Position numbers and translations under genes: made by a program | Source of the DNA: Haladaptatus paucihalophilus DX253 | GTDB taxonomy: Archaea > Halobacteriota > Halobacteria > Halobacteriales > Haladaptataceae | Length of the DNA stretch: 64,000 nt | Direction of reading: 5' to 3' | Assembly (NCBI RefSeq): GCF_000376445.1 | Contig: NZ_AQXI01000001.1 | Span: 2,133,734 to 2,197,733, forward strand | In this document: piece after piece, positions 1-64,000 of the stretch | Layout of the letters: each line of letters starts with the position of its first letter | How positions within the stretch are numbered: the first letter of the stretch is position 1 | Notes under the pieces: generated by a model | Database searches by the model: none | Seen by the model: only the letters and a program-made list of their open reading frames with translations | Told to the model about the DNA's origin: nothing

Positions 1-60
1 TCTGCGTTTCGGTCAGTACTGGAGTGCGCGAGCCTCTGGGAAATCCGATTCGCCGCCTCC
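1..60 (+). rRNA. 5S ribosomal RNA, 3' end (partial)
   Basis: The first 60 bases match the 3' half of haloarchaeal 5S rRNA as I know it (a run including GTACTGGAGTGCGCGAGCCT, ending in GCCGCC). The 5' part lies outside the window. Haloarchaeal rRNA operons run 16S, tRNA-Ala, 23S, 5S, tRNA-Cys, and the tRNA-Cys found at 179-254 agrees with this. The exact 3' end is uncertain by a few bases because the pairing 5' strand is not present. Confidence 0.9.
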
Positions 61-81
61 CATTCATACTCGCATTCATTA

Positions 82-115
82 CCCGCACGGAGCTACCGCT
101 CTGTGCGGGTTTTTC
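82..115 (+). terminator. Hairpin plus T-tract terminator after 5S rRNA
   Basis: CCCGCACGGAG (82-92) pairs with CTCTGTGCGGG (99-109) over 11 positions with one G-U pair and a 6-nt loop. Five T residues follow at 110-114. This is a strong candidate for the end of the rRNA transcript. It lies between 5S and tRNA-Cys, so it may separate the tRNA from the operon. Confidence 0.7.
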
Positions 116-145
116 TATTTCTATACAGTCGCTTGAGACCGCTAC

Positions 146-153
146 GTTTAAAG
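146..153 (+). promoter_or_regulatory. TATA box for tRNA-Cys
   Basis: GTTTAAAG lies 26-33 nt before the first base of the tRNA, the usual spacing for an archaeal TATA box. Together with the hairpin terminator upstream it suggests that tRNA-Cys can be transcribed on its own. Confidence 0.55.
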
Positions 154-178
154 TGACCGACTTCAAAGGAGAGACTGC

Positions 179-254
179 GCCAAGGTGGCAGAGTCCGGCC
201 GAACGCAGCGGCCTGCAGAGCCGCCCATCGCCGGTTCAAATCCGGCCCTTGGCT
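179..254 (+). tRNA. tRNA-Cys (anticodon GCA)
   Basis: The acceptor strands GCCAAGG (179-185) and CCTTGGC (247-253) pair fully, and the discriminator base is T254, as expected for tRNA-Cys. The anticodon stem GCGGC/GCCGC encloses CTGCAGA, giving anticodon GCA. A T-arm with GGTTCAAATCC is present. There is no encoded CCA. Its place just after 5S rRNA is the classic haloarchaeal arrangement. Confidence 0.95.
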
Positions 255-414
255 TTTCGTGAATCCGTTCCCGTAGCGACCGCTATGTGACTGCAACCGG
301 GATTTCTTCTTGGATACTACTCCCAGTAATACGCATTCTGTACTCTCTTGTCACGCTTCGGTCTGTTTTACGCTCGAAAATTTTTTGACTGGTATCCTGT
401 CTCCTGAGATTCAT

Positions 415-1380
415 TTATAGTGATATCGGTTCTCGTTCGTGGGCACTTTCGCGGATGGCATCGATGAGTTGGAGGGTCCGCGTCGCATCCGTCGCGTCCG
501 TTACCGGTGGTCGTCCGTTCTGGATGGACTCGACGAAGTGATCGACCTCGCGGGCGTACTGATTCGTCGGGTCGAACTCCTCGACGACGTGTCGGTCGTC
601 GATTCGGTACGTCAGTTCGGTTTCGTCGTCTTTCGATGGAACGAACGCGTCCGGCGCTTCGATCCATCCGTTGGTGGCTTCGATGCGATATCGTTCCGTA
701 CCGACAGTCGTGAACCCCGAGGAAATCACCGCCGTTACACCGTCTTCGTATTCGAGGATGGCTGTCAGTTCGGTTTCGACGCCGCAGTCCATGGTGTCGG
801 TCGCTGTCGCGTACACGCGCCGGGGTTCTCCGAGGAACAGTCGTGCGGCGTTGACCGTGTAACAACCGACGTCCATCAGGCTCCCGCCCGCGAGGTTCGG
901 GTCGAGTCGAACGTCTTCCGGGTCGTCCAGTGAAAATCGAAGGCTGGCTTTGAGCGAGCGGATATCCAATTTCCGTGCGATTTCGACCGCGCGTTGGGTT
1001 CGGGGATGGTAGCGATACATGAACGCTTCCATTAGCGTGACGCCACGCTCGTCACAGTACGTACTCGTCTCGCGCGCTTCGGCGGCGTTCACTGCCAAGG
1101 GTTTCTCACAGAGAATGTGGTGCCCGTGGTCTGCGGCCCGCTTCGTCCATTCGGCGTGGAGTGCGTTCGGGAGGGGGTTGTACACGGCTTCTATCTCGTC
1201 GTCTTCGAGTAACCCCTCGTACGTTCCGTAGGTGTGTGGTATGTCGAGTTGCTCTGCGACGGTCGCAGCACGAGATTCGCTCCGCGACGCGAGCGCAGTG
1301 ACTTCGTGTCCTGCCTCTTTGATGGCCGGTATCACGGCATTCACGCCGATTTTTGCCGTGCTGATGACACCGAATTTCAT
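415..1380 (-). CDS. Gfo/Idh/MocA family oxidoreductase
   Basis: A 321-residue NAD(P)-dependent dehydrogenase of the Gfo/Idh/MocA family. The N-terminal half is a Rossmann domain (MKFGVISTAKIG at the start). The family's EKP motif is in ILCEKPLAVNA, with the catalytic-type Lys. The C-terminal half has the family's GGSLMDVGCY segment of the substrate-binding sheet. Length is normal. Family members oxidise sugars or dihydrodiols; haloarchaeal xylose dehydrogenase belongs here, but the substrate of this protein cannot be told. It is divergent from the gene at 1474, with a TATA-like TTTCATTA on the minus strand about 25 nt upstream. Confidence 0.9.
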   Translation of the reverse strand: MKFGVISTAKIGVNAVIPAIKEAGHEVTALASRSESRAATVAEQLDIPHTYGTYEGLLEDDEIEAVYNPLPNALHAEWTKRAADHGHHILCEKPLAVNAAEARETSTYCDERGVTLMEAFMYRYHPRTQRAVEIARKLDIRSLKASLRFSLDDPEDVRLDPNLAGGSLMDVGCYTVNAARLFLGEPRRVYATATDTMDCGVETELTAILEYEDGVTAVISSGFTTVGTERYRIEATNGWIEAPDAFVPSKDDETELTYRIDDRHVVEEFDPTNQYAREVDHFVESIQNGRPPVTDATDATRTLQLIDAIRESAHEREPISL

Positions 1381-1473
1381 GCCTCACATTCGTTTTCGAC
1401 GCTAATGAAAAGAAGGGGTGAACCGTGTAACCAAAAAGTAACCATTATACCGAACGCGGACAGGGGCTAGAGT

Positions 1474-2286
1474 ATGCAACGACGAGCAGCGGGCGTATAC
1501 ATTGCGATCTTCCTCGTCATTTCTGCCGGGGCATACTCACTGGTCGGCATGGCCAAGGAGCCGACGGTTTCGGTGAATAACCCGGATCAGACGCTCTCAC
1601 AGCAGGGACAGAAGTTCACTGTCGACGGGCGACAGTACAATGTCTCCTCGTTGAGTGGGGGCTCCGCGGAGGTCGCGTGGACCCAGCAAGCCGCCACGTA
1701 TTCGGCTGAACTAGCGAACAACTCGACAGTCGAACAGGACAACACCACGTTCCAGGTCCTCATCCCGAACAAATCGGAGCCGAAGAAAGCGACGCTTCGG
1801 GAGGTCCAGAACCTCTCGGAAGGTACGCAGACGGTCAAACAAGGGAACGAAACCTACGTCGTCGTCAACGGCAGCAGCGGTAACAAGTCGCTCGTTCCGG
1901 TCGACGAGTACAAGCGCCAGCAGTTCGGCGAACCGACGACCAAGACGCTGCGTACGGGCGACTCGTTCCAGTACTCGAACAACTCCACCACGGTCGACAA
2001 CATCACGGCCGAGGCAGTGATGCTGCAGTGGAAAGCACCGAAAACGACCGTTTCCTCGGTCGAGAGTGGTTCGACGGTCGAACTCGGACCGAACAACAAG
2101 ACGTTCGTCGCACACGGCCAAGGCAATAAGGTCCTGCTGTCGTCGGACGTGAAGGCCTACAACGAACAGGAGGAAGCGGTGTCGCACTTCCACGAGCGCA
2201 TCGCGGGACTGTGGGGTGTGTCCATCCTCAGCTTCATCGCGGCGGCGCTCATCGGAATGCTCGCCTACCTCCCGTTCAAGGGATAA
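1474..2286 (+). CDS. Conserved haloarchaeal membrane protein, extracytoplasmic domain
   Basis: A 270-residue protein that I do not recognise by name. It has an N-terminal membrane segment (about residues 8-26), a long polar Thr/Ser/Asn-rich middle part and a second membrane segment near the C-terminus (about 245-265), so the middle probably faces outside the cell. The middle contains about a dozen N-X-S/T sequons, consistent with archaeal N-glycosylation. ATTATACC at about 1443-1450 lies near -27 and supports the ATG at 1474. The gene is convergent with the small gene at 2303. Confidence 0.8.
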   Translation: MQRRAAGVYIAIFLVISAGAYSLVGMAKEPTVSVNNPDQTLSQQGQKFTVDGRQYNVSSLSGGSAEVAWTQQAATYSAELANNSTVEQDNTTFQVLIPNKSEPKKATLREVQNLSEGTQTVKQGNETYVVVNGSSGNKSLVPVDEYKRQQFGEPTTKTLRTGDSFQYSNNSTTVDNITAEAVMLQWKAPKTTVSSVESGSTVELGPNNKTFVAHGQGNKVLLSSDVKAYNEQEEAVSHFHERIAGLWGVSILSFIAAALIGMLAYLPFKG

Positions 2287-2302
2287 CAGCTACAACCGCT
2301 TT

Positions 2303-2503
2303 TTACGTCCGAGCGATCCACGCGAGAGCCGCGCCGATACCGATAGCGGCGACCGCACCGAGTATTTGGCCCAGCATGAGCAGGACGCTTCCGGATTTGT
2401 GCGCCCACGGCATACCGACGAGCGTTCCGATTCCGATGAGAACGAGCAGGACCCCGAACGCGGTTCCGAGCGGTTCGAGTGGGTCCGATATGTACCGGTT
2501 CAT
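2303..2503 (-). CDS. Small two-helix membrane protein
   Basis: A 66-residue hydrophobic protein with two predicted membrane helices (about residues 13-31 and 38-62) joined by a short loop, and polar ends. It is convergent with the membrane protein at 1474-2286, with a 16-nt gap. The composition and Gly/Ala-rich helices look like a real small haloarchaeal membrane protein. No function can be assigned. Confidence 0.7.
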   Translation of the reverse strand: MNRYISDPLEPLGTAFGVLLVLIGIGTLVGMPWAHKSGSVLLMLGQILGAVAAIGIGAALAWIART

Positions 2504-2619
2504 ACCCGGTCCTGTGTTCGGATGACTTATAATATCTACTGAACGACTTCGGCGAGCGTTCGTTTCTACGATACCCGTCTTCTTGCGACGCTCTCGATGT
2601 CGCGGTCCGCGAGAAGTAC

Positions 2620-2888
2620 GGGGTGGGGATTTGAATTACGCCCAAACGTTCCGGGTCGCTCACGTTCGTTCGCTTCCCGGGCATGCGTTTGGGCTCCTTC
2701 AAATCCTTCGAGTCGTTTCACTCCTCATCTACGTTCGCCGCGAGAAGTACGGGCTGGAAGGGATTTGAACGACGTCCGAGAACCTGCGCTCCGTGCAAAA
2801 CCTCGGTCTAATTCAAACCCCTTCAGGAGTATTCCCGCAGCTCACGAATTGTTCGCCGCGAGAAGTACGGGCTGGAAGGGATTTGAAC
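2620..2888 (-). repeat. Ladder of tRNA-Lys 3'-tail copies
   Basis: Three copies of the 3' end of tRNA-Lys (T-loop plus 3' acceptor strand) lie downstream of the tRNA in the same orientation: 2868-2888 and 2750-2770 are exact over 21 nt to tRNA positions 2991-3011, and 2620-2638 is degenerate. The spacing from copy to copy is 123, 118 and 130 nt. Copies are followed (minus strand) by TACTTCTCGCGG. The last unit also holds an element (2639-2687) that is nearly identical to one after tRNA-Arg at 60926-60976. No protein reading of this stretch (2504-2990) is convincing. Confidence 0.8.
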
Positions 2889-2990
2889 CACCTGAAGACG
2901 CTTCCTCACTCGCGATGCTCGTGAGACTGCCTCTTCCATAACTCAAACCCTTCGAACCGCTTCGCTCGTCACCTTCGTTCCTCACAGAAG

Positions 2991-3064
2991 CGGGCTGGAA
3001 GGGATTTGAACCCCTGGCCGTCTGGTTAAAAGCCAGACGCTCTGCCTAACTGAGCTACCAGCCC
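2991..3064 (-). tRNA. tRNA-Lys (anticodon TTT)
   Basis: Read on the minus strand, GGGCTGG (3064-3058) pairs with CCAGCCC (2998-2992), followed by discriminator G (2991). The anticodon loop CTTTTAA gives TTT. D-arm GCTCAGTTAGGCAGAGC and T-arm GGGGTTCAAATCCC are intact. No CCA is encoded. Confidence 0.95.
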
Positions 3065-3086
3065 TCATCTCTTCTTGCGAGTTGCG

Positions 3087-3098
3087 ACGTTTAAACGT
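3087..3098 (-). promoter_or_regulatory. TATA box for tRNA-Lys
   Basis: ACGTTTAAACGT is a 12-bp palindrome with the TTTAAA core 25-32 nt before the 5' end of tRNA-Lys, the expected TATA position on the minus strand. Confidence 0.6.
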
Positions 3099-3173
3099 TT
3101 GCCATTCCGCTCGGCAGCCGTCCGTATTTCCGGGGTGAACATCGTTTTCTCCCCCGGTCACGACTGTTTAACC

Positions 3174-4460
3174 ATGACCGACTTCGAAACCGAACAGGGT
3201 GACGAGTTGCGCGCGTTCACCGAACGACTCTGTTCGTTCGACACGACGGGCGGCAACGAAGGCCCCGCACAGGAGTGGCTCGCAGATCGGCTCTCCGAGA
3301 TGGGCTTCGAGACGTACGAGTGGACGGCCGACGCCGAGCGGTTGGCGGAACATCCGTCCTTCCCGGACGACCCTGTCGCCATCGAACACACCGAGGCGAG
3401 CGCCGACGGGCCGACCCTCGTCGAGCGTCCGAGCGTCGCGGGTGTCCTGGAGTTCGGCGACCCGGACGACGGCCAGACGCTCGTCCTGAACGGGCACATG
3501 GACGTGGTTCCCGTGGCCCGCGAATCGTGGGACACGGACCCTTTCGAACCGACGTGGGAGGGTGACGACCTCACCGCTCGCGGCGCGGTCGATATGAAAT
3601 CCGGACTCGCGTCCTGTGTCTTCGCGGCGAAACACCTCCACGAGAACGCCGAGGGTCGGAATCTGGACGGCCGACTCGTCGTGGAAAGCGTCGTCGGCGA
3701 GGAGGAGGGCGGACTGGGTGCGGCGGCGGCAGCCCTCTCGAATCCCTATCCGTTCGAGCGCGACGCGGCCATCGTCGCCGAACCGACCGACCTCACGCCG
3801 GTCGTTGCGGTCGAGGGAACGGTCATGAAACGGCTACGCATTACTGGTCGCTCCGCGCACGCGGCCACGCGATGGCGCGGGGAGAGCGTCCACCCCCACT
3901 TCGAGGCCATCCGACGGGCGTTCTTCGAACTCGAAGCCGAGCGGAGCGAGTCCGTTACGCATCCGCTGTACGACGAGTTTCCGATTCCGTGGCCCATCGT
4001 GGTCGGGACGGTCGAGGCGGGAACGTGGTCGTCGTCCGTCCCCGCGACGCTCACCGCGGAGATGCGCCTCGGCGTCGCGCCGGGCGAAACGGTCGATGAA
4101 GTCGAGGCCATGTACGAAGAGCGGCTCGCCGAAGTGGTCGAGGAGAGCGAGTGGCTTCGTGACCATCCACCGACGTTCGAGCGGTTTTCCATCCAGTTTG
4201 AATCCGCGGAGACGGACCCGGACGAACCGATAGTCGGCGCGCTCCAGTCCGCGATGGACGGTGAGGGACTCGACACGACGCTCCGCGGCGAAACCTACGG
4301 TGCGGACTCGCGTCACTACGTCGCCGCGGGAATCCCCACGGCCCTGTTCGGACCGGGGACCATCGAACAGGCGCACTTCCCGAACGAGACCGTTCACTGG
4401 CCGGACGTCGTGACTGCAGGAACGGTCCTCACCGAGACGGCCCGAACGTTCCTCGATTAA
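3174..4460 (+). CDS. M20 family metallopeptidase / amidohydrolase
   Basis: A 428-residue zinc-dependent hydrolase of the ArgE/DapE/carboxypeptidase G2 (M20) family. The metal-binding segment NGHMD is at 106-110 (His108), RGAVDMKSG at 137-144 carries the bridging Asp, and EEEGG at 176-180 carries the catalytic Glu. The dimerisation domain follows from about residue 215. The start ATG at 3174 is chosen because family similarity begins there; an upstream in-frame ATG would add 33 residues without similarity and run into the tRNA promoter. The substrate (N-acyl amino acid or peptide) is unknown. Confidence 0.9.
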   Translation: MTDFETEQGDELRAFTERLCSFDTTGGNEGPAQEWLADRLSEMGFETYEWTADAERLAEHPSFPDDPVAIEHTEASADGPTLVERPSVAGVLEFGDPDDGQTLVLNGHMDVVPVARESWDTDPFEPTWEGDDLTARGAVDMKSGLASCVFAAKHLHENAEGRNLDGRLVVESVVGEEEGGLGAAAAALSNPYPFERDAAIVAEPTDLTPVVAVEGTVMKRLRITGRSAHAATRWRGESVHPHFEAIRRAFFELEAERSESVTHPLYDEFPIPWPIVVGTVEAGTWSSSVPATLTAEMRLGVAPGETVDEVEAMYEERLAEVVEESEWLRDHPPTFERFSIQFESAETDPDEPIVGALQSAMDGEGLDTTLRGETYGADSRHYVAAGIPTALFGPGTIEQAHFPNETVHWPDVVTAGTVLTETARTFLD

Positions 4461-4469
4461 CTTCAGCTT

Positions 4470-5135
4470 TTAGCCGAGTTCCTTTTCGAGCGCCCGAGCG
4501 ATCACGTGTTCGGGTTCTTCGTCCGCGAGCGCGGCCTCCCGGCGGAGTTCGCGGTACAGGTTCGGTGGGAGTGAAAGCGTCACCTCGCCGAGCGTGACGC
4601 CGTGGTTTCGGAGCGCGCGCTCCGGGGGTACCCCGTCGCTGATGTCGCTGACGATGGCACGCACCTCGCGCACAGTCAGCGAGTTGTCGAGGACTGCCCA
4701 CGCCAGTTGGTAGCGCGCGTCTCCGTCCACCCGAGCGATGTGTTTGGCGGCCGTCGGAGCGATGTGGCCGACGGCGACGTGGCGTCGAATGGACCGCGGG
4801 AGGTCGTGCACCCGCGCCCACTTTCGGATGAAGGAGACCGTCGTTTCGCCCCCCGCTCGTTCCGCGGCCTCTTTGTAGGACCCGACGCCACGGACGAGCG
4901 CTGCACAGGCCGCCGCTCCGCGCAACATGTATACGTTGTCCTCGCTTCCCGGACTGCCACCCGCAAACGCGCGGACGGTTCGCGCCGCCTCGGCGACGCT
5001 CTCCGGGTCGTCCGGGTCGAACGCCTTTGCTTCTCGTGCGTGCGAACCGGTAATCGCCGCGTCCCCGCGGATGACGGGCTTTCCGACCGGCGACTTGCGG
5101 TCCGCCGGTGGCTCCTCTCCCGGGCCGTTAGTCAT
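4470..5135 (-). CDS. Conserved haloarchaeal protein with ParB-like helical and RHH-like regions
   Basis: A 221-residue soluble protein. Residues about 85-165 resemble the helical DNA-binding part of ParB/KorB proteins (a segment around VSFIRKWARVHDLPRSIRRH, then AAKHIARVDGDARYQLAW). The C-terminus (LSLPPNLYRELRREAALADE) reads like a ribbon-helix-helix segment. It probably binds DNA, but this is inference. I believe it is a haloarchaeal DUF family (DUF7119 from memory, unchecked). It is divergent from the membrane protein gene at 5246 and convergent with the M20 gene. Confidence 0.75.
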   Translation of the reverse strand: MTNGPGEEPPADRKSPVGKPVIRGDAAITGSHAREAKAFDPDDPESVAEAARTVRAFAGGSPGSEDNVYMLRGAAACAALVRGVGSYKEAAERAGGETTVSFIRKWARVHDLPRSIRRHVAVGHIAPTAAKHIARVDGDARYQLAWAVLDNSLTVREVRAIVSDISDGVPPERALRNHGVTLGEVTLSLPPNLYRELRREAALADEEPEHVIARALEKELG

Positions 5136-5245
5136 CGTTCGTGGATTGGGCGGACGGGGTAAAAAGGAACCGCCCGAACGGACCCGTCACGCGAACCTTT
5201 CGTTCGCACCCCACGTTTATGTACGAAGCCGCGCAATTTTCCCGC

Positions 5246-5698
5246 GTGACTGGCCGCAGCACCGACTACTCGACGGAGGAGCGCCGACTTCGCCCCCGCG
5301 ACGAGAAAAGGGGCGTCGAGCAGTGGGTCGAAAGCGTCTTCTTCGCTGTTGGGGAGGTGACCTTCCTCGGTTTGCCCGCCTTCTACGGGTTGATGGACGC
5401 CGAACCCAACGCGCCGCTGAAGTTCGCCGCGTTGTTCGCGTGGCTGGCGCTCGTCCTCTGCGTCGGGACGTTCCGCGGCCCGTGGCTCGACATCGACTGG
5501 CCGCCGGTGACGCCCGCGCTTTTCTTCCTCCGGTTGCTGTACTACAACGTCGTCATCGCCGCCGTGGCCTATCTCGGGACGGCTATCGACCTCGCGTTTC
5601 ACTCGCCCGCTCCGACCGCGACGGTCACGGTGCTCCTGTCGGTCGGAAGCGCGCTGGCGTTTCCCCGCCTCGCGTGGACCGTCGATGCCTACCGGTAG
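5246..5698 (+). CDS. Four-helix membrane protein, unknown function
   Basis: About 150 residues with four predicted membrane helices after a charged N-terminal stretch of about 25 residues. I start it at GTG 5246 because TTTATG at 5216-5221 sits 25-30 nt upstream and would serve as the TATA box of a leaderless transcript. An in-frame ATG at 5219 would add nine residues and is the main alternative. No recognised family. Confidence 0.7.
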   Translation: MTGRSTDYSTEERRLRPRDEKRGVEQWVESVFFAVGEVTFLGLPAFYGLMDAEPNAPLKFAALFAWLALVLCVGTFRGPWLDIDWPPVTPALFFLRLLYYNVVIAAVAYLGTAIDLAFHSPAPTATVTVLLSVGSALAFPRLAWTVDAYR

Positions 5699-5797
5699 CC
5701 CGCCGTCGATTTACCCACTGACATCGATGTCAGGTGGTGACGCTCCCGTCCGCGAGGGTATATCGTCGTTCGGGACCAACGAGGAAACGAGAACGCC

Positions 5798-6430
5798 ATG
5801 TCCGACGAACCTTCCACCGACGGCGAGGCACCGATTACCGCCGAACGCCCCGACGGTGCGGTCCCGCTGACCGGAACCGACCACATTACGCTCATCGGGA
5901 GCAACGAAGAGGATACGGTCGAGTTCTACCGAGACATCCTCGGGATGCCGCTCGTCCTCCGCCAGCCGAACCTCGACGCGCCGAACGTCACGCACCTGTT
6001 CTTCGACAGCGGCGACGGCCGTATCATCACGTTCTTCGTCGAGGAGGGCCGCCAGTCGAATCCCGCGCCACAGCGAACGGGAATCGGCGCGGTGCACCAC
6101 CTCGCGTTCCGGTTCGACCCGGAGCGAATCGAGGAGGTGCGCGAGCGTCTCGAAGCGCACGGTCGCCGATACAACGAGTTCGACCGGAGTATCTTCTACT
6201 CGTTGTACACCTCCGACCACAACGGGCTGACCATCGAACTGACGACGGACAAGTTCGACATCCCGGACGACAGGCGCGCGGAAGTGCTCGCCGTCGCCCA
6301 GCGAAAGCGAGAGGAGGACGGCTCGGAGTACGCGAAGAGCGAACACCTCGAAGCCGCGCTGGAGGAACTCGGCATCCCGGTCGAACCGGCGGACCTTCCC
6401 GACGCGCCGACGGGCGCGGGCGGGTTGTAG
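5798..6430 (+). CDS. VOC (glyoxalase/dioxygenase fold) protein
   Basis: A 210-residue vicinal-oxygen-chelate protein. Two beta-alpha-beta-beta-beta modules are visible: GTDHITLIGSNEEDTVEFYR starts the first and GAVHHLAFRFD the second. Metal-ligand-type residues His (DHITL), His (VHHLAFR) and Glu (LTIELTTDKFDIP) are present. The C-terminal 50 residues are charged and probably outside the fold. Members include glyoxalases and extradiol dioxygenases; the substrate is unknown. Confidence 0.85.
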   Translation: MSDEPSTDGEAPITAERPDGAVPLTGTDHITLIGSNEEDTVEFYRDILGMPLVLRQPNLDAPNVTHLFFDSGDGRIITFFVEEGRQSNPAPQRTGIGAVHHLAFRFDPERIEEVRERLEAHGRRYNEFDRSIFYSLYTSDHNGLTIELTTDKFDIPDDRRAEVLAVAQRKREEDGSEYAKSEHLEAALEELGIPVEPADLPDAPTGAGGL

Positions 6431-6572
6431 TGTCGGACGATGGATTGACAGCAGGCGGAGTGTGGACGGATAGGCGGCGGATGACGGATAGGCAGATAGT
6501 GAGTGGATAGGAGGTCCCAGTCCCACCTCGTTGGGCGGTGACTTTCTGTACCGGGCGGCCGTAGGCGGTTCC

Positions 6573-7535
6573 ATGACCGATTCCGGGTGGACCGCAGAGA
6601 GAATGCCGGACATGACTGGCGAGACGGTAATCGTCACGGGCGCGAACAGCGGCCTCGGCTACGAGGTGACGCGCGCGTTCGCCCGAACGGGAGCGACCGT
6701 CGTCATGGCCTGCCGACGGACGAATCACGCGAAGACGATGAAGGGGAAAATTCTCACCGAGGCTCCCGATGCGACGCTCGACGTGCGCGAACTCGACCTC
6801 GCGGACCTGTCGTCGATTCGCGCTTTCGCGGACGGCTTCGAGTCCGAGTACGACGACCTGCGCGTCCTCTGTAACAACGCGGGCGTGATGGCGGTCCCGC
6901 GGGACGAAACGGCGGACGGGTTCGAACTGCAGTTCGGCGTCAATCACCTCGGACATTTCGCGCTCACCGGACTCCTACTCGATGCGCTGCTCGAAACTGA
7001 CGGCAAGACGCGCGTCGTCACCCAGAGTAGCGGCCTGCACGAGAACGGGGAGATGGACTTCGACGATTTGCAGGGCGAACGTGAGTACGACAAGTGGGAC
7101 GCTTACGCCCAGAGCAAACTGGCGAACGTGCTGTTCGCCTACGAACTCGACCGGCGACTCGGCGACGCCGGTATCGAGGACGTGGCGAGCGTCGCCTGTC
7201 ACCCCGGCTACGCGAGTACGAACCTCCAGGGTCGCGGCCCGAGGCAGGAGGGTTCGATCCTTCGCCTGTGGATGATGCGCATTGCGAACGCGGTCCTCGC
7301 CCAGAGCGCCGAACGCGGTGCCCTGCCGATGCTCTACGCCGCAACCGCTGGCGGCATCACGGGCGGCGAGTACGTCGGCCCCGACGGGTTGATGAACATG
7401 CGCGGCCCGCCTTCGGTCCAATCGTCCAGCGACCGCTCCTACGACGAGGTGGTGGCGGAACGCCTGTGGGACTCCTCGGAGGAGTTGACCGGCGTGACCT
7501 ACGATTTCCGACGGTCGAAGTCCGTCAGCCACTGA
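6573..7535 (+). CDS. Short-chain dehydrogenase/reductase (SDR)
   Basis: A 320-residue SDR, close to the retinol-dehydrogenase-like group. The cofactor motif TGANSGLG is near residue 20, NNAG follows the fourth strand, and the catalytic pair is in YAQSK, with SS of the catalytic serine strand upstream (VVTQSS). An Arg in ACRR after strand two suggests NADP(H). The ATG at 6573 is preferred; an upstream start adds residues without similarity. The substrate is unknown. Confidence 0.9.
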   Translation: MTDSGWTAERMPDMTGETVIVTGANSGLGYEVTRAFARTGATVVMACRRTNHAKTMKGKILTEAPDATLDVRELDLADLSSIRAFADGFESEYDDLRVLCNNAGVMAVPRDETADGFELQFGVNHLGHFALTGLLLDALLETDGKTRVVTQSSGLHENGEMDFDDLQGEREYDKWDAYAQSKLANVLFAYELDRRLGDAGIEDVASVACHPGYASTNLQGRGPRQEGSILRLWMMRIANAVLAQSAERGALPMLYAATAGGITGGEYVGPDGLMNMRGPPSVQSSSDRSYDEVVAERLWDSSEELTGVTYDFRRSKSVSH

Positions 7536-7583
7536 CGTTCTCCCCGACGGAGGGATTATTTTAACTGTCGAGGCGCGAACGGG

Positions 7584-8018
7584 ATGCGTATGGAGACGGA
7601 CGACGCACCCTGCCTGACGACGGTCGAAAACCTCCCCGAAAACGACTCGTTTCTGTTCACGGTTCGGGAACGCGACGGGTCGGAAGAGGAGGTCGTTCTC
7701 GTTCACGGCGACGACTGCATTACCGCGTGGAAGAACTTCTGCCAGCACGAAACCGACCAGCGACTCGACCGCGGTTTCGGCGCGGCGATGCGCGACGGGG
7801 ACATCATCTGCCCGAAACACGGGTCCATGTTCGACGGCTGTTCCGGCCACTGTGACAACGGGAAGGCCGCCGGTTCGACCCTCGTTTCGGTCGATGTCAC
7901 CGTGGACGACGGTGCCGTCTACTTGACCGACCGAACGTGTGAGTTTGCACACGAGGGCGGTATCGAGGAGGACGACGAAGACGATATGCCGAGTTCGTCG
8001 TCGCACCTCTCGTTTTAA
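7584..8018 (+). CDS. Rieske [2Fe-2S] protein
   Basis: A 144-residue stand-alone Rieske-type protein. Ligands are Cys53-X-His55 (NFCQHETDQ) and Cys76-X2-His79 (CPKHG), the expected pattern, with 20 residues between the two pairs. No membrane segment or signal is seen, so it is cytoplasmic. The C-terminus is an acidic, Ser-rich tail. Such proteins act as electron carriers, as in nitrite reductase small subunits and ring-hydroxylating systems. The TATA-like TTATTTTA at 7556-7563 supports a start at 7584 or 7590. It lies two genes before the NarO-motif genes, which could be relevant. Confidence 0.85.
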   Translation: MRMETDDAPCLTTVENLPENDSFLFTVRERDGSEEEVVLVHGDDCITAWKNFCQHETDQRLDRGFGAAMRDGDIICPKHGSMFDGCSGHCDNGKAAGSTLVSVDVTVDDGAVYLTDRTCEFAHEGGIEEDDEDDMPSSSSHLSF

Positions 8019-8078
8019 ATTCCAGATTTCGGACACGTTCAAAAATCGATTTCCACGTACGGAGCGAGTGAACTGACG

Positions 8079-8708
8079 ATGGCGACCGCGAAACTCACGA
8101 TTACGATTCCGACGGACGTTTGGGTCGGTGACCTTTCGACGAATCACCCGACCGCGGAGTTCCGGGTGTTGGCGGCGCTTCCGGCCGAGCAGACCGGCGT
8201 CGGACTCCTCGAACTGACTTCGACCGACATCCCGTCGATTCTCCGCGAGATGGCGGCGTACGACGACGTTCTCGATGTCGAACCCCTCCGCGCGTCCGAG
8301 GAGACGGCGCTCGTCCGGTTCGAGACGACCGACCCGATTCTCCTCCTCTCGATGCAGGAGTCGGGGGTTCCGCTCGAACTGCCGATAACCTTCCGCGACG
8401 GGGAGGCCACGCTCGAAATCACCGCCTCGCACGACCGACTCTCGACGCTCGGGACGCAACTGGAACTGTTCGATATCGCTTTCGACGTGGAGTTCGTCCG
8501 CGAGATGACGGCTTCCGAGCGGTTGCTCACCGAGCGCCAACGACAACTCCTGACGACCGCAGTCGAGTGCGGCTACTACGACTCGCCGCGAACCTGCACG
8601 CTCACGGACCTCGCGGCGATGGCCGACATCGCCAAATCGACGGCCAGCGAGACGCTCCATCGAGCGGAAGGGAAGGTCATCAAGCAGTACGTCGGTACCG
8701 ACGAGTAG
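8079..8708 (+). CDS. Bat-type helix-turn-helix regulator
   Basis: A 209-residue protein of the haloarchaeal bacterio-opsin activator HTH_10 group. The C-terminal segment (about 150-205) is the HTH: LTERQRQLLTTAVECGYYD, then TLTDLAAMADIAKSTASETL, then HRAEGKVI. The N-terminal 150 residues form the usual unnamed sensor-like beta-rich domain. Unlike NarO/DmsR it has no N-terminal Cys cluster, so it is probably not an oxygen sensor of that kind. It is convergent with the MoaD-like gene. Confidence 0.85.
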   Translation: MATAKLTITIPTDVWVGDLSTNHPTAEFRVLAALPAEQTGVGLLELTSTDIPSILREMAAYDDVLDVEPLRASEETALVRFETTDPILLLSMQESGVPLELPITFRDGEATLEITASHDRLSTLGTQLELFDIAFDVEFVREMTASERLLTERQRQLLTTAVECGYYDSPRTCTLTDLAAMADIAKSTASETLHRAEGKVIKQYVGTDE

Positions 8709-8756
8709 TCCCGTATTCCGTCGCCGTTCCGCCGACCCGACCCATCCCGATTCGCC

Positions 8757-9206
8757 TCAGCAACAGTAGATAAACGGATACATCAGCGCTACGCGGTCCC
8801 CGTCCTCCAATCGGGTGTTCAACCCGTCGATGTGCTCGTTGAAGGTCCCGTTGATGGCCACTCGTGCGTACGCGCGGGTTTGCTCTCCCTCCGGGTTCTT
8901 CCGCCACGTTCCGGGGAGTTCCCCGGGGACCGTCGCCCATCCCCGCGTCGTCGCGTCGGCCTCCGTCTCGGCGATGAGCATGTCTTCGACGTCGTACTCC
9001 GCGAAGAACGCGGTCAGGAATTCGCGGAGCGTCGTCCCCTCGAAGGTGAACGTGAGCCCCGGCGACCCTACCGCGTCCCGGACGTGGCCCGTACAGCGCA
9101 CCTCGACCGTAGTTTCGGCCGTCGGTCGTTCCTCACTCGGTTCTGTTCTCCCATCCGATTCCACTTTCTCACCCGATTCCACTCTTGCGTTCGATTCGGT
9201 CTTCAT
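8757..9206 (-). CDS. MoaD/ThiS-like (ubiquitin-fold) protein with Cys-Cys C-terminus
   Basis: A 149-residue protein. The first 30 residues are charged and low in complexity. Residues about 33-149 look like the MoaD family (FEGTTLREFLTAFFAEYDVE, later ARVAINGTFNEH, LEDGDRVALMYP). In sulfur carriers and SAMP modifiers the tail ends in Gly-Gly; here it ends IYCC, so the usual adenylation and thiocarboxylate chemistry is not possible at the tail. It may be a partner subunit or use the cysteines differently. A NarO-like palindrome lies 39 nt before the ATG. Confidence 0.75.
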   Translation of the reverse strand: MKTESNARVESGEKVESDGRTEPSEERPTAETTVEVRCTGHVRDAVGSPGLTFTFEGTTLREFLTAFFAEYDVEDMLIAETEADATTRGWATVPGELPGTWRKNPEGEQTRAYARVAINGTFNEHIDGLNTRLEDGDRVALMYPFIYCC

Positions 9207-9244
9207 ACGTCACTAGACGACTCCCGGAACCGAGAAGCCGTGTG

Positions 9245-9256
9245 CGAACATGTTCG
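9245..9256 (-). promoter_or_regulatory. Palindromic operator CGAACATGTTCG
   Basis: A perfect 12-bp palindrome, 38 nt separating it from the ATG of the MoaD-like gene. It fits CGAA-N4-TTCG, the motif reported for the anaerobic regulator NarO in haloarchaea (from memory). The same 12-mer occurs at 9954-9965 before the next gene of the same strand. No clear TATA box lies between motif and start. Confidence 0.6.
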
Positions 9257-9373
9257 GGAATCGTTCGGTCTCGGGGCCTCACGGTCACGAACGGTCGATT
9301 CGCGGCCGGTCGTTCGGTGTCTGTCGTAGCGGGCGGCGGTGTCGGTCGTCACGGGTGTCGGTCGTCGCGTCCC

Positions 9374-9913
9374 TCAGTCGGCATCCGTGGCCCGCGGAGC
9401 GAGCACGAGCAGTGCCGTGCTGTCGGTCGTCGCATGCGGTGCGACCTCCTGCTCGCCGTCGAATCGCACGACGTCTCCCGTTTCGATGTCCCGCGTTTCG
9501 TCGCCGACGTCGAGTTTCATCTCGCCGGACACGAGGTAGAGGACTATTTGACGGTCCGGATGTTGGTGCTCGGGGATGCTTTCGCCCGCCGCCAAGCGAA
9601 GGCGGACCGTCTTCGGTTCGCTGTCCGGGAAGACGACCGCGTGCGGCGTCTCGTCGAGGTCGTCGAGGTGGACGACCGAACTCGCCGTCGTCTTCGGGAA
9701 CCGAGCCACGAACTCCTCCGGTCCTCTCTGTTCGGCTTCGTAGCTCTCGGCGTCGAACGTCGGGTCCTCGGCCTGCAACTCGTAGAAGAACGGCTTCGGT
9801 TCGTGGTCGTTGACGAGTTCCAGCGTCTCGCCGCGGTCGAGGTCGGCGAATTCCGCGTGGATGGTCGCGTGGCGTTCGGACGGTGGCAGGTCGCGGACGT
9901 CGATTCGTGTCAT
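9374..9913 (-). CDS. DUF2249 - cupin fusion protein
   Basis: A 179-residue two-domain protein. Residues 1-70 are a DUF2249 (TusA/SirA-like) domain: TRIDVRDLPPSERHATI, GETLELVNDHEPKPFFYEL and the FVARFPK ending. Residues about 90-175 are a cupin: RLAAGESIPEHQHPDRQIVL supplies His ligands, and GEMKLDVGDE follows. DUF2249 proteins commonly sit in haloarchaeal nitrate/nitric oxide loci. The start at 9913 is chosen because an upstream in-frame ATG (9952) abuts the operator at 9954-9965. Its role is probably redox- or nitrogen-oxide-related; this is inference. Confidence 0.8.
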   Translation of the reverse strand: MTRIDVRDLPPSERHATIHAEFADLDRGETLELVNDHEPKPFFYELQAEDPTFDAESYEAEQRGPEEFVARFPKTTASSVVHLDDLDETPHAVVFPDSEPKTVRLRLAAGESIPEHQHPDRQIVLYLVSGEMKLDVGDETRDIETGDVVRFDGEQEVAPHATTDSTALLVLAPRATDAD

Positions 9914-9953
9914 ACGACTCGTCCTACGCTGCCCGTCGTCATCCGACTTCATC

Positions 9954-9965
9954 CGAACATGTTCG
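9954..9965 (-). promoter_or_regulatory. Palindromic operator CGAACATGTTCG
   Basis: Identical to the 12-mer at 9245-9256 and separated by 40 nt from the ATG at 9913 of the DUF2249-cupin gene, nearly the same distance as at the other gene. It fits the NarO-type CGAA-N4-TTCG motif. Confidence 0.6.
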
Positions 9966-10137
9966 TCTCCTAGTGCGTGTCCGATAGACGTCCTCGACTG
10001 CTCACTCCCTTGTCGTGTCCCACTACTTTCATCCGTTCCACGGCGATGAAACAGACGCGAGTGCCGGTAGCGGTTAGCTGGGAGTTCTCAGAACGGTTCT
10101 GCGGACTTTTATCGAGTTGTCGGTCGAACTGAGTGTC

Positions 10138-10677
10138 ATGGTCATTGTTGATGAGAAACTGGTCGATGACCTCTCGCTCCGCGACCGCGAGTATCAAATC
10201 GACGACTTCGTGACGTACCTCGAACGTCACCACCACGGGGAGGAACCGGGGATTTCGATGGAGTGTCTCGACGCCTACGCCGACGCGCTCGGCTACGACA
10301 GGGACCGCACTCACGCGCTGCTCGAAGAGCGGCTGACGGATTCGACGACGTGGACGCCCGGGAACAACCTCTATCGGGTGGGGGAGAACGTCAGCATCTA
10401 TCCGCCGTCGTGGCACGAAAAGCTGAGCGACACGATAGACATCGCCGAGTACGTGCGAATCATGCTGGAGGAGAAAATCGCGGCGACCGGCAGACTGCCG
10501 CCCGCTCGTCGTGGGGTTCCACAACCGGACATCCTCACCGCCATCGAGATATTCGCCGACCTCGACCGCGAGATGGGCGAGGACCTGCTCAAAAAGCAAC
10601 GACAGGAGGGGTCCATCGTGGTGTTCGCCTCGCAGAACCCCGAAGACCTCGTTCGACTGCCGAAGACGGAGGAATAA
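10138..10677 (+). CDS. Conserved protein of unknown function, first gene of a pair
   Basis: A 179-residue soluble, acidic, mostly helical protein that I do not recognise. ATG 10138 is preferred to an earlier in-frame start because TTTTAT at 10108-10113 lies 25-30 nt upstream, fitting a leaderless transcript. It is followed after 3 nt by the beta-propeller gene at 10681, so the two are surely co-transcribed. No transmembrane segment or signal is seen. Confidence 0.75.
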   Translation: MVIVDEKLVDDLSLRDREYQIDDFVTYLERHHHGEEPGISMECLDAYADALGYDRDRTHALLEERLTDSTTWTPGNNLYRVGENVSIYPPSWHEKLSDTIDIAEYVRIMLEEKIAATGRLPPARRGVPQPDILTAIEIFADLDREMGEDLLKKQRQEGSIVVFASQNPEDLVRLPKTEE

Positions 10678-10680
10678 CGC

Positions 10681-11772
10681 ATGAAGATAGCGACGCAGCG
10701 AAACGAAAACGGTCAGTTCGAACTGTTCGTCCTCCTCGACGGCGAGGTGTACACCAGCAGGCAAGTGGGGTCGGAAACGGAGTGGACCGAGTGGGAGCGA
10801 CTGGACGGGGCCGAAGGAACGTCCATAGCGGTCGGTCGCAACGAGGACGGTCGCCTCGAAGTGTTCGTTACGGACCCGTCGAACGGGACGTACCACAACC
10901 GCCGGGAGACGGCCGATTCGGAGTCCCCGGTCGGTGACTGGGAGGGGTGGCGTCCGCTCGCCGACGACCCCCGTCCGGGCGGGTCGGTCGCGGTCGCGCC
11001 CAACGGCGACCGGCGACTCGAAGTCTTCGTCACCGACCCGACGACCGGGACGTTCCACACGAGACAGACGGAACAAAACGGGACCGCGTGGACCGACTGG
11101 AAGTCCCGAGGGGACCGAGCGGGCGACGAAATCGTCGTCGAACGCGACGCCGAGGAGCGGTTGCAGGTGTTCCTGCTCAACTACGCCGACGAAGGGGCGG
11201 GCCTGACGGAGGCCGAAAAGGAGTTCCTGTACGGGGTCCACCACTGCTGGCAGCTCGAACCGGACGGCGACGAGTGGGCCGATTGGCACCGACGCGGACG
11301 AGCGAACGGCCACTCGCTCGCCGTCGGGGAGAACGAAGACGGACGCTTCATGGCGTTTCTCGTTCGGGACGACGACGTGCCGATTCACATCCGGCAAGTC
11401 GGGTTCGAGGATACCGAGTGGGAGGAGACGTGGAGCGAACTGAGCTATCCGGAGGATTTCGAGATATTCCACCGGCCGAAGGCGAAATCCGTCGCTGCCG
11501 GTCGGGACGCGGCCGGTCGGGTGGTCGTGTTCATCACCGGCCGACGACTCCACAGTTTGGCACAGCAGTCACCGAACGGCGACTGGTCGCTGTGGGAGCG
11601 ATTCGGCAAAGTCCGCTGCGCCGGACTCGACGTCGCCCGAACGGCGGACGGGCGACTCGTCGTCTTCGGTCTCGAAGACGCGCCGAAAGCGGCCCGCCGT
11701 CCGAAGGTTCACCAGCGATGGCAGCGGGAACCGAACGGCCGCTGGTCGAAGTGGTGGTCCCGCACGATTTAA
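10681..11772 (+). CDS. PLL-like beta-propeller repeat protein
   Basis: A 363-residue protein built of about seven repeats of roughly 50 residues, each with the pattern GRLEVFVTDP followed by a turn, a short strand with an Arg/Gln pair and a Trp-X2-Trp (for example WTEWERL, WEGWRPL, WTDWKSRG, WADWHRRG, WSLWERFG, WSKWWSR). This is the signature of the PLL/PHL-type fucose-lectin-like beta-propellers. No signal peptide is seen, so it looks cytoplasmic, which is odd for a lectin. It shares an operon with 10138-10677 and its stop codon overlaps that of the convergent nuclease gene. Confidence 0.75.
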   Translation: MKIATQRNENGQFELFVLLDGEVYTSRQVGSETEWTEWERLDGAEGTSIAVGRNEDGRLEVFVTDPSNGTYHNRRETADSESPVGDWEGWRPLADDPRPGGSVAVAPNGDRRLEVFVTDPTTGTFHTRQTEQNGTAWTDWKSRGDRAGDEIVVERDAEERLQVFLLNYADEGAGLTEAEKEFLYGVHHCWQLEPDGDEWADWHRRGRANGHSLAVGENEDGRFMAFLVRDDDVPIHIRQVGFEDTEWEETWSELSYPEDFEIFHRPKAKSVAAGRDAAGRVVVFITGRRLHSLAQQSPNGDWSLWERFGKVRCAGLDVARTADGRLVVFGLEDAPKAARRPKVHQRWQREPNGRWSKWWSRTI

Positions 11773-13037
11773 CTCCGAGTCGTTTCCGTCGGCGCGGCGT
11801 CCGCGCCGATTTCGAACCGACTTCCGAGTTCGGGTGCGCTCGCGTCGTAGCCGTCGGCCCGTAACTCCTCGGCGAACGCCGCGCACCTGTCGCCGTGGTT
11901 GACCAGCACCGTGGCGTCGCGGTAGGAATCCAAAAATTCGAGGAGGCCGTCCCGGTCGGCGTGGGCGGAGAAGTCGTAGGACTCGACCTGCGCGCTGACG
12001 GGCATGACGCGGCCGTCGATTTCGCCGCGTCCGGTTTCGAGCAGGTCCCGGCCGGGCGTTCCCTCGACCTGATAGCCCGTCATGGTGATTTTGTTGACCG
12101 GATTGGCGCGGATTTCGGGGATGTACGTCATCGCCGGGCCGCCCGAGAGCATCCCCGAAGTCGTCACGATGACGGTGTTCTTCCGCGCGATTCGCTTGCG
12201 CTGGCCGTTCCGCCCCGTCACGAACCGCGCGTTCGAGATGGCCCGCTGGAGAGCGTCGGGGTCGCGGACGAACTCGGGGTGCTGGCGGAGCATCCGCGTG
12301 ACCTGCTTTCCCATTCCGTCGACGTAGCAGTCGATGTCGTGCGCTTCACAGACCATGAGCATCTCCTGTGTCCGGCCGATGGCGAACGCCGGGACGACGA
12401 CGGTGCCGCCCTCCCAAATCGTCGTCTTCACGCTCTCCGCGAACTCCCGCTCCGTCGCGGCCCGCTCGTCGTGTTCCACGTCCGAGTACGTGCTCTCACA
12501 GAGTACCACGTCCGCGTCGGGGCGGGCGGTCGTTCCGGACAGCAGTCGCTGGTCGCCGGTGTGGAAGTCGGCGGTGTACAGCAGTCGCGTCTCGCCGTCG
12601 TCCACCAGCACGTGCGCGCTTCCGGGGATGTGGCCCGCGTTGTAGAACGTGATTTCGTGGCCCGCCGCCTCGAACGACTTGCGGTAGCCGTGGGGTTCAG
12701 ACACCTGCGTCACCCGTTTGAGTTCGGCCTCGGTGAACGGGCAGTCGTAGCTCCCGCCGTGCAGTTTCAGCGTGTCCCGCGCGAGGATGCGCGTCAGTTC
12801 GTAGGTCGGCGGCGTCCAGTGAATCGGCGGGCGGTCGTCACCCGAGAGCAGGGAGGGGAGGATACCGACGTGATCCAGATGGCCGTGAGAGACGACCACG
12901 GCATCGGGGTTCACGTCGCCGACCGGATACTGCGGCGGATTCCCGGTCAGCATTCCGTAATCGAGGAGGAGGGAGTCGTTGACGAGAATCGCGCTCCGGC
13001 CCACCTCGTGCGCGCCGCCGAGAAACTGGATATTCAT
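11769..13037 (-). CDS. Beta-CASP metallo-beta-lactamase-fold nuclease
   Basis: A 422-residue protein of the beta-CASP RNase group (aCPSF2/Cft2-like). The zinc motif HxHxDH is in SHGHLDHVG, a later His is in AGHIPGSAH, and an Asp in TADFHTGD. The beta-CASP region holds VVPAFAIGRTQE and SAHADRDGL. It lacks the KH domains of aCPSF1, so it is a stand-alone nuclease that probably acts in RNA processing or decay. ATG 13037 is chosen because similarity starts at MNIQFLGGAHEVGRS. The stop overlaps the convergent stop at 11770-11772. Confidence 0.9.
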   Translation of the reverse strand: MNIQFLGGAHEVGRSAILVNDSLLLDYGMLTGNPPQYPVGDVNPDAVVVSHGHLDHVGILPSLLSGDDRPPIHWTPPTYELTRILARDTLKLHGGSYDCPFTEAELKRVTQVSEPHGYRKSFEAAGHEITFYNAGHIPGSAHVLVDDGETRLLYTADFHTGDQRLLSGTTARPDADVVLCESTYSDVEHDERAATEREFAESVKTTIWEGGTVVVPAFAIGRTQEMLMVCEAHDIDCYVDGMGKQVTRMLRQHPEFVRDPDALQRAISNARFVTGRNGQRKRIARKNTVIVTTSGMLSGGPAMTYIPEIRANPVNKITMTGYQVEGTPGRDLLETGRGEIDGRVMPVSAQVESYDFSAHADRDGLLEFLDSYRDATVLVNHGDRCAAFAEELRADGYDASAPELGSRFEIGADAAPTETTRS

Positions 13038-13110
13038 TGGGGGGTCTAACGGACGAAGCCGTTTTTCTTCGTCGGTTTCGACCGCCCCGCAAAGAATCAC
13101 CGACTCGCGG

Positions 13111-13590
13111 TCACGGGGCCTTGATGTACCCGTAGTTCAGTTCCTGCAGACGGGCCAGTTCGCCGACACCGGAGGGGACGGATTCGACGCCCGGGAGGAG
13201 GTCGTCTTCGGCCACGTCCAGCATCTCCATCGCGTTTTCACACGCGCGGAAGGTGACACCCCGTTCCTGTAGCGACGCGATTCGGTCCGCGAACTCGTTG
13301 TCGGCCGTCGGCGGGGTGTAGACGAGGATTCCCTTCCCGTTCGCCAGCAACACGAGGTCCTTGACCGGAACGGTCTCGTCGTCGAGCAGGTTCTTCGCGT
13401 TCAACAGCGCGTGTTCCTGCGCCGCCGATTCGCCGCTCGATAGGTGAATGACGGTCTTCGACGGCGGGGACGGCCGTGAACACGCGTCCGTCCGCTCATC
13501 GAGCCGGTCGGCGGTTCCGCGAACCGATTCGCTCCCGAACAGGAGGGTACCGAACGCACCGGCGGCCGAAACGAAGCTTCTTCTCCACAT
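13111..13590 (-). CDS. DsrE-family protein with N-terminal signal-like segment
   Basis: A 159-residue protein. The first 25 residues (MWRRSFVSAAGAFGTLLFGS) resemble a short export signal with an Arg pair. Residues about 45-155 look like a DsrE/DsrF-like domain (KTVIHLSSG, VLLANGKGILVYT, GVTFRACENAMEML), with a Cys in the segment where DsrE proteins have theirs. DsrE proteins take part in sulfur relay, but many extracytoplasmic ones are uncharacterised. It lies just upstream of the nuclease gene on the same strand. Confidence 0.75.
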   Translation of the reverse strand: MWRRSFVSAAGAFGTLLFGSESVRGTADRLDERTDACSRPSPPSKTVIHLSSGESAAQEHALLNAKNLLDDETVPVKDLVLLANGKGILVYTPPTADNEFADRIASLQERGVTFRACENAMEMLDVAEDDLLPGVESVPSGVGELARLQELNYGYIKAP

Positions 13591-13834
13591 GCACTTTTCA
13601 TTTCGGTCTCGGTTGCAATAATGCTCGTTCTGAGTTTTTATTCTTGAAAACAGTGGAAAAATATATCTCTATGTATGATCTCGATACTTTTCGTCGTGTC
13701 CGAACGAGTCGTTTCGGTTGACTCCACGACGTTCCCCCCGAGCGCCGACGTATCCGTTCTTCGACCCCGAGTAAAACGCCACACCGCCGCCGGTTCCTGT
13801 CCCTTTATCGGGCCGAAGGCCGGAGTTCAGTGTG

Positions 13835-15307
13835 ATGTCGGACAGAGCCTACACCTTGGACGGCGACTGGAACGCCCTCTACATCGACGGCGAATGGATC
13901 GACGGCGGTGACCGGGACGAAATCGACGTGACGAACCCGGCGACCCGAGAGCAAATCGCGTCCGTTCCGGCCGCTACCGAGGACGACGTAGACCGCGCCT
14001 ACGAGGCCGCCGCGGAGGCACAGACCGACTGGGCGGACCAATCGCCGAACGAGCGAATCGGCGTCATCCAGTCCGCGCTCGACTTGCTGGACGAGCACCG
14101 GAACGACATTCTCCACTCGCTCGCGGTGGAGTCCGGAAGTGCGAACATGAAAGCGTTCGCGGAGTGGCAGACCGCGCGCGGCATCACCCAGCAGGCCGCC
14201 GAGTTCCCCTTCCGCGTCGGCGGCGAAATCAAGGACTCGATGATTCCGGGGAAGGAAAACCACGTCAAGCGAATCCCGATGGGCGTCGTCGGCGTCATCT
14301 CGCCGTGGAACTTCCCGTTCAACCTCTCGATGCGCGCCGTCGCGCCCGCGCTGGCGCTCGGCAACGCGGTCGTGCTCAAGCCCGCTTCGCCGACCCCCGT
14401 CACCGGCGGCCTGCTCCTCGCCAAAATCTTCGAGGAGGCCGGACTGCCCGAGGGACTGCTCAACGTCGTCCCCGGCAAAGGCTCGGAAATCGGCGACCGC
14501 ATGGCGTCCCACCCCGAACTCGACGTCATGGCGTTCACCGGTTCGACCGAAGTCGGCAAACACGTCGCCAGCCTCGCGGCGGAGAACCTCGCGCTCCCCG
14601 CCATGGAACTCGGCGGGAACAACCCGCACGTCGTCACCGAGGACGCCGACATCGACGCGGCCATCGACTCGGCCGTCTTCGGGTCGTTCCTCCACCAGGG
14701 ACAGGTCTGTATCTCCATCAACCGCCACCTCGTCCACGAGGACGTGTACGACGAGTACGTCGAGAAACTGACCGAGCGCGCCGAGTCGCTCCCCATCGGC
14801 GACCCGACCGACCGCGACAACGTTATCGGTCCCATCATCGACGAGGGCCAACGCGACCAGATGCTCGACTACATCGAATCGACGGTCGAGGAGGGCGCGA
14901 CGCTCGAAACCGGCGGTCACCACGACGGTCTGTTCGTCAAGCCGACCGTCCTCTCCGACGCGACCAACGACATGTCCGCGTCGTGCAACGAGACGTTCGG
15001 TCCCATCGCGCCGGTCATCCCGTTTGCCTCCGACGAGGAGGCCGTCGAACTCGCCAACGCGACCGAGTACGGCCTCGCCGCCTCGGTCCACGCGGGCGAC
15101 CTCGGCCGCGCGCAGGACCTCGCCGACGCCATCGACGCCGGGATGGTCCACATCAACGACCAACCCATCAACGAGGAACCCCACGTCCCCTTCGGCGGCG
15201 TGAAAGGATCCGGAATCGGCCGCTACGACGGTGACGCCATCGTGCAGGAACTCACGCAGGAGAAGTGGATTTCCGTGCAGCGCGACCAGCGACGGTATCC
15301 GTTCTAA
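13835..15307 (+). CDS. NAD(P)-dependent aldehyde dehydrogenase
   Basis: A 490-residue enzyme of the aldehyde dehydrogenase superfamily, full length. Visible are the SPWNFPFNL motif, the cofactor motif FTGSTEVGK, the catalytic Glu in MELGGNNP and the catalytic Cys in GQVCISINR, followed by ETFGP near the end. It oxidises an aldehyde to an acid; the VCISINR context is like the benzaldehyde/vanillin or succinate-semialdehyde type. TTTAT at about 13804-13808 is a fitting TATA box. A GTG at 13832 would add one residue. Confidence 0.93.
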   Translation: MSDRAYTLDGDWNALYIDGEWIDGGDRDEIDVTNPATREQIASVPAATEDDVDRAYEAAAEAQTDWADQSPNERIGVIQSALDLLDEHRNDILHSLAVESGSANMKAFAEWQTARGITQQAAEFPFRVGGEIKDSMIPGKENHVKRIPMGVVGVISPWNFPFNLSMRAVAPALALGNAVVLKPASPTPVTGGLLLAKIFEEAGLPEGLLNVVPGKGSEIGDRMASHPELDVMAFTGSTEVGKHVASLAAENLALPAMELGGNNPHVVTEDADIDAAIDSAVFGSFLHQGQVCISINRHLVHEDVYDEYVEKLTERAESLPIGDPTDRDNVIGPIIDEGQRDQMLDYIESTVEEGATLETGGHHDGLFVKPTVLSDATNDMSASCNETFGPIAPVIPFASDEEAVELANATEYGLAASVHAGDLGRAQDLADAIDAGMVHINDQPINEEPHVPFGGVKGSGIGRYDGDAIVQELTQEKWISVQRDQRRYPF

Positions 15308-15313
15308 ATCGAC

Positions 15314-15380
15314 CTTTTACGACGGTCACGAGCAGGAATGACGACGGCCGTCGTCATTCCTGCTGGTTCCCTGTAAAAGC
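15314..15380. repeat. Large palindrome after the aldehyde dehydrogenase gene
   Basis: Bases 15331-15364 form a perfect 34-bp palindrome without a loop (AGCAGGAATGACGACGG and its complement). Outer arms CTTTTAC (15314-15320) and GTAAAAG (15374-15380) also pair, separated from the core by unpaired stretches. It could act as a terminator for the upstream gene, a cruciform, or the remnant of a miniature element; the sequence alone does not decide. Confidence 0.75.
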
Positions 15381-15614
15381 TCGACCAAAAGCAGCGGAAG
15401 ACGTTCCTGCTCGCTTACGCTGTGCGGGCATGCGACTTCCCAGCCTTCCTTCACTACGTTCAGGAAGACACTCCTCCCTCACCCCGCTCAGTCGTCGGCC
15501 CGCTCGCTTCCGAGGCGCTCCGCGCCTCGCGTCGCTCGCGGTACGATTGCTAGTTCCCTGAAAATACGGCGCGCCTATCGCTCACTTCGTTCGCTCGTAG
15601 TAGAACTTACAATT
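15381..15614. other. Non-coding stretch
   Basis: No convincing reading frame. It repeats part of the palindrome flank: TAGTTCCCTGAAAAT near 15551 resembles TGGTTCCCTGTAAAA near 15363. Otherwise it is GC-rich with short inverted pieces such as GAGGCGCTCCGCGCCTC. Nothing else is seen. Confidence 0.5.
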
Positions 15615-16139
15615 TTAACTCTCTATACGGAGTGCGAATCCCCACCCTGCGTACCCCTCGTTCTCGATTGAAAGCGTTTCTTCGAACCAATATTCTCCCG
15701 GTTCGAGGCAGTTTTCTGCCCAGTGGTCCCCCCAGATTTCCGCTCGACAGGAGAGAATATCTCCCGTTTCGACTTCCTTCCGCATGAGACCCAGCGGATG
15801 GCCGAAATCGTCGTCTGCGGGAAGATTCGGTTTCCAGCATTCGGGTTCGTCCGCCCGTCGTTCGTACCCGTTGGGGGACGGGAGCAGTACCAGACCGGTT
15901 TCGGGCCACGAACACCGGTGGGGCAGTTCGATTGGGACGGTGTTTCCGAACAGGAGTACCGACGCGTCTCCCTCCCACGTCACCCCGATTTCGACGACTG
16001 CCGTGGATTCCTCCGTGATATTCGCGGTAATCATCTCGACGGAAACGGTGGCTCTCGGGACCTCCGGTTGAGCCGTCCGACAGATTTGTACCGTTCTTGC
16101 ACTGTCCATGTGCCCGACGACTACGGGACCGACCATCAA
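15615..16139 (-). CDS. Conserved haloarchaeal protein, beta-rich, unknown function
   Basis: A 174-residue protein (ATG 16139; alternative ATG 16109). A beta-sandwich-like domain is suggested by alternating hydrophobic strands, and it has conserved-looking features: WPETGLVLLPSPNGYERR, a Cys-X-Pro region, and EPGEYWFEETLSIENE near the end. The three Cys residues may form a metal site or disulfide. Similar haloarchaeal proteins often carry a lipoprotein signal; this one does not. It is 9 nt downstream of the frameshifted membrane-protein gene on the same strand. Confidence 0.65.
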   Translation of the reverse strand: MMVGPVVVGHMDSARTVQICRTAQPEVPRATVSVEMITANITEESTAVVEIGVTWEGDASVLLFGNTVPIELPHRCSWPETGLVLLPSPNGYERRADEPECWKPNLPADDDFGHPLGLMRKEVETGDILSCRAEIWGDHWAENCLEPGEYWFEETLSIENEGYAGWGFALRIES

Positions 16140-16148
16140 ACGTGGTAC

Positions 16149-16957
16149 CTATTCCGCCAGCGGGTCCTGTGGGGTGAACCAGTTCGCGACACCGCTCGGA
16201 TTTGGATCGCGGTTCGCTCGAAACCGCGCCCATTCGACGGTAAGTTTGCCGAGAACCAGTACCGTTACGTACAGTATTTCGACGGTGTTATCGGTCAACA
16301 CTTGCTTCGAAAGCCTTCCAAACACCGCCCAGACCCCGAGGTGGAAGAAAATGCCGACCGCCTGAAGCCCCTGTATGAACACGAACATGAAGAAGATAAT
16401 TCGACAGGGGATTTCGAGGACCATGTGCGCGGACATCGACTCGTACTTTCGCTCTCTGAAGAACTCGAGCCGAATCTTGAGGAGTTGCGAGACGGCGATA
16501 ACGAGAACCGACCCGGCCACGGTGGGTAAAATCGACGTCTCGATAGCTGAATCGTAGATGATGAGCGGAACGGCGGAGATACCGATTCCCCAAATCACCG
16601 ACCGGACGACGACCTGCGTGTTTCGGCGGTATATCGGCGGCAACCACTCCGTGAGACGAACTCCCCCGGGTCGGTTCCCCACTTCGCTTCGTCCAACTCC
16701 CGTTTCCTGCTGACGCCCGGTAGAAAGAGCGTTCGTCCTTCCAGTACGATTCTTCGCGAAGCGAAGAGCGCTGCACCACCGTACAGGAGGAGCATGACCA
16801 CGATTTCGAGCCAGTAGATTACCAGCAGTTCCCGGATTTGCCAGCCGAACGCGACGAACCCGCCGAGCGGAACCAGATTGGCCAGTAACGTCGGGACGAA
16901 TCCAGCGACTGCTGACGATTTTCCCGTTCGTCGGGCGAACGTCATCGACTCACACAA
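16149..16957 (-). pseudogene. Frameshifted membrane-protein gene (DUF6498-like)
   Basis: Two overlapping frames together make one membrane protein. The upstream part (16957 to about 16640) gives two N-terminal helices (LANLVPLGGFVAFGW, LLVIYWLEIVVMLLLYGG) and the typical DUF6498 start. The downstream part (about 16660 to 16149) continues with LTEWLPPIYRRN, further helices and a C-terminal ANWFTPQDP-like segment. The switch lies near the C/G run CCCGGGGG at about 16660-16670. Either the gene is inactivated or the run carries a one-base sequencing error. The family name is from memory. Confidence 0.65.
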
Positions 16958-17013
16958 TATGTCAACAGATACTAGGGTATGCGCTCTCTCGAAGCGTGTC
17001 TATTTCGCTTCTG

Positions 17014-18339
17014 CTACTCCTTCGACGCTGATTCGACCACTTCCTTCTCCGACGCTTCGATGACCGTCCGTTTCGGAACGTCGTTCTCCACCTTCGGCCG
17101 ACGCGTCAGCAACCGCTGGAGGAGCGTCAGCTCTTTCGGCGCTTCCTTCTCGATGGTGTGGTACTCGACGACGACGTTCCCCTCTTCCTCGCCGATTCGG
17201 AAGTAGTTCAGTCGGAACGACGGGTAGTACACCGGCGGGAGGATGCCGATGAGCGTCGAGGTCCGGTGCAGTCGCTTGAGCCACGTCCCGGTGTTGATGA
17301 TGACCCGCTCGCCGACGTTCGTGAGCGAGACGCGGTGGGTGTGGCCGTAGATGTACGCCACGACGTCGGGATACTCCTCGAACACGTCCTCGGCGGCGGC
17401 GACGTAGGGAGCGTCCGACGGTTCCTCGGGTTTCTCTTTCCTGACGAGGCCGAACCGTTCGAGCGTCTTTCGCACGTCGCGGGCGAAGAAGTACAGCGGT
17501 ATCGATATCACGAGCAGGAGCCCGACGACGACGAGGTTCACGTAGATGACGAACTCCACGACGTCGCCGACGACCCCCAACTGCCGGAGGACGGATGTGG
17601 TGAAGTTCGAAACGGCGTGTGACCCGACGACCCCGGACGCTTCGAAGACGAGGACGAGCAGGTAGATGAGGCTGACCTGAAAGAGCAACAGGAACGGCAG
17701 CGCGCCGTAGCGGAGGAACGGGTTCATCTCGCGGTAGAAGTAGTTCGACGCCATCCAGTCCGGTATCTCCTCCAACGGCGTGAGCGACTGGATGTCCTTG
17801 AGCCAGTTGTACTTCCCCCGCCCCGAGAGCTGTCCGGCCTTTCCGGTGATGTGGCGGTTGACGAAGTAGCCGAGCGGATTGGCGCGCGGGTTGCCGAACT
17901 CCGGCATTCGGTTGTGCGCGTCCTCCTGCATGCCGTGTTCGATCCAAATCTTCTTCCCGGCGACGCGTCTGGTCAGCGAGAGCGTCGGGTCGAGGGTGAC
18001 GTTGTACTCGGCCAGTCGCTCCTCGTACTCGGGATATCCTGCCAGTTCCGCGTCGTGATTGCCGGGGATGAGCGTGATGCGAACGTTTTCGCCCGTCTTC
18101 CGGAACTGCTCGAACAGTTTCGGATGGTGTTCGACGAGCAGGTCGAACTTCGTCATGCCCGCCGACTGGGTGAACTCCCAGAGGCCGAACGCGTCGCCGA
18201 GGATTATCAGCTCGGCGTCCTCGTCCGTCGTTTCGAGCGTCCGTAGGAACTCGACGAACTCGTCTTCGAACTCACACTCCTGTAACTGCTCGTCGCCCCC
18301 GACGTGAAGGTCGCTGACGAAGTAATATGCGTCTGTCAT
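17014..18339 (-). CDS. Membrane-inserted metallophosphoesterase
   Basis: A 441-residue calcineurin-like phosphoesterase. Motifs appear in order: SDLHVGG (Asp-X-His), [14 protein letters not shown], a histidine in IEHG, then GHTH near residue 335. Between the fourth and last motifs the chain has two hydrophobic segments (about 210-235 and 262-285), so the catalytic domain is split by a membrane hairpin. The order of motifs recalls LpxH-like pyrophosphatases, but haloarchaea make no lipid A; the substrate is unknown. ATG 18339 is used since motif similarity begins there. Confidence 0.85.
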
Positions 18340-18439
18340 CCTCCCCCGCTTTCGGAACACGACCGGATTGCGGAAAGCGGTTTCGTCCGGGAGAGTGGGT
18401 TTCGATGTCCTTTTAGGGAGGGACCGATATTCGTTCCGT

Positions 18440-18841
18440 ATGGCAAACTTTCAGGTCGTCGTTGCTGACCCCGACTCCGGGGCGGCCTATCAGCGCGAAG
18501 TAGACGGACAGGACGCGAACCGATTCCTCGGCAAGTCCATCGGCGAGGACGTCGACGGCAGTGCCGTCGGTCTCGACGGGTATTCCGTCGAAATCACCGG
18601 TGGATCGGACAACGCCGGTCGCCCGATGCGCGACGACGTCGCCGGTCCGAACCTCAAGGACGTGCTCCTCGAAGGCGGTACGGGCTACAACCCCGAGCGA
18701 GACGGCGAGCGACGACGCATCTCGGTCCGCGGCAAGGAAGTCAGCGAGGAAGTCGCACAGCTCAACGTCCGTATCTCCGAGTACGGCGACGAATCCGTCG
18801 AGTCCCTCTACGGTGAGGGCGACGAGGAAGACGACGAGTAA
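18440..18841 (+). CDS. rps6e: 30S ribosomal protein S6e
   Basis: A 133-residue archaeal/eukaryal-type small-subunit protein. It shows the S6e core: [16 protein letters not shown] at the N-terminus, [18 protein letters not shown] in the middle and [12 protein letters not shown] later, with an acidic haloarchaeal tail. ATG 18440 is set by the conserved start; a TATA-like CTTTTAG lies about 27 nt upstream. It is not in an operon with other ribosomal proteins. Confidence 0.93.
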
Positions 18842-18883
18842 CGCGGCGGAACACTCAAACATTTACACCATCTTTTCACGACT

Positions 18884-19321
18884 ATGACGCAACGGGTTTC
18901 TAGTGATACGACTGAAACCGTCAGGGCGACACTGGCGCAGGCGGGTGCGACGAACCGTGCGAACATTGAGATTCCTGCGGACGACGAGGATTCCTTTCCG
19001 GCGGACGAACTCGTCCGCGTCGTCATGGACGACACGGAGTATCGCGCCCGAATCGAACGGCCGCTGACCGGCGACGGCCGCCTCATCCGGGGGGTGTACG
19101 ACACGCCGCGACTCGCGCGGAATCCGGGCGAGGGTGAGAACCGCCTCTCCGAGTGGTTCGCCGACAGCAACCGCTCGTTCGGCCAGTCGGTTCTCATCGA
19201 CGTCGTTGAAGAGGGGTTCAAATACGGCATCCGCGAACCCGGTTCGCGGGCCGTCTACGAGGCGACGGAAGCGCCGACCGAGAGTCTCGCCGACATCGCA
19301 CGGCAGGTTGACGACGAATGA
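18884..19321 (+). CDS. Conserved haloarchaeal protein (DUF7112-like)
   Basis: A 145-residue protein of unknown function with a beta-barrel-like N-terminal half (ADELVRVVMDDTEYRARIER) and a helical end. I think it is a haloarchaeal DUF (DUF7112 from memory). Its stop overlaps the start of the next gene (ATGA), so the two are translated together; it follows S6e at 42 nt. Confidence 0.75.
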   Translation: MTQRVSSDTTETVRATLAQAGATNRANIEIPADDEDSFPADELVRVVMDDTEYRARIERPLTGDGRLIRGVYDTPRLARNPGEGENRLSEWFADSNRSFGQSVLIDVVEEGFKYGIREPGSRAVYEATEAPTESLADIARQVDDE

Positions 19322-19731
19322 GTGCCCGCGACGAGTTCCTCGCCGGTGAGCGTCCCGACGACGTTGCGCTCTTTCTCGCCGATTCGTTCGTGTCGGGGGA
19401 CAAACTCGCCGACTACGGCGAATCGGTTCCGGGCGGTGTGCTGTTGGTCGTTCCGGGCGAGACCGGACGAAACGTGTTCAAGAAGGCGACCGGGATGGAC
19501 GCGATGAGCTTTGCGAAGGAGGCGATGGGGACCGAGGGAACCGTCGCGGCGGACCTCGCGGGCGCTGACTGTCCGGAGGGGGACCACGACGTGGAGTTCG
19601 TCTTCGCGTTCGCCGAGGAGCAAAACGAGGAGGTCGGCGGCCTGTACGCCGAGGGCGACGTCATTCACGCGTACGCCTACTGTTCCTGTGGCACCTCGTT
19701 TTCCCACAAGTGGGTCGCTGGCGAGCGGTAG
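19318..19731 (+). CDS. Conserved haloarchaeal protein (DUF5807-like)
   Basis: A 137-residue protein, start overlapping the previous stop by 4 nt. It contains GDKLADYGESVPGGVLLVVPG in the first half and a Cys-Ser-Cys segment (YCSCGTSFSHKW) in the second, plus a Cys at ADCPEGDHD; these could bind a metal. I recall the family as DUF5807. Function unknown. Confidence 0.8.
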   Translation: MSARDEFLAGERPDDVALFLADSFVSGDKLADYGESVPGGVLLVVPGETGRNVFKKATGMDAMSFAKEAMGTEGTVAADLAGADCPEGDHDVEFVFAFAEEQNEEVGGLYAEGDVIHAYAYCSCGTSFSHKWVAGER

Positions 19732-19790
19732 CCCGGAAATTCGGCAGGGTCGGCATTCGGCTTCGGGCGTCCGTCTCCGCACCTAATTAG

Positions 19791-19798
19791 TTAAATAT
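19791..19798 (+). promoter_or_regulatory. TATA box of the hybrid kinase gene
   Basis: TTAAATAT overlaps the region of an in-frame ATG at 19799. Because a TATA box cannot be inside the coding start, the next ATG at 19832 (34-41 nt downstream) is the better start. Confidence 0.6.
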
Positions 19799-19831
19799 AT
19801 GCCTTCTTCCCCTCTCGATAGTGAAAACTGC

Positions 19832-21259
19832 ATGGCGAATGTAGACCCGGTTTCTATCGGTCACGATTTTCCCGCTGCATTCCGTGTGCTCCACGTCGAT
19901 ACCGACGAGGACTTCCTTCGACTCGCCCGGGAGACGTTGGAACGCGAGGACGATATCGAGGACGTCATCGGCGTGACGAACGCCGACGACGCCGTCGAGT
20001 GGCTCTTCGAGCGTGACGTCGATATCGACTGTCTCGTCACTGAGTACGAACTCCGAGACGGTTCGGGGTTGGAACTGCTCGAAACCGTGCGCGAGCGCCG
20101 TCCGTACTTCCCGTTCATCGTTTTCACCGGGACGGGGAGCGAGGATGTCGCAAGCCACGCCATCTCGGCTGGCGCGACGAACTATCTCCAGAAGGGAACG
20201 TCCGGTGCGCGCTTCGTTACTCTGGCGTCTCAAATCACGCAAGCGGTGTCACACCGCCACGTGGAAAAACAGGTTCATCGAGGCTTTCGAGCCATCGACA
20301 CGACCCGTGAGGGAATCGCGTTGCTCACGGACGACTTCCGGTTCAACTACGTCAACGACGCCTACGCCAACCTGTTCGAGTACGACGCGGAGACGCTCAT
20401 CGGTCGAAACTGGGCGACGACGCTCACGGACGACGCCGTGGCCACCCTCTCGTCGGAGGTCGTCTCGACGGTCGATGCCGCCGGGGAGTGGAGCGGCGAA
20501 ATCACGGGCGAACGAAAGGACGGACGAACGCTCGCGCTGACGCTCACGATTTCCGCCGCCCCGGACGACGAGTACGTGTGTGCGGTTCGGGACGTTACCG
20601 AACGGAAGGAGCGCGAAAAGGCGCTCGTAAGGGAGAACGAGCGTCTCGACGAGTTCGCGAGTCAGGTCTCACACGACCTTCGCGGCCCGCTCAGCATCGT
20701 CTACGGGTATCTCGACCTCGCCCGAAAAACGGGCGAGTCGGAGCACTTCGACGAAATCGAGCGAGCCGCGAACCGAATCGAGGCCATCATCTCCGACCTC
20801 CTCGAAATCGCCCGCGAGGGGCAAAAGACGCTGAAGCTCGAAACGGTCGTCCTCGACGAGTTCGCCGCCGACGTGTGGGACGGCATCGAAAGCGAGTCCG
20901 CGACCGTCGATACCGGCCCCGCCGACGGACGACTCCTCGCCGACCGCGACCGCCTGACGGAACTGTTCGCGAACCTGTTTCGGAACGCGGTCGAACACGG
21001 CGGCGACGACGTTACCGTCAGCGTCGGCTCGACGTGCGACGGGTTTTACGTCGCGGACGACGGTCACGGAATCCCGGACGAACACCGAAAACAGGTGCTA
21101 CAGTCCGGCTACTCGACCGAAGAGGTGGGGACCGGTCTCGGGTTGAGCATCGTGCAGCAGATAGCCGATTCGCACGGCTGGTCCCTTTCCATCGACGAGA
21201 GCGACGCCGGTGGCGCTCGGTTTTCGTTCACCGGCGTCGAACGTCCCGACGCGTCGTGA
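19832..21259 (+). CDS. Hybrid receiver-PAS-histidine kinase with degenerate receiver
   Basis: A 475-residue soluble sensor kinase. Residues 17-135 are a receiver-type domain, about 145-265 a PAS domain (VNDAYANLFEYDAETLIGRN), about 275-345 a HisKA domain with phosphoacceptor His281 in SHDLRGPLS, and about 380-470 the HATPase (FRNAVEHGG for the N box, DDGHGIPDE, GTGLGLSI). The receiver keeps FTG and the Lys in LQKG, but the site of phosphorylation reads Thr-Glu-Tyr, so the Asp is replaced by Glu71. It has no membrane segment, so the signal is probably intracellular. Confidence 0.9.
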   Translation: MANVDPVSIGHDFPAAFRVLHVDTDEDFLRLARETLEREDDIEDVIGVTNADDAVEWLFERDVDIDCLVTEYELRDGSGLELLETVRERRPYFPFIVFTGTGSEDVASHAISAGATNYLQKGTSGARFVTLASQITQAVSHRHVEKQVHRGFRAIDTTREGIALLTDDFRFNYVNDAYANLFEYDAETLIGRNWATTLTDDAVATLSSEVVSTVDAAGEWSGEITGERKDGRTLALTLTISAAPDDEYVCAVRDVTERKEREKALVRENERLDEFASQVSHDLRGPLSIVYGYLDLARKTGESEHFDEIERAANRIEAIISDLLEIAREGQKTLKLETVVLDEFAADVWDGIESESATVDTGPADGRLLADRDRLTELFANLFRNAVEHGGDDVTVSVGSTCDGFYVADDGHGIPDEHRKQVLQSGYSTEEVGTGLGLSIVQQIADSHGWSLSIDESDAGGARFSFTGVERPDAS

Positions 21260-21308
21260 CCCGCATTCTCGCCGACATCGCTTTGCCCGTCCCGAGCGAT
21301 TTTCGGGT

Positions 21309-21572
21309 ATGGAAGAGCGTGTGCCCATCGCGGATTGGGGGGAAATCGAAACCAACCTTCGCCGGTTCGCACCGGACGTGGACGACCACGGGCCGAAACT
21401 CGTCGCGCGGATGGGCGTCGCCCGGTTCACCGTCGCGCGGGACGGCCACGTGACGGCCGGAATGCCGCTCCACGAGTTCGACGGACGGGCCGATTCGGTC
21501 GTCTTCGACCACGACGCGGGCGTGATTCGAATCGAGCGGGCGGGTCTGACCTACGTGTTCCGCAGGCCGTAG
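21309..21572 (+). CDS. Small conserved haloarchaeal protein
   Basis: An 87-residue protein. The N-terminal part is helical (IADWGEIETNLRRFAPD) and the rest forms short strands (ARFTVARDGHVTAGMPLHEF). ATG 21309 is chosen; an earlier ATG would extend into the preceding gene. It sits alone between the kinase gene and the PfkB gene, with spacers of about 40-50 nt. No function is recognised. Confidence 0.7.
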   Translation: MEERVPIADWGEIETNLRRFAPDVDDHGPKLVARMGVARFTVARDGHVTAGMPLHEFDGRADSVVFDHDAGVIRIERAGLTYVFRRP

Positions 21573-21609
21573 CGCAACCGACTTCCCGCCCCGCCGCAAC
21601 CACCCGACA

Positions 21610-22530
21610 ATGGCATTCGACGCGGTGACGGTCGGGAGCGCGCTGGTGGACCACGTGTACTCGCTGTCGAACCTCCCGGAACCCGACGGCGGGGCGTTCG
21701 TCCGCGACGAATCACGGTCCGCCGGTGGGGTCGCGGCCAACGTCGCCACCGCCCTCACGCGACTCGGACGGGAAACCGGCGTCGTCGCGCGCGTCGGCGA
21801 CGACGAGGATGGTGCGTTCGTCGAAACCGACCTCGAAGACCGCGGCATCGACGCCACCCGCGTCCGCCGCGGCGACGAGGACTCTTCGTACTGTCTCATC
21901 CTCCGCGACCCCGACGGCGAGCGCATGATAATCGCTGGCGGTGATGCGGTCCCGGCGCTTCGACTGACCGCCGCCGACATCGAGTATCTTCGCAGAGCGC
22001 GGGTCGTCTTCACCAGCGCCTACGCGCCCGACGAGGCCGTTTCCCGCCTCGTCTCCGCACGCCGAAACGACGACCTGCCACCGCTCGCCTTCGACCTCGC
22101 CGGGCCGCTCTCGGAACTCGACGGCCGAGGCGTCACCCGCGAGACGTTGGACGAGGCGCTTTCCGTCTTCGACCTGCTGGTTACGAGCGAGGTGCCGGTC
22201 CGCTCGTACCTCGGCGTCGCTCCGCGCGAAGCGGTCGAGGAGTTCCGCGCCCGCGGCGTCGAGCGCGGCGCAGTCACCCGAGGACGGGACGGCGCACTCC
22301 TGTTCGACGATTCCGGCGTCACCGAGATTCCGGCCTTCGACGTGCCCGTCGCCGACACGACCGGCGCGGGCGACGCCCACACCGCCGGACTGATTCACCG
22401 GTGGCTCCTCGGCGAGCGGAGCGCGGAGGAGGCGGGTGAGTTCGCGGCCGCCGTGGCGGCGCTCAACTGCGGTGCGGAGGGTGCGAGGGGCGGATTCCCG
22501 ACCGAAGAGGACGTTTTGGACTTTCTCTAA
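21610..22530 (+). CDS. PfkB-family carbohydrate/nucleoside kinase
   Basis: A 306-residue ribokinase-fold kinase. The N-terminal signature reads SAGGVAANVATALTRLG, and the C-terminal ATP/catalytic motif DTTGAGDAHTAG has the catalytic Asp. Length fits. The substrate (ribose, ribose-1-phosphate, nucleoside or ketodeoxygluconate) cannot be read off. It is convergent with the BtpA gene, with overlapping stops. Confidence 0.9.
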   Translation: MAFDAVTVGSALVDHVYSLSNLPEPDGGAFVRDESRSAGGVAANVATALTRLGRETGVVARVGDDEDGAFVETDLEDRGIDATRVRRGDEDSSYCLILRDPDGERMIIAGGDAVPALRLTAADIEYLRRARVVFTSAYAPDEAVSRLVSARRNDDLPPLAFDLAGPLSELDGRGVTRETLDEALSVFDLLVTSEVPVRSYLGVAPREAVEEFRARGVERGAVTRGRDGALLFDDSGVTEIPAFDVPVADTTGAGDAHTAGLIHRWLLGERSAEEAGEFAAAVAALNCGAEGARGGFPTEEDVLDFL

Positions 22531-23318
22531 CGCCGCGAGAGCAGCGCTTCGACCTTCGATTCGTCCACGCGGTTCGTCGTCTCGCCGCCCTCCTTGAGCG
22601 CCGTCCCGACGATTGCGCCGTCCGCGACGTCGAGGAGGTCGCGCACGTTCTCGGCCGTCGTGCCGCTCCCGAGGAGGACCGGCGCGTCCGACCCGAGTTC
22701 GTCCCGGCAGGAAACGACCGACTCCAGCATGTCGGTATCGACTTCGTGGCCCGTTCCGACGCCGCTCACGACCACGCCGTCCGCGCGGCCGCGGCCGAGG
22801 GTTTCGTCCACCAGTTCGGTCACGGGCCGGTCGGCCAGCGGCGCGGAGTGTTTCACGTCCACGTCGGCGAGAATCTTCACGTCGGAGTCGAGTTCGTCGC
22901 GGAGGCGGAGCGTCTCGTACGCTCGCCCCTCGACGACGCCTTGGTCGGTCAGGCGTGCGCCGGTGTGGACGTTCACGCGGACGAACTGGGCGTCGGCGGC
23001 CGTCGCAATCGAGAGGGCCGCCTCGGCGTCGTTCCGGAGGACGTTCACGCCGATTGGGCAGTCAACGGCCTGCCGGAGTTCGGTCACGACGCGGGTCATC
23101 GAGGCGACGACGTGTTTCGGCACGTCGTCGGGGTAGAACGGCGAGTCGCCGAAGTTCTCCACCATGATGGCGTCCACGCCGCTGGATTCGAGCGCGTGAG
23201 CGTCGGTGAGCGCGCGGGTCCGGAGGGCGTCGAAGTTCCCGTCGAAACCGGGTGACCCCGGAAGGGCGGACAGGTGAACCATGCCGACGATTGCGTCGTC
23301 AGTCTCGAAAATGCTCAT
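22527..23318 (-). CDS. BtpA/SgcQ-family TIM-barrel protein
   Basis: A 263-residue protein of the BtpA family (VGMVHLSALPGSPGF start, DAIMVENFGDSPF, GVNVLRNDAEAA, RVNVHTGARLTDQG, VLLGSGTTAENV). BtpA is needed for photosystem I accumulation in cyanobacteria, but in archaea its role is unknown and the fold suggests an enzyme. Convergent stop overlap with the PfkB kinase is noted, but the two are not in one operon. Confidence 0.88.
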   Translation of the reverse strand: MSIFETDDAIVGMVHLSALPGSPGFDGNFDALRTRALTDAHALESSGVDAIMVENFGDSPFYPDDVPKHVVASMTRVVTELRQAVDCPIGVNVLRNDAEAALSIATAADAQFVRVNVHTGARLTDQGVVEGRAYETLRLRDELDSDVKILADVDVKHSAPLADRPVTELVDETLGRGRADGVVVSGVGTGHEVDTDMLESVVSCRDELGSDAPVLLGSGTTAENVRDLLDVADGAIVGTALKEGGETTNRVDESKVEALLSRR

Positions 23319-23433
23319 ACCGGGGCCTCGTCGCGCCCCGGATTAAACGAACCGAGTCGGTCGGCTTGCTGTTGGCGACTCGACACCACAAGGTTTCTAC
23401 CGCCGTGGCCGCGAGTCACCGACGGTCGAAGCT

Positions 23434-24459
23434 ATGACGGATACGACTCTGCAGACCGAGCGCGTGCCGCGATTGGTGCAGGAAATCCTCGGAGAACGGT
23501 CGGTCACGGACGTGATACCGGCCGACGAGGGGACCGACGACGTGTTCTTCGTCACCGTCGAGATGCCGGACGGAGACCGGAGTTGCGTGTTGAAATCCCG
23601 CTCGTTCGTGGACCCGCCGTCGTTTCGGGTGGAACCCAGAATTCTCGACTTCGTGAATCGTCGAACGGGGATTCCGGTACCGAACGTCCTCGGGTACGTC
23701 GACGAGCACGACGACCTGTCCGCACCTTTCTTCCTGATGGAGCGGGCATCCGGCGAGGCGGTTTCCGGTCCGACGTCGCTGACCGACGACGCCCTCTCTC
23801 GCACCGCGCGCGACGCCGGGCGACACCTCGGCGAACTTCACGCCGCCGCCACGTTCGACGGCTACGGATGGCTTCGGGCGGGGATGGACGCCGACGCCGA
23901 ACCGAGCGTGGGCGACCTCTCGCTCGCCGACCTCGAACCCGACTGGCCCGCACGGGTTCGTTCCTACGCCGAGGCGAACCTCTCGCGTATCGAGGAGTCG
24001 GAGCGATTCGCCGACCTGACCGACGACCTGCGCGCCGGTCTGGATAGCCATCTCGAAGCCGTTCCCGAGGACCCCGAGCCGGTGCTCCTCCACGACGACT
24101 ACCGCTTCGGGAACCTCCTCGTCGATTCGGAGACGGGTGCCGTTCGGACGGTCCTCGATTGGGGGAACCAGTTCACCGGCCACCACGAGTTCGACCTCGC
24201 GACGACGGAGCACTACCTGTGCGGTCGGCGTCCGCTCGACGCCGACCGCCGGGCAATCGTCCACGACGCGCTGTTGGACGGCTATGCGGAGACCAATGAA
24301 CTGACCCGCGATGATGCGTTTCGTCGGCGACAGCGGGCCTATCGCTTCGTCGCGCAACTGTGCGCCCTCGCGTGGTTCGACCTGTGGTATCGCGGAAGCG
24401 ACGACCCGGAAAAAGACGCGACGCGGCAGAAAGAACTCGCGCTGTCGTTGCTTCCCTGA
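23434..24459 (+). CDS. Aminoglycoside-phosphotransferase-fold kinase
   Basis: A 341-residue protein of the APH/choline-kinase-like family. The catalytic loop is HDDYRFGNLLV (with the Asp and Asn) followed by VLDWGNQFTGH for the metal-binding Asp. The N-lobe is shorter but keeps a Lys in CVLKSRS. Likely phosphorylates a small alcohol or amino sugar; there is no evidence that it confers resistance. Confidence 0.88.
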   Translation: MTDTTLQTERVPRLVQEILGERSVTDVIPADEGTDDVFFVTVEMPDGDRSCVLKSRSFVDPPSFRVEPRILDFVNRRTGIPVPNVLGYVDEHDDLSAPFFLMERASGEAVSGPTSLTDDALSRTARDAGRHLGELHAAATFDGYGWLRAGMDADAEPSVGDLSLADLEPDWPARVRSYAEANLSRIEESERFADLTDDLRAGLDSHLEAVPEDPEPVLLHDDYRFGNLLVDSETGAVRTVLDWGNQFTGHHEFDLATTEHYLCGRRPLDADRRAIVHDALLDGYAETNELTRDDAFRRRQRAYRFVAQLCALAWFDLWYRGSDDPEKDATRQKELALSLLP

Positions 24460-24499
24460 ACGCGGTTCGACTCCTTCCGTCGAACGGAGCGCGGAGCGT

Positions 24500-25636
24500 T
24501 TATTCGTCCGCTTCGTCCGTCTCGATCTCTTCGTCCGTCTCGCCCGCTTCGAACTCCGCCGCCTCGTCGTCTGCGTGTTTCAGGTTCCAGAACGCCTCCA
24601 GAATCACTCGTTTCGTCACCGCACCCTGTGTCGTCCAGTGGTGGGCGTAATCGAGCATGTCGTCGTAGATGCTCGGCTTGCACCCCGCCGCCTTCGGGTG
24701 GCCGCCCCCGTTGACTTGCCGTGCGACCTCGTGGCAGCGCTCGAACTCGTCGGTCCCGCGGATGCTCGCGCTCCCGGCGGGTTTGACGACGACCGAGGCG
24801 TCCGCGCCTCGCTCGCGCATCGCTTCGGCGACTTCGTTCTGCGAACAGCGACCGTAGGTGACGCCCACCGTCCAGTCGCCGATCTGTTTCATGTCGGCGC
24901 GCTCGACCGCCCGCTCGATGAGGGCTTCCTTCTCGACGCGCCGTTCCGCGAGGAACTCCTCGACGTCCTCGGGGAGGTCCGCGCCGTTGGCCTGGATTAC
25001 CTCCATGTACTCCTCGGGTTCCGCCCAGTAGGAGTAGTCCGCGAGGTCGTCGCTCCGCGGGTCGTTCCGGAGCCACAGGTCGTGGTCCCGCGTGACTTCC
25101 GCGAGTTCGACGAGGTAGTCCGGGAAGTCGTAGTCGAGCGACCGGGCAACCACGTCGGCGGTGCACTCCTCGTCCGATTCGCCGATGACGAGTTCGATGC
25201 CGAGGGCTCGAATCGCGTCGGCCACCGCGTCGTCCCACTGGTGGTGGTCGAACCAGAACACTTCGTCCGCCTCCTCGACCAGCGTTTCGAGTTCCCGTGC
25301 GACCGGTTCGTAGGCGTCGGGACAGAGGTCACAGATGAACACGGTCGCGCCGGGTTCGCTGTACGCAACGACTCGTTCGAGCGCGTCCGCGAGGTCGTGC
25401 GGTCCCGCGTCGATGAGCGCCGTCTCGCCGTACGCCTCGCGGACGAGTGCCGTCGCGGCCAACCCGTCGGCGTCCGGGTCGGCGACGACCGCCCGCTCCG
25501 CTCCCGTCAGTTCTTCTTTCGCTTCCTGTTCTTCTTGTTGTGCTTCGAGCGAATCTGGAAAGAAAAAGCCCTCGCCCGGGAGAAGGGATTTCCGTTCGAG
25601 CGAGAGGTTCTCGTCGTCGATGACCCAATCTTTCAT
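24500..25636 (-). CDS. DHH-family phosphoesterase (RecJ/NrnA-like)
   Basis: A 378-residue protein. DHH motifs are visible: DPDADGLAA (motif I), ICDLCPD (II), WFDHHQWDD (III), RDHDLWL (IV), and the DHHA1 GGGHPKAAG motif. The N-terminal 45 residues are charged and extended. Such enzymes cleave single-stranded nucleic acid or short oligonucleotides; RecJ-like DHH proteins also act in archaeal DNA replication and repair. The last 30 residues are an acidic tail. Confidence 0.9.
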   Translation of the reverse strand: MKDWVIDDENLSLERKSLLPGEGFFFPDSLEAQQEEQEAKEELTGAERAVVADPDADGLAATALVREAYGETALIDAGPHDLADALERVVAYSEPGATVFICDLCPDAYEPVARELETLVEEADEVFWFDHHQWDDAVADAIRALGIELVIGESDEECTADVVARSLDYDFPDYLVELAEVTRDHDLWLRNDPRSDDLADYSYWAEPEEYMEVIQANGADLPEDVEEFLAERRVEKEALIERAVERADMKQIGDWTVGVTYGRCSQNEVAEAMRERGADASVVVKPAGSASIRGTDEFERCHEVARQVNGGGHPKAAGCKPSIYDDMLDYAHHWTTQGAVTKRVILEAFWNLKHADDEAAEFEAGETDEEIETDEADE

Positions 25637-25731
25637 ACTCCCACTCCGACCCCCGACGCAAAGAGTTCCCGGTTATGGGTCCCGATAGTTAGTCGTCCTA
25701 CCGGTCGGATTCTCAACCGTTTTCGGGTCGG

Positions 25732-26565
25732 CTACTCGTACGTCCGGTCGATTCCGTTTCGGCGGAGGAGGTGACGAACCATGTTCAGGGTCCAGTTGAC
25801 CCGCGTGTGGAGGTCCGTCCCGTACCGCGTCGTATCGAGGAGGTAGCCCGGAATTCCCATGTCCGCACTGACTTTGTGCATCAACACCGGCTTCGACCCG
25901 TCGAGGACCTCCCCCATCTTGAACTCGTAATACTCCGGGAGCGAGTCCGAGAGGTGATATCGGTTCATGTACGTCGCGGTTTTCGTCGCGTCGCGGTCCG
26001 CACCCTCCGCGAGCGTCGGATAGACGGCCTGTCCGTCACCGTCCGGTCCTTCGGCCTCGCGGTAAATCCCCTTCGAACTGTGGAGCGTCAACACCGTCTT
26101 CGGGTCGTGGTAGTCGATAGTTTCCCACAGCGTGCGGGCGAGCGCCGACGTCGGTTCGTGGCCCGAGGGGAACTGCCAATTCAGGTTCCCGTCGTCGTTC
26201 GAGTACGTTCCCCGCTCGATGGCGACCGGATTCGCGCGCGGAATCACGATGAGTTTCCCCTTGTCTATCGACCACGACGTAATCGCATCCGCGGCGCGGT
26301 ACCCGGCCTCCTCGTTTCCGTGGATGCCGCCGACGACGACGGCCGTCGGTCCGGGTTCACCGGAGTTCGTGATGTGCACCTCCGTTTCGTCCTCCGTCCC
26401 CCGTCGAATCCGATAGGACGACCGTTCTTCCATCGCCGCCGCACCGATTCCGGACGCCGCCGTCGCCGCCGCGAGAACGCTCCCTGACTTCAAGAGAAAT
26501 CCTCTCCGCGAACTGCCACCGGTAGACACTACTCGTTTCGATTTTGAACGCTGGCTGTCAACCAT
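25732..26565 (-). CDS. Tat-exported AstE/AspA-type (M14-like) deacylase
   Basis: A 277-residue protein. The N-terminal SSRRGFLLKSGSV followed by an Ala-rich stretch is a twin-arginine signal. The mature part is a zinc carboxypeptidase-type fold of the succinylglutamate desuccinylase/aspartoacylase group: VGGIHGNEEAG carries the His and Glu ligands, and LTLHSSKG has the later His. Secreted members are poorly known; substrate not determined. ATG 26565 is chosen to put the signal near the start. A TATA-like ATAATAAC lies about 27 nt upstream on the minus strand. Confidence 0.82.
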   Translation of the reverse strand: MVDSQRSKSKRVVSTGGSSRRGFLLKSGSVLAAATAASGIGAAAMEERSSYRIRRGTEDETEVHITNSGEPGPTAVVVGGIHGNEEAGYRAADAITSWSIDKGKLIVIPRANPVAIERGTYSNDDGNLNWQFPSGHEPTSALARTLWETIDYHDPKTVLTLHSSKGIYREAEGPDGDGQAVYPTLAEGADRDATKTATYMNRYHLSDSLPEYYEFKMGEVLDGSKPVLMHKVSADMGIPGYLLDTTRYGTDLHTRVNWTLNMVRHLLRRNGIDRTYE

Positions 26566-26682
26566 CTCAAAATAACACGACACATCGACTGTTATTATGG
26601 ATTTCTAACGAAAAAATATATATTAATACAAACAGACAACAGGTTTCCAGCGCGACTGGAATCGTCCGCTTGACCGGGCGGC

Positions 26683-27477
26683 TCAGATGTCCACCGAACT
26701 GAACCGCCGGTAGCCGAGCACCACCGGAATCACGGCCCACGCGACAAGGACGAGGAGGGCGAACCACCCGGTGTGGTAGAACGTGCTCCCGACGTTCCCG
26801 TGTACCAACGTGTCCATCCCGGTCGAGTAGGCTTTGACGGGACTGAGGCTGTCGATGACGTTCGCCCACGCGGGCGGTGCGCCCCTCGGACTCGAAAACC
26901 CGTTGAGGACGTACCGAATCACGAGCGGAACCGACGACCAACCGAGAAACGTTAGCAGGAAGAACCCGACGCTCGTCGCCATCGCCCGATTGCTCGTCGG
27001 CGAGGCGGCGGAGAGACAGACCGCCGAACTCGTGTACGCCGCCGTGAGCAGGAACACGAGGGCGAGGAACGCGACGTACTCCACGACCGGCAGCGACCCG
27101 CCGAATGCGAGGAATATCACCGTCGCGGCGAACACGCCGACGAACGTGGCCGTTCCGACCACCGCGGCCCGTCCGACCGCTTTGCCCGCGATTACGTCCC
27201 GGCGGGTGTACGGAAGCGCGAGCAAGAGTTTCAGGCTCCCGAGTTCGCGCTCCGCGGCTATCGCGCCGTAACTCATCATCAACCCCGTCAGCGGCGCGAA
27301 GAAGACCAGTATTCCCATCTGTCCGAAGAAGTCCACCGTGCCGGGGTTCCGTGCATGGCTCATTCCGAGATACATCGGCACGGCGAGGAAGAGAACGAAC
27401 CCGACGGCCGCGGTCCCGAGCGACCACTTCCGATGGGCGTCGAGGAAGTCCTTTTTCGCCATGACGCGCCAGTTCAT
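26683..27477 (-). CDS. ABC-2-type permease
   Basis: A 264-residue membrane protein with six predicted helices and the ABC-2 permease pattern (GAIAAERELGSLKLLLALPYTRRD after the second helix). It pairs with the ATPase encoded immediately upstream (27474-28385); the start overlaps the ATPase stop by 4 nt (ATGA). Together they form an exporter; in haloarchaea such pairs often move lipids, drugs or copper-related substrates. The substrate is unknown. Confidence 0.88.
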   Translation of the reverse strand: MNWRVMAKKDFLDAHRKWSLGTAAVGFVLFLAVPMYLGMSHARNPGTVDFFGQMGILVFFAPLTGLMMSYGAIAAERELGSLKLLLALPYTRRDVIAGKAVGRAAVVGTATFVGVFAATVIFLAFGGSLPVVEYVAFLALVFLLTAAYTSSAVCLSAASPTSNRAMATSVGFFLLTFLGWSSVPLVIRYVLNGFSSPRGAPPAWANVIDSLSPVKAYSTGMDTLVHGNVGSTFYHTGWFALLVLVAWAVIPVVLGYRRFSSVDI

Positions 27478-28385
27478 GCCGGAACCTCCGTCGTGTACGT
27501 CGTGAACAGCTCTTCGAGCGACGCCTCCTCGGTGTCGAAGTCCAGAACGGTGTCGCCCGCCGACTCGATGGCGTCGAGGGCGCGCTTTTTCGCCCGGTCG
27601 GCACAGGCCACTACGAGCGTCGTCCCGTCGGCCGAGACGTGACCGACGCCCTCGACGGCGCGCACCCGGTCGAGCGTCCCCGACGAGAGGCGGTCCACCT
27701 CGACGGTCAGCGAGGCACCGCTCCCGACCGTTCGGCGGAGTCCGTCGATGGAGTCCACCGTGACCAACTCCCCGGCGTCGAGGATTCCAACGCGGTCACA
27801 GACGGCTTCGACCTGCTCTAAGATGTGACTGGAGAAGAACACGGTCGTCCCGCGGTCGCGCTCCTCCCGGATGATTTCGCGCATCGCCAGCGCGCCGTTC
27901 GGGTCGAGGCCGGTCGTCGGTTCGTCGAGGATGAGCAGGTCCGGGTCGCCGACGAGCGCCATGCCGAGGATGAGTCGCTGGGCCATCCCCTTCGAGAACC
28001 CCTCGACCCGTCGGTCGGCCGCTTCCGGGATGCCGACTCGCTGAAGGATTCGCATCGGGTCGTCGTCCACGCCGCGGGTTTCGATGACGAATTCGAGATG
28101 CTGGCGCGCGCTGAGGTGGTCGTAGGCGTGGTACGCGTCGGGGAGGACGCCGATTCGCTCGTGGACGCGGCGGGTGTCACGCTGGGCGTCGTGGCCGAAC
28201 ACGGTGACGGTCCCGCTCGTCGGTCGCACGTAATCGAGAATCATGTCGATGGTGGTCGATTTCCCCGCGCCGTTGGGTCCGAGGAAACCGAACACTTCCC
28301 CCTCTTTGATTTGGAGGTTCAGGTTGCGGAGGGCGACGACGTTCCCGAAGCGCTTGGAAACGTCGGTCAATTCGATGGCGGTCAT
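27474..28385 (-). CDS. ABC transporter ATP-binding protein (exporter)
   Basis: A 303-residue ATPase. Walker A is GPNGAGKST, the signature region reads VEGFSKGMAQRL in place of LSGGQ, and Walker B is LLILDEPTTGLD. After residue 220 a C-terminal domain follows that is typical of the CcmA-like exporters. First gene of a two-gene operon with 26683-27477. Confidence 0.92.
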   Translation of the reverse strand: MTAIELTDVSKRFGNVVALRNLNLQIKEGEVFGFLGPNGAGKSTTIDMILDYVRPTSGTVTVFGHDAQRDTRRVHERIGVLPDAYHAYDHLSARQHLEFVIETRGVDDDPMRILQRVGIPEAADRRVEGFSKGMAQRLILGMALVGDPDLLILDEPTTGLDPNGALAMREIIREERDRGTTVFFSSHILEQVEAVCDRVGILDAGELVTVDSIDGLRRTVGSGASLTVEVDRLSSGTLDRVRAVEGVGHVSADGTTLVVACADRAKKRALDAIESAGDTVLDFDTEEASLEELFTTYTTEVPA

Positions 28386-28421
28386 GCCGCGAACATCGTA
28401 ATCACCTGATATATGCTTTTA

Positions 28422-28856
28422 TCACGCTTCGCTGGGGTCGAGTTGCCGAACCGTCAGCACGGGCGTCGGACAGGTCCGAACGACGCGCTCCGCGACGCTC
28501 CCGATGAGGAATCGGTTTTCGCCGTGTCGTCCCCGCGTCCCCGTGGCAACCACGTCCGCGTCGTGCTCGCGGGCGTACTCCCCGATTTCGGCGGCCGGGT
28601 CACCCTCCCTGACCGCTGTGGTGACGTTCCCGCCGTTGCGTTCGCTGACCGATTCGAGTGCCTTCTCGCCTTGCGATTCGAGCGCGTCCTGGAACTCCTC
28701 GCGGAGCGTTTCGGGAGAGGACTCGACCTCGCCCGCATCCACGACGTAGAGGGCGTGAACGTCGGCGTCGAATCGGTGCGCGAGGTCGAGCGCGACCGTC
28801 ACTGCTCGTTCGACGCTCTCGGAGCCATCGGTGGCGATGACGACGGTATCTATCAT
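28422..28856 (-). CDS. Universal stress protein (UspA family)
   Basis: A 144-residue UspA-fold protein. It begins MIDTVVIATDGSES and ends with the ATP-type motif TGTRGRHGENRFLIGSVAERVVR, i.e. Gly-X2-Gly-X9-Gly-Ser is largely kept, so ATP binding is likely. ATG 28856 is used since the family starts there. It is divergent from a second Usp gene at 29192 over an intergenic region that holds a hairpin and tandem repeats. Confidence 0.9.
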   Translation of the reverse strand: MIDTVVIATDGSESVERAVTVALDLAHRFDADVHALYVVDAGEVESSPETLREEFQDALESQGEKALESVSERNGGNVTTAVREGDPAAEIGEYAREHDADVVATGTRGRHGENRFLIGSVAERVVRTCPTPVLTVRQLDPSEA

Positions 28857-28972
28857 CGTTTTTCCATCCTCCCTCATCGTTCTTAAAGACTGAGTGGCTA
28901 AATTGCGTCAATCCAAACTGCTAAGGTGCATGGTGCGTGTTATCAGGACGCCCGACGGGGCAAGGTTGCACT

Positions 28973-29002
28973 CAAACCGCAATCCCATCCGATTGCGGTT
29001 TG
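28973..29002. repeat. 12-bp stem hairpin between divergent Usp genes
   Basis: CAAACCGCAATC (28973-28984) and GATTGCGGTTTG (28991-29002) are exact inverted copies around a 6-nt loop. It lies in the 335-nt non-coding region between the genes at 28422 and 29192. No T-tract follows directly, so it may be an operator or a small RNA structure rather than a terminator. Confidence 0.65.
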
Positions 29003-29049
29003 TTCATGGACTCTATTCTACGCCGCAGCGACGTCCGTACGGTTCCCCC

Positions 29050-29133
29050 ACGGTAGTCGAAAAGGACCCTGTGGTAGTCGCAAAGGATCCCGCCGCAGTC
29101 GAAGCGGAATCCGCCGCAGCCGAAAACGACACC
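29050..29133 (+). repeat. Four tandem 21-bp degenerate repeats upstream of a Usp gene
   Basis: Units 29050-29070, 29071-29091, 29092-29112 and 29113-29133 share the core GTAGTCGAAAAGGA/GCAGTCGAAGCGGA. The unit is a multiple of three. The last unit ends 58 nt before the ATG of the next gene, so the array sits where an upstream regulatory region would be. An open frame runs through but has no start with a supporting TATA box. Confidence 0.7.
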
Positions 29134-29191
29134 GACGGCGAGCGGCCGCCACGGGAGAAGGTTTTTGCCTCGTCTACGCGCAGCCACGGGT

Positions 29192-29647
29192 ATGACCGAG
29201 TCGCCAGTCGAAGTGAATACGGTACTCGTTCCGGTGGACGGAAGCGACGAATCGGTGCGGGCCATCGAGTACGCGGTTTCCATCGCGGAGCGGTACGACG
29301 CCGCCGTTCACGCGCTCTACGTCTTCGGTGAAGAGGTATCCCGAGCCATCGAAACGGGCGCTATCGAGGAGGACGACATCATCGACGAAACCGAGTCGTT
29401 CATCGACAGCGCCCGCGCGGTCGCGTCGGAGTCGGACATCGAACTCCGCAGTTCCATCGCGTACGGGTTCTCGACGCGACGAAAACTCCAACATCCGGGG
29501 AGCGCCGTCCTCGACTGCGCCGACGAGATAGACGCCGACTTCATCGTCATCCCGCGGGAACCGCTCTCGGGCGAACCCGGCGAGGTGTTGGAGAAGGCCG
29601 CGGAGTACGTGCTCCTCTACGCCAGCCAACCCGTCCTCTCGATTTGA
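29192..29647 (+). CDS. Universal stress protein, divergent
   Basis: A 151-residue UspA-fold protein (VNTVLVPVDGSDESVRAIEY start). The final nucleotide-binding loop is altered: IPREPLSGEPGEVLEKAAEYV replaces the usual Gly-X2-Gly-X9-Gly-Ser, so it may not bind ATP. TTTTTGCC near 29161-29168 is the best TATA candidate. Divergent partner of the Usp at 28422. Confidence 0.88.
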   Translation: MTESPVEVNTVLVPVDGSDESVRAIEYAVSIAERYDAAVHALYVFGEEVSRAIETGAIEEDDIIDETESFIDSARAVASESDIELRSSIAYGFSTRRKLQHPGSAVLDCADEIDADFIVIPREPLSGEPGEVLEKAAEYVLLYASQPVLSI

Positions 29648-29689
29648 TTTTCGCCCGTTTGTTCGCGCTGGAAGTTGTTGGGTCGCGCG

Positions 29690-30259
29690 CTAGAAGTTGG
29701 TCACTTTCGATTGAATCCGGCCGTCGTCGATTTTCGAGGTCGCCTCGTCGGAATCCCTGAAATACCGCGCCAGTTCGTCCATCCGAACCTCGTCGCTGTC
29801 GTGTAAGTACGCGATCTCAGTGAGGGATAGCGTCTCCCCCGATTCCAGTTTGTGCACCAACTGCTCGACGGTGAGCGACTGAAAGGTCGTGTCGAGTCGA
29901 ACCGTCGCCACCCGTCCGTCCTTCGCCTCGGCCACGTTGATAGCTTCGTTCAGCACCGTTTCGAACTCCAGACTCGTATCCGTGGTCGCTCGGTACAGGA
30001 ACGAAACCGCGGAGACGAGCGCGTCGAACGCTTCGGCTCCCTCCATGTTCTCGACCCGTTTTTCGAAGACGAGTTCGCGGTCGTGCTCCGAGAGGTGCTC
30101 GACGAGGAGTTCGAAGTCGAGAAGCGCGTCGAATATCCGGTCACGAATCCGCGCGCGGGTGTTCCGTTCCGACTGCGTGCTCGCAAGGTCGGACTCGCCG
30201 CGGAGGTACGCGCGGTCGGCCTCACTCAAAATACCTCGTGGTCGTGAATTCCCGTCCAT
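29690..30259 (-). CDS. Conserved haloarchaeal helical protein beside the PCNA gene
   Basis: A 189-residue protein. The N-terminal part (RGILSEADRAYLRGESDLAS) is a recurring start of haloarchaeal proteins of unknown function, followed by a helix-rich region with RIRDRIFDALLDFELLVEHL. No catalytic motif is seen; a DNA-binding or regulatory role is plausible but unproved. It is divergent from the sliding-clamp gene at 30381 across a 121-nt AT-rich promoter region. Confidence 0.75.
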   Translation of the reverse strand: MDGNSRPRGILSEADRAYLRGESDLASTQSERNTRARIRDRIFDALLDFELLVEHLSEHDRELVFEKRVENMEGAEAFDALVSAVSFLYRATTDTSLEFETVLNEAINVAEAKDGRVATVRLDTTFQSLTVEQLVHKLESGETLSLTEIAYLHDSDEVRMDELARYFRDSDEATSKIDDGRIQSKVTNF

Positions 30260-30290
30260 AACTCGTTTCAGGTTATGAAATGAGACACTA

Positions 30291-30370
30291 GTATATATAA
30301 ATAACCCCTTTTGGGTTATCTATCTGATGTTCTAGCAAAATGCTTATCGGATTGATTTCTGATAGATAAC
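30291..30370. promoter_or_regulatory. AT-rich divergent promoter with inverted repeats
   Basis: TATATATAAATAA (30292-30304) can serve as the TATA box for the gene on the minus strand. ATAACCC/GGGTTAT (30301-30307 and 30313-30319) form a hairpin, and GTTATCTATC (30315-30324) is repeated inverted as GATAGATAAC (30361-30370), 36 nt apart. Spaced inverted copies suggest operator sites for a regulator shared by the two divergent genes. Confidence 0.55.
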
Positions 30371-30380
30371 GTGATAACAG

Positions 30381-31178
30381 ATGGATGAAACAGGAACGCG
30401 TGCCCGACAGGCCGATGCCGGGGATCAGTTGCTACACGTGGTAGTAGACGCCGAGACGATTCAAACGACGGTCGCGCTCGTCGATGCGTTGGTCGATGAG
30501 TGTCACCTCTACTTCGACGAAGACGGGATTCGAATCCCGGCGATGGACCCGGCGACCGTGGCCGCGGTCAACCTCACGCTGGGGCGTTCCGCGTTCGAAG
30601 CGTACGAAACCGAGGACGCTCACATCGGTGTCGACCTTTCTCGCCTCGGCGATATCGTCGGCATGGCCGACCGCGGGCAGTTGCTATCGTTCACGTTGGA
30701 TTCCGAAACCCGGAAACTCGAAATTCGAATCGGCGAACTCACGTACGCCCTCGCACTTCTCGACCCCGGGACGGTTCGTTCCCCCCCCGAAGCGACCGAC
30801 GTCGAATTCGAATTTACCGGGTCGGTCGTCACCGAATCCGGGGAACTCAGTCGCGCGGTGAAAGCGGCGGATATGGTTTCGAATCACGTCACGCTCGGCA
30901 TCGACGAGGAACGGGACTCCTTCTACGCCGAGGCGACGGGCGATACGGACGACGTTTCGCTCGCTGTGCCCGCTGACGAACTCGTCGATTTTTCTCCCGG
31001 CGATGCCCATTCGCTGTTCTCCATCGACTATCTACGGGCCATCGACCGAGCGATGCCGAAAACTCCCGAAGTCAACCTCGAACTCGGAATCGACATCCCG
31101 CTGGCAGTCCGGTATCCGTTCGCCGACGGCGCGGGGTCCGTCGAGTATCTGGTCTCGCCGCGAATCGCCGCGAATTGA
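30381..31178 (+). CDS. pcn: PCNA-type DNA sliding clamp, divergent
   Basis: A 265-residue sliding clamp with the family's features: LVDECHLYFDEDGIRI, a DPATVAAVNL segment, IGVDLSRLGDIVGMAD, AADMVSNHVTLGID, AHSLFSIDYLRAI and the ending SVEYLVSPRIAAN. Compared with the haloarchaeal PCNA sequence I remember, it carries a 16-residue N-terminal extension and is much changed in the N-terminal half, while the C-terminal half is well kept. It could therefore be a second clamp, but whether a canonical one exists elsewhere cannot be seen here. As a trimer it would encircle DNA and tether polymerases. Confidence 0.85.
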   Translation: MDETGTRARQADAGDQLLHVVVDAETIQTTVALVDALVDECHLYFDEDGIRIPAMDPATVAAVNLTLGRSAFEAYETEDAHIGVDLSRLGDIVGMADRGQLLSFTLDSETRKLEIRIGELTYALALLDPGTVRSPPEATDVEFEFTGSVVTESGELSRAVKAADMVSNHVTLGIDEERDSFYAEATGDTDDVSLAVPADELVDFSPGDAHSLFSIDYLRAIDRAMPKTPEVNLELGIDIPLAVRYPFADGAGSVEYLVSPRIAAN

Positions 31179-31337
31179 GGGATGTGGCGGTTCGGTCCTT
31201 CCCCTCGTCCGACTCTTCAAACGCGCCGTTCGACGCGCCATCGAGCACGGCGTTCGCGCAACCACCACCGAGCACTCGTCGTTCCCCTGAACCGCGATGA
31301 CACAACGTTTTTACGCGAAAAACCCGCCCATCGGTGT

Positions 31338-31868
31338 ATGGACGGTTCGACGCCGAACGCCACGGCGCACTCACGGGCGATGCCACATTGGGAGTCCGTC
31401 ATCGCAGATATGGAAGCGACGACGGCGGAGTACGACGACGACGGGTGGGAAACCATGGAACTCCACCCCGGCGACGTGACGCCACTCTGGAGCGACGAGG
31501 ACGGCGAGTTCGGACTGGACGTTCTCGTCCCCGACAACGAGTTCGAGGCGCTGGAGGAGCTGATGGACGGCGGCGTCTCGTTCGACGCCTTCGAAGTCTA
31601 CCGCGCGCTCGCCGACGGACTCGTCTTCGCCGTCATCGTCATGGAGGACCGCGAGGACGAAACGGCGGTTCTCTACCCGGTGTACTACGACGTGCAGGGC
31701 GCAGAGGAGATGCTGGCCGACGCGATGGACGCGGGGACGATGTACTCGTTCGTCCGAACGCTGAGCGAGGACCGAATCCGGTTCACCCACGACGACCCCT
31801 CGCTGTTCCAACCGCCCGAAGAACCAGAGACCGAAGACGCGGAGTCCGCCGAAGAAACCGACGAGTAA
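31338..31868 (+). CDS. Conserved haloarchaeal protein (DUF7529-like)
   Basis: A 176-residue acidic protein. A compact alpha-beta domain (PHWESVIADMEATTAEY, then WETMELHPGDVTPLW, VLYPVYYDVQGAEEML, MYSFVRTLSEDRIRFTH) ends in an acidic low-complexity tail. ATG 31338 is favoured by the TATA-like TTTTTACG about 27 nt upstream. The DUF number is from memory. Function unknown; convergent with the gene at 31871. Confidence 0.78.
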   Translation: MDGSTPNATAHSRAMPHWESVIADMEATTAEYDDDGWETMELHPGDVTPLWSDEDGEFGLDVLVPDNEFEALEELMDGGVSFDAFEVYRALADGLVFAVIVMEDREDETAVLYPVYYDVQGAEEMLADAMDAGTMYSFVRTLSEDRIRFTHDDPSLFQPPEEPETEDAESAEETDE

Positions 31869-31870
31869 CC

Positions 31871-32641
31871 CTACTTTTCGCCGCCGATTTCGTGCCCGCA
31901 GTGTGGGCACTCCATCTCGTCGTGGCGCAACTCCTCGCTGGATTCGCGGACTTCGCGCATGACGCTCGAAATCTTGTCCTCGGCTGCGAGTTCCTCCGCC
32001 ACCGCGAGGTCCACGCCCTCGACTTCGAGCAGAAACTTCGCCACCTCGGTCACCTCGTACATCACGTCGTCCAACTCCTCGGCGGTGAAGAAGCCGGACA
32101 TCGCGCCGTAGAGGAACGTCGCTCCCGCTTTCCGTATCTTCTCTTCGAACGCCGACCGCGCTTGATTCACCGCCTGCGGGGTGTACGTGTCGGTCATGAA
32201 CGGGACCAAGTAGGGAAGGTTGTTCCCGATTTTGGTCATCTCCACGCCGGTTTCGGTTCGGAAGTCGGCACAGAGGCGCGCGATGGCCCACTCACGGGCG
32301 GTGATGTAGGTTCGGTCGCGGAGGAACTCGTTGACCCGGTCGTACTCCGCCCCGTCCATCTTCTTGAACCGCGCGTACTTCTGCACCTCCGGCGGGATGT
32401 CCGGGGTCGAATCCGTCCCGCCGCCGGCCGTCGCGCCGTCATCCGCCGGTTCGCTGGCGGCGTCCGTCGGTCCGTCGTCGGTACCGACCGCATCCGTCGC
32501 TGTTTTGTCGGTACCGGCCGCATCCGTCGCCGCTTCGTCGGCCAACTGCTGTGAAACCCCTTCGTTCGTCTCGCGGGGCTGCTCTTCGTCTCCGTATTCG
32601 TCTTCGGCCTCCGGTTCGGGCGGGGAGGGGTCGTTCGACAT
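31871..32641 (-). CDS. Conserved haloarchaeal protein (DUF5806-like)
   Basis: A 256-residue protein. The first 85 residues are acidic and disordered with Ala-Thr-Asp repeats. Residues 90-230 are a strongly conserved haloarchaeal helical domain (KYARFKKMDGAEYDRVNEFL, ITAREWAIARLCADFRTETG, MTDTYTPQAVNQARSAFEEK). The C-terminus carries CPHCGHE, half of a zinc ribbon. I recall it as DUF5806; no function is known. Confidence 0.85.
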   Translation of the reverse strand: MSNDPSPPEPEAEDEYGDEEQPRETNEGVSQQLADEAATDAAGTDKTATDAVGTDDGPTDAASEPADDGATAGGGTDSTPDIPPEVQKYARFKKMDGAEYDRVNEFLRDRTYITAREWAIARLCADFRTETGVEMTKIGNNLPYLVPFMTDTYTPQAVNQARSAFEEKIRKAGATFLYGAMSGFFTAEELDDVMYEVTEVAKFLLEVEGVDLAVAEELAAEDKISSVMREVRESSEELRHDEMECPHCGHEIGGEK

Positions 32642-32717
32642 ATCCCGTCGTTACCGAGCGGGGTGCAAAAGCGTATCGCACCCAACTGTTTTGATACCCG
32701 GCGGAAATGGAGGTAGT

Positions 32718-33086
32718 ATGAAGGTCTTATTGGGAATCGGCGGGAGCGACGACTCCCTCACCGCGCTCGAACGGACGGTATCGCGCGCGGTCGCGGCCGG
32801 CGATGAACTGACGGTCGCCATCCTCGACAATCCACAGAGCGACCGCTCGAAGGACGAAATCCGCGAGAAAGCGAACGCGGTGCTGGACGATTCCGAGTTG
32901 GAGGCGTCCGTTCGGGACGTTTCGGGAGACCCCGGAAGTCGCCTGCTCGACATCGCGGAGAGCGAGGGTTTCGACCAGATAGTCCTCGGCGGCGGCCAGC
33001 GCAGTCCCATGGGGAAGATTCGACTGGGCCACATCGCCGAGTTCGTCCTGCTGAACTCCCACGTTTCGGTGAAACTGGTACGATGA
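32718..33086 (+). CDS. Universal stress protein, short form
   Basis: A 122-residue UspA-fold protein (MKVLLGIGGSDDSLTALERT start) with the loop GGGQRSPMGKIRLGHIAEFVL at its end, close to the nucleotide-binding motif. Its stop overlaps the start of the acetyltransferase gene (ATGA), so the two form an operon. Confidence 0.88.
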   Translation: MKVLLGIGGSDDSLTALERTVSRAVAAGDELTVAILDNPQSDRSKDEIREKANAVLDDSELEASVRDVSGDPGSRLLDIAESEGFDQIVLGGGQRSPMGKIRLGHIAEFVLLNSHVSVKLVR

Positions 33087-33610
33087 ACGACGACCGACGC
33101 TTCCCCGACGACCCCGCTGGCCCCTTCCCGGAGCCGCCGCAGACGTTCACCGACCGCGAGGGACGCGACATCGAAATCCGGCCCTTCGAGGAGAGCGACA
33201 CGGAACCGCTCGTCTCGATGTACGTCGATTTCGACCCGGCCGACCGCGCACAGGGAATTCCACCGGCCACGGAATACCGGGTGCGCGACTGGGTGGAAAC
33301 CCTGACCGGGGGGGACGGCCTGAACGTCATCGCGTGGAACGACGACGACGTTGCGGGCCACGCGACCCTCGTCCCCGACGGTAACTCGTCGTACGAACTG
33401 GCCATCTTCGTTCATCAGGATTACCAGCGCGCGGGTATCGGTTCGCACCTCATCCGCACGCTCCTCGGCTACGGGCGAGCACAGGACATCGACAAAGTGT
33501 GGCTGACGGTGGAGCGATGGAACCGCGCCGCCGTCAACCTCTACCGGAACGTCGGGTTCGAAACCGCCGACGCCGAGAGCTTCGAGTTGGAGATGGTTCT
33601 CCGACTGTAA
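33083..33610 (+). CDS. GNAT-family N-acetyltransferase
   Basis: A 175-residue acetyltransferase. The acetyl-CoA motif A region is [20 protein letters not shown] (Q-X2-G-X-G/A pattern), followed by [17 protein letters not shown] (motif B). The N-terminal 25 residues are a Pro-rich extension. Substrate unknown; translationally coupled to the upstream Usp gene. Confidence 0.9.
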
Positions 33611-33689
33611 CGGTTCTTTTCGTTCGCGTGTCGTATGCTACACTCAACCGAACGGCTTTTCCTCACGCGACTACCATTGCCGCGTAATC

Positions 33690-36215
33690 GTGACCGATCT
33701 ACTGTCCATCTCGAATCTGAAAACGCAGTTCCACACGGAACGAGGGACTGTCAAGGCGGTGGACGACTTCGACCTGAACATCCGAGAGGGAGAGACCATC
33801 GGACTCGTCGGCGAATCCGGGTCCGGGAAATCTGTGACCGCGCTCTCGGCGATGCAACTCATCGACGAACCGGGCGAGGTCGCCTCCGGCGACATTCGTT
33901 TCCAACACGAGGAGGTCGCCGAGACGTTCGCAGACAAGTATCCGAGCGGCGTCGGGGAGTACGTCTTCCCCGACGAGGGGTACGTCGACATCATGTCGGC
34001 GCCCGAATCCGTCATGCGGGACATCCGCGGCAGCGAGATGGGGATGATTTTCCAGGACCCCATGACCTCGCTCAACCCGGCGCTGACCGTGGGCGAGCAA
34101 GTCGCAGAGAGCCTGCAGCTCCACCAGTACGGCGGCAAGCGGAAGGATAGCTGGTGGAACGCGGTGCGGGAAATCGCCCCGAAAATCAGCGGGGACGACA
34201 TCGACGGCGAACTCCTCGAAGACACAATCGACATCCTCGAAGAAGTCGGGATTCCGGAACCCGAATCCCGCGTCGAGGAGTACCCGCACGAGTTCTCGGG
34301 CGGGATGCGCCAGCGCGTGCTCATCGCCATCGCGCTCGCCTGCAAGCCGAAACTGCTCATCGCGGACGAGCCGACGACGGCGCTCGACGTGACGATTCAG
34401 GCCCAGATTCTCGACCTCATCAACGACCTGCAGGACGAGTTGGGCATGTCCGTCTTCATGATCACCCACGACCTCGGCGTCGTCGCCGAGACGTGCGACC
34501 GCGTCGCGGTGATGTACGCGGGCGATTTGGTGGAGGTCGGGCCGGTGGACGAGATTTTCCACAACCCGAGCCACCCGTACACGTACGCCCTCCTCGAATC
34601 CATCCCCCGAGAGGACAAGGAGCGTCTGACTCCCATCGAGGGGAACGTCCCGGACCTCATCGACATGCCCGACGGCTGCCACTTCGCCGACCGGTGTCCG
34701 TGGGCGCAACCGGAGTGTACGCAGGGCGAGATTCCGAACCTGCAACACGGCCCGGACGACGTGGACCACCGCGCGAAATGCGTCCTCGAATCGTTCGACG
34801 GGACCGAGTACGTCGAGGAACAGGAGAGCGTTACGACCGGCGAACACGAGGTGGGAGACACGCTCGTCACGGTGGACAGCCTGAAGAAACACTACTCGCG
34901 CGCGGACGACTTCCTCGACAAGTGGCTGTCCGACGGCGACAACAGCGTGAAAGCCGTCGATGGCATCTCGTTCGACATCTACGAAGGCGAGACGGTAGGA
35001 CTGGTCGGCGAATCCGGGTGTGGTAAATCCACCGCCGGTCGGTCGCTCCTCCGCCTCGAAACGCTGACCGACGGGCGGGTCGTCTTCGCCGGAACCGACC
35101 TCGGCGGGTTGGACAGCGACGAGATGCGCGAGGCGAGAAAGGACATGCAGATGATATTCCAGGACCCGCTGTCCAGCCTCGACCCGCGGATGTCCATCGG
35201 GCAGATCATCGCCGAACCCCTTTCGATTCACGGCCTCTCCGAAGGAAAACGACACGAACGCGTGAACGAACTGATGGAGAACGTCGGTCTCGACCCCAGC
35301 CAGCGCGACCGGTATCCGCACGAAATCTCGGGCGGCCAGCGCCAGCGCGTCGGCATCGCCCGCGCGCTCGCGGTGGACCCCGACTTCATCGTCGCCGACG
35401 AACCGGTCTCGGCGCTGGACGTGTCCGTGCAGGCCCAGATTATCAACCTCCTCGAAGACCTGCAGGAGGAGTTCGGCTTGACGTTCCTGTTCATCGCCCA
35501 CGACCTCTCGGTGGTTCGGCACATCTCCGACCGCATCGCGGTGATGTATCTCGGCGAAATCGTGGAGGTCGCGGACACCGACGAACTGTTCGCGGACCCG
35601 AAACACCCCTACACGCAAGCTCTGCTCTCCGCGATTCCCGAACCGGACCCGCGGGCGGACACGGACGACCGGGTCATCCTCAAGGGCGACGTGCCGTCGC
35701 CCATCGACCCGCCGAGCGGGTGTCACTTCCGAACGCGGTGTCCGCAGATAATCCCGCCGGAGGGAATGGACATCGACCAGCAGGCGTATCGTGAGGTGAT
35801 GAACTACCGCGAACGCGTCGAAAACCGCGCCATCAACCTCGAATCGGTCCACGAACAGGCGGCGGACGGAGGGCGGTCGGCACGGGCCGCCACGGATGGC
35901 GGTGAGAAGTCGACGGACGCCCGACCCTCGTCGGACGTGGGCTCCGGCGCTTCGACTGACAGCGGGCAGGCGACCAGACGACCGGGGGATAATTCGTTCC
36001 ACGCCGTACTCTGGGACCGACTGTTCGAGACGGAACCGACCGGCGAACCGCGCGACATCGTTTCCCAGTCGTTCGACTACCTCGCCGACGAGGACTGGGA
36101 GGCGGCAGAGTCGCTCCTCGCGAAACACTTCACGAGCGTCTGCGAACGAAAGAGTCCGGTACTCCAGGACACCACCCACCCCTCGGCCTGCCATCTCTAC
36201 GACCAACCCGAGTAG
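33690..36215 (+). CDS. Fused double ATPase of a peptide/opine-type ABC importer
   Basis: An 841-residue protein with two ABC ATPase halves, equal to DppD and DppF in one chain. Walker A motifs are GESGSGKS at 41-48 and GESGCGKS at 440-447; signature FSGGMRQR in the first half, ISGGQRQR in the second. Each half ends in the Cys-rich CPW or CPQ region of oligopeptide transporters ([18 protein letters not shown]). A C-terminal stretch of about 100 residues beyond the second half is unlike the family. Start is a GTG. It is the first gene of the transporter locus that runs to 41852. Confidence 0.93.
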
Positions 36216-36359
36216 TTTCGTTTCCCATCGCCGCAGTAGTTCCGTTCCCCGTCGCCGTTCGACATTCTCGGTTTGACACGTTCGCTCCTTGTTCCAATCG
36301 TCGGTAACCGTGGTCCCGTCCGGCAGAACTATCACTATTATCGTTGACGTTTTTGGGGG

Positions 36360-38030
36360 ATGTCACCAAACGACACGGTTTCGAGACGGAGCTTTCTGAA
36401 AGCGGCCGGTGGCGCGACCGCCGCCGCGACGTTCGCCGACTCGGTTTCGGGGGTGGGTTCGGCGACGGCACAGGGCAATCAGCAAGGTGGATTGTTGACC
36501 TACGCGCGTGGCAGCGATTCGGGGACCCTCGACCCGCAAAACACGACCAGCGGCGAGGACGTGAAGGTCACGAATCAGGTGTACGATACGCTCATCCAGT
36601 TCAAACCCGGCGAGACGAGTCTGACGAAGGGACTCGCGACGAACTGGAATTTGAAGGGGACGACGACGACGCTGAAACTCCGGGAGGGGGTGAAGTTCCA
36701 GAACGGCGAGACGTTCACGGCGGACGACGTGATAGCGACGTATCGCCGCTTCACCGATTCGAGCTATCAGTACTATCCGGGCGACAGTTACGTCTCGTCC
36801 TACGGGCCGTTCACGCTCGGCAACTGGGTGAAGAACATGAAAAAGAACGGCGACTACAACCTGACCATCGAACTCAAGCAGAAGTACGCGCCGTTCCTGC
36901 GAAATCTGGCGATGTTCGCGTCGAGCATCCTCTCAGAGAAGGCCATCCAGAACCTCGGCAAGAAGTTGAGCAGCAACCCGGTCGGGACGGGACCGTTCCA
37001 GTTCGACAACTGGGACAAGAGCAACCAACGGATTCGGTTGTCGGCGTACGACGACTACTGGGGCGACGGTCCGAACGTCGATCAGGTCGTGTTCACGGCC
37101 ATCGCGTCGAACACGACGCGCGCCCAGACGCTCGACTCGGGCGACGCCGACATCATCGACGGACTCGGCGCACAGTCCGCACAAATCGTCCGACAGTCGA
37201 ACAACGCCAGCCTCAGGGAGAAGGAGGGAATCAACGTCGGCTACATGGCGTTCAACATGGCGAATGTGGAGGCGTTCCGCGACAAGCGGGTTCGACAAGC
37301 CATCAGCTACGCCATCAACACGAAGGCCATCGTCGATACCATCTTCAAGGGCATCGCGGAACAGGCCAGCCAACCGATTCCGTCGAACGTCCTCGGCTAC
37401 AACAAGAACCTGAATCCGTACCCCTACAACCCTGACAAGGCGCGCTCGATGCTGAACGACGCCGGATACGGGGACGGCTTCTCGTTCGAGTTGGCGACGT
37501 TCAAAAATCCGCGCGCGTACAACCCGAGTCCGATTCAGGCCGCGCAAGTCGTCAAGTCCAACCTGAACGACGTCGGCATCGACGTGACCATCAACCAACA
37601 GTCGTTCAACCCATTCCTCAACTACACCGAGAGCGGCAAACACGACGCGTGTTTCCTCGGCTGGATGACGGACAACGCCGACCCGGACAACTTCTATTAC
37701 GCGCTGTTGGACCCCGGTATCCCGGTTAACAAGGTCCCGAACGGGCAGGACTGGGTGAGCTTCGACACGAAGAACTTCAACACGCTCGACGTTGCGGCGT
37801 GGGCGAACACCGACTTCATGAAACTCGTCCGGCGCGCCCAGCGAACGTACGACGACAACCAGCGCGCGAAGCTGTACCGACAGGCGGGAAAGCTCGCGCA
37901 CGACGAGGCTCCGTGGGTGTTCATGGACCACGCGAAGGAACTCCGTGGGGTCGGAAACAACGTCGACGGCTACGTCGTCGAACTCATCTCCGGCCCGTTC
38001 TTGAACCTCGTTTCGCTGCAAGGACAGTAA
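36360..38030 (+). CDS. Tat-exported binding protein of the ABC importer, soluble form
   Basis: A 556-residue family 5 extracellular solute-binding protein (DppA/OppA type). The N-terminus has a twin-arginine signal (Arg9-Arg10, SRRSFLKAAGG) and a likely cleavage site after ATA (35-37), but no lipobox Cys. This suggests release as a soluble protein outside the cell. It is close in sequence to the next gene's product over nearly the whole length. Located 144 nt after the ATPase gene. Confidence 0.9.
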   Translation: MSPNDTVSRRSFLKAAGGATAAATFADSVSGVGSATAQGNQQGGLLTYARGSDSGTLDPQNTTSGEDVKVTNQVYDTLIQFKPGETSLTKGLATNWNLKGTTTTLKLREGVKFQNGETFTADDVIATYRRFTDSSYQYYPGDSYVSSYGPFTLGNWVKNMKKNGDYNLTIELKQKYAPFLRNLAMFASSILSEKAIQNLGKKLSSNPVGTGPFQFDNWDKSNQRIRLSAYDDYWGDGPNVDQVVFTAIASNTTRAQTLDSGDADIIDGLGAQSAQIVRQSNNASLREKEGINVGYMAFNMANVEAFRDKRVRQAISYAINTKAIVDTIFKGIAEQASQPIPSNVLGYNKNLNPYPYNPDKARSMLNDAGYGDGFSFELATFKNPRAYNPSPIQAAQVVKSNLNDVGIDVTINQQSFNPFLNYTESGKHDACFLGWMTDNADPDNFYYALLDPGIPVNKVPNGQDWVSFDTKNFNTLDVAAWANTDFMKLVRRAQRTYDDNQRAKLYRQAGKLAHDEAPWVFMDHAKELRGVGNNVDGYVVELISGPFLNLVSLQGQ

Positions 38031-38141
38031 AAACCGCCCGAATCACCAGACATTCAATACGATTTCACGTAATAGATACGAAGAACGCCACAATATCATC
38101 GTTTCTTTCATTCGTTCATTGGATACTATAGCTCCGGTATG

Positions 38142-38149
38142 TTTATATA
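38142..38149 (+). promoter_or_regulatory. TATA box of the second binding-protein gene
   Basis: TTTATATA lies 23-30 nt before ATG 38172, the expected place for an archaeal TATA box. It suggests an own, strong promoter for the second binding protein inside the transporter locus. Confidence 0.65.
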
Positions 38150-38171
38150 GAACATATGACCACACTGGCGT

Positions 38172-39863
38172 ATGGCGTCACGCGACAGATTGACTGACAG
38201 ACGTAGTTTCCTCAAAGCTGCTGGCGGCGCGGCCGCGGCAGCGACACTCGCGGGTTGTATCGGCGGCGAGACGGGCGACGAAACCACCAGCTCCGGCGAC
38301 GGAACCGGTGACGGCAACGGCGGTTCGGGCGGTACGCTCACCTACGCCCGTGGCAGCAGTTCGGGGTCCCTCGACTTCCAGAACTCGACCAGCGGCGAAG
38401 TCGCAAAGGTGACGAATCAGCTCTACGACACTCTCATCGCGTTCAAACCGGGCAAGACCTCGCTCACCGAGGGCCTCGCAACGAACTGGAACGTGGACGG
38501 CAAGACGGTCACGCTCGACCTCCGCAAAGACGTGAAATTCCACAGCGGCGAGGACTTCACCGCGGACGACTTCGTGGCGACCTACCGCCGCTTCGTGGAC
38601 GAGGATTACGAGTACTACCCCGGCAAGAAGTACGCCTCCTCCTACGGTCCGTACACGCTCGGCGTCGTCAAGGACGTCAAAGCGGACGGCGACCACAAAC
38701 TCACGATCAACTTGGAGAAGAAGTACGCGCCCATCCTCCCGAACCTCGCGATGTTCGTCTCCGCGGTCCACTCGAAGAAGGCAATCGAGGAGAAGGGCAA
38801 AGGGCTCAAGTCCGACCCGGACGGCACCGGCCCGTTCAAGCTGAAGAACTGGGACCAGAGCAACAACCGCGTCCGCCTCGAAAAGAACGAGGACTACTGG
38901 GGCGACGGCCCCTACGTGGACGAGGTCGTGTTCACCGTCGTCGGTAACAACACCTCACGCGCCCAGACGCTCGACTCGGGCGACGCACAGATCATCGACG
39001 GACTCGGTGCGCAGTCCTCACAGCAGGTCAAGAAATCCGGCAACGCGGAACTCGTCTCGGACGCCGGTATCAACATCGGTTACATGGCGTTCAACATGGC
39101 GAAGGTCGAAGCCTTCCAGAAAAAGAAGGTCCGACAGGCCATCAGCCACGCCATCAACACGAAAGCCATCGTCGATACCATCTTCAAGGGTATCGCCAAG
39201 GAGGCCAACCAGCCGATTCCGAGCAGCGTGATGGGCTACAACGACAGCCTCAGCCCGTACGCATACGACAAGGAGAAGGCACAGAAGCTGCTGAACGAAG
39301 CGGGCTACGGCGACGGCTTCTCGTTCGAACTGGCGACGTTCAAGAACCCGCGGACGTACAACCCGAGCCCGATTCAGGCGGCCCAGACGGTCAAGTCCAA
39401 CCTGAAAGAGGTCGGCATCGACGTGACCATCAACCAGCAGGCGTTCGACCCGTTCCTCAACTACACGGAAACCGGGAAGCACGACGCGTGTTTCCTCGGC
39501 TGGATGACGGACAACGCCGACCCGGACAACTTCCACTACGCGCTGCTCCACCCCGGCGTCTCCATCGACGACGTGCCGGACGGACAGGATTGGATCAGCT
39601 TCGACACGGACGGCTTCAACACGCTCAACGTCGCGGGCTGGGCGAACACCGACTTCATGAAACTCGTCGAGGACGCGCAAGTGACCTACGACAACGAGGC
39701 GCGCAAGAAGAAGTACAAGAAGGCCGGGAAAATCGCACACGACGAGGCCCCGTGGGTGTTCATGGACCACGCGAAGGACCTCCGCGGCGTCCACAACAGC
39801 GTCAGCGGGTTCAAACTCGCTCCCATCAGCGGTCCGTACCTGCGCCTGGTGAAGCTCAACTGA
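38172..39863 (+). CDS. Tat-exported lipoprotein binding protein of the ABC importer
   Basis: A 563-residue family 5 binding protein, paralogous to the product of 36360-38030. It has a Tat signal (DRRSFLKAAGG) followed by the lipobox LAGC with Cys29, so it is anchored in the membrane. A Gly/Thr/Asp-rich linker follows the Cys. Shared blocks such as DDFVATYRRF and TNQLYDTLIAF show common ancestry with its neighbour. The TATA box at 38142-38149 gives it its own promoter. Confidence 0.92.
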   Translation: MASRDRLTDRRSFLKAAGGAAAAATLAGCIGGETGDETTSSGDGTGDGNGGSGGTLTYARGSSSGSLDFQNSTSGEVAKVTNQLYDTLIAFKPGKTSLTEGLATNWNVDGKTVTLDLRKDVKFHSGEDFTADDFVATYRRFVDEDYEYYPGKKYASSYGPYTLGVVKDVKADGDHKLTINLEKKYAPILPNLAMFVSAVHSKKAIEEKGKGLKSDPDGTGPFKLKNWDQSNNRVRLEKNEDYWGDGPYVDEVVFTVVGNNTSRAQTLDSGDAQIIDGLGAQSSQQVKKSGNAELVSDAGINIGYMAFNMAKVEAFQKKKVRQAISHAINTKAIVDTIFKGIAKEANQPIPSSVMGYNDSLSPYAYDKEKAQKLLNEAGYGDGFSFELATFKNPRTYNPSPIQAAQTVKSNLKEVGIDVTINQQAFDPFLNYTETGKHDACFLGWMTDNADPDNFHYALLHPGVSIDDVPDGQDWISFDTDGFNTLNVAGWANTDFMKLVEDAQVTYDNEARKKKYKKAGKIAHDEAPWVFMDHAKDLRGVHNSVSGFKLAPISGPYLRLVKLN

Positions 39864-39915
39864 TAAACCACGGTAACGAGCCTTTTTTGACCCCCGACGT
39901 TTGAGATTGGGGTAG

Positions 39916-40929
39916 ATGATATCCAAGCGGTTCGTTATCAAACGACTGTTGCTACTTATTCCCGTGCTGTTCGGGGTGGCGACGTTCGTTTTCGCCATTC
40001 TCCAACTCTCACCGGGCGACCCCGCACGGGTGGTCGCGGGCCAGCGGGCCTCGGAAGCGTTCGTCCAGCAGGTTCGCCACGAGATGGGATTGGACCAACC
40101 GATCTGGGTCCAGTACGGGGATTTCCTGTGGAACGCGCTCCACCTCGACCTCGGACAGTCCTACCAGATTCGAAAAGGCGTGCCGGTCACGCAGATTCTC
40201 ACGCACAGGCTCCCCGTCACCGTCGAGATGGCGCTGTACGGCCAGATTTTCGGTATCCTGTTCGGCATCCCGCTCGGCGTGATTTCCGCCATCAAGCAGG
40301 ACTCCGCGACCGACCACCTCACCCGAATCGGCGCACTGACCGGAATCAGCATCCCGATTTACTGGAGCGGACCGCTGCTCATTCTCCTGTTCGCCCAGTA
40401 CCTCCACCTGTTCCCGCCGAGCGGTCGCATCGCCTCGGAGTACAGCATCAACCTCGTGACGGGACTCATCACGGTCGATACGCTGTTGAACGGCAACTTC
40501 GCGGCGTTCCAGTCGGCGGTGATGCACCTGTTCCTGCCCGCGCTCGTCATCGGCATCTACTCGATGGCGCTCATCTCGCGGATGATGCGGTCGTCCATGC
40601 TCGAAGTCGTGCGGCAGGACTACATCCGCACCGCCCGCGCGAAGGGACAGGGAACGAAAATCACGATGCTGAAACACGGCTTCCGCAACGCGCTGATTCC
40701 CGTCGTGACCGTCATCGGCATCCAGTTCGGTACCCTCCTCGGCGGCGCGGTGCTGACGGAAACCGTCTTCGGCATTCCGGGCATCGGGACGATGCTCGTG
40801 GACGCCATCGAAGTCGGTGACTTCCCGGTGGTACAGGGCACCGTGTTGACGTTCGCGCTCCTGTTCACGCTCGTCAACCTGTTCGTGGACATCACCTACT
40901 CCTACCTCGACCCGAGGATCCAACAATGA
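39916..40929 (+). CDS. ABC importer permease, DppB type
   Basis: A 337-residue permease with about six predicted helices and the binding-protein-dependent motif near the end of its cytoplasmic loop: YIRTARAKGQGTKITMLKHG (EAA-like loop). Overlaps the next gene by 4 nt (ATGA). Works with the permease at 40926 and the double ATPase at 33690. Confidence 0.92.
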   Translation: MISKRFVIKRLLLLIPVLFGVATFVFAILQLSPGDPARVVAGQRASEAFVQQVRHEMGLDQPIWVQYGDFLWNALHLDLGQSYQIRKGVPVTQILTHRLPVTVEMALYGQIFGILFGIPLGVISAIKQDSATDHLTRIGALTGISIPIYWSGPLLILLFAQYLHLFPPSGRIASEYSINLVTGLITVDTLLNGNFAAFQSAVMHLFLPALVIGIYSMALISRMMRSSMLEVVRQDYIRTARAKGQGTKITMLKHGFRNALIPVVTVIGIQFGTLLGGAVLTETVFGIPGIGTMLVDAIEVGDFPVVQGTVLTFALLFTLVNLFVDITYSYLDPRIQQ

Positions 40930-41852
40930 GCACGCAAACAGAAAACAGCGAAACGGTCTCCCGCGGGTTCTTCAGTCGCCTGCGGGCCTCGCCGTTCCTC
41001 TCCGAACTCCTGTCGAATCGCCTCGCCGTCACCGGTCTCACCATCATCCTCTTCATGATTGTGGTGGCGGTGTACGCGAGACTGACCATCGACCTCGCGG
41101 CCATCAAACAGTCTCGAATCGGCCTCCAGCCGAGTCTCGCCGCGCCGAGCGAGGCGTACCCCTTCGGGACCAATCTGCAGGCACAGAACATCTTCCCGCG
41201 CGTTCTCTACGGCGCGTGGTACGCCATGCTGTTCGGAACGGTGACGGTCGCCGCCTCGACGACGCTCGGGGTCGGCCTCGGCATCATCGCGGCCTACTAC
41301 GGCGACCTGACGGATAACGTCATCATGCGGACGATGGACGTACTGCTGGCGTTCCCGGCGCTCCTGCTCTCGCTCGCGCTGGTCGCCGTCTTCCCCGACG
41401 AGTGGGGGTTGTGGCGCGCGGTCGCCGCGCTGACGCTCGTCTACACGCCGCGGTTCGCCCGCGTCGTCCGCGGCGCGGCGCTGAAAGTCCTCGAAGACGA
41501 GTACATCGACGCGACGGTGGCGCTGGGTGCGAAGAACCCGCGCGTGCTGGCCCGCCACGTCCTGCCGAACTGTCTCGCGCCGATTACGGTTCAGAGCACG
41601 CTCAACTTCGGCCTCGCCATCCTCGACCTCGCGGCGCTGTCGTTCCTCGGCTTCGGTGCCGACCCGGGAACCCCTTCGTGGGGACTGATGCTCTCGAACG
41701 GCGTCAAACACGGCCTGTTCAGCGTTCCGAGCGCATGGTGGTGGTCGTTCTTCCCCGGTCTGTTCCTCGCCGTGACGGTGCTGGGATTCAACTTGCTCGG
41801 TGACGGGATGCGCGACGCGCTCGACCCGCGGATGCGCGAAGCCGTGGACTGA
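40926..41852 (+). CDS. ABC importer permease, DppC type
   Basis: A 308-residue permease. An N-terminal helix is followed by a short periplasm-side region and the typical EAA-like loop (YIDATVALGAKNPRVLARHV) before the final helices. The stop TGA shares one base with the ATG of the next gene. Completes the importer: ATPase, two binding proteins, two permeases. The substrate may be a peptide, opine or sugar acid; it is not determined. Confidence 0.92.
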   Translation: MSTQTENSETVSRGFFSRLRASPFLSELLSNRLAVTGLTIILFMIVVAVYARLTIDLAAIKQSRIGLQPSLAAPSEAYPFGTNLQAQNIFPRVLYGAWYAMLFGTVTVAASTTLGVGLGIIAAYYGDLTDNVIMRTMDVLLAFPALLLSLALVAVFPDEWGLWRAVAALTLVYTPRFARVVRGAALKVLEDEYIDATVALGAKNPRVLARHVLPNCLAPITVQSTLNFGLAILDLAALSFLGFGADPGTPSWGLMLSNGVKHGLFSVPSAWWWSFFPGLFLAVTVLGFNLLGDGMRDALDPRMREAVD

Positions 41853-42208
41853 TGGATTTCGTCGGGTATCTCCGTCCCCGCGTTCGTCTCGTCTCCCGGT
41901 TCGGCGGTGTCGGACTCGCGCTGGGCGGCGCGGGCGTTTTGCTCGTCGTCGCCGCGGGCGAGACGGTTTCGTTCGCCAGTCGGAAGGTTTTCGCCGTCGC
42001 GGCGCTCGCGTTCGGCTTCGCCATCCTCGGCTGGTCGGGGTCGGTGTTCGCGGGGAGCGCGGTCGAAAACGCACAGAAGTACCTCGATTCGAACACGGGG
42101 TGGACCGAGGCGGACTCTCGAAAAGCGATGACGGTCATCGGCAGTCTCGGCGCTGGCGGCATGGTCGGCGTGACCGTTATGACGCTCGTCTTACGTGCGG
42201 CATACTGA
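41852..42208 (+). CDS. Small membrane protein (DUF7268-like), end of transporter operon
   Basis: A 118-residue protein with three predicted helices (about 18-36, 45-66, 92-115). Its ATG overlaps the stop of the DppC-type permease, so it is translated after it and is probably co-expressed. I recall the family as DUF7268 (unchecked). Unknown function; being coupled does not prove it belongs to the transporter. Confidence 0.7.
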   Translation: MDFVGYLRPRVRLVSRFGGVGLALGGAGVLLVVAAGETVSFASRKVFAVAALAFGFAILGWSGSVFAGSAVENAQKYLDSNTGWTEADSRKAMTVIGSLGAGGMVGVTVMTLVLRAAY

Positions 42209-42239
42209 GCCGTAAATGTTATGCCGACCTATCACTCTT

Positions 42240-42467
42240 ATGGCTCATATGGTGGTTTTCGAATCGTTACTTGTGGGCATCATCTTCGCCGGTATCGGTG
42301 TTCTCGTGACGGCGAAACCGCGAGAAATATTTCTTATCAGACAATCGGTCGCCGTCGCATCGACCGGAGAACTCGGCGAGCTCGGCGTCGCTCGGTATCA
42401 AACCTACGGGTTGCTTTGCGTCCTGCTCGGGCTATTGCTCGTCCTCATTCCATTCTTCCTTCTCTGA
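42240..42467 (+). CDS. Small two-helix membrane protein
   Basis: A 75-residue protein starting at ATG 42240 (alternative ATG 42249). Helix one is FESLLVGIIFAGIGVLV and helix two LLCVLLGLLLVLIPFFL, joined by a polar loop. A TATA-like GTAAATG (about 42211-42217) lies at the right distance for the start at 42240. Unknown function. Confidence 0.65.
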   Translation: MAHMVVFESLLVGIIFAGIGVLVTAKPREIFLIRQSVAVASTGELGELGVARYQTYGLLCVLLGLLLVLIPFFLL

Positions 42468-42501
42468 CACGACGCCGTTTCACCGGGGTCGGTTCGGCCC
42501 G

Positions 42502-43131
42502 TCACAGGTGCGAGGAGAACCATTCGCCCGCGAGCGTCGCAACCGATTCCAACGTCCCCGGTTCTTCGAACAGGTGACCCGCTCCCTCGACGACTTCGAG
42601 TTCTTTCTCACAGCGTAATCGGTCGTACGCCTCGCGGTTCAGTTCGAGCACTTGCGTGTCCCGGCCGCCGACGATGAACAACGTCGGTGCCGTCACGTCC
42701 GCGAGCACCTCCGTCGCGAGGTCAACCCGGCCGCCGCGTGAAACGGTCGCACCTACCTCTGGACGACGCGCCGCCCCACGAAGCGCGGCGGCGGCACCGG
42801 TACTCGACCCGAAGTAGCCGACGTCGCGTTCTTCCGTCTCCGGTCGCTGTTCCACCCACTCCGTCACCGCGACGAGGCGGTCGGTCAACAGTTCGATGTC
42901 GAAGCGGTTCGCGTACGTCTCGTCCTCCGCTTCCGTGAGCAGGTCGAACAGGAGCGTCCCGAGACCGAACTCGTGGAGCCGCTCCGCGACGAAGTTGTTT
43001 CGCGGACTCTTCCGACTGCTCCCGCTTCCGTGTGCGAACAGCACGATTCCGTCCGCGTCGCTCGGGACGTGGAGATTCCCCTCCAGTCGAACCGAATCGA
43101 CCGGAATCTCGACCGTATCTTCTCCCGTCAT
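42502..43131 (-). CDS. Alpha/beta hydrolase, dienelactone-hydrolase-like
   Basis: A 209-residue serine hydrolase fold. Strand and loop LFAHGSGSSRKSPRN form the oxyanion part; the nucleophile motif reads GYFGSSTGAAAAL (Gly-X-Ser-Ser/Thr-Gly), the Asp is in FIVGGRDTQV and the His in EGAGHLFEE. The substrate is unknown. ATG 43131 is preferred; a frame extending up into the ACTCC repeat has no similarity. The repeat at 43181-43215 lies about 50 nt upstream. Confidence 0.85.
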   Translation of the reverse strand: MTGEDTVEIPVDSVRLEGNLHVPSDADGIVLFAHGSGSSRKSPRNNFVAERLHEFGLGTLLFDLLTEAEDETYANRFDIELLTDRLVAVTEWVEQRPETEERDVGYFGSSTGAAAALRGAARRPEVGATVSRGGRVDLATEVLADVTAPTLFIVGGRDTQVLELNREAYDRLRCEKELEVVEGAGHLFEEPGTLESVATLAGEWFSSHL

Positions 43132-43180
43132 ATCGTATCCTCTATCGACGCGTCGGTGCCTAATCGTGACGGCCCGTCCC

Positions 43181-43215
43181 ACTCCACTCCACTCCACTCC
43201 ACTCCACTCCACTCC
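43181..43215. repeat. Pentanucleotide microsatellite (ACTCC)7
   Basis: Seven uninterrupted ACTCC units (GGAGT on the minus strand) lie in the 112-nt spacer between two minus-strand genes, about 50 nt before the hydrolase start. Unit length five is not a multiple of three, so a change of copy number would shift frames and spacing. Simple repeats of this purity are unusual in haloarchaea. Confidence 0.9.
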
Positions 43216-43243
43216 ACCCTTCGACTTTCCACCGAGTTCCCAC

Positions 43244-43954
43244 TCACTCCCGAAGCCGTCGTTCCGCCGCGTCCCGCTCCGCCGGTGTATTGACGTTCGC
43301 CGTCCAGCCCTCGGTTCGCATCGTCAACATAGTGTTGTCGGTGACGAATCGTCGAATCGACTCCGAGAGTTCGTACTCGCCGCGAACCGACAGTTCCGTC
43401 GCCGCACACGCGTCGAACATCGCCGGACCGTACACGGCGAATCCCGCGGCGACGAGGCTCGGTTCTGGCGGGTCGTTTGGTTCCTTTTCGATACCGCGTA
43501 GTTCCCCTTCGTCGGTCACATCGCAAATGGCTTTCACGCGAGCCTCCTCGGTCGAGACCCGTTCGACCAACTGAACCCCATCCACGCCCGCCTCCTGCTG
43601 GCGTTCGACCAGTGGTTCGAGGTCACACCGAATCACACAATCCCCGTCGAGACACATGAACTCCCCCTCGACGTACGGTTCGGCCTGCAACAGCGCGTGT
43701 GCCATCCCCAACTGCTCGCCCTGCCGGGCATACGTTATCGGAATGCCGGAAAACGAGTCCCCGTACCGGTCCCGAATCTGTGTTCCTTCGTAGCCGATGA
43801 CGACGATCACTTCCTCCGCGTTCAGTTCGGCCACGGTTTCGAAACAGCGCGTGAGAATCGGCTTTCCCGCGACTTCGACCAACGCTTTCGGCTTGTCGTC
43901 GGTCAGCGGACGGAGACGAGTTCCCTTTCCGGCGGCGAGGACGACTGCTTGCAT
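43244..43954 (-). CDS. Sugar-nucleotidyltransferase (GlmU/RmlA-like)
   Basis: A 236-residue nucleotidyltransferase. N-terminal LAAGKGTRLRPLT and PKALVEVAGKPIL are the phosphate and nucleotide binding segments; CLDGDCVI corresponds to the metal-binding Asp region. It lacks the C-terminal left-handed beta-helix of GlmU, so it has only the nucleotidyltransferase domain. It makes an NDP-sugar from a sugar-1-phosphate, possibly for N-glycosylation or polysaccharide. Confidence 0.88.
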   Translation of the reverse strand: MQAVVLAAGKGTRLRPLTDDKPKALVEVAGKPILTRCFETVAELNAEEVIVVIGYEGTQIRDRYGDSFSGIPITYARQGEQLGMAHALLQAEPYVEGEFMCLDGDCVIRCDLEPLVERQQEAGVDGVQLVERVSTEEARVKAICDVTDEGELRGIEKEPNDPPEPSLVAAGFAVYGPAMFDACAATELSVRGEYELSESIRRFVTDNTMLTMRTEGWTANVNTPAERDAAERRLRE

Positions 43955-43994
43955 ACGGTCGCTACCGCAGCACGCCTGATAATTTTACGGGGAC

Positions 43995-45266
43995 CTACGC
44001 TCGAACGTTTTCCCCGATTTGCTCGCCGAACTCGCCGTCCTCGAAGACGACGTTGCCGCGGACCATCGTCACCTCCGGGAATACACCCGTCCAGCCTTCG
44101 AACGGCGTCCAGTCGCACTTCGTGTGGAGGTCTTCCGCCCGAATCTCGCGCGTCGCGTCGGGGTCCACGAGAACGAGGTCGGCCATCCGTCCCTCCTCGA
44201 TGCGACCCTTCCGCGGCAAGCCGAACACCTTCGATGGGGTTCGGGCGGTGAGGTCGGCGACGCGCTCGTAGCTGAGATTGTCCTTGCGGGCCTCCTCCAA
44301 CAACAGGGGAAGCATCGTCTCGACGCCCGGCACTCCGCTCGGGGCGTCCCAGATTCCGGCGTCCTTCTCCTCGCGGGTGTGCGGTGCGTGGTCGGTCGCA
44401 ATCATATCGACCGTCCCGTCCGCTACGCGCGCGAAGACTTCTTCGCGCCGTTCCTCGCTCCGAAGCGGCGGGTTCATGCGCCCGAACGTCCCGAGTTCGT
44501 CGAGGTCGTCGCGCGAGAGGAACATATGATGGGGCGTCACTTCGCAGGTCGCACCCGCCTCGGTCGCCGCGTCGATTCCCTCCGGCGTGCTGGTGTGTGC
44601 GATGTGCAGTCGCGCGCCGAGTTCGGTGCCGATTTCACAGGCCCGTTCGACGGCATCCGACTCCGCCTCGGCCGTGCGGTAGGCGCTCCACGCGTCCGCG
44701 TCGTCGCGGGACTTCGCATCCGAATCGAACAGGTCCGCGTTCTCCGCGTGCACCGTCACGACGAGATACTTGTCCGTGGCCCGTTCGACCGCCGACCGGA
44801 ACAGGTCCGCTTCGATGCCCATCTTCCCCGTCGAGTCGGCCAGAAACACCTCGCCGAGCGCGAGAATCGGCTCGTCGAGCAGCTCGTCGGGGTTCCAGTC
44901 GGGCGTGACGCCGCCGTTGATACCGTAATCGACGTACGACCTCGCCGCGAGTTCCGCCTTCTCGTCGAACGACGGTCCATCCACCGTCGGCGGGTTAGTG
45001 TTCGGTTGGTCAACGACCGTCGTCACGCCGCCCGCGGCGGCGCTCTTGCTTCCCGTCTCCCACGTCTCTTTGTGCGAAAACCCGGGCTGGCGGAAGTGAA
45101 CGTGTGCGTCGATAGCACCGGGCAACAGCAGTTTTCCCGTCGCGTCGACGACCTCGCCGGACTCCGTTAGCGAGGATCCGATAGCCGAAATTCTCCCCGC
45201 GTCGGTTTCGATGCGAACGTCGCGTTTGCTGCCGTCGGGAAGCGTCGCGTTCCGGATGGTGAGCAT
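43995..45266 (-). CDS. pyrC: Dihydroorotase
   Basis: A 423-residue zinc amidohydrolase. DAHVHFRQPGFSHKE holds the first metal-ligand His pair and substrate-contact Arg; later metal His are in HAENAD and HIAHTS, and the catalytic Asp is in ATDHAPHT. It catalyses the reversible ring closure of carbamoyl-aspartate to dihydroorotate in pyrimidine synthesis. Length and motifs fit the class I (PyrC/allantoinase-like) enzymes. Start at ATG 45266. Confidence 0.93.
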   Translation of the reverse strand: MLTIRNATLPDGSKRDVRIETDAGRISAIGSSLTESGEVVDATGKLLLPGAIDAHVHFRQPGFSHKETWETGSKSAAAGGVTTVVDQPNTNPPTVDGPSFDEKAELAARSYVDYGINGGVTPDWNPDELLDEPILALGEVFLADSTGKMGIEADLFRSAVERATDKYLVVTVHAENADLFDSDAKSRDDADAWSAYRTAEAESDAVERACEIGTELGARLHIAHTSTPEGIDAATEAGATCEVTPHHMFLSRDDLDELGTFGRMNPPLRSEERREEVFARVADGTVDMIATDHAPHTREEKDAGIWDAPSGVPGVETMLPLLLEEARKDNLSYERVADLTARTPSKVFGLPRKGRIEEGRMADLVLVDPDATREIRAEDLHTKCDWTPFEGWTGVFPEVTMVRGNVVFEDGEFGEQIGENVRA

Positions 45267-45293
45267 ATACTCGCCACTGTTCCGGCAACCGTC

Positions 45294-45983
45294 CTAAGTG
45301 TCCCGGTCGCCAACGTGTTCGACCGTCGCGTCCGCGTCGCCGACCAACATCGCCTCGATGGTTTCGGCGACCACCTTCGGATCGCCGTTCCCCCCGGCCT
45401 TTGCGACACTCCCGACGGAATCCGGGTTGAACGGCACGTCGAGCGCGGCGTAGATGGGGTCCAAGACCGCGGCGATTTCCTCGTGGTCGTCCACGACGAC
45501 GACCCCCGAAACGAGCGCCGCGCCGGTTCGGACCCGCTGTGCGATACCCGCGATTTTCCCCTTCCACTGGAGCGAATAATCGCCCGGACAGAACGACCGT
45601 GACGGTTCCCCGCGCTGTGCCGGGACCCCGAGTCGCCAGAACGCACGCTGGAGCGTTTCCGTCGTCTCCGCGTAGCGTTCCTCCATCCCAGTTCGCATGT
45701 CCTCCAGCGGGACCGTCGTGGCGAACGCTACCGTGGTTCCGGTGTAGGCGACCGCACGCCCCCCGACGCTTCGTTCGAGCGGTTCGAAGTCACACGAACG
45801 GGCGACCGATTTCGCCACGTCGTACTTCTCGGCGCGGGCGTCCCGCCGCCCGAACGCTATCTGTCGATGTGGCGTCCAAACGCGAACCGCCGCCTCGCCC
45901 GTTTCCGCCGTCTCCGTGAGCATCGCGGCAGTGACCTGTCGGTCATCGTCCCGAGTCTCCGCCCGACCACGAAGCACGCGCAT
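45294..45983 (-). CDS. Lipoate-protein ligase family (BPL/LplA/LipB) protein
   Basis: A 229-residue protein of the biotin/lipoate ligase fold. The segment LERSVGGRAVAYTGTTVAF corresponds to the RRXSGGG/A loop, and SLQWKGKIAGIAQRV carries the conserved Lys of the ligand pocket. No accessory domain is present. It may attach lipoate or an octanoyl group to acceptor proteins; which cannot be told here. On the same strand as dihydroorotase, 27 nt upstream of it. Confidence 0.85.
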   Translation of the reverse strand: MRVLRGRAETRDDDRQVTAAMLTETAETGEAAVRVWTPHRQIAFGRRDARAEKYDVAKSVARSCDFEPLERSVGGRAVAYTGTTVAFATTVPLEDMRTGMEERYAETTETLQRAFWRLGVPAQRGEPSRSFCPGDYSLQWKGKIAGIAQRVRTGAALVSGVVVVDDHEEIAAVLDPIYAALDVPFNPDSVGSVAKAGGNGDPKVVAETIEAMLVGDADATVEHVGDRDT

Positions 45984-46036
45984 AGTATTCCATTGTGACC
46001 CGATGTATGTAAACGCTCCCGGTCGTAACTCACTCC

Positions 46037-46942
46037 ATGGTCGGGCTTACCACGGACGTGTTGTCGAGCTATCCCCGCTTTTCGGTCTACAACTCGCCGT
46101 ACGTCGCACACGACGACGGTTGTGCCATTGACCTGTATCCCGACAACGAGGAATCACGGACGCCGCTCGCGCCGAGTCCCGTCGCTGGCAAAGTGGTCAA
46201 AACCCGGACGGTGACGGCCCCGGCGAAACCCTACGCCGTCGCGCACGACCACCTCATCGTAGTCGATACCGGCGACTATCTCGCCCGGATGCTACACGTC
46301 GCCCCGACCGTCGAACCCGGCGAGACGGTCGAAGTCGGCGACTCGCTGGGTGAACTGGTCCGCTCTGGCTTTTTCGCGCCGTGGGTCGCAAACCACATCC
46401 ATCTCGGCTTTCGGGAGCACGGAACGAACCCGGTTCGCGCGTCGGGGTCGCTCCCGCTCGACGTTCCGGTCGAAATCGAACCCATCGCGTGGGACGGTTC
46501 TGGGCGCGTCGTCGAGACGGGTGAGACGTTCGTCGTCCTCGACTCGCCGACCCACCCCGCGCCCGGCGAACGGTTCGCGGGTATCGAGGCCGTTGTCGGT
46601 GCGGATGGCGAGGCGGTGGTGCTGGACGGTGGCCTTCCGCATTACGAGGGCGGCGGGGTTCTCCGCACATTGGAACGTCGAACGGCATCGCCGCGAGACG
46701 GTGGGGCGCTTCGAGCGTCGGACTCACGAGGCGGCGAACCGACCTCCGTTTCGCTTCTCGGTGCGGGCGTCGGACAGGTGAACGGCCGCACCGTGACGTG
46801 GGACGACGTGGACATCCGCGCGAACGGGGAGCCGATTACCGGACTCTCGCTGTTCGTCTCGCTGGAGCAGTTCGGCGCGAAACTCGTCTACCCGGGACAC
46901 GATTTCTCGGTCGGTGACTCGATTTCCGTGAGCGTCCGCTGA
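46037..46942 (+). CDS. M23/LytM-like conserved haloarchaeal protein
   Basis: A 301-residue protein with a LytM-like beta fold: DGCAIDLYP at the start, HDHLIVVDTGDYLARMLHV in the middle and NHIHLGFRE, giving the His-X-His pattern of M23 peptidases. The second half (about 150-301) is a repeat of shorter beta strands. No signal peptide or peptidoglycan target is present, since archaea lack it; its role is unknown. Confidence 0.75.
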   Translation: MVGLTTDVLSSYPRFSVYNSPYVAHDDGCAIDLYPDNEESRTPLAPSPVAGKVVKTRTVTAPAKPYAVAHDHLIVVDTGDYLARMLHVAPTVEPGETVEVGDSLGELVRSGFFAPWVANHIHLGFREHGTNPVRASGSLPLDVPVEIEPIAWDGSGRVVETGETFVVLDSPTHPAPGERFAGIEAVVGADGEAVVLDGGLPHYEGGGVLRTLERRTASPRDGGALRASDSRGGEPTSVSLLGAGVGQVNGRTVTWDDVDIRANGEPITGLSLFVSLEQFGAKLVYPGHDFSVGDSISVSVR

Positions 46943-47086
46943 GGTCGCTTGGCTTTCTCCGCACTGGTTCGGTACTCCGATTTCAGTCTCCGGTATCGAT
47001 CATCGTGGCGGTTCTGGCCGCGTCCTCGTTTAAAAATCTTCGCCGCTTGGGGAACTTCGTGGCCTTCTCTGTCGATTGCCGTTTTC

Positions 47087-47668
47087 TTATTCGAATTCGA
47101 TGTCGTCCAGTTCGACGCCCTCGCCGAACAGCCACGCCGCGTGTTCGAGGGCGTAGTCGCGGTGGTCTTCCTCGATGTAGCCGATGGCGTCCTCCACGAG
47201 CATCGGTTTGAAGTCGCGCAGTCCGGCGCTTCCGGCGGTGTGAAGCACGCAGACGTTCGCCAGCGTTCCGCAGATGAGCAGGTCGTGGATGTCGTGGGCG
47301 TTCAGATACCCTTCGAGGTCGGTCTGGTAGAAGGCGTCGTAGGTGTACTTCGTCACCACGTGGTCGTCCTCGCGGACGTCGAAATCGTCCACGATGTCGG
47401 CTTCCCACGACCCCTCCATGACGTGCTCGCCCCAGCGGTCGAACTCGTCGTAGTAGTGGTTGTCCTCGAACTGTTCCCGCGTGTGCACGTCGCGGGTGAA
47501 GACGACCGACGCCCCCGCCTCGCGGGAACGCTGGAGGAGTTCCTGAATCGGTTCGATGACGTCCTCGCTGGCCGGTGCGTACAGACTCCCGTCGGGGTCA
47601 CAGAACCCGTTTTGCATATCGACGACGACGACGGCGGTCGAATCGGAATCGACGTTCATGTTCGTCAC
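47087..47668 (-). CDS. Nicotinamidase / isochorismatase-family hydrolase
   Basis: A 193-residue cysteine hydrolase. The active residues are Asp in VVVVDMQNGF, Lys in VTKYTYDAF and the nucleophile Cys in CGTLANVCVLHTAG. It would hydrolyse nicotinamide to nicotinate for NAD salvage; a nicotinate phosphoribosyltransferase gene lies 1.7 kb downstream. The start is ATG 47668, with an ATG four codons in as an alternative. Confidence 0.88.
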   Translation of the reverse strand: MTNMNVDSDSTAVVVVDMQNGFCDPDGSLYAPASEDVIEPIQELLQRSREAGASVVFTRDVHTREQFEDNHYYDEFDRWGEHVMEGSWEADIVDDFDVREDDHVVTKYTYDAFYQTDLEGYLNAHDIHDLLICGTLANVCVLHTAGSAGLRDFKPMLVEDAIGYIEEDHRDYALEHAAWLFGEGVELDDIEFE

Positions 47669-47774
47669 TACGGTCGGTTTTTACGAAACGGTTTCGTCCG
47701 CCGGGGTGGCCGATTTATTTCGTTTCTTTTTCAAGAGCTTTTTTACATAGTAGCCCTAGTTTACACGCACGATA

Positions 47775-49280
47775 ATGCGAACGATTACCGTAGCGGCGGT
47801 CGCTCTCATGCTCGTCCTCGCTGGCTGTTCGCAAGCCCCCGGAACGAGTACGAGCACGCAGACGAGCGGCCCGAACGTAACCCAAACGACTCAAGGTCCC
47901 AGTACCGAGGTTTCCGGTCCGGATACCGAGAAAGCCGTCCATCCACCGGACCCCAAATCGGACGTTCTCGGCTGGGAGAACGGCTATTGGTACAACGAAA
48001 CCCTCTCGATAGACCAGAGTGACGGGCTGAACAAGTCGGAAATCGCTGCCATCGTCAATCGGTCGATGGCCCGCGACGAGCGGATACGGGACTTGGAGTT
48101 CACGAGCACGGTTCCCGTGAAAGTTATCTCCCGCGAACAGTTCCGACAGGATCAGAACAACCGCAGCACGCCCGCGAACCGACGGTTGTTCGACAACGTG
48201 AAGTACGAATCGCTGTTCATGATCGGCGAATCGACGGACTCCATCGGCGTGCAGAACCAGAACTCGGGGTCGTCCATCGGCGGCTTCTACAGTCCGTCGA
48301 AGAAGTCCATCGTGCTGGTCTCGAACAACAACGAGAACCTGCACGTGAGCGAGAGCACGCTCGCCCACGAACTCACGCACGCGCTTCAGGACCAGCACTT
48401 CAACCTCTCTTCGTTCGACCAGACCACCCGCGAACGGCACAACGCCGTGGATGGCCTGCTCGAAGGTGAAGCCAACAACGTCCAATATCTCTACGACGAG
48501 CGGTGTCAAAACGAGTGGAAAGGAACGTGTTTCTCCGACACCAAGCAGGGCGGAAGCGGTGGCGGACTCGCTAACTACGGGCCGTACCTCATCAAATACC
48601 AGCCCTACAGCGACGGTCCCGTCTTCGTGCGCCACGTCCGCAACCAGTCGGGTTGGGAGGGCGTCAACGACGTTTACTCCAACCCGCCCGCCAGCACGGA
48701 GCAGATTATCCACCCGGACAAGTACCAGAAGGACGAACCGTCCACGATTTCCGTGCAGGACTCGACGAGCGACGGTTGGACGCGCCTCCAACCGGAGGGG
48801 CGACCGAACTACGGCGAGGTCGGCGAAACCGGCCTCTTCGCCATGTTCATGTATCCCTACTTCGAGAGCCAGGGGAAAACGCAGATAATCCCGTCACGGA
48901 ACTTCTTCAACCGGAACGCGGACGGTCAGATGCAAAAAGTGGACCCGCTCAACTATCAGAGCAAACCCACGAACGGGTGGGATGGCGACAAGATAGTCGT
49001 CTACACGAACGACAACGCGGGCAACAACGAGACCGGCTACGTCTTCAAGACGAAGTGGGACTCGAAGAAGGACGCCAGCGAGTTCGTGGACGCGTACGAG
49101 AAGTTGCTCAACTACCACCACGCAAAGCAGGTCGACGGAAAGCAGAACACGTGGACGGTGCCCGACAGCACCGGCTTCGGTGACGCCTTCTCGGTTCGAC
49201 AGAACGGCAACACCGTCGTCATCGTGAACGCGCCGACGGTTTCCGACCTCTCGAACGTCCACAGTAACGCGGCGTCGTAG
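47775..49280 (+). CDS. Hvo_1808-family surface lipoprotein (HExxH metalloprotease-like)
   Basis: A 501-residue lipoprotein with the lipobox LAGC (Cys18), a Thr/Ser-rich linker and a long extracellular part. The motif LAHELTHALQDQH gives HExxH, and the following helix carries the type of a gluzincin-like site with a Glu in LLEGEANNVQYL. Haloarchaeal Hvo_1808-family proteins are of this type (name from memory). Numerous N-X-S/T sites suggest N-glycosylation. Lies between the two NAD-salvage genes. Confidence 0.88.
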   Translation: MRTITVAAVALMLVLAGCSQAPGTSTSTQTSGPNVTQTTQGPSTEVSGPDTEKAVHPPDPKSDVLGWENGYWYNETLSIDQSDGLNKSEIAAIVNRSMARDERIRDLEFTSTVPVKVISREQFRQDQNNRSTPANRRLFDNVKYESLFMIGESTDSIGVQNQNSGSSIGGFYSPSKKSIVLVSNNNENLHVSESTLAHELTHALQDQHFNLSSFDQTTRERHNAVDGLLEGEANNVQYLYDERCQNEWKGTCFSDTKQGGSGGGLANYGPYLIKYQPYSDGPVFVRHVRNQSGWEGVNDVYSNPPASTEQIIHPDKYQKDEPSTISVQDSTSDGWTRLQPEGRPNYGEVGETGLFAMFMYPYFESQGKTQIIPSRNFFNRNADGQMQKVDPLNYQSKPTNGWDGDKIVVYTNDNAGNNETGYVFKTKWDSKKDASEFVDAYEKLLNYHHAKQVDGKQNTWTVPDSTGFGDAFSVRQNGNTVVIVNAPTVSDLSNVHSNAAS

Positions 49281-49364
49281 ATTCCGCGTTTCCCTCGACC
49301 GACGAATCCGGTTCTTTTTCTCTCTCGCGGGGAATACCCCCGATATGCAAGACAGGTGGTTCGC

Positions 49365-50504
49365 GTGAGCGACCGATTCGACGTGGTTCCCGAGGAGTCG
49401 ATTCGAGACGGAACCGCGACGGATGCCTACTTCCTTCGCACCGAGACGACGCTCGAAGCCGCCGGAAAGAACCCGCACGTCGTCGCCGAAGTGACCGCCG
49501 ACCAGTTCCCGACCGGCGAGTTCGAACTCCTCTCCGGCGTGAAAGACGCGGCGCACCTCCTCGAAGGACTTCCGATAGACGTGGATTCGATGGCCGAGGG
49601 ACGGCTGTTCGACGGCGGGCCGGTCATGTCCATCGAGGGGAACTACCTCGACTTCGCGCGGTACGAAACCTCGCTGTTGGGGTTCCTCTCGCACGCGTCC
49701 GGAATGGCGACGAACGCGCTCGAAGCACGACTCGCGGCCCCCGATTCGACCGTCCTGAGCTTCGGCGCGCGCCACGTCCACCCGTCCATCGCGGCCGTCG
49801 TCGAACGGTCCGCCCTCGTCGCGGGTCTGGACGGCTTTTCACACGTCGCCGCGGGCGAGGTGCTCGGACGGGAACCCGGCGGAACCATGCCCCACGCGCT
49901 GATGCTCTGTTTCGGTGCGGGCAATCAGGAGGACGCGTGGCGCGCGTTCGACGCCGCGGTCGGCGAGGACGTGCCGCGGGTCGCGCTCTGTGATACCTTC
50001 TCGGACGAAAAGGACGAGGTGTTCCGCGCGGTGAACGCGCTCGGCGACGATTTGGACAGCGTTCGTATCGATACCACGGGGTCGCGGCGCGGCGACTTCG
50101 AGCACATCCTTCGGGAACTCCGCTGGGAACTCGATTCGCACGGCTTCGCGGACGTGGACATCTTCGCCAGCGGCGGTCTCGGACCGGACGAGCTCCGGCA
50201 ACTCGATGGCATCGCCGACGGGTTCGGCGTCGGGAGCTACGTCAGCAACGCGGAACCGATCGATTTCGCGCTCGACATCGTGGAAGTGGACGGCGAACCG
50301 GTCTCGAAGCGCGGCAAACTCTCCGGTCGAAAACAAGTCTATCGAACCGCCGATGGCGGCCATCACGTCGGTCTTGCGCGACACGAGGCATCGGGCGAGC
50401 AGTTGCTACAGCCGCTCATCCGCGACGGTGAACTGGTACGGGAGTTCGATATCGATGCCGCTGCTCGGCGGGCTATCGACGACGCGACAGCGGTCGAATT
50501 TTAA
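49365..50504 (+). CDS. pncB: Nicotinate phosphoribosyltransferase
   Basis: A 379-residue enzyme of the NAPRTase type. GTATDAYFLRT near the N-terminus carries the conserved Tyr region, and the phosphate-binding part reads IFASGGLGPDELR. His in SFGARHVHPS is in the usual place of the phosphorylated/catalytic His. It links nicotinate and PRPP to nicotinate mononucleotide. Start at GTG 49365 (upstream GTG at 49356 is an alternative). It is convergent with the AMMECR1 gene, with overlapping stops. Confidence 0.9.
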   Translation: MSDRFDVVPEESIRDGTATDAYFLRTETTLEAAGKNPHVVAEVTADQFPTGEFELLSGVKDAAHLLEGLPIDVDSMAEGRLFDGGPVMSIEGNYLDFARYETSLLGFLSHASGMATNALEARLAAPDSTVLSFGARHVHPSIAAVVERSALVAGLDGFSHVAAGEVLGREPGGTMPHALMLCFGAGNQEDAWRAFDAAVGEDVPRVALCDTFSDEKDEVFRAVNALGDDLDSVRIDTTGSRRGDFEHILRELRWELDSHGFADVDIFASGGLGPDELRQLDGIADGFGVGSYVSNAEPIDFALDIVEVDGEPVSKRGKLSGRKQVYRTADGGHHVGLARHEASGEQLLQPLIRDGELVREFDIDAAARRAIDDATAVEF

Positions 50505-51103
50505 ATTCGCTCGATACTCCCTTCCGGCTCTCGCTCTCGGAACACCGGTCCGTCGACGATCGTTACCATCACGTCGTCGTCCTCCCACGCGCCGTGGGGG
50601 AGACCCGCCTTTCGACAGGTTCGGTCGAGATACTCGAATTTGCTCCAGTTGTGCTCGACCGGAAGCGTCGGATACATCCACGCTTCGCCGCCGCGACCTT
50701 CGACGGCGACTCCGTGTCGTCCGAGCCGAATGTCGTTCGCCGGGTCGTTCGACAACGTGGTGTCCTCGACGATGAACACGGAGATGTTGAGATTCGACAA
50801 CTCGGCGGGTTCGATCTCCGACCCGCACGAATCTCCGCTCGCGGCCGCGATGGCCGAATCGACGATTGCGTGCCCTAACTGTTCGCTCGTGTCGTAGGCA
50901 CCTGCGCACCCGCGTAGGCTTCCACGACCACGGGTGGATTCGAGCCGGACGAAGACGCCGGTGCGTGCGTAGAACGCCTCTCGCATGCTTCCCGGTTGTT
51001 CTCGTTGTCCGTTGATAACGTAGGAATTGACGGCCTCCCGTGCGAGTTCGACCGCGCGCGTGCCATCCTCGTAGGTGAGGGTTACTGCCTGTGCCTCAGA
51101 CAT
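50501..51103 (-). CDS. AMMECR1-domain protein
   Basis: A 200-residue protein of the AMMECR1/TIGR00296 family with the hallmark LRGCAGAY segment (LRGCxG), then AIAAASGDSCG and an IEDGDVEL-like end. The family is present in all archaea with unknown biochemical function; a fold study suggested nucleic-acid or small-molecule binding, but this is unsettled. Convergent stop overlap with nicotinate phosphoribosyltransferase. Confidence 0.9.
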   Translation of the reverse strand: MSEAQAVTLTYEDGTRAVELAREAVNSYVINGQREQPGSMREAFYARTGVFVRLESTRGRGSLRGCAGAYDTSEQLGHAIVDSAIAAASGDSCGSEIEPAELSNLNISVFIVEDTTLSNDPANDIRLGRHGVAVEGRGGEAWMYPTLPVEHNWSKFEYLDRTCRKAGLPHGAWEDDDVMVTIVDGPVFREREPEGSIERI

Positions 51104-51190
51104 ACAGGTAGCTTATGCACAGAAACATCTTCAACGCTTCCCTTCAATCTGGCCAGCTTTAAGGGGACGTGACTACCAGTATCGAACGGC

Positions 51191-51196
51191 TTAAAC
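51191..51196 (+). promoter_or_regulatory. TATA box of RNase P RNA
   Basis: TTAAAC lies 24-29 nt before the inferred 5' end of the RNA at 51220, as expected for an archaeal promoter. Confidence 0.5.
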
Positions 51197-51219
51197 GCGT
51201 GCAACGGCTAGTTTTCTTC

Positions 51220-51669
51220 GGCAGAGGGAGCCCGGTTTCCGCGGTGCACGCGGCGCTCGTCGCGTGCGGACGGTATCGATTTCCGGTACCTACGTGAGGA
51301 AAGTCCCCCCACCAGCCGGGTAGGCAACCGGACGCAAGTCCGGAGTGGGAGACCACTGGCTCTGGAACAGAAACGAGACCGCTTCGCGCGACCGATGAGG
51401 TGTGCGAACCGACCCGTAAGGGGAGGAAGTTAACCCACCGAGGGAAGCGTGATGGCGATGCCATCACGCGACCGCGCTGGCGCTGTCAGTGCGGTGACCG
51501 CGAAGAATGGATGGAACGGTGAATCCTTGCCGGTGCAAGTCCGTGCCATATTGGTAGCCCGGACGCGCCGTCGGATACACTCCGACGCGCCTCCGGACCT
51601 CGTCCGGAGATGGTTCGGACGCTGAGCCGAATACTGGGTCGAACAGAAGGGGGCTTACTCCCCTCAGCC
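51220..51669 (+). ncRNA. rnpB: RNase P RNA (archaeal type A)
   Basis: The conserved core GAGGAAAGTCCCCCC (CR-I) is at about 51296-51310. Further on are ACAGAA (51369-51374 and again at 51643-51648) and AGGGGGCTTAC near the 3' end. GGCAGAGGGAG at the start and CTCCCCTCAGCC at the end pair to form helix P1, which sets the ends at about 51220 and 51669. It is the catalytic RNA that removes 5' leaders of tRNA precursors. A TATA box is present upstream. Confidence 0.92.
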
Positions 51670-51674
51670 ATCAT

Positions 51675-51767
51675 TCATATTCCGAACGCGACTGCCAGTA
51701 ATGCGACCCCAGCGAGTATTTCTATTGCCACGACCGCCAAGGCGGCGCTTGCTTTGATGTACGTCAT
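51675..51767 (-). CDS. Possible 30-residue membrane peptide
   Basis: The frame reads MTYIKASAALAVVAIEILAG followed by VALLAVAFGI: one predicted membrane helix of about 24 residues and nothing else. A TATA-like TTACTTATT at 51796-51806 lies 29-39 nt upstream. It is convergent with the RNase P RNA gene, with a 5-nt gap. Real small peptides of this kind exist in haloarchaea, but the frame is short enough to be chance. Confidence 0.4.
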   Translation of the reverse strand: MTYIKASAALAVVAIEILAGVALLAVAFGI

Positions 51768-52070
51768 GCTGCCCAATTCGGACAATGATTCCACCACCAA
51801 TAAGTAAGAACGATGGTTATGCACAGTTTCTCGTTTCAACAGCAAAATAACGGATTGAACGGTTCTAAACGATTGACAGTCGGTTTGAAAGGTTCTATGG
51901 AATGATTGGAAATGTCTCTCATACTCGTTCAATCCGTGATTACCGCTCGATAGTCGCGTGAAAAATACGCGATTAGGGTCCGTCTAAGTATCTCTCGCGC
52001 GGATCGTTTGTTTCGCCCGCGGTTTCCGAAGGCGGAAGGTTTGATAGTACGACGAACCGAAACTGTACCA
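51768..52070. other. Non-coding stretch between RNase P RNA region and a lipoprotein gene
   Basis: Apart from the TATA-like element of the small peptide frame and AT-rich parts (TTCAACAGCAAAATAACGG), no convincing gene is seen. GGTTTGATAG at about 52038-52047 may be part of the promoter of the gene at 52071. Confidence 0.4.
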
Positions 52071-53096
52071 ATGAACTGGCGCGCGCTCATGCTCGTCGTC
52101 TGTCTCGTTCTCGCGGGCTGTGCCGGTGCACAGTTCGACCGAACGACGACGCACACCGCGACTGACCGCCCAACGATGCAGGGAACGCGGACCGCGACGG
52201 AAACGGGGACGGTCGCGGATCGCTCGAATCCGTGGGGTGGTCCGGTGACGGTCGCTATCAATACGAGTGACGGCACGCGTGGGTATACCGACGACGTTCG
52301 ACGCGCGCTCGACTACTGGGAGCGCCACAGCGCGAAATACGCGGGGTACTCGATTCAGTACGAACTCGTCCCGGACGCCGAGAATCCGGACCTCGTTATC
52401 AACTTCGTCGATTCCGTCGAGAGCTGTCCCCGGGTGGACCACGCCGTCGGCTGTGCGCCGTACATCACCGAGGCCGCACAGATATCCCGGCCCATGCAGA
52501 TAGACGTGGACGATTCGTTCTCGAACGAATCGACGATTCTCATCCTGAAACACGAGCTCGGCCACACCCTCGGTCTGAACCACAGCTCGGCCCCGCAATC
52601 CATCATGGCCGCCGAGGCCGCGCTCGCGTCCCGCCCGCTGCCGGACGCGAGCGAGCGTGACCTCCCGTGGGCGGACGCGTCGTTCACCGTCTACCTCGGC
52701 CAGACGGACGACAGACCGGCCGTGAAAGAGCAGGTTCGCCACGCGCTCGACTACTATGCCGACGGCGCGGACGGAACCGTCCCGTCGAACGTCTCGTTTA
52801 CCTTCACGGACGACCGCTCGGCCGCCGACGTTCTGATTCGCTTCCCCGATACGCTCCCGTGCAATCCGGGGTCGAGCGGTTCCTGCGGCGGCGTCCGCGG
52901 AACCGACCCGGACCACGACAACGCGCTGGAGCAGTACGACCGGCTGACGATTTCTATTTCCGGCGTCGATACCGATGCCGTCGGCTGGTACGTCGGCTAC
53001 TGGCTGGGCTACGGGTTCGGGCTCGAAGAGTCGGAACTCGCACCCCCGTTCCAGCACGCGTCCGCACGCGACCGACGGAGCGACTGGTGGAAGTAA
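52071..53096 (+). CDS. Matrixin-like lipoprotein metalloprotease
   Basis: A 341-residue lipoprotein with lipobox LAGC (Cys17) followed by a Thr-rich linker. The metzincin zinc motif is complete: HELGHTLGLNH (HExxHxxGxxH), followed by SIMAAEAAL in the place of the Met-turn. The N-terminal half forms beta strands typical for the matrixin fold. It is anchored outside the cell. ATG 52071 is used, since the signal peptide starts there. A second domain (about 195-341) repeats similar strands but lacks the zinc motif. Confidence 0.85.
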   Translation: MNWRALMLVVCLVLAGCAGAQFDRTTTHTATDRPTMQGTRTATETGTVADRSNPWGGPVTVAINTSDGTRGYTDDVRRALDYWERHSAKYAGYSIQYELVPDAENPDLVINFVDSVESCPRVDHAVGCAPYITEAAQISRPMQIDVDDSFSNESTILILKHELGHTLGLNHSSAPQSIMAAEAALASRPLPDASERDLPWADASFTVYLGQTDDRPAVKEQVRHALDYYADGADGTVPSNVSFTFTDDRSAADVLIRFPDTLPCNPGSSGSCGGVRGTDPDHDNALEQYDRLTISISGVDTDAVGWYVGYWLGYGFGLEESELAPPFQHASARDRRSDWWK

Positions 53097-53156
53097 GTCC
53101 GCGCCAAAAACTGCCCGCTCGCTCGTTTCACTCGCTCACGGCACGACTGCTCGAAT

Positions 53157-54254
53157 CTACTCCTCGAACCCGTCTTCCCACCGGAACGTACCGTTTCGTT
53201 GGACCACTTCGCCGTCCACTTCCATCCGCGACTCTTCGCTCATGTCGGTTATCATGTCGATGTGGACGGCGCTCTCGTTGCCCGTCTCTCCTTCGGGAAG
53301 GCAGGCGTCGTAGGCTCGTCCGACCGCGAGGTGAACCGTATCGCCCATCTTCTCGTCGAAGAGGATGCTGTCGGTAAAGCGGTCGATGCCGCGGTTCATT
53401 CCGATGCCGAGTTCGCCCAGTTTGCGTGCGCCTTCGTCCGTGTCGAGGATGTCAGCCAACTCGTCCTCGCCGGTTTCGGCGCTGAAATCGACGACTTCGC
53501 CGCCCTCGAACGTGAGGTGGACGTTTTGGATGCGATTCCCTTGCAGGGTCATCGGCACGTCGAAGAACACCTCGCCTTCGGTCGCGTACGGTGCCGTGAA
53601 CACCTCGCCGCTCGGGAGGTTGTGCGAGTCGTAGCCCACCGTCGCACAGCTGTTGACCGCGGTTCGCTCCTCGACGGACATCGTGAGGTCGGTGTCCTCC
53701 TTGACGATTCTGACCTCGCTGCCCTCGTCCAGCAGCGTCTTCATCGTCGCCATCTCGTCGGCCAGTGACTTCCAGTCGCGGAGGACGGCACTGTACACGA
53801 AGTCCTGGTACTCCTCGTAGGCCATCCCGGCCTGCTGTGCGTAGGCGCGGGTCGGGTGGAGCGTCGAAACCCAGTCCGCGTCGAGTCGGGCTTTTCGGAT
53901 ATCCATCCGCGCCTTGTTGTACGCCTGCTTCGTCTCCCCCGGTACGTCCGCTTGTGCCGTCGTGTTCGTACTCCCCGCGAGGCGAAGCACCACGTCGGCG
54001 TTCTCGTACATCGCCAGTTCGGGTGCCGGGTTCTCGTCGAACTCCCCGTCGTGTGCGCGAAGGTACGCGCGCTCGACCTCCCCGGAGTTGTACACCGTCA
54101 GCAGGTTCGCGTTTCGCTTTCCGACCGCCTCGCCGACCGCGACGGCGAGGTCGTGTGCTCCCTCGTCCGTGATGACGACGACATCGTCGCCCTCCTCGAT
54201 TCGCGCGCTCCAGTCGACCAGTACCTCCGCGTGTTCGTGAATTCGGTCGTCCAT
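53157..54254 (-). CDS. M29-family aminopeptidase
   Basis: A 365-residue enzyme similar to AmpS/AmpT-type thermophilic aminopeptidases. Metal-ligand-type residues are visible in MNRGIDRFTDSILFDEKMG, GRAYDACLPEGETGNESAVH and HIDMITDM. The N-terminal half contains a Rossmann-like domain (EEGDDVVVITDEG). It removes N-terminal residues from peptides in the cytoplasm. Convergent with the lipoprotein gene. Confidence 0.88.
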   Translation of the reverse strand: MDDRIHEHAEVLVDWSARIEEGDDVVVITDEGAHDLAVAVGEAVGKRNANLLTVYNSGEVERAYLRAHDGEFDENPAPELAMYENADVVLRLAGSTNTTAQADVPGETKQAYNKARMDIRKARLDADWVSTLHPTRAYAQQAGMAYEEYQDFVYSAVLRDWKSLADEMATMKTLLDEGSEVRIVKEDTDLTMSVEERTAVNSCATVGYDSHNLPSGEVFTAPYATEGEVFFDVPMTLQGNRIQNVHLTFEGGEVVDFSAETGEDELADILDTDEGARKLGELGIGMNRGIDRFTDSILFDEKMGDTVHLAVGRAYDACLPEGETGNESAVHIDMITDMSEESRMEVDGEVVQRNGTFRWEDGFEE

Positions 54255-54293
54255 ACCACGACAGTCGAGGAGCGAAAGAAAAGTTCCGGTGAT

Positions 54294-54710
54294 TCAAAAG
54301 CGCGGCGTCTGCTCCTCGATGACGTCGGCGGCGTCGTCCATCTCGTCCGCGAGCATGACGAGCACGTCGTCGAGCGTGACGATTCCCACCAACTCTTCGT
54401 CTTCCACGACCGGTATTCGGCGGATGTCCGCGTCCTCCATCCGCTCGATGGCGTCGTGAACGCTGGCGTCGGCGTCTATCGTGATTGGGTCTCTCGTCAT
54501 CACGTCGCCGACCGTTCGGCCCGATGCGTCGGCCTCGTCGGCGAGCGAAAGCGCTATTTTGCGGTCCGTCACGATACCGACCGGACGTCTCCCGTCGACG
54601 ATGGGAACACACCCGACGTTCTCCTCGCTCATCATCGACGCGATGTCCACGAGGTTGGTCTCTTCCTTGGCGGTGATGACTTCCATCGAAGCAATGTCAC
54701 TAATTGGCAT
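54294..54710 (-). CDS. Double CBS-domain protein
   Basis: A 138-residue protein that consists of two CBS motifs: residues about 8-58 (VITAKEETNLVDIASMM, VPIVDGRRPVGIVTDRKI) and about 68-118 (DVMTRDPITIDADASVHDAI, RRIPVVEDEELVGIVTLDDV). CBS pairs bind adenine nucleotides and act as energy sensors. ATG 54710 marks the conserved start. Same strand as the aminopeptidase, 39 nt upstream. Confidence 0.88.
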   Translation of the reverse strand: MPISDIASMEVITAKEETNLVDIASMMSEENVGCVPIVDGRRPVGIVTDRKIALSLADEADASGRTVGDVMTRDPITIDADASVHDAIERMEDADIRRIPVVEDEELVGIVTLDDVLVMLADEMDDAADVIEEQTPRF

Positions 54711-54777
54711 GGTTCTCCCCCCAATGGGGACACGACGGGTCGGAACGTAAAGACGACGGCTCGTCGGATGCGCCCGT

Positions 54778-57396
54778 CTACGGGAAGACGAGAACCGTCG
54801 CGTGCTCCGTTTCGAGCACTTCGACTTCTTCGCCGCTCTCGGCGCGATACTCCTCTTCGATTTCCACCCAGTCGCCGTCGAGGGTGACCTCTTCGCCCGC
54901 GGCGTCCAACGTGATTTCGCCGTGGGTGTCCAACTGCGCTTTGAGTTCGGCGGGGTCCGTCGATTCGAGCGCGCCGACGACCGCACCCGCCTTGTCGCGG
55001 AACTTCGGCCCGATGGACGAGTGGTCGGGGCTGACGCCGACCGGCGCGAGTTCGACGTTCGGCCGTCCCTCTTCGAGGTAAACCGGGCCGTTCACCGCTT
55101 CGCTCAGGTCGTAGGTGTCGGGGTGACGCTCCGCGTCGGCGTACAGTTCGATGCGGTCGAGTTCGCCGTTGAGGGCCATTCCCTCGTCGGATTTCCACGC
55201 CCGGACCTCGCTCGCAACCTCGGCGATGATTTCGCCCGCGAGTTCGGCCTCGTCGTCGCGCATCTCGACGTCCGGCCACGTGGCCAGATTGACGCTTTCT
55301 TCGGTTCCGGGGAGGTAGCTGTAGACCTCCTCGCTGAAGAAGGGCGAGAAGGGGGACAGCATGCGAACGACGGAGGAAACACACGTGTACAGCGCGTGGC
55401 GCGCGGCGTTTCGCTCGCCCGGCCGTCCCTCGTAGAGGCGACCCTTCACCAGTTCGAGGTAGTCGTCCGCGAGGTCCTCCCAGACGAACTCTCGGAGCGT
55501 TCGAAGCGCCCTATCGTAGCGATACCGCTTCATATCGTCGCTCACGCTTTCGGCGGTGTGCGACAGTCGGGAGAGAATCCAGCGGTCCGCGTCGCGGTAG
55601 GCCGGGTCGCTGATCTCCGGCGTGTTCTCGTCGAAGTGGTTCTCCGAGAACTGGAGGATGTTCCAGATTTTGGTGAGGAACCGCGAGGCGGACGTCGCTT
55701 CCTTCGGCTGGAACTGCACGTCGCTTCCGGGCTGGCCGCCGAGGACCAGCGCCTGTCGAACCGAGTCGGCACCGTACTCGTCCACGGCGTCCGTCGGCGT
55801 GACGACGTTCCCCCGCGACTTGCTCATCTTGTTGCCGTCCGGACCGAACACCATGCCGTTGATGAGGATTTCATCCCACGGCCGCTCGCCGGTGAGTTCG
55901 CCGACGCGGAGGAGCGTGTAGAACGCCCACGTTCGGATGATGTCGTGCCCCTGCGGGCGGAGCGCCACCGGTTCGAACTCGTCCAGTTCGATGTCCTCGG
56001 GCCATCCGCTGATGTGAAGCGGCGTGATGGACGAGTCCATCCACGTGTCCATCACGTCGGTTTCACCGACCCACGAATCCCCGCCGCACTCGGGACAGTC
56101 GCCGACTGCGGGGCCAGTTTCCGTCGGGTCGACGGGCAGTTCCTCGATGTCGGCGATGTGCCAGTGACCGCACTCCTCGCACTCCCACGCGGGAATCGGC
56201 GTGGCGAACACGCGCTGGCGGGAGATAACCCAGTCCCAACTCATGCCGTCCGCCCACTCTTCGAGGCGGGTGTACATGTGCTCTGGAATCCACTTGACTT
56301 CCTTCGCCTTCTCGACGATTTTGTCCGGTTCGACCTCGACGAACCACTGTTCCTTCGAGAGGATTTCGATGGGGGTGTCACACCGCCAGCAGGTGCCGAC
56401 CGACTGTTCGGTGGTTTCCGAGTCGTTCAGGTACCCCTCCTCGTCCAGTGTCTCGGCGACTTCCGTCTTCGCCTCGTCGATGGTCAGGCCCTCGAACTCG
56501 TCGGCGAGTTCGTTCAGGCGGCCGTCTTCCGTGAAGACGGGGCGGAGGTCGAGGTCGTGTCTGGCCCACCAGTCCACGTCCTGTTTGTCCCCGAACGTAC
56601 AGATCATCACCGCGCCGGTTCCGAACTCGCCGTCAACGTCGTCGTCGCCGACGAGTTCGATCTCCTGTCCGAACAGCGGAACCTCGAACGTCTCGCCGAT
56701 TCGGTCGGCGTAGCGTTCGTCCTCGGGGTCCACGGCCATGCCGACACACGCCGCGAGGAGTTCGGGACGGGTCGTGGCAATCTCGATATCGTCGTTGCCC
56801 ACGCCCTCGAATGTGACGTAGTAGAGCGTCCCCGTCCGGTCCTCGTTTTCGACCTCCGCGTCCGCGATGGCCGTCTCACAGCGCGGACACCAGTTGACGG
56901 GGTGTTCGTCGCGGTAGACGGACTCTTCCATCTCGACGAACGAGCGCTGGGTCTTCCCCCAGTACTCGGGGTCCATCGTGCGGAACTCGGCGTTCCAGTC
57001 GATGGAAAAGCCCAGTTCGTTCATCGTCTCCTTCATCGAGTCTATCTGCTCTTCGGTGTGCTCGATGCAGAGGCGGCGGAACTCCTCGCGGGAGACCTCC
57101 GTCCGGTGGATGCCGTGGTTCTCCTCGACTTTCACTTCCGTCGGCAGGCCGTGGCAGTCCCATCCCTGCGGGAACAGGACTTCCTCGCCCCGCAGGCGGT
57201 GGTAGCGCGCTGCGAAGTCGATGTAGCTCCACTGGAGTCCGTGTCCGATGTGGAGTCTTCCAGTGGGATATGGCGGTGGCGTGTCGATGACGTACTCCAG
57301 ATCACCGTCCGGGGTGTACACGTCGGAGTCTTGCCACTCCTCCTGCCACTTTTGCTCGATACGCTCTGGTTCGTAATCGCTTGGAACGTCAGTCAT
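54778..57396 (-). CDS. valS: Valyl-tRNA synthetase
   Basis: An 872-residue class I aminoacyl-tRNA synthetase. The HIGH motif is at 49-52 (GRLHIGHG), [14 protein letters not shown] follows, and KMSKSRG is present further on. [13 protein letters not shown] is a zinc-binding segment. The CP1 editing domain holds [14 protein letters not shown]. It charges tRNA-Val. Full length; the start ATG 57396 is preceded by a weak TATA-like region. Confidence 0.95.
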
Positions 57397-57548
57397 GGCT
57401 GCAAATTGCTGTCGCTGAATGGTGAATCGGTGAGAAACACGATCGGCTCGCCGTCTGCGCTAGAGACGTACTACCGACACCATCGCGCTCATACTTGTGA
57501 CTCTGCGTGTGGTCGCTGATAAAGGTTCCCGTCCATTTCTCGCGTAAA

Positions 57549-57743
57549 TCAACTCCGTACGGTCTGATACGTCCGGAGGAGAACGAGCCCGCCCATGGTT
57601 GCGAGCGCGGTGATGACCGCGAAGAGGAAGTTCGGGAAGTGGGTGAGGAGGAACTGGAGATACGGTATCGCCACGAAAACAGTGATACCACAAAGGAGAA
57701 CGATAATCAGATTTAGTCGCCAAACGATTCTGTCCTCGTCCAT
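57549..57743 (-). CDS. Small two-helix membrane protein
   Basis: A 64-residue protein with two predicted helices (IVWRLNLIIVLLCGITVFVA and FLFAVITALATMGGLVLL) separated by a short polar loop and flanked by charged ends. Reading frame and composition look real; function unknown. It is upstream of valS on the same strand, 152 nt away. Confidence 0.7.
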   Translation of the reverse strand: MDEDRIVWRLNLIIVLLCGITVFVAIPYLQFLLTHFPNFLFAVITALATMGGLVLLRTYQTVRS

Positions 57744-58163
57744 ACCACCTACTCACCTTCCGCCTTGTTATTTGTTTGCCCCGGATGAAAAATGGAGCAC
57801 GACATCCTCACGCGTGATATCTGTCCCGCCGTCCGATTCGCCGCGCCGCCCGGTTCGTTTCCCACCGCGAAAACGTCCACACACCCGAGTGGCGCAACGA
57901 AGGAATCGGTATCGTCGCCACCGAGGTGGATAAGGCGTTGGAAAAATATCGATTCCGACAGTCTCCGCTCCGTTTCCACGAACCCAACCACCTGTCTACT
58001 ATCGGTAACTAACGATTCTCTCCAAAAAGTCCTATACTTCTTTTCGTTGGTTTCAACTCTGTACGCGAATCCAACAACTTGGAAGACGGTGCGAAACTCT
58101 TCCGTGACCTGACCCGCGACGGGAACCGCAATCCCTACCTCTCCCCCACCTGCACCTACTCCC
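57744..58163. other. Non-coding stretch upstream of gnd
   Basis: 420 nt without a convincing gene. Frames exist on both strands but have no motif, no plausible promoter spacing and atypical composition. AT-rich parts near 57930 and 58015-58045 may hold promoter elements for the flanking genes. Nothing else is recognised. Confidence 0.45.
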
Positions 58164-59063
58164 ATGCAACTGGGCGTCATCGGATTGGGGCGAATGGGTC
58201 GAATCGTAGTGGACAGAACGCTGGATGCCGGACACGACATCGTTGCCTACGACGTGGCCGAGGAGGCGGTTGAATCCGCGGCGAAAGCGGGTGCGGAACC
58301 GGCCGATTCGGTCGCCGACCTCGCCGAGAAACTGGGCGAGGAGAAACGAATCTGGCTGATGGTGCCCGCCGGGGAACCGGTGGACGCCGCGCTCGAAGAC
58401 TTGGAACCGTACCTCGACGGTGACGACGTGGTGGTCGATGGCGGGAACTCCTACTTCGAGGATTCCGTCCGCCGCGGGGAAACCACCTCGGCGGCGTACC
58501 TCGACTGCGGGACGAGCGGCGGCCCAGCGGGTGCCGAACTCGGCTTCTCGCTCATGGTCGGCGGCCCAGAGTGGGCCTACGACGAACTGACCCCCGTATT
58601 CGACGCCGTGGCGACCGGCCCGGACGGCCACGACCGGATGGGCGAATCCGGGTCGGGCCACTACGTCAAGATGGTTCACAACGGCGTCGAGTACGCGCTG
58701 ATGCAGACCTACGGCGAGGGCTTCGAACTGCTCCACGAGGGACGATACGACCTCGATTTGGAGGCTGTCGCCCGGACGTGGAACAACGGCGCGGTCATCC
58801 GCTCGTGGCTCCTCGAACTCTGCGAGGAGGCGTTCCGCGAGGAGGGCACCGACTTGGGTGACGTCGCCGACCACATCGCGGGCGGCTCGACAGGGACGTG
58901 GACGGTACAGGAGGCGCTCGAACAGGAAGTTCCGGTGCCGCTCATCTACGAGGCGCTCTCCGAGCGGTTCGGCAGTCGCGCGCCCGAGGACGGCCGTTTC
59001 TCGCGGCGACTGGCGAACCGACTCCGGTACGGCTTCGGTCGCCACGAAGTCAAACGGGACTGA
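58164..59063 (+). CDS. gnd: 6-phosphogluconate dehydrogenase (decarboxylating)
   Basis: A 299-residue NAD(P)-dependent enzyme of the short YqeC/GndA type. Rossmann motif GVIGLGRMG at residues 4-12; substrate-binding segments DGGNSYFEDSVRR and DCGTSGGPAGAELG; the catalytic Lys in GSGHYVKMVHNGVEY. It converts 6-phosphogluconate to ribulose 5-phosphate and CO2, which provides pentose phosphate in haloarchaea. It lacks the long C-terminal domain of dimeric bacterial Gnd. Confidence 0.92.
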   Translation: MQLGVIGLGRMGRIVVDRTLDAGHDIVAYDVAEEAVESAAKAGAEPADSVADLAEKLGEEKRIWLMVPAGEPVDAALEDLEPYLDGDDVVVDGGNSYFEDSVRRGETTSAAYLDCGTSGGPAGAELGFSLMVGGPEWAYDELTPVFDAVATGPDGHDRMGESGSGHYVKMVHNGVEYALMQTYGEGFELLHEGRYDLDLEAVARTWNNGAVIRSWLLELCEEAFREEGTDLGDVADHIAGGSTGTWTVQEALEQEVPVPLIYEALSERFGSRAPEDGRFSRRLANRLRYGFGRHEVKRD

Positions 59064-59116
59064 GCGGGTTCACTCTCAACCTCGGATAGATTTTTCTCGC
59101 CGGTTCTTTCGCGTCG

Positions 59117-59869
59117 CTACCGCTTTGCTCGGAGCAAGTACGCGTGGTCTTGCGGGAGTTTCGCGTCCGAAAGGGATTCCCACGTGTTCTCCTCCCGATG
59201 CTCCGTCGCGGTCAGTTCGAACCCTTCGTCTTGCAGCAACTCGAACACGTCCCGTGGCGTGTCGTTCGCTCGCGCCAAAAATTTCGGATGGATTTCGACG
59301 AACAGACAGCGAACGTCGTCCAGTTTCTCGCCCATTCCCCGAAGAACGTTGTACTCGTATCCTTCGACGTCGATTTTGACCACGCTCGGGGCGTCACCGT
59401 CGTACGCTTCGAGCGCCAACATCTCTGCCGTCGTTCGCTCCCCGACGTAGGCGTGTGTGATGGATGCGCCGTCTGTCGCGTGCGTCCTGTTCAGGACGCG
59501 ATAGTGGTAGTCGTTCGCTTCGAATCCGTGTATCCGGTCGTCCGGAACGCCGCACGCCTTGGCCAACGTGGTGAAGTAACCGAACTGGCTCCCGACGTCG
59601 TAAAACGTGTCATCGGCATCGAATTCGTCGGAAATGGCGGCCGTCAACTGCGGTTCGTACTCGTCACCACGACCGAGTATCCGATACAGGTGGGACCGTT
59701 TCGGAGCGTAGAGCGACTCCGTTGTGGACCCTTTCGTCAATCGAATCTCTCGCACGTCGACCGTCAGGTATCGGCTGTACTGATAGAGGTCGTCGATGGG
59801 CGTGTTCTGTAACGCGGTGATGACCGGCCGCGGAAGTTTCGATACCGCGTCTGCGATGGCATCCGGCAT
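59117..59869 (-). CDS. FkbM-family methyltransferase
   Basis: A 250-residue methyltransferase. The SAM-binding part begins FYDVGSQFGYFTTLA (motif I, Gly-X-Gly replaced by GSQFG) and VKIDVEGYEYNVLRG is the FkbM signature. CLFVEIHPKFL follows. It would O-methylate a sugar or secondary metabolite. ATG 59869 is set by the TATA box at 59893-59900; an in-frame upstream start would add 39 residues without similarity. Confidence 0.85.
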   Translation of the reverse strand: MPDAIADAVSKLPRPVITALQNTPIDDLYQYSRYLTVDVREIRLTKGSTTESLYAPKRSHLYRILGRGDEYEPQLTAAISDEFDADDTFYDVGSQFGYFTTLAKACGVPDDRIHGFEANDYHYRVLNRTHATDGASITHAYVGERTTAEMLALEAYDGDAPSVVKIDVEGYEYNVLRGMGEKLDDVRCLFVEIHPKFLARANDTPRDVFELLQDEGFELTATEHREENTWESLSDAKLPQDHAYLLRAKR

Positions 59870-59892
59870 ATGTACAGAACCATCCGTGTCGA

Positions 59893-59900
59893 ATATAATT
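59893..59900 (-). promoter_or_regulatory. TATA box of the FkbM methyltransferase gene
   Basis: On the minus strand ATTATATT lies 24-31 nt before ATG 59869. It supports this start and a leaderless transcript. Confidence 0.65.
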
Positions 59901-60039
59901 GTGCGTGTTCGGGAGGTGATTCGTCTTCGGACGATGCCACGTCCAACTCGTCCGTCTCTCCCACGCACGCCCTCCGGTGACGTCACGCACCCGCGTCAAT
60001 CACAATGCTGTTAAACCACCGTTCCGTAGCCACCGCCAT

Positions 60040-60615
60040 ATGGTAAACGAACTGGGTCTGGGACTCGGGCTACTACTCGCCCTCGTCGTGGTGGCTCTGC
60101 ACTACACGAAGGGTACCGAGTGGCGAATCGCAGACGACATCTCCCAAGAAGTGCTCGACCGACGAGCGGCGAGCGTTCCCGAAACCAACTTCCCCGAACC
60201 GATGAACCGGTCCATCGGCGGTGGCGGTGCTGTCGCTATCGGCGGCGGTGCGGAGGGCGAACTCGCCGATGAAGGTGCCGAGGAGGAGGACGAAGGCTTC
60301 GACCCGTCCGCAATCCCGGAGGACGAAGTCGAGTACTTCGAAGTCGAGTACGTCAACGAAGGCGAAACCATCGAAGTCGCCAGCAACGAAACCATCCTCG
60401 AAGCGGGTGAGGACGAAGGCTGGGACCTACCGTACTCCTGCCGGGAAGGTCAGTGTCTGTCCTGTGGTGCGCGCATCGCGGAGGGCGACCCCGACGACAT
60501 CGTTCACAGCAACAACGACACGCTCAGCGACGAGGAACTCGACAACGGATACTTCCTCTCCTGTACCGCCTACCCGCAGGCGGACCTCAGCGTCGAGACG
60601 AACGAAACGCCGTAA
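60040..60615 (+). CDS. Membrane-anchored [2Fe-2S] ferredoxin
   Basis: A 191-residue protein. One N-terminal membrane helix (about 5-20) is followed by a Gly/Glu-rich linker and a plant-type ferredoxin domain from about residue 100. Ligands are Cys134, Cys139, Cys142 and Cys175 (SCREGQCLSCGA and LSCTAYP), the full C-X4-C-X2-C...C set. It carries electrons at the membrane. ATG 60040 is supported by GTTAAACC near 60010-60017. Charged N-linked sequons occur (SNETI). Confidence 0.9.
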   Translation: MVNELGLGLGLLLALVVVALHYTKGTEWRIADDISQEVLDRRAASVPETNFPEPMNRSIGGGGAVAIGGGAEGELADEGAEEEDEGFDPSAIPEDEVEYFEVEYVNEGETIEVASNETILEAGEDEGWDLPYSCREGQCLSCGARIAEGDPDDIVHSNNDTLSDEELDNGYFLSCTAYPQADLSVETNETP

Positions 60616-60811
60616 ACACCATCCCATTCGTTTCTCCACGATTTCACCCGGAGAGCCGACTTTCTCCCTTATTCACGTCGTTCATATCCCAGCGAGCGGT
60701 ATGGCTCTCGTGAAATTCGTGTTCCGACGATGACCGCCCACCATCGAGTAGCGACGGTGACGGTTGACGCAGACACAAAACTAAAGCCCTCGTGGGCAAA
60801 CGGAAGACTGA

Positions 60812-60884
60812 GGGCGCGTAGCTCAGTGGACAGAGTTCTTGGTTCCGGACCAAGATGTCGCGGGTTCAAATCCCGTCGCGCCCG
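60812..60884 (+). tRNA. tRNA-Arg (anticodon CCG)
   Basis: GGGCGCG (60812-60818) pairs with CGCGCCC (60877-60883); discriminator G60884. The anticodon loop TTCCGGA in stem CTTGG/CCAAG gives CCG. T-arm GCGGGTTCAAATCCCG is intact. A TATA-like AAAACTAAAG is about 26-35 nt upstream. No CCA is encoded. Confidence 0.94.
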
Positions 60885-60925
60885 TACAGCGAGCGAACCG
60901 GACGAGGGACTTTTACCAGACCAGT

Positions 60926-61125
60926 CGCATGCCCGGGAAACGAACGAATGTGAGTGACCCGGAACGTCTGGGCGTGGTTCAAATCCCGTCGCGCCCGTAT
61001 CGGTTTCGACGAACGTCGGTGAGTCGAAATCGAATTCCGGGACGGATTCTGGAGGCGACAAGTCACAGCCCGCACAGCGAAGCGAGCAGGAATGTCTTGG
61101 TGTGGTTCAAATCCCGTCGCGTCCG
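60926..61125 (+). repeat. Ladder of tRNA-Arg 3'-tail copies
   Basis: Two copies of the tRNA-Arg 3' end follow the tRNA in the same direction: 60977-60999 is exact over 23 nt to tRNA positions 60864-60886, and 61105-61125 differs at one position. Spacing is 113 and 128 nt. The element 60926-60976 just before the first copy, starting CGCATGCCCGGGAA, is nearly identical to the minus-strand element 2687-2639 in the tRNA-Lys ladder. No convincing protein gene lies in 60885-61260. Confidence 0.8.
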
Positions 61126-61260
61126 CTCATTTTGTGAGCTCTGTGAACCCCAGATGGACCCGAATAACGCCGTTCCTACTCGTCGATATCGCGCTTCAGG
61201 GAGGCGCTACCCGGTTCGTAGCTGCCAATTACTTAATTTTTCGGCCGCTGTGGTTGGCGT

Positions 61261-61419
61261 ATGCCCTTCGAGTGCTTTCCAGAATACGCGGTCCGCAATC
61301 CCTCCGAGTGTCCCGTCGTTCGTCAGGTTTCCCGCCACGAATGGGTGGCCCGAACCGAGGAGGGGCGCTTCGCCTCCGGTTCGACGCCCGCCAGCGCCAT
61401 CGCACGGTTGAAACGGTAA
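61261..61419 (+). CDS. Possible 52-residue small protein
   Basis: The frame starts MPFECFPEYAVRNPSECPVV and ends ASAIARLKR. A TATA-like TTAATTTTT at 61233-61241 lies 20-28 nt upstream, as for a leaderless gene. Two Cys (5 and 17) are 12 residues apart. The codon use resembles the neighbours. It shows no known family; it is too short to be sure. Confidence 0.5.
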   Translation: MPFECFPEYAVRNPSECPVVRQVSRHEWVARTEEGRFASGSTPASAIARLKR

Positions 61420-61697
61420 TCTCCCGCGACGCCGTGCGAAACCGCTCGCTATCGGGACATCCGTTCGGAGAGCAGGGCATCACGATGCTGGAAACGACGT
61501 ATTAAACTCGCTTAGCAACCGTTTAACTCACTGATGGTCAGTTTCGTGCTTCTCGTCGGTTTCGGCCGCCCGTGGTCCCTTGTCCGGTATCGAGACGAGC
61601 GAACGACGAGCAGCGCGCCGCACGGATTGCGGCATATCTTACCGAACCGTTTGCGATTCGAAATATTCAAATCGACCTATTTCGTTTCGAAAGTACG

Positions 61698-63122
61698 ATG
61701 ACTAGCACACAGCCCAGTAGTTCTATCACCGACGGTGGGCTGGTGCGACCGATGTTCGAACTCGCGTGGCCGATTGTCGTTATCCAACTGCTACAGGTGA
61801 TGTACAACGTTGCGGACACCTTCTGGTTGGGTCGACTGTCGTCCGATGCGGTCGGCGCGATGAGTATCGCGTTTCCGCTCATTTTCTTCCTCATCTCCGT
61901 CGCGGGCGGATTTACGACGGCCGGGAGCATCCTCGTCGCCCAGTTTACCGGTGCGGACAGCGAAGGCTCGGCGGGGAAGGTCGCGGGCCAGGTTCTCTCG
62001 TTCGTGTCCATCCTCGCTATTCTCCTCGCGATTGCCGGGTATTTCCTCACCGACCCGATGCTCGCGGTGATGCCGTCGCAGGGGGCGACGACCGAGCAGG
62101 TCGTTCCGCTCGCGCGGCGATACATGGAGACGTACTTCCTCGGATTGCCGTTCCTGTTCGGCTTTTTCGTCTTCACGTCGCTGATGCGCGGGTACGGCAA
62201 CACGCGCACGCCGATGCGAATCATGATGGTCAGCGTGGCCGTCAACGTCGTCCTCGACCCGCTGCTCATCTTCGGATGGGGGTCGCTCGACGGCATGGGC
62301 GTTCAAGGGGCGGCGCTCGCGACCATCTCCGCACGCGCCGTGGCGAGCGTGCTCGGCCTGTACGTCCTGTTTTTCACGAGTGCAGGGCCGACCGTCGGAC
62401 TGGACGACTTGCTCCCCGACCTCGGATTCATCTGGAAGATCGTCCGTATCGGGACGCCGAGTGCGCTCGAACAATCGACCAGTTCGCTGGCGATGATTTC
62501 GCTGACCGCGATGGTCGTCCAGTTCGCACCTCCCGTCGTCAGCGCCTACGGCCTCGGAAACCGCCTCGCGTCGCTCGTTTTCCTCCCCGCAATGGGGTTG
62601 GGTCGGGCGACGAACACCATGGTCGGCCAAAACCTCGGGGCGCGGAAGCCCGACCGCGCGGAGCGGGCGGTGTGGCTCGCGGCGAAGGTCGGTGCAGGGG
62701 TGATGTTCGCCGTTGCAATCGTCGCGGTGTTGTTCCCCGGCCCGATTGTCGGCGTTTTCATGGCGACGGGAACGAAGCAGGCGGACGCCACCATTCGACT
62801 CGGAAGTCAGTACCTCCGGATTCGCTCCGTCGAATTCGTGTTCATGGCGGTGTTGCAGGTTCTCCTCGGCGCGTACCGCGGTGCGGGGAACACGAAACTG
62901 GCGATGGCCTTCTCCATGATAACGCTCTGGCTCGGCCGGGTGCCGACCGTGTACTTCCTCGCGTTCGTCCGCGACATGGGACCGACCGGCGTCTGGATCG
63001 GCATGGCATTCGGCAACATCATCGGCGCTATCGTCGCCGCGCTCTGGTTTACTCGAGGGACGTGGAAGCGCACGGTTATCGACGAACCGGGCGTCGCGGT
63101 CGCCGACGGCGACGGCGAATAA
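61698..63122 (+). CDS. MATE-family multidrug/cation exporter
   Basis: A 474-residue membrane protein with about 12 predicted helices in two similar halves. MATE features are visible near the N-terminus (PIVVIQLLQVMYNVADTFWL and ADTFWLGRLSSDAVGAMSIA) and in the second half (PSALEQSTSSLAMISLT, GLGRATNTMVGQNLGARKP). It exports organic cations by H+ or Na+ antiport. ATG 61698 is chosen from family similarity; AAATATTC at about 61661-61668 is the TATA candidate. Confidence 0.92.
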   Translation: MTSTQPSSSITDGGLVRPMFELAWPIVVIQLLQVMYNVADTFWLGRLSSDAVGAMSIAFPLIFFLISVAGGFTTAGSILVAQFTGADSEGSAGKVAGQVLSFVSILAILLAIAGYFLTDPMLAVMPSQGATTEQVVPLARRYMETYFLGLPFLFGFFVFTSLMRGYGNTRTPMRIMMVSVAVNVVLDPLLIFGWGSLDGMGVQGAALATISARAVASVLGLYVLFFTSAGPTVGLDDLLPDLGFIWKIVRIGTPSALEQSTSSLAMISLTAMVVQFAPPVVSAYGLGNRLASLVFLPAMGLGRATNTMVGQNLGARKPDRAERAVWLAAKVGAGVMFAVAIVAVLFPGPIVGVFMATGTKQADATIRLGSQYLRIRSVEFVFMAVLQVLLGAYRGAGNTKLAMAFSMITLWLGRVPTVYFLAFVRDMGPTGVWIGMAFGNIIGAIVAALWFTRGTWKRTVIDEPGVAVADGDGE

Positions 63123-63278
63123 CGATTCGCTGTCCCGTTTAAGAGTAACATAATAAAATGATTAGAGAGCGTAGGCGTCTCCAATGAGTCTGGCGACCGT
63201 CGCATTGCAAGATGACACTCCTTGCTCCGCGAACGAAACGAGATACGCTGGCCGAAATTGCGGTTTGGGTGACAGACA

Positions 63279-64000
63279 ATGAGTAACGTAGACGTTCTTC
63301 TCATCGGAATCGACGCCGGATGCTTGCCCGTTTTCGAACGCCTATACGAAGACGACGTTATCCCGAACATCCGTTCTATCTGCGATGGTGGGGCTTCTGC
63401 ACCGCTCGAATCACAAATGCCGCCGTGGACGCCGAGCGCGTGGCCGTCGCTGTACACCGGCGTTAACCCCGGCAAACACGGCGTTTGCGGGTTCGTCGCC
63501 TACGACGGATACGATTTCCGCGTCGTCAGCGGGAGCGACGTCGAGGAACACGCCATCTGGACGCTATTGGACAAACACGACCTGACGAGTGTCGTCGTGA
63601 ACGTCCCCGTAACCCACCCTCCGGACGAAATCAACGGGGCGCTCATTCCGGGGTTCATCGGCCCCGAGGACCCGCGCTGTCACCCCGAAGGACTGTTGGA
63701 CGAGGTGCGCGACGCCATCGGCGAGTACCGCGTGTACCCGACCTACTCCCGCGAGGAGTCGAATTACACGGACGCACAGAAGATGGACGAGTACACGAGT
63801 CTCGTCCGGATGCGCGGGGAAGCGTTCCGCTATCTCGCCGACAAACACGACCCCGACTTCGGGTTCGTGCAGTTCCAGAAGCCCGATACCGTCTTCCACG
63901 AGTTCGACGGCGACTGGGACAAGGTGACGACGGTCTACGAGGAGACGGACAGGCAAGTCGGCAAGCTCCTCGAAGAGTGTGACCCGAACACCGTCTTCAT
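63279..64000 (+). CDS. AlkP-superfamily phosphodiesterase (partial, runs off the window)
   Basis: The first 240 residues of a type I phosphodiesterase/nucleotide pyrophosphatase-like protein. The N-terminal GIDAGCLPVFERLY holds the first metal Asp; the nucleophile is in PPWTPSAWPSLYTGVNPGKHG, with Thr or Ser in the usual place (WPSLYTG). TVFHEFDGDWDKV continues the fold. The C-terminus is missing because of the window edge. Such enzymes hydrolyse nucleotide or lipid-linked phosphodiesters and occur in haloarchaeal glycosylation loci. Confidence 0.88.
   Translation, partial: MSNVDVLLIGIDAGCLPVFERLYEDDVIPNIRSICDGGASAPLESQMPPWTPSAWPSLYTGVNPGKHGVCGFVAYDGYDFRVVSGSDVEEHAIWTLLDKHDLTSVVVNVPVTHPPDEINGALIPGFIGPEDPRCHPEGLLDEVRDAIGEYRVYPTYSREESNYTDAQKMDEYTSLVRMRGEAFRYLADKHDPDFGFVQFQKPDTVFHEFDGDWDKVTTVYEETDRQVGKLLEECDPNTVF

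Follow-up and report, generated by a model that had tools for sequence, protein, structure and literature searches.

Integron cassettes are joined in arrays at attC sites, imperfect hairpins with a variable tip whose R' core is G|TT. In the IS200/605 group, a guide sequence at the foot of a hairpin pairs with the cleavage site. The integrons reported to date from archaea are of the IntI kind (PMC9668308). The tRNA-targeting elements of haloarchaea have been reviewed (PMC8371274), and a Haloquadratum prophage carries a 22-nt copy of the tRNA tail at its far end (PMC3119063). In Methanopyrus kandleri, about one in two tRNA genes is followed, at a distance of about 10 bp, by a palindromic motif (PMC5217627). 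Here we describe ladders of tail copies and hairpins directly behind haloarchaeal tRNA genes, of which a literature search, with most subscription journals outside its reach, found no earlier description.

Two ladders and the anatomy of their units

The window, by which we mean the whole stretch of 64,000 nucleotides of Haladaptatus paucihalophilus DX253 that was analysed, holds ladders at tRNA-Arg(ccg) and tRNA-Lys(ttt). A unit begins at T54, in either the tRNA itself or a tail copy, and stops one base short of the next T54; its parts follow one another in a fixed order: the tail (T54 to base 73), a hairpin A that usually has a T-rich start, an arm, a hairpin B and then the next tail copy. 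The features are as follows.

60812-60884, plus strand: tRNA-Arg(ccg), with its tail, T54-73, at 60865-60884
60865-60977, plus strand: Arg unit 1, T54 to G53, 113 nt; missing in the sister genome G008, where the same flanks are joined
60904-60917, plus strand: arm of Arg unit 1, a degenerate inverted tail copy (gagggacttttacc)
60918-60977, plus strand: hairpin B of Arg unit 1, class B1, which includes 60926-60976
60978-60997, plus strand: Arg tail copy 1, 20/20 identity to tRNA-Arg T54-73
60998-61105, plus strand: Arg unit 2, trailer hairpin A, arm and B1; orthologous unit in G008
about 61040-61052 and about 61053-61105, plus strand: arm and hairpin B1 of Arg unit 2
61106-61125, plus strand: Arg tail copy 2, 19/20 identity
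2990-3064, minus strand: tRNA-Lys(ttt), with its tail, T54-73, at 3010-2991
2868-2990, minus strand: Lys unit 1, B2-class hairpin, ending in an identical tail copy at 2887-2868
2750-2867, minus strand: Lys unit 2, B3-class hairpin, ending in an identical tail copy at 2769-2750
2619-2749, minus strand: Lys unit 3, hairpin A, arm, B1 (2687-2639) and a degenerate tail copy at 2635-2619

A sequence-only reading of the window had drawn attention to a near-identical element at the two tRNAs, and its coordinates are borne out: 60926-60976 on the plus strand and 2687-2639 on the minus strand have four mismatches over about 49 nt. It was also correct in placing the element directly 5' of a tail copy at both tRNAs (60978-60997, and the degenerate copy at 2635-2619), and in noting that the adjacent tail agrees with its own tRNA, at Arg as at Lys. 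When the Arg copy was compared with its own genome by BLAST, the match (E=4e-18) was far above chance, and further strong matches lie 3' of the tRNAs Ser-gga, Pro-cgg, Arg-gcg and Gly-tcc. The element sits within hairpin B, in the middle of a repeating unit of 105-181 nt. What the earlier reading did not contain is the arm 5' of the element that is complementary to the tail, the exact border at T54, and the presence of far more than two ladders.

The Arg and Lys ladders are instances of a general feature of the tRNAs of this genome. Among its 47 tRNAs, as called by ARAGORN, 23 have between one and four copies of their own tail downstream, a copy being counted when it lies no more than 900 nt behind the tRNA and has no more than 4 mismatches in 21, and in two sister genomes the same holds for 28/50 and 15/44 tRNAs. 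Foreign tails used as controls gave 1/1514, 3/1726 and 4/1316 pairs in the three genomes, and control regions upstream of the tRNAs gave 2 in each genome. Scans of 15 kb behind about 120 tRNAs of three genomes found 77 tail copies at distances up to 700 nt and 6 farther away. At the tRNA-Cys of the window (179-254), neither G008 nor G002 has a tail copy.

The units have a median length of 140 nt (5-95% range 105-181), and the identity of the copies to the tRNA begins sharply at T54. Position 53 agrees with the tRNA's own base at 0.88 and with that of a random tRNA at 0.86, being a near-universal G before tail copies, and position 52 is barely above random (0.60 own vs 0.52 random); the border reads G53|TTCRAATC. 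None of the 83 copies in the 15-kb scans of the three genomes is followed by CCA; the copies therefore derive from the gene and not from the mature tRNA, which rules out a retro-copy of a mature tRNA of the kind seen in SINE-like, tRNA-derived retroelements. In the arm, the T-loop region is present as an inverted copy, which is complementary to the next tail copy. The arm agrees more closely with its own tRNA than with others (4.1 vs 3.1 of 8 positions, p=1e-13) and tracks the changes of the tRNA at positions 57 and 59; this covariation is also seen in other families with a different T-loop, where GTTCAACTCC goes with GGAGTTGAA, GTTCAATTCC with GGAATTGA, and GTTCAAGTCC with GGACTTGAAC.

Folding and exchange of hairpin B

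Arm, hairpin B and tail are together able to fold as one long imperfect hairpin. In 54 B1 units, 12 of the 19 pairs are altered on both sides, giving a covariation score of 0.262 vs 0.138 for shuffled sets (0/500 shuffles reach the observed value) and far lower values for slid controls, in a set picked by motifs at two inner pairs and with part of the signal accounted for by tRNA differences that are copied into arm and tail. The inner stem of the B1 hairpin covaries as well, for example at columns 15-30. Changes in the arm, when read on the tRNA-sense strand, produce G.T at 61/430 and A.C at 28/599 (p=1e-7), and leaving out position 54 gives 28/304 vs 26/594 (p=0.007); because G.T is the commoner of the two, the changes point to the tRNA-sense strand as the one that probably folds. 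A search of 60500-61500 of the window against Rfam at E up to 1 returned the tRNA itself and nothing else, and for a BHB intron or an H/ACA or C/D guide RNA there was no motif by eye and no Rfam match.

Hairpin B comes in a few classes, which are common to different genera and retain their internal-loop sequences across them. The classes B1 (AGACGAG-T-CGCAYGCCCG..GGAACGTCTCG), B2 (GGAAGARGCAGTCTC..GAGGAAGCGTCTTC) and B3 (GACCGAGGTTCTG..CAGGTTCTCGG) each recur at unrelated tRNAs. Where different tRNAs have an alike B, the similarity of their A hairpins is at background (median 0.09 vs 0.09); where units of the same tRNA have an alike A, B is often unrelated (median B similarity 0.26). The same pattern is seen in orthologous units, in which A and arm are kept and B is completely different, with the switch confined between arm and tail: Ser-cga has B2 in this genome and B1 in G008, and Ser-gga provides a second example. 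An alike B with unrelated A, together with an alike A with different B, shows B to be the exchanged module, and tail, A and arm to belong to the tRNA. As the B hairpins of different tRNAs are no more similar inside one genome than across genomes, exchange across tRNAs does not appear to be both frequent and recent, and a recent spread of B within the genome is unsupported.

These results modify the first interpretation of the shared element, according to which a small non-autonomous element targets the 3' ends of tRNA genes. For a sequence that is indeed dispersed and variable across species this was a fair reading, but B is swapped inside a larger unit. Nor does the picture of one element placed at several tRNAs with a target duplication describe units in which tail, hairpin A and arm are all tRNA-specific and B alone is common.

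Distribution and gene content of the ladders

The B1 core pattern occurs at 32 places in 16 of the 28 genomes of the family, and 30 of these were retrieved as loci. In agreement with the expectation that copies of the element would be found behind tRNA genes, 29 of the 30 lie 46-270 nt behind an annotated tRNA, in most cases followed by a close copy of its tail; the remaining one follows a tRNA-Leu fragment and a tail. Among the haloarchaeal B1 matches in the GTDB collection, nearly all are likewise tRNA-linked, in Haladaptatus, Halorussus, Halomicrococcus, Halorubrum, Halolamina, Natronolimnohabitans, Halovenus and others; two are without a nearby annotated tRNA (L131 and L175), the latter, from Haladaptatus sp. 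DYF46, being an inverted B1 hairpin past an apparent Val-gac trailer. Bacterial matches in the collection have no such tRNA and tail. In an evenly drawn sample of the phylum the pattern is present in 3/295 genomes, all inside the order, and tRNA-Lys ladders are present in several families of that order.

Patterns for B1, B2, B3 and the arm-to-tail palindrome gave no haloarchaeal-looking match in viral contigs, where the matches are not tRNA-linked, and two weak partial matches in a phage collection; with the structure in no viral or phage record searched, a viral or provirus carrier is rejected. Plasmids gave eleven matches, and the three that were inspected are one full unit, one B1 hairpin without a tRNA, and one partial match. 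The full unit, with its tail copy, lies on a megaplasmid of Natrinema thermotolerans (CP031304.1; L369, 1330-1463) behind a split-looking tRNA-Glu, which has an insertion in the anticodon arm and is not called by ARAGORN. The B1 hairpin without tRNA or tail is on a plasmid of Halorussus halophilus (L370), about 200 nt before a TFB gene. In another Halorussus (G027, L087) a B1 hairpin is preceded by a TFB-like ORF and a partial tRNA-Leu. At tRNA-Glu-ctc of G002 (L479), a partial 3' half of tRNA-Glu is found at +5735 (5.7 kb) and is followed by a unit. It is likely that in these last two cases, where far copies stand behind partial tRNAs, classical integrated elements have displaced the ladder.

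Almost all units in the 15-kb scans are gene-free. The Phe ladder of this genome (L388, contig C1 of G000 near 2325744, minus strand) has inside it a gene for a 461-aa protein, named by eye as an MFS-like transporter. The tail copy on one side of the gene, at +280, is degenerate; that on the other side, at +1938, is perfect and follows an arm and a hairpin B. G008 has the MFS gene beside tRNA-Phe without any tail copy, and G002 is without the gene. The gene may perhaps be just a native neighbour, and its position in the ladder is suggestive at most of a gene cassette. In the same region, a 78-bp direct repeat (cttaccgcatctgaaaagaacttttagtttcgattcgaaac...) at about +3270 and +6777 surrounds a 3.5-kb block with two large ORFs, and both copies match the flank in G008 and G002. 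At tRNA-Val-tac of this genome (L382), a tail copy is separated from an older unit by about 2.6 kb with two sense ORFs, one of 207 aa that has a TAT-like signal and one of 246 aa; this insert ends without a hairpin of its own and has no match in the G008 and G002 regions. After the comparison with these two genomes we downgraded both candidate gene cassettes, the MFS gene being native in G008 and the Val insert being without a hairpin.

Turnover, candidate agents and known systems

Orthologous ladders vary in the number of their units among sister species. At Arg-ccg, an additional unit of 113 nt adjoins the tRNA in this genome, and unit 2 and the flank are common with G008. At Lys-ttt the hairpins are B2, B3 and B1 in this genome, three identical B3 (111-nt units) and then B1 in G008, B3 only in G002, and none in G004; B2 is absent at this tRNA from the other Haladaptatus genomes compared. 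In 19 ladders vs 3, copies farther from the tRNA have diverged more than nearer ones (p=0.0009), a polarity that fits growth at the tRNA. Gain and loss of units are formally difficult to distinguish, since a clean empty site is what recombination between tails leaves, too.

We regard it as close to an even call, slightly on the doubtful side, that the ladders are tRNA-anchored arrays of gene-free, cassette-like mobile units. The simplest single agent compatible with the data would, we infer, be a site-specific recombinase that acts on the T-loop core G53|TTCRAATC. A crossover between two direct cores, those of the tRNA tail and a tail copy or of a circular unit, would add or remove a unit and would always leave a complete tRNA. 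The incoming tail would become part of the tRNA, so that units with a matching tail alone would survive, and tail, A and arm would for this reason stay tRNA-specific. A crossover at inverted cores, in arm and tail, would swap B between units and leave the tRNA-specific parts untouched. The full version of this model, in which one recombinase uses the universal T-loop core in both orientations, and tRNA genes serve throughout the haloarchaea as landing platforms for cassettes, gene-free but occasionally with genes, that have their folded ends adapted anew to every tRNA, is offered tentatively, as possible rather than probable.

The ladders could also have arisen by host recombination with no dedicated enzyme: tails and A hairpins would be where slippage or unequal crossing-over takes place, B would spread by gene conversion in polyploid cells, and hairpin-templated (quasi-palindrome) correction would maintain the complementarity of the arm. 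Exact tandem repeats, found at Ser-tga and at Lys in G008, are what such a process would leave, as is the Gly-ccc ladder of G008, in which the tail and 36 nt of A are repeated exactly and divergence sets in from the arm on. In keeping with this explanation, no recombinase gene came to light beside the units. We nevertheless place this explanation on the unlikely side, since the T54 border is identical at all tRNAs, B is replaced cleanly with only about 9 bp of T-loop homology on each side, and host recombination gives no account of the internal-loop sequences of B that are kept across genera.

Those conserved internal-loop motifs would be readily understood if the hairpins were functional in the primary tRNA transcript, in processing, in termination or as a switch of the tRNA fold in which the tRNA's own T-arm and the tail copy would be alternative pairing partners of the arm. 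The tight covariation, the arm antisense to the T-arm and the tRNA-sense strand as the one apparently folded are in keeping with such a trailer RNA. Set against it are the presence or absence of units at the same tRNA among sister species, the many tRNAs without units, and the interchangeability of the B classes, and we judge it unlikely. That the tail copies are attR sites left by integrated viruses or plasmids since deleted, for which the 22-nt far-end duplication of the Haloquadratum prophage (PMC3119063) offers a precedent, is very improbable given the narrow range of unit lengths (5-95% 105-181 nt), the same internal anatomy at all tRNAs and the absence of the structure from viral contigs; random deletions would not produce such units. 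Hardly more credible is a CRISPR- or casposon-like process, in which a Cas1-type enzyme would insert about 100 nt beside the tRNA as a 'leader' and duplicate the 20-nt tail: it would yield the direct tail repeat, the tRNA-proximal extra unit at Arg-ccg and the distal divergence, but the interiors are not random inserts unrelated to their target, arm and often A being copied from the local tRNA and trailer, and B changes within existing units.

Whichever agent is responsible, a regular, fast-changing structure directly follows as many as about half of a haloarchaeal genome's tRNA genes. Should the recombination model be true, a cassette system with next to no genes would have tRNA genes as its platforms, and this would bear on why tRNA 3' ends are common integration sites and on the origin of integron-type sites; should the structure act as RNA instead, it would be an unrecognised trailer in which the T-loop competes with its own antisense.

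At the Arg ladder, no Rfam model of a structured RNA other than the tRNA matches. The motif of Methanopyrus kandleri is short (CGTTA-N9-TAACG) and has neither tail copies nor a ladder. Haloarchaeal PATEs and IS200-IS605 MITEs are, like the units, small, palindromic and non-autonomous; PATEs, however, insert without target duplication and are not tRNA-bound, whereas the ladders repeat a 20-nt tRNA tail at every unit. With the tRNA-targeting integrative elements of haloarchaea, which have tyrosine integrases of the SNJ2 or HF2 type, the ladders share the use of the tRNA 3' end and a second copy of the tRNA 3' tail at their far end. Such elements are kilobases long and usually have an integrase, whereas the ladder units, with their arm-B hairpin, are mostly of about 110-140 nt and gene-free, 105-181 nt (5-95% range) leaving no room for an integrase or other genes.

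Set beside integron cassette arrays, the ladders differ in that the units are nearly all gene-free, the anchor is a tRNA T-loop and not attI, and the core is tRNA-owned and tRNA-specific, with the tRNA-sense strand apparently the folded one; the core GTTCRAATC, with C at the fourth position, also departs from the integron consensus GTTRRRY. The likeness, read from sequence, is limited to array and hairpin anatomy: units are joined at a short core (G|TT in the attC R' core, G53|TTC here), they end in an imperfect hairpin with a variable tip, and growth would be at the anchored end. Without claiming membership, we regard the ladders as comparable in layout to an integron cassette array.
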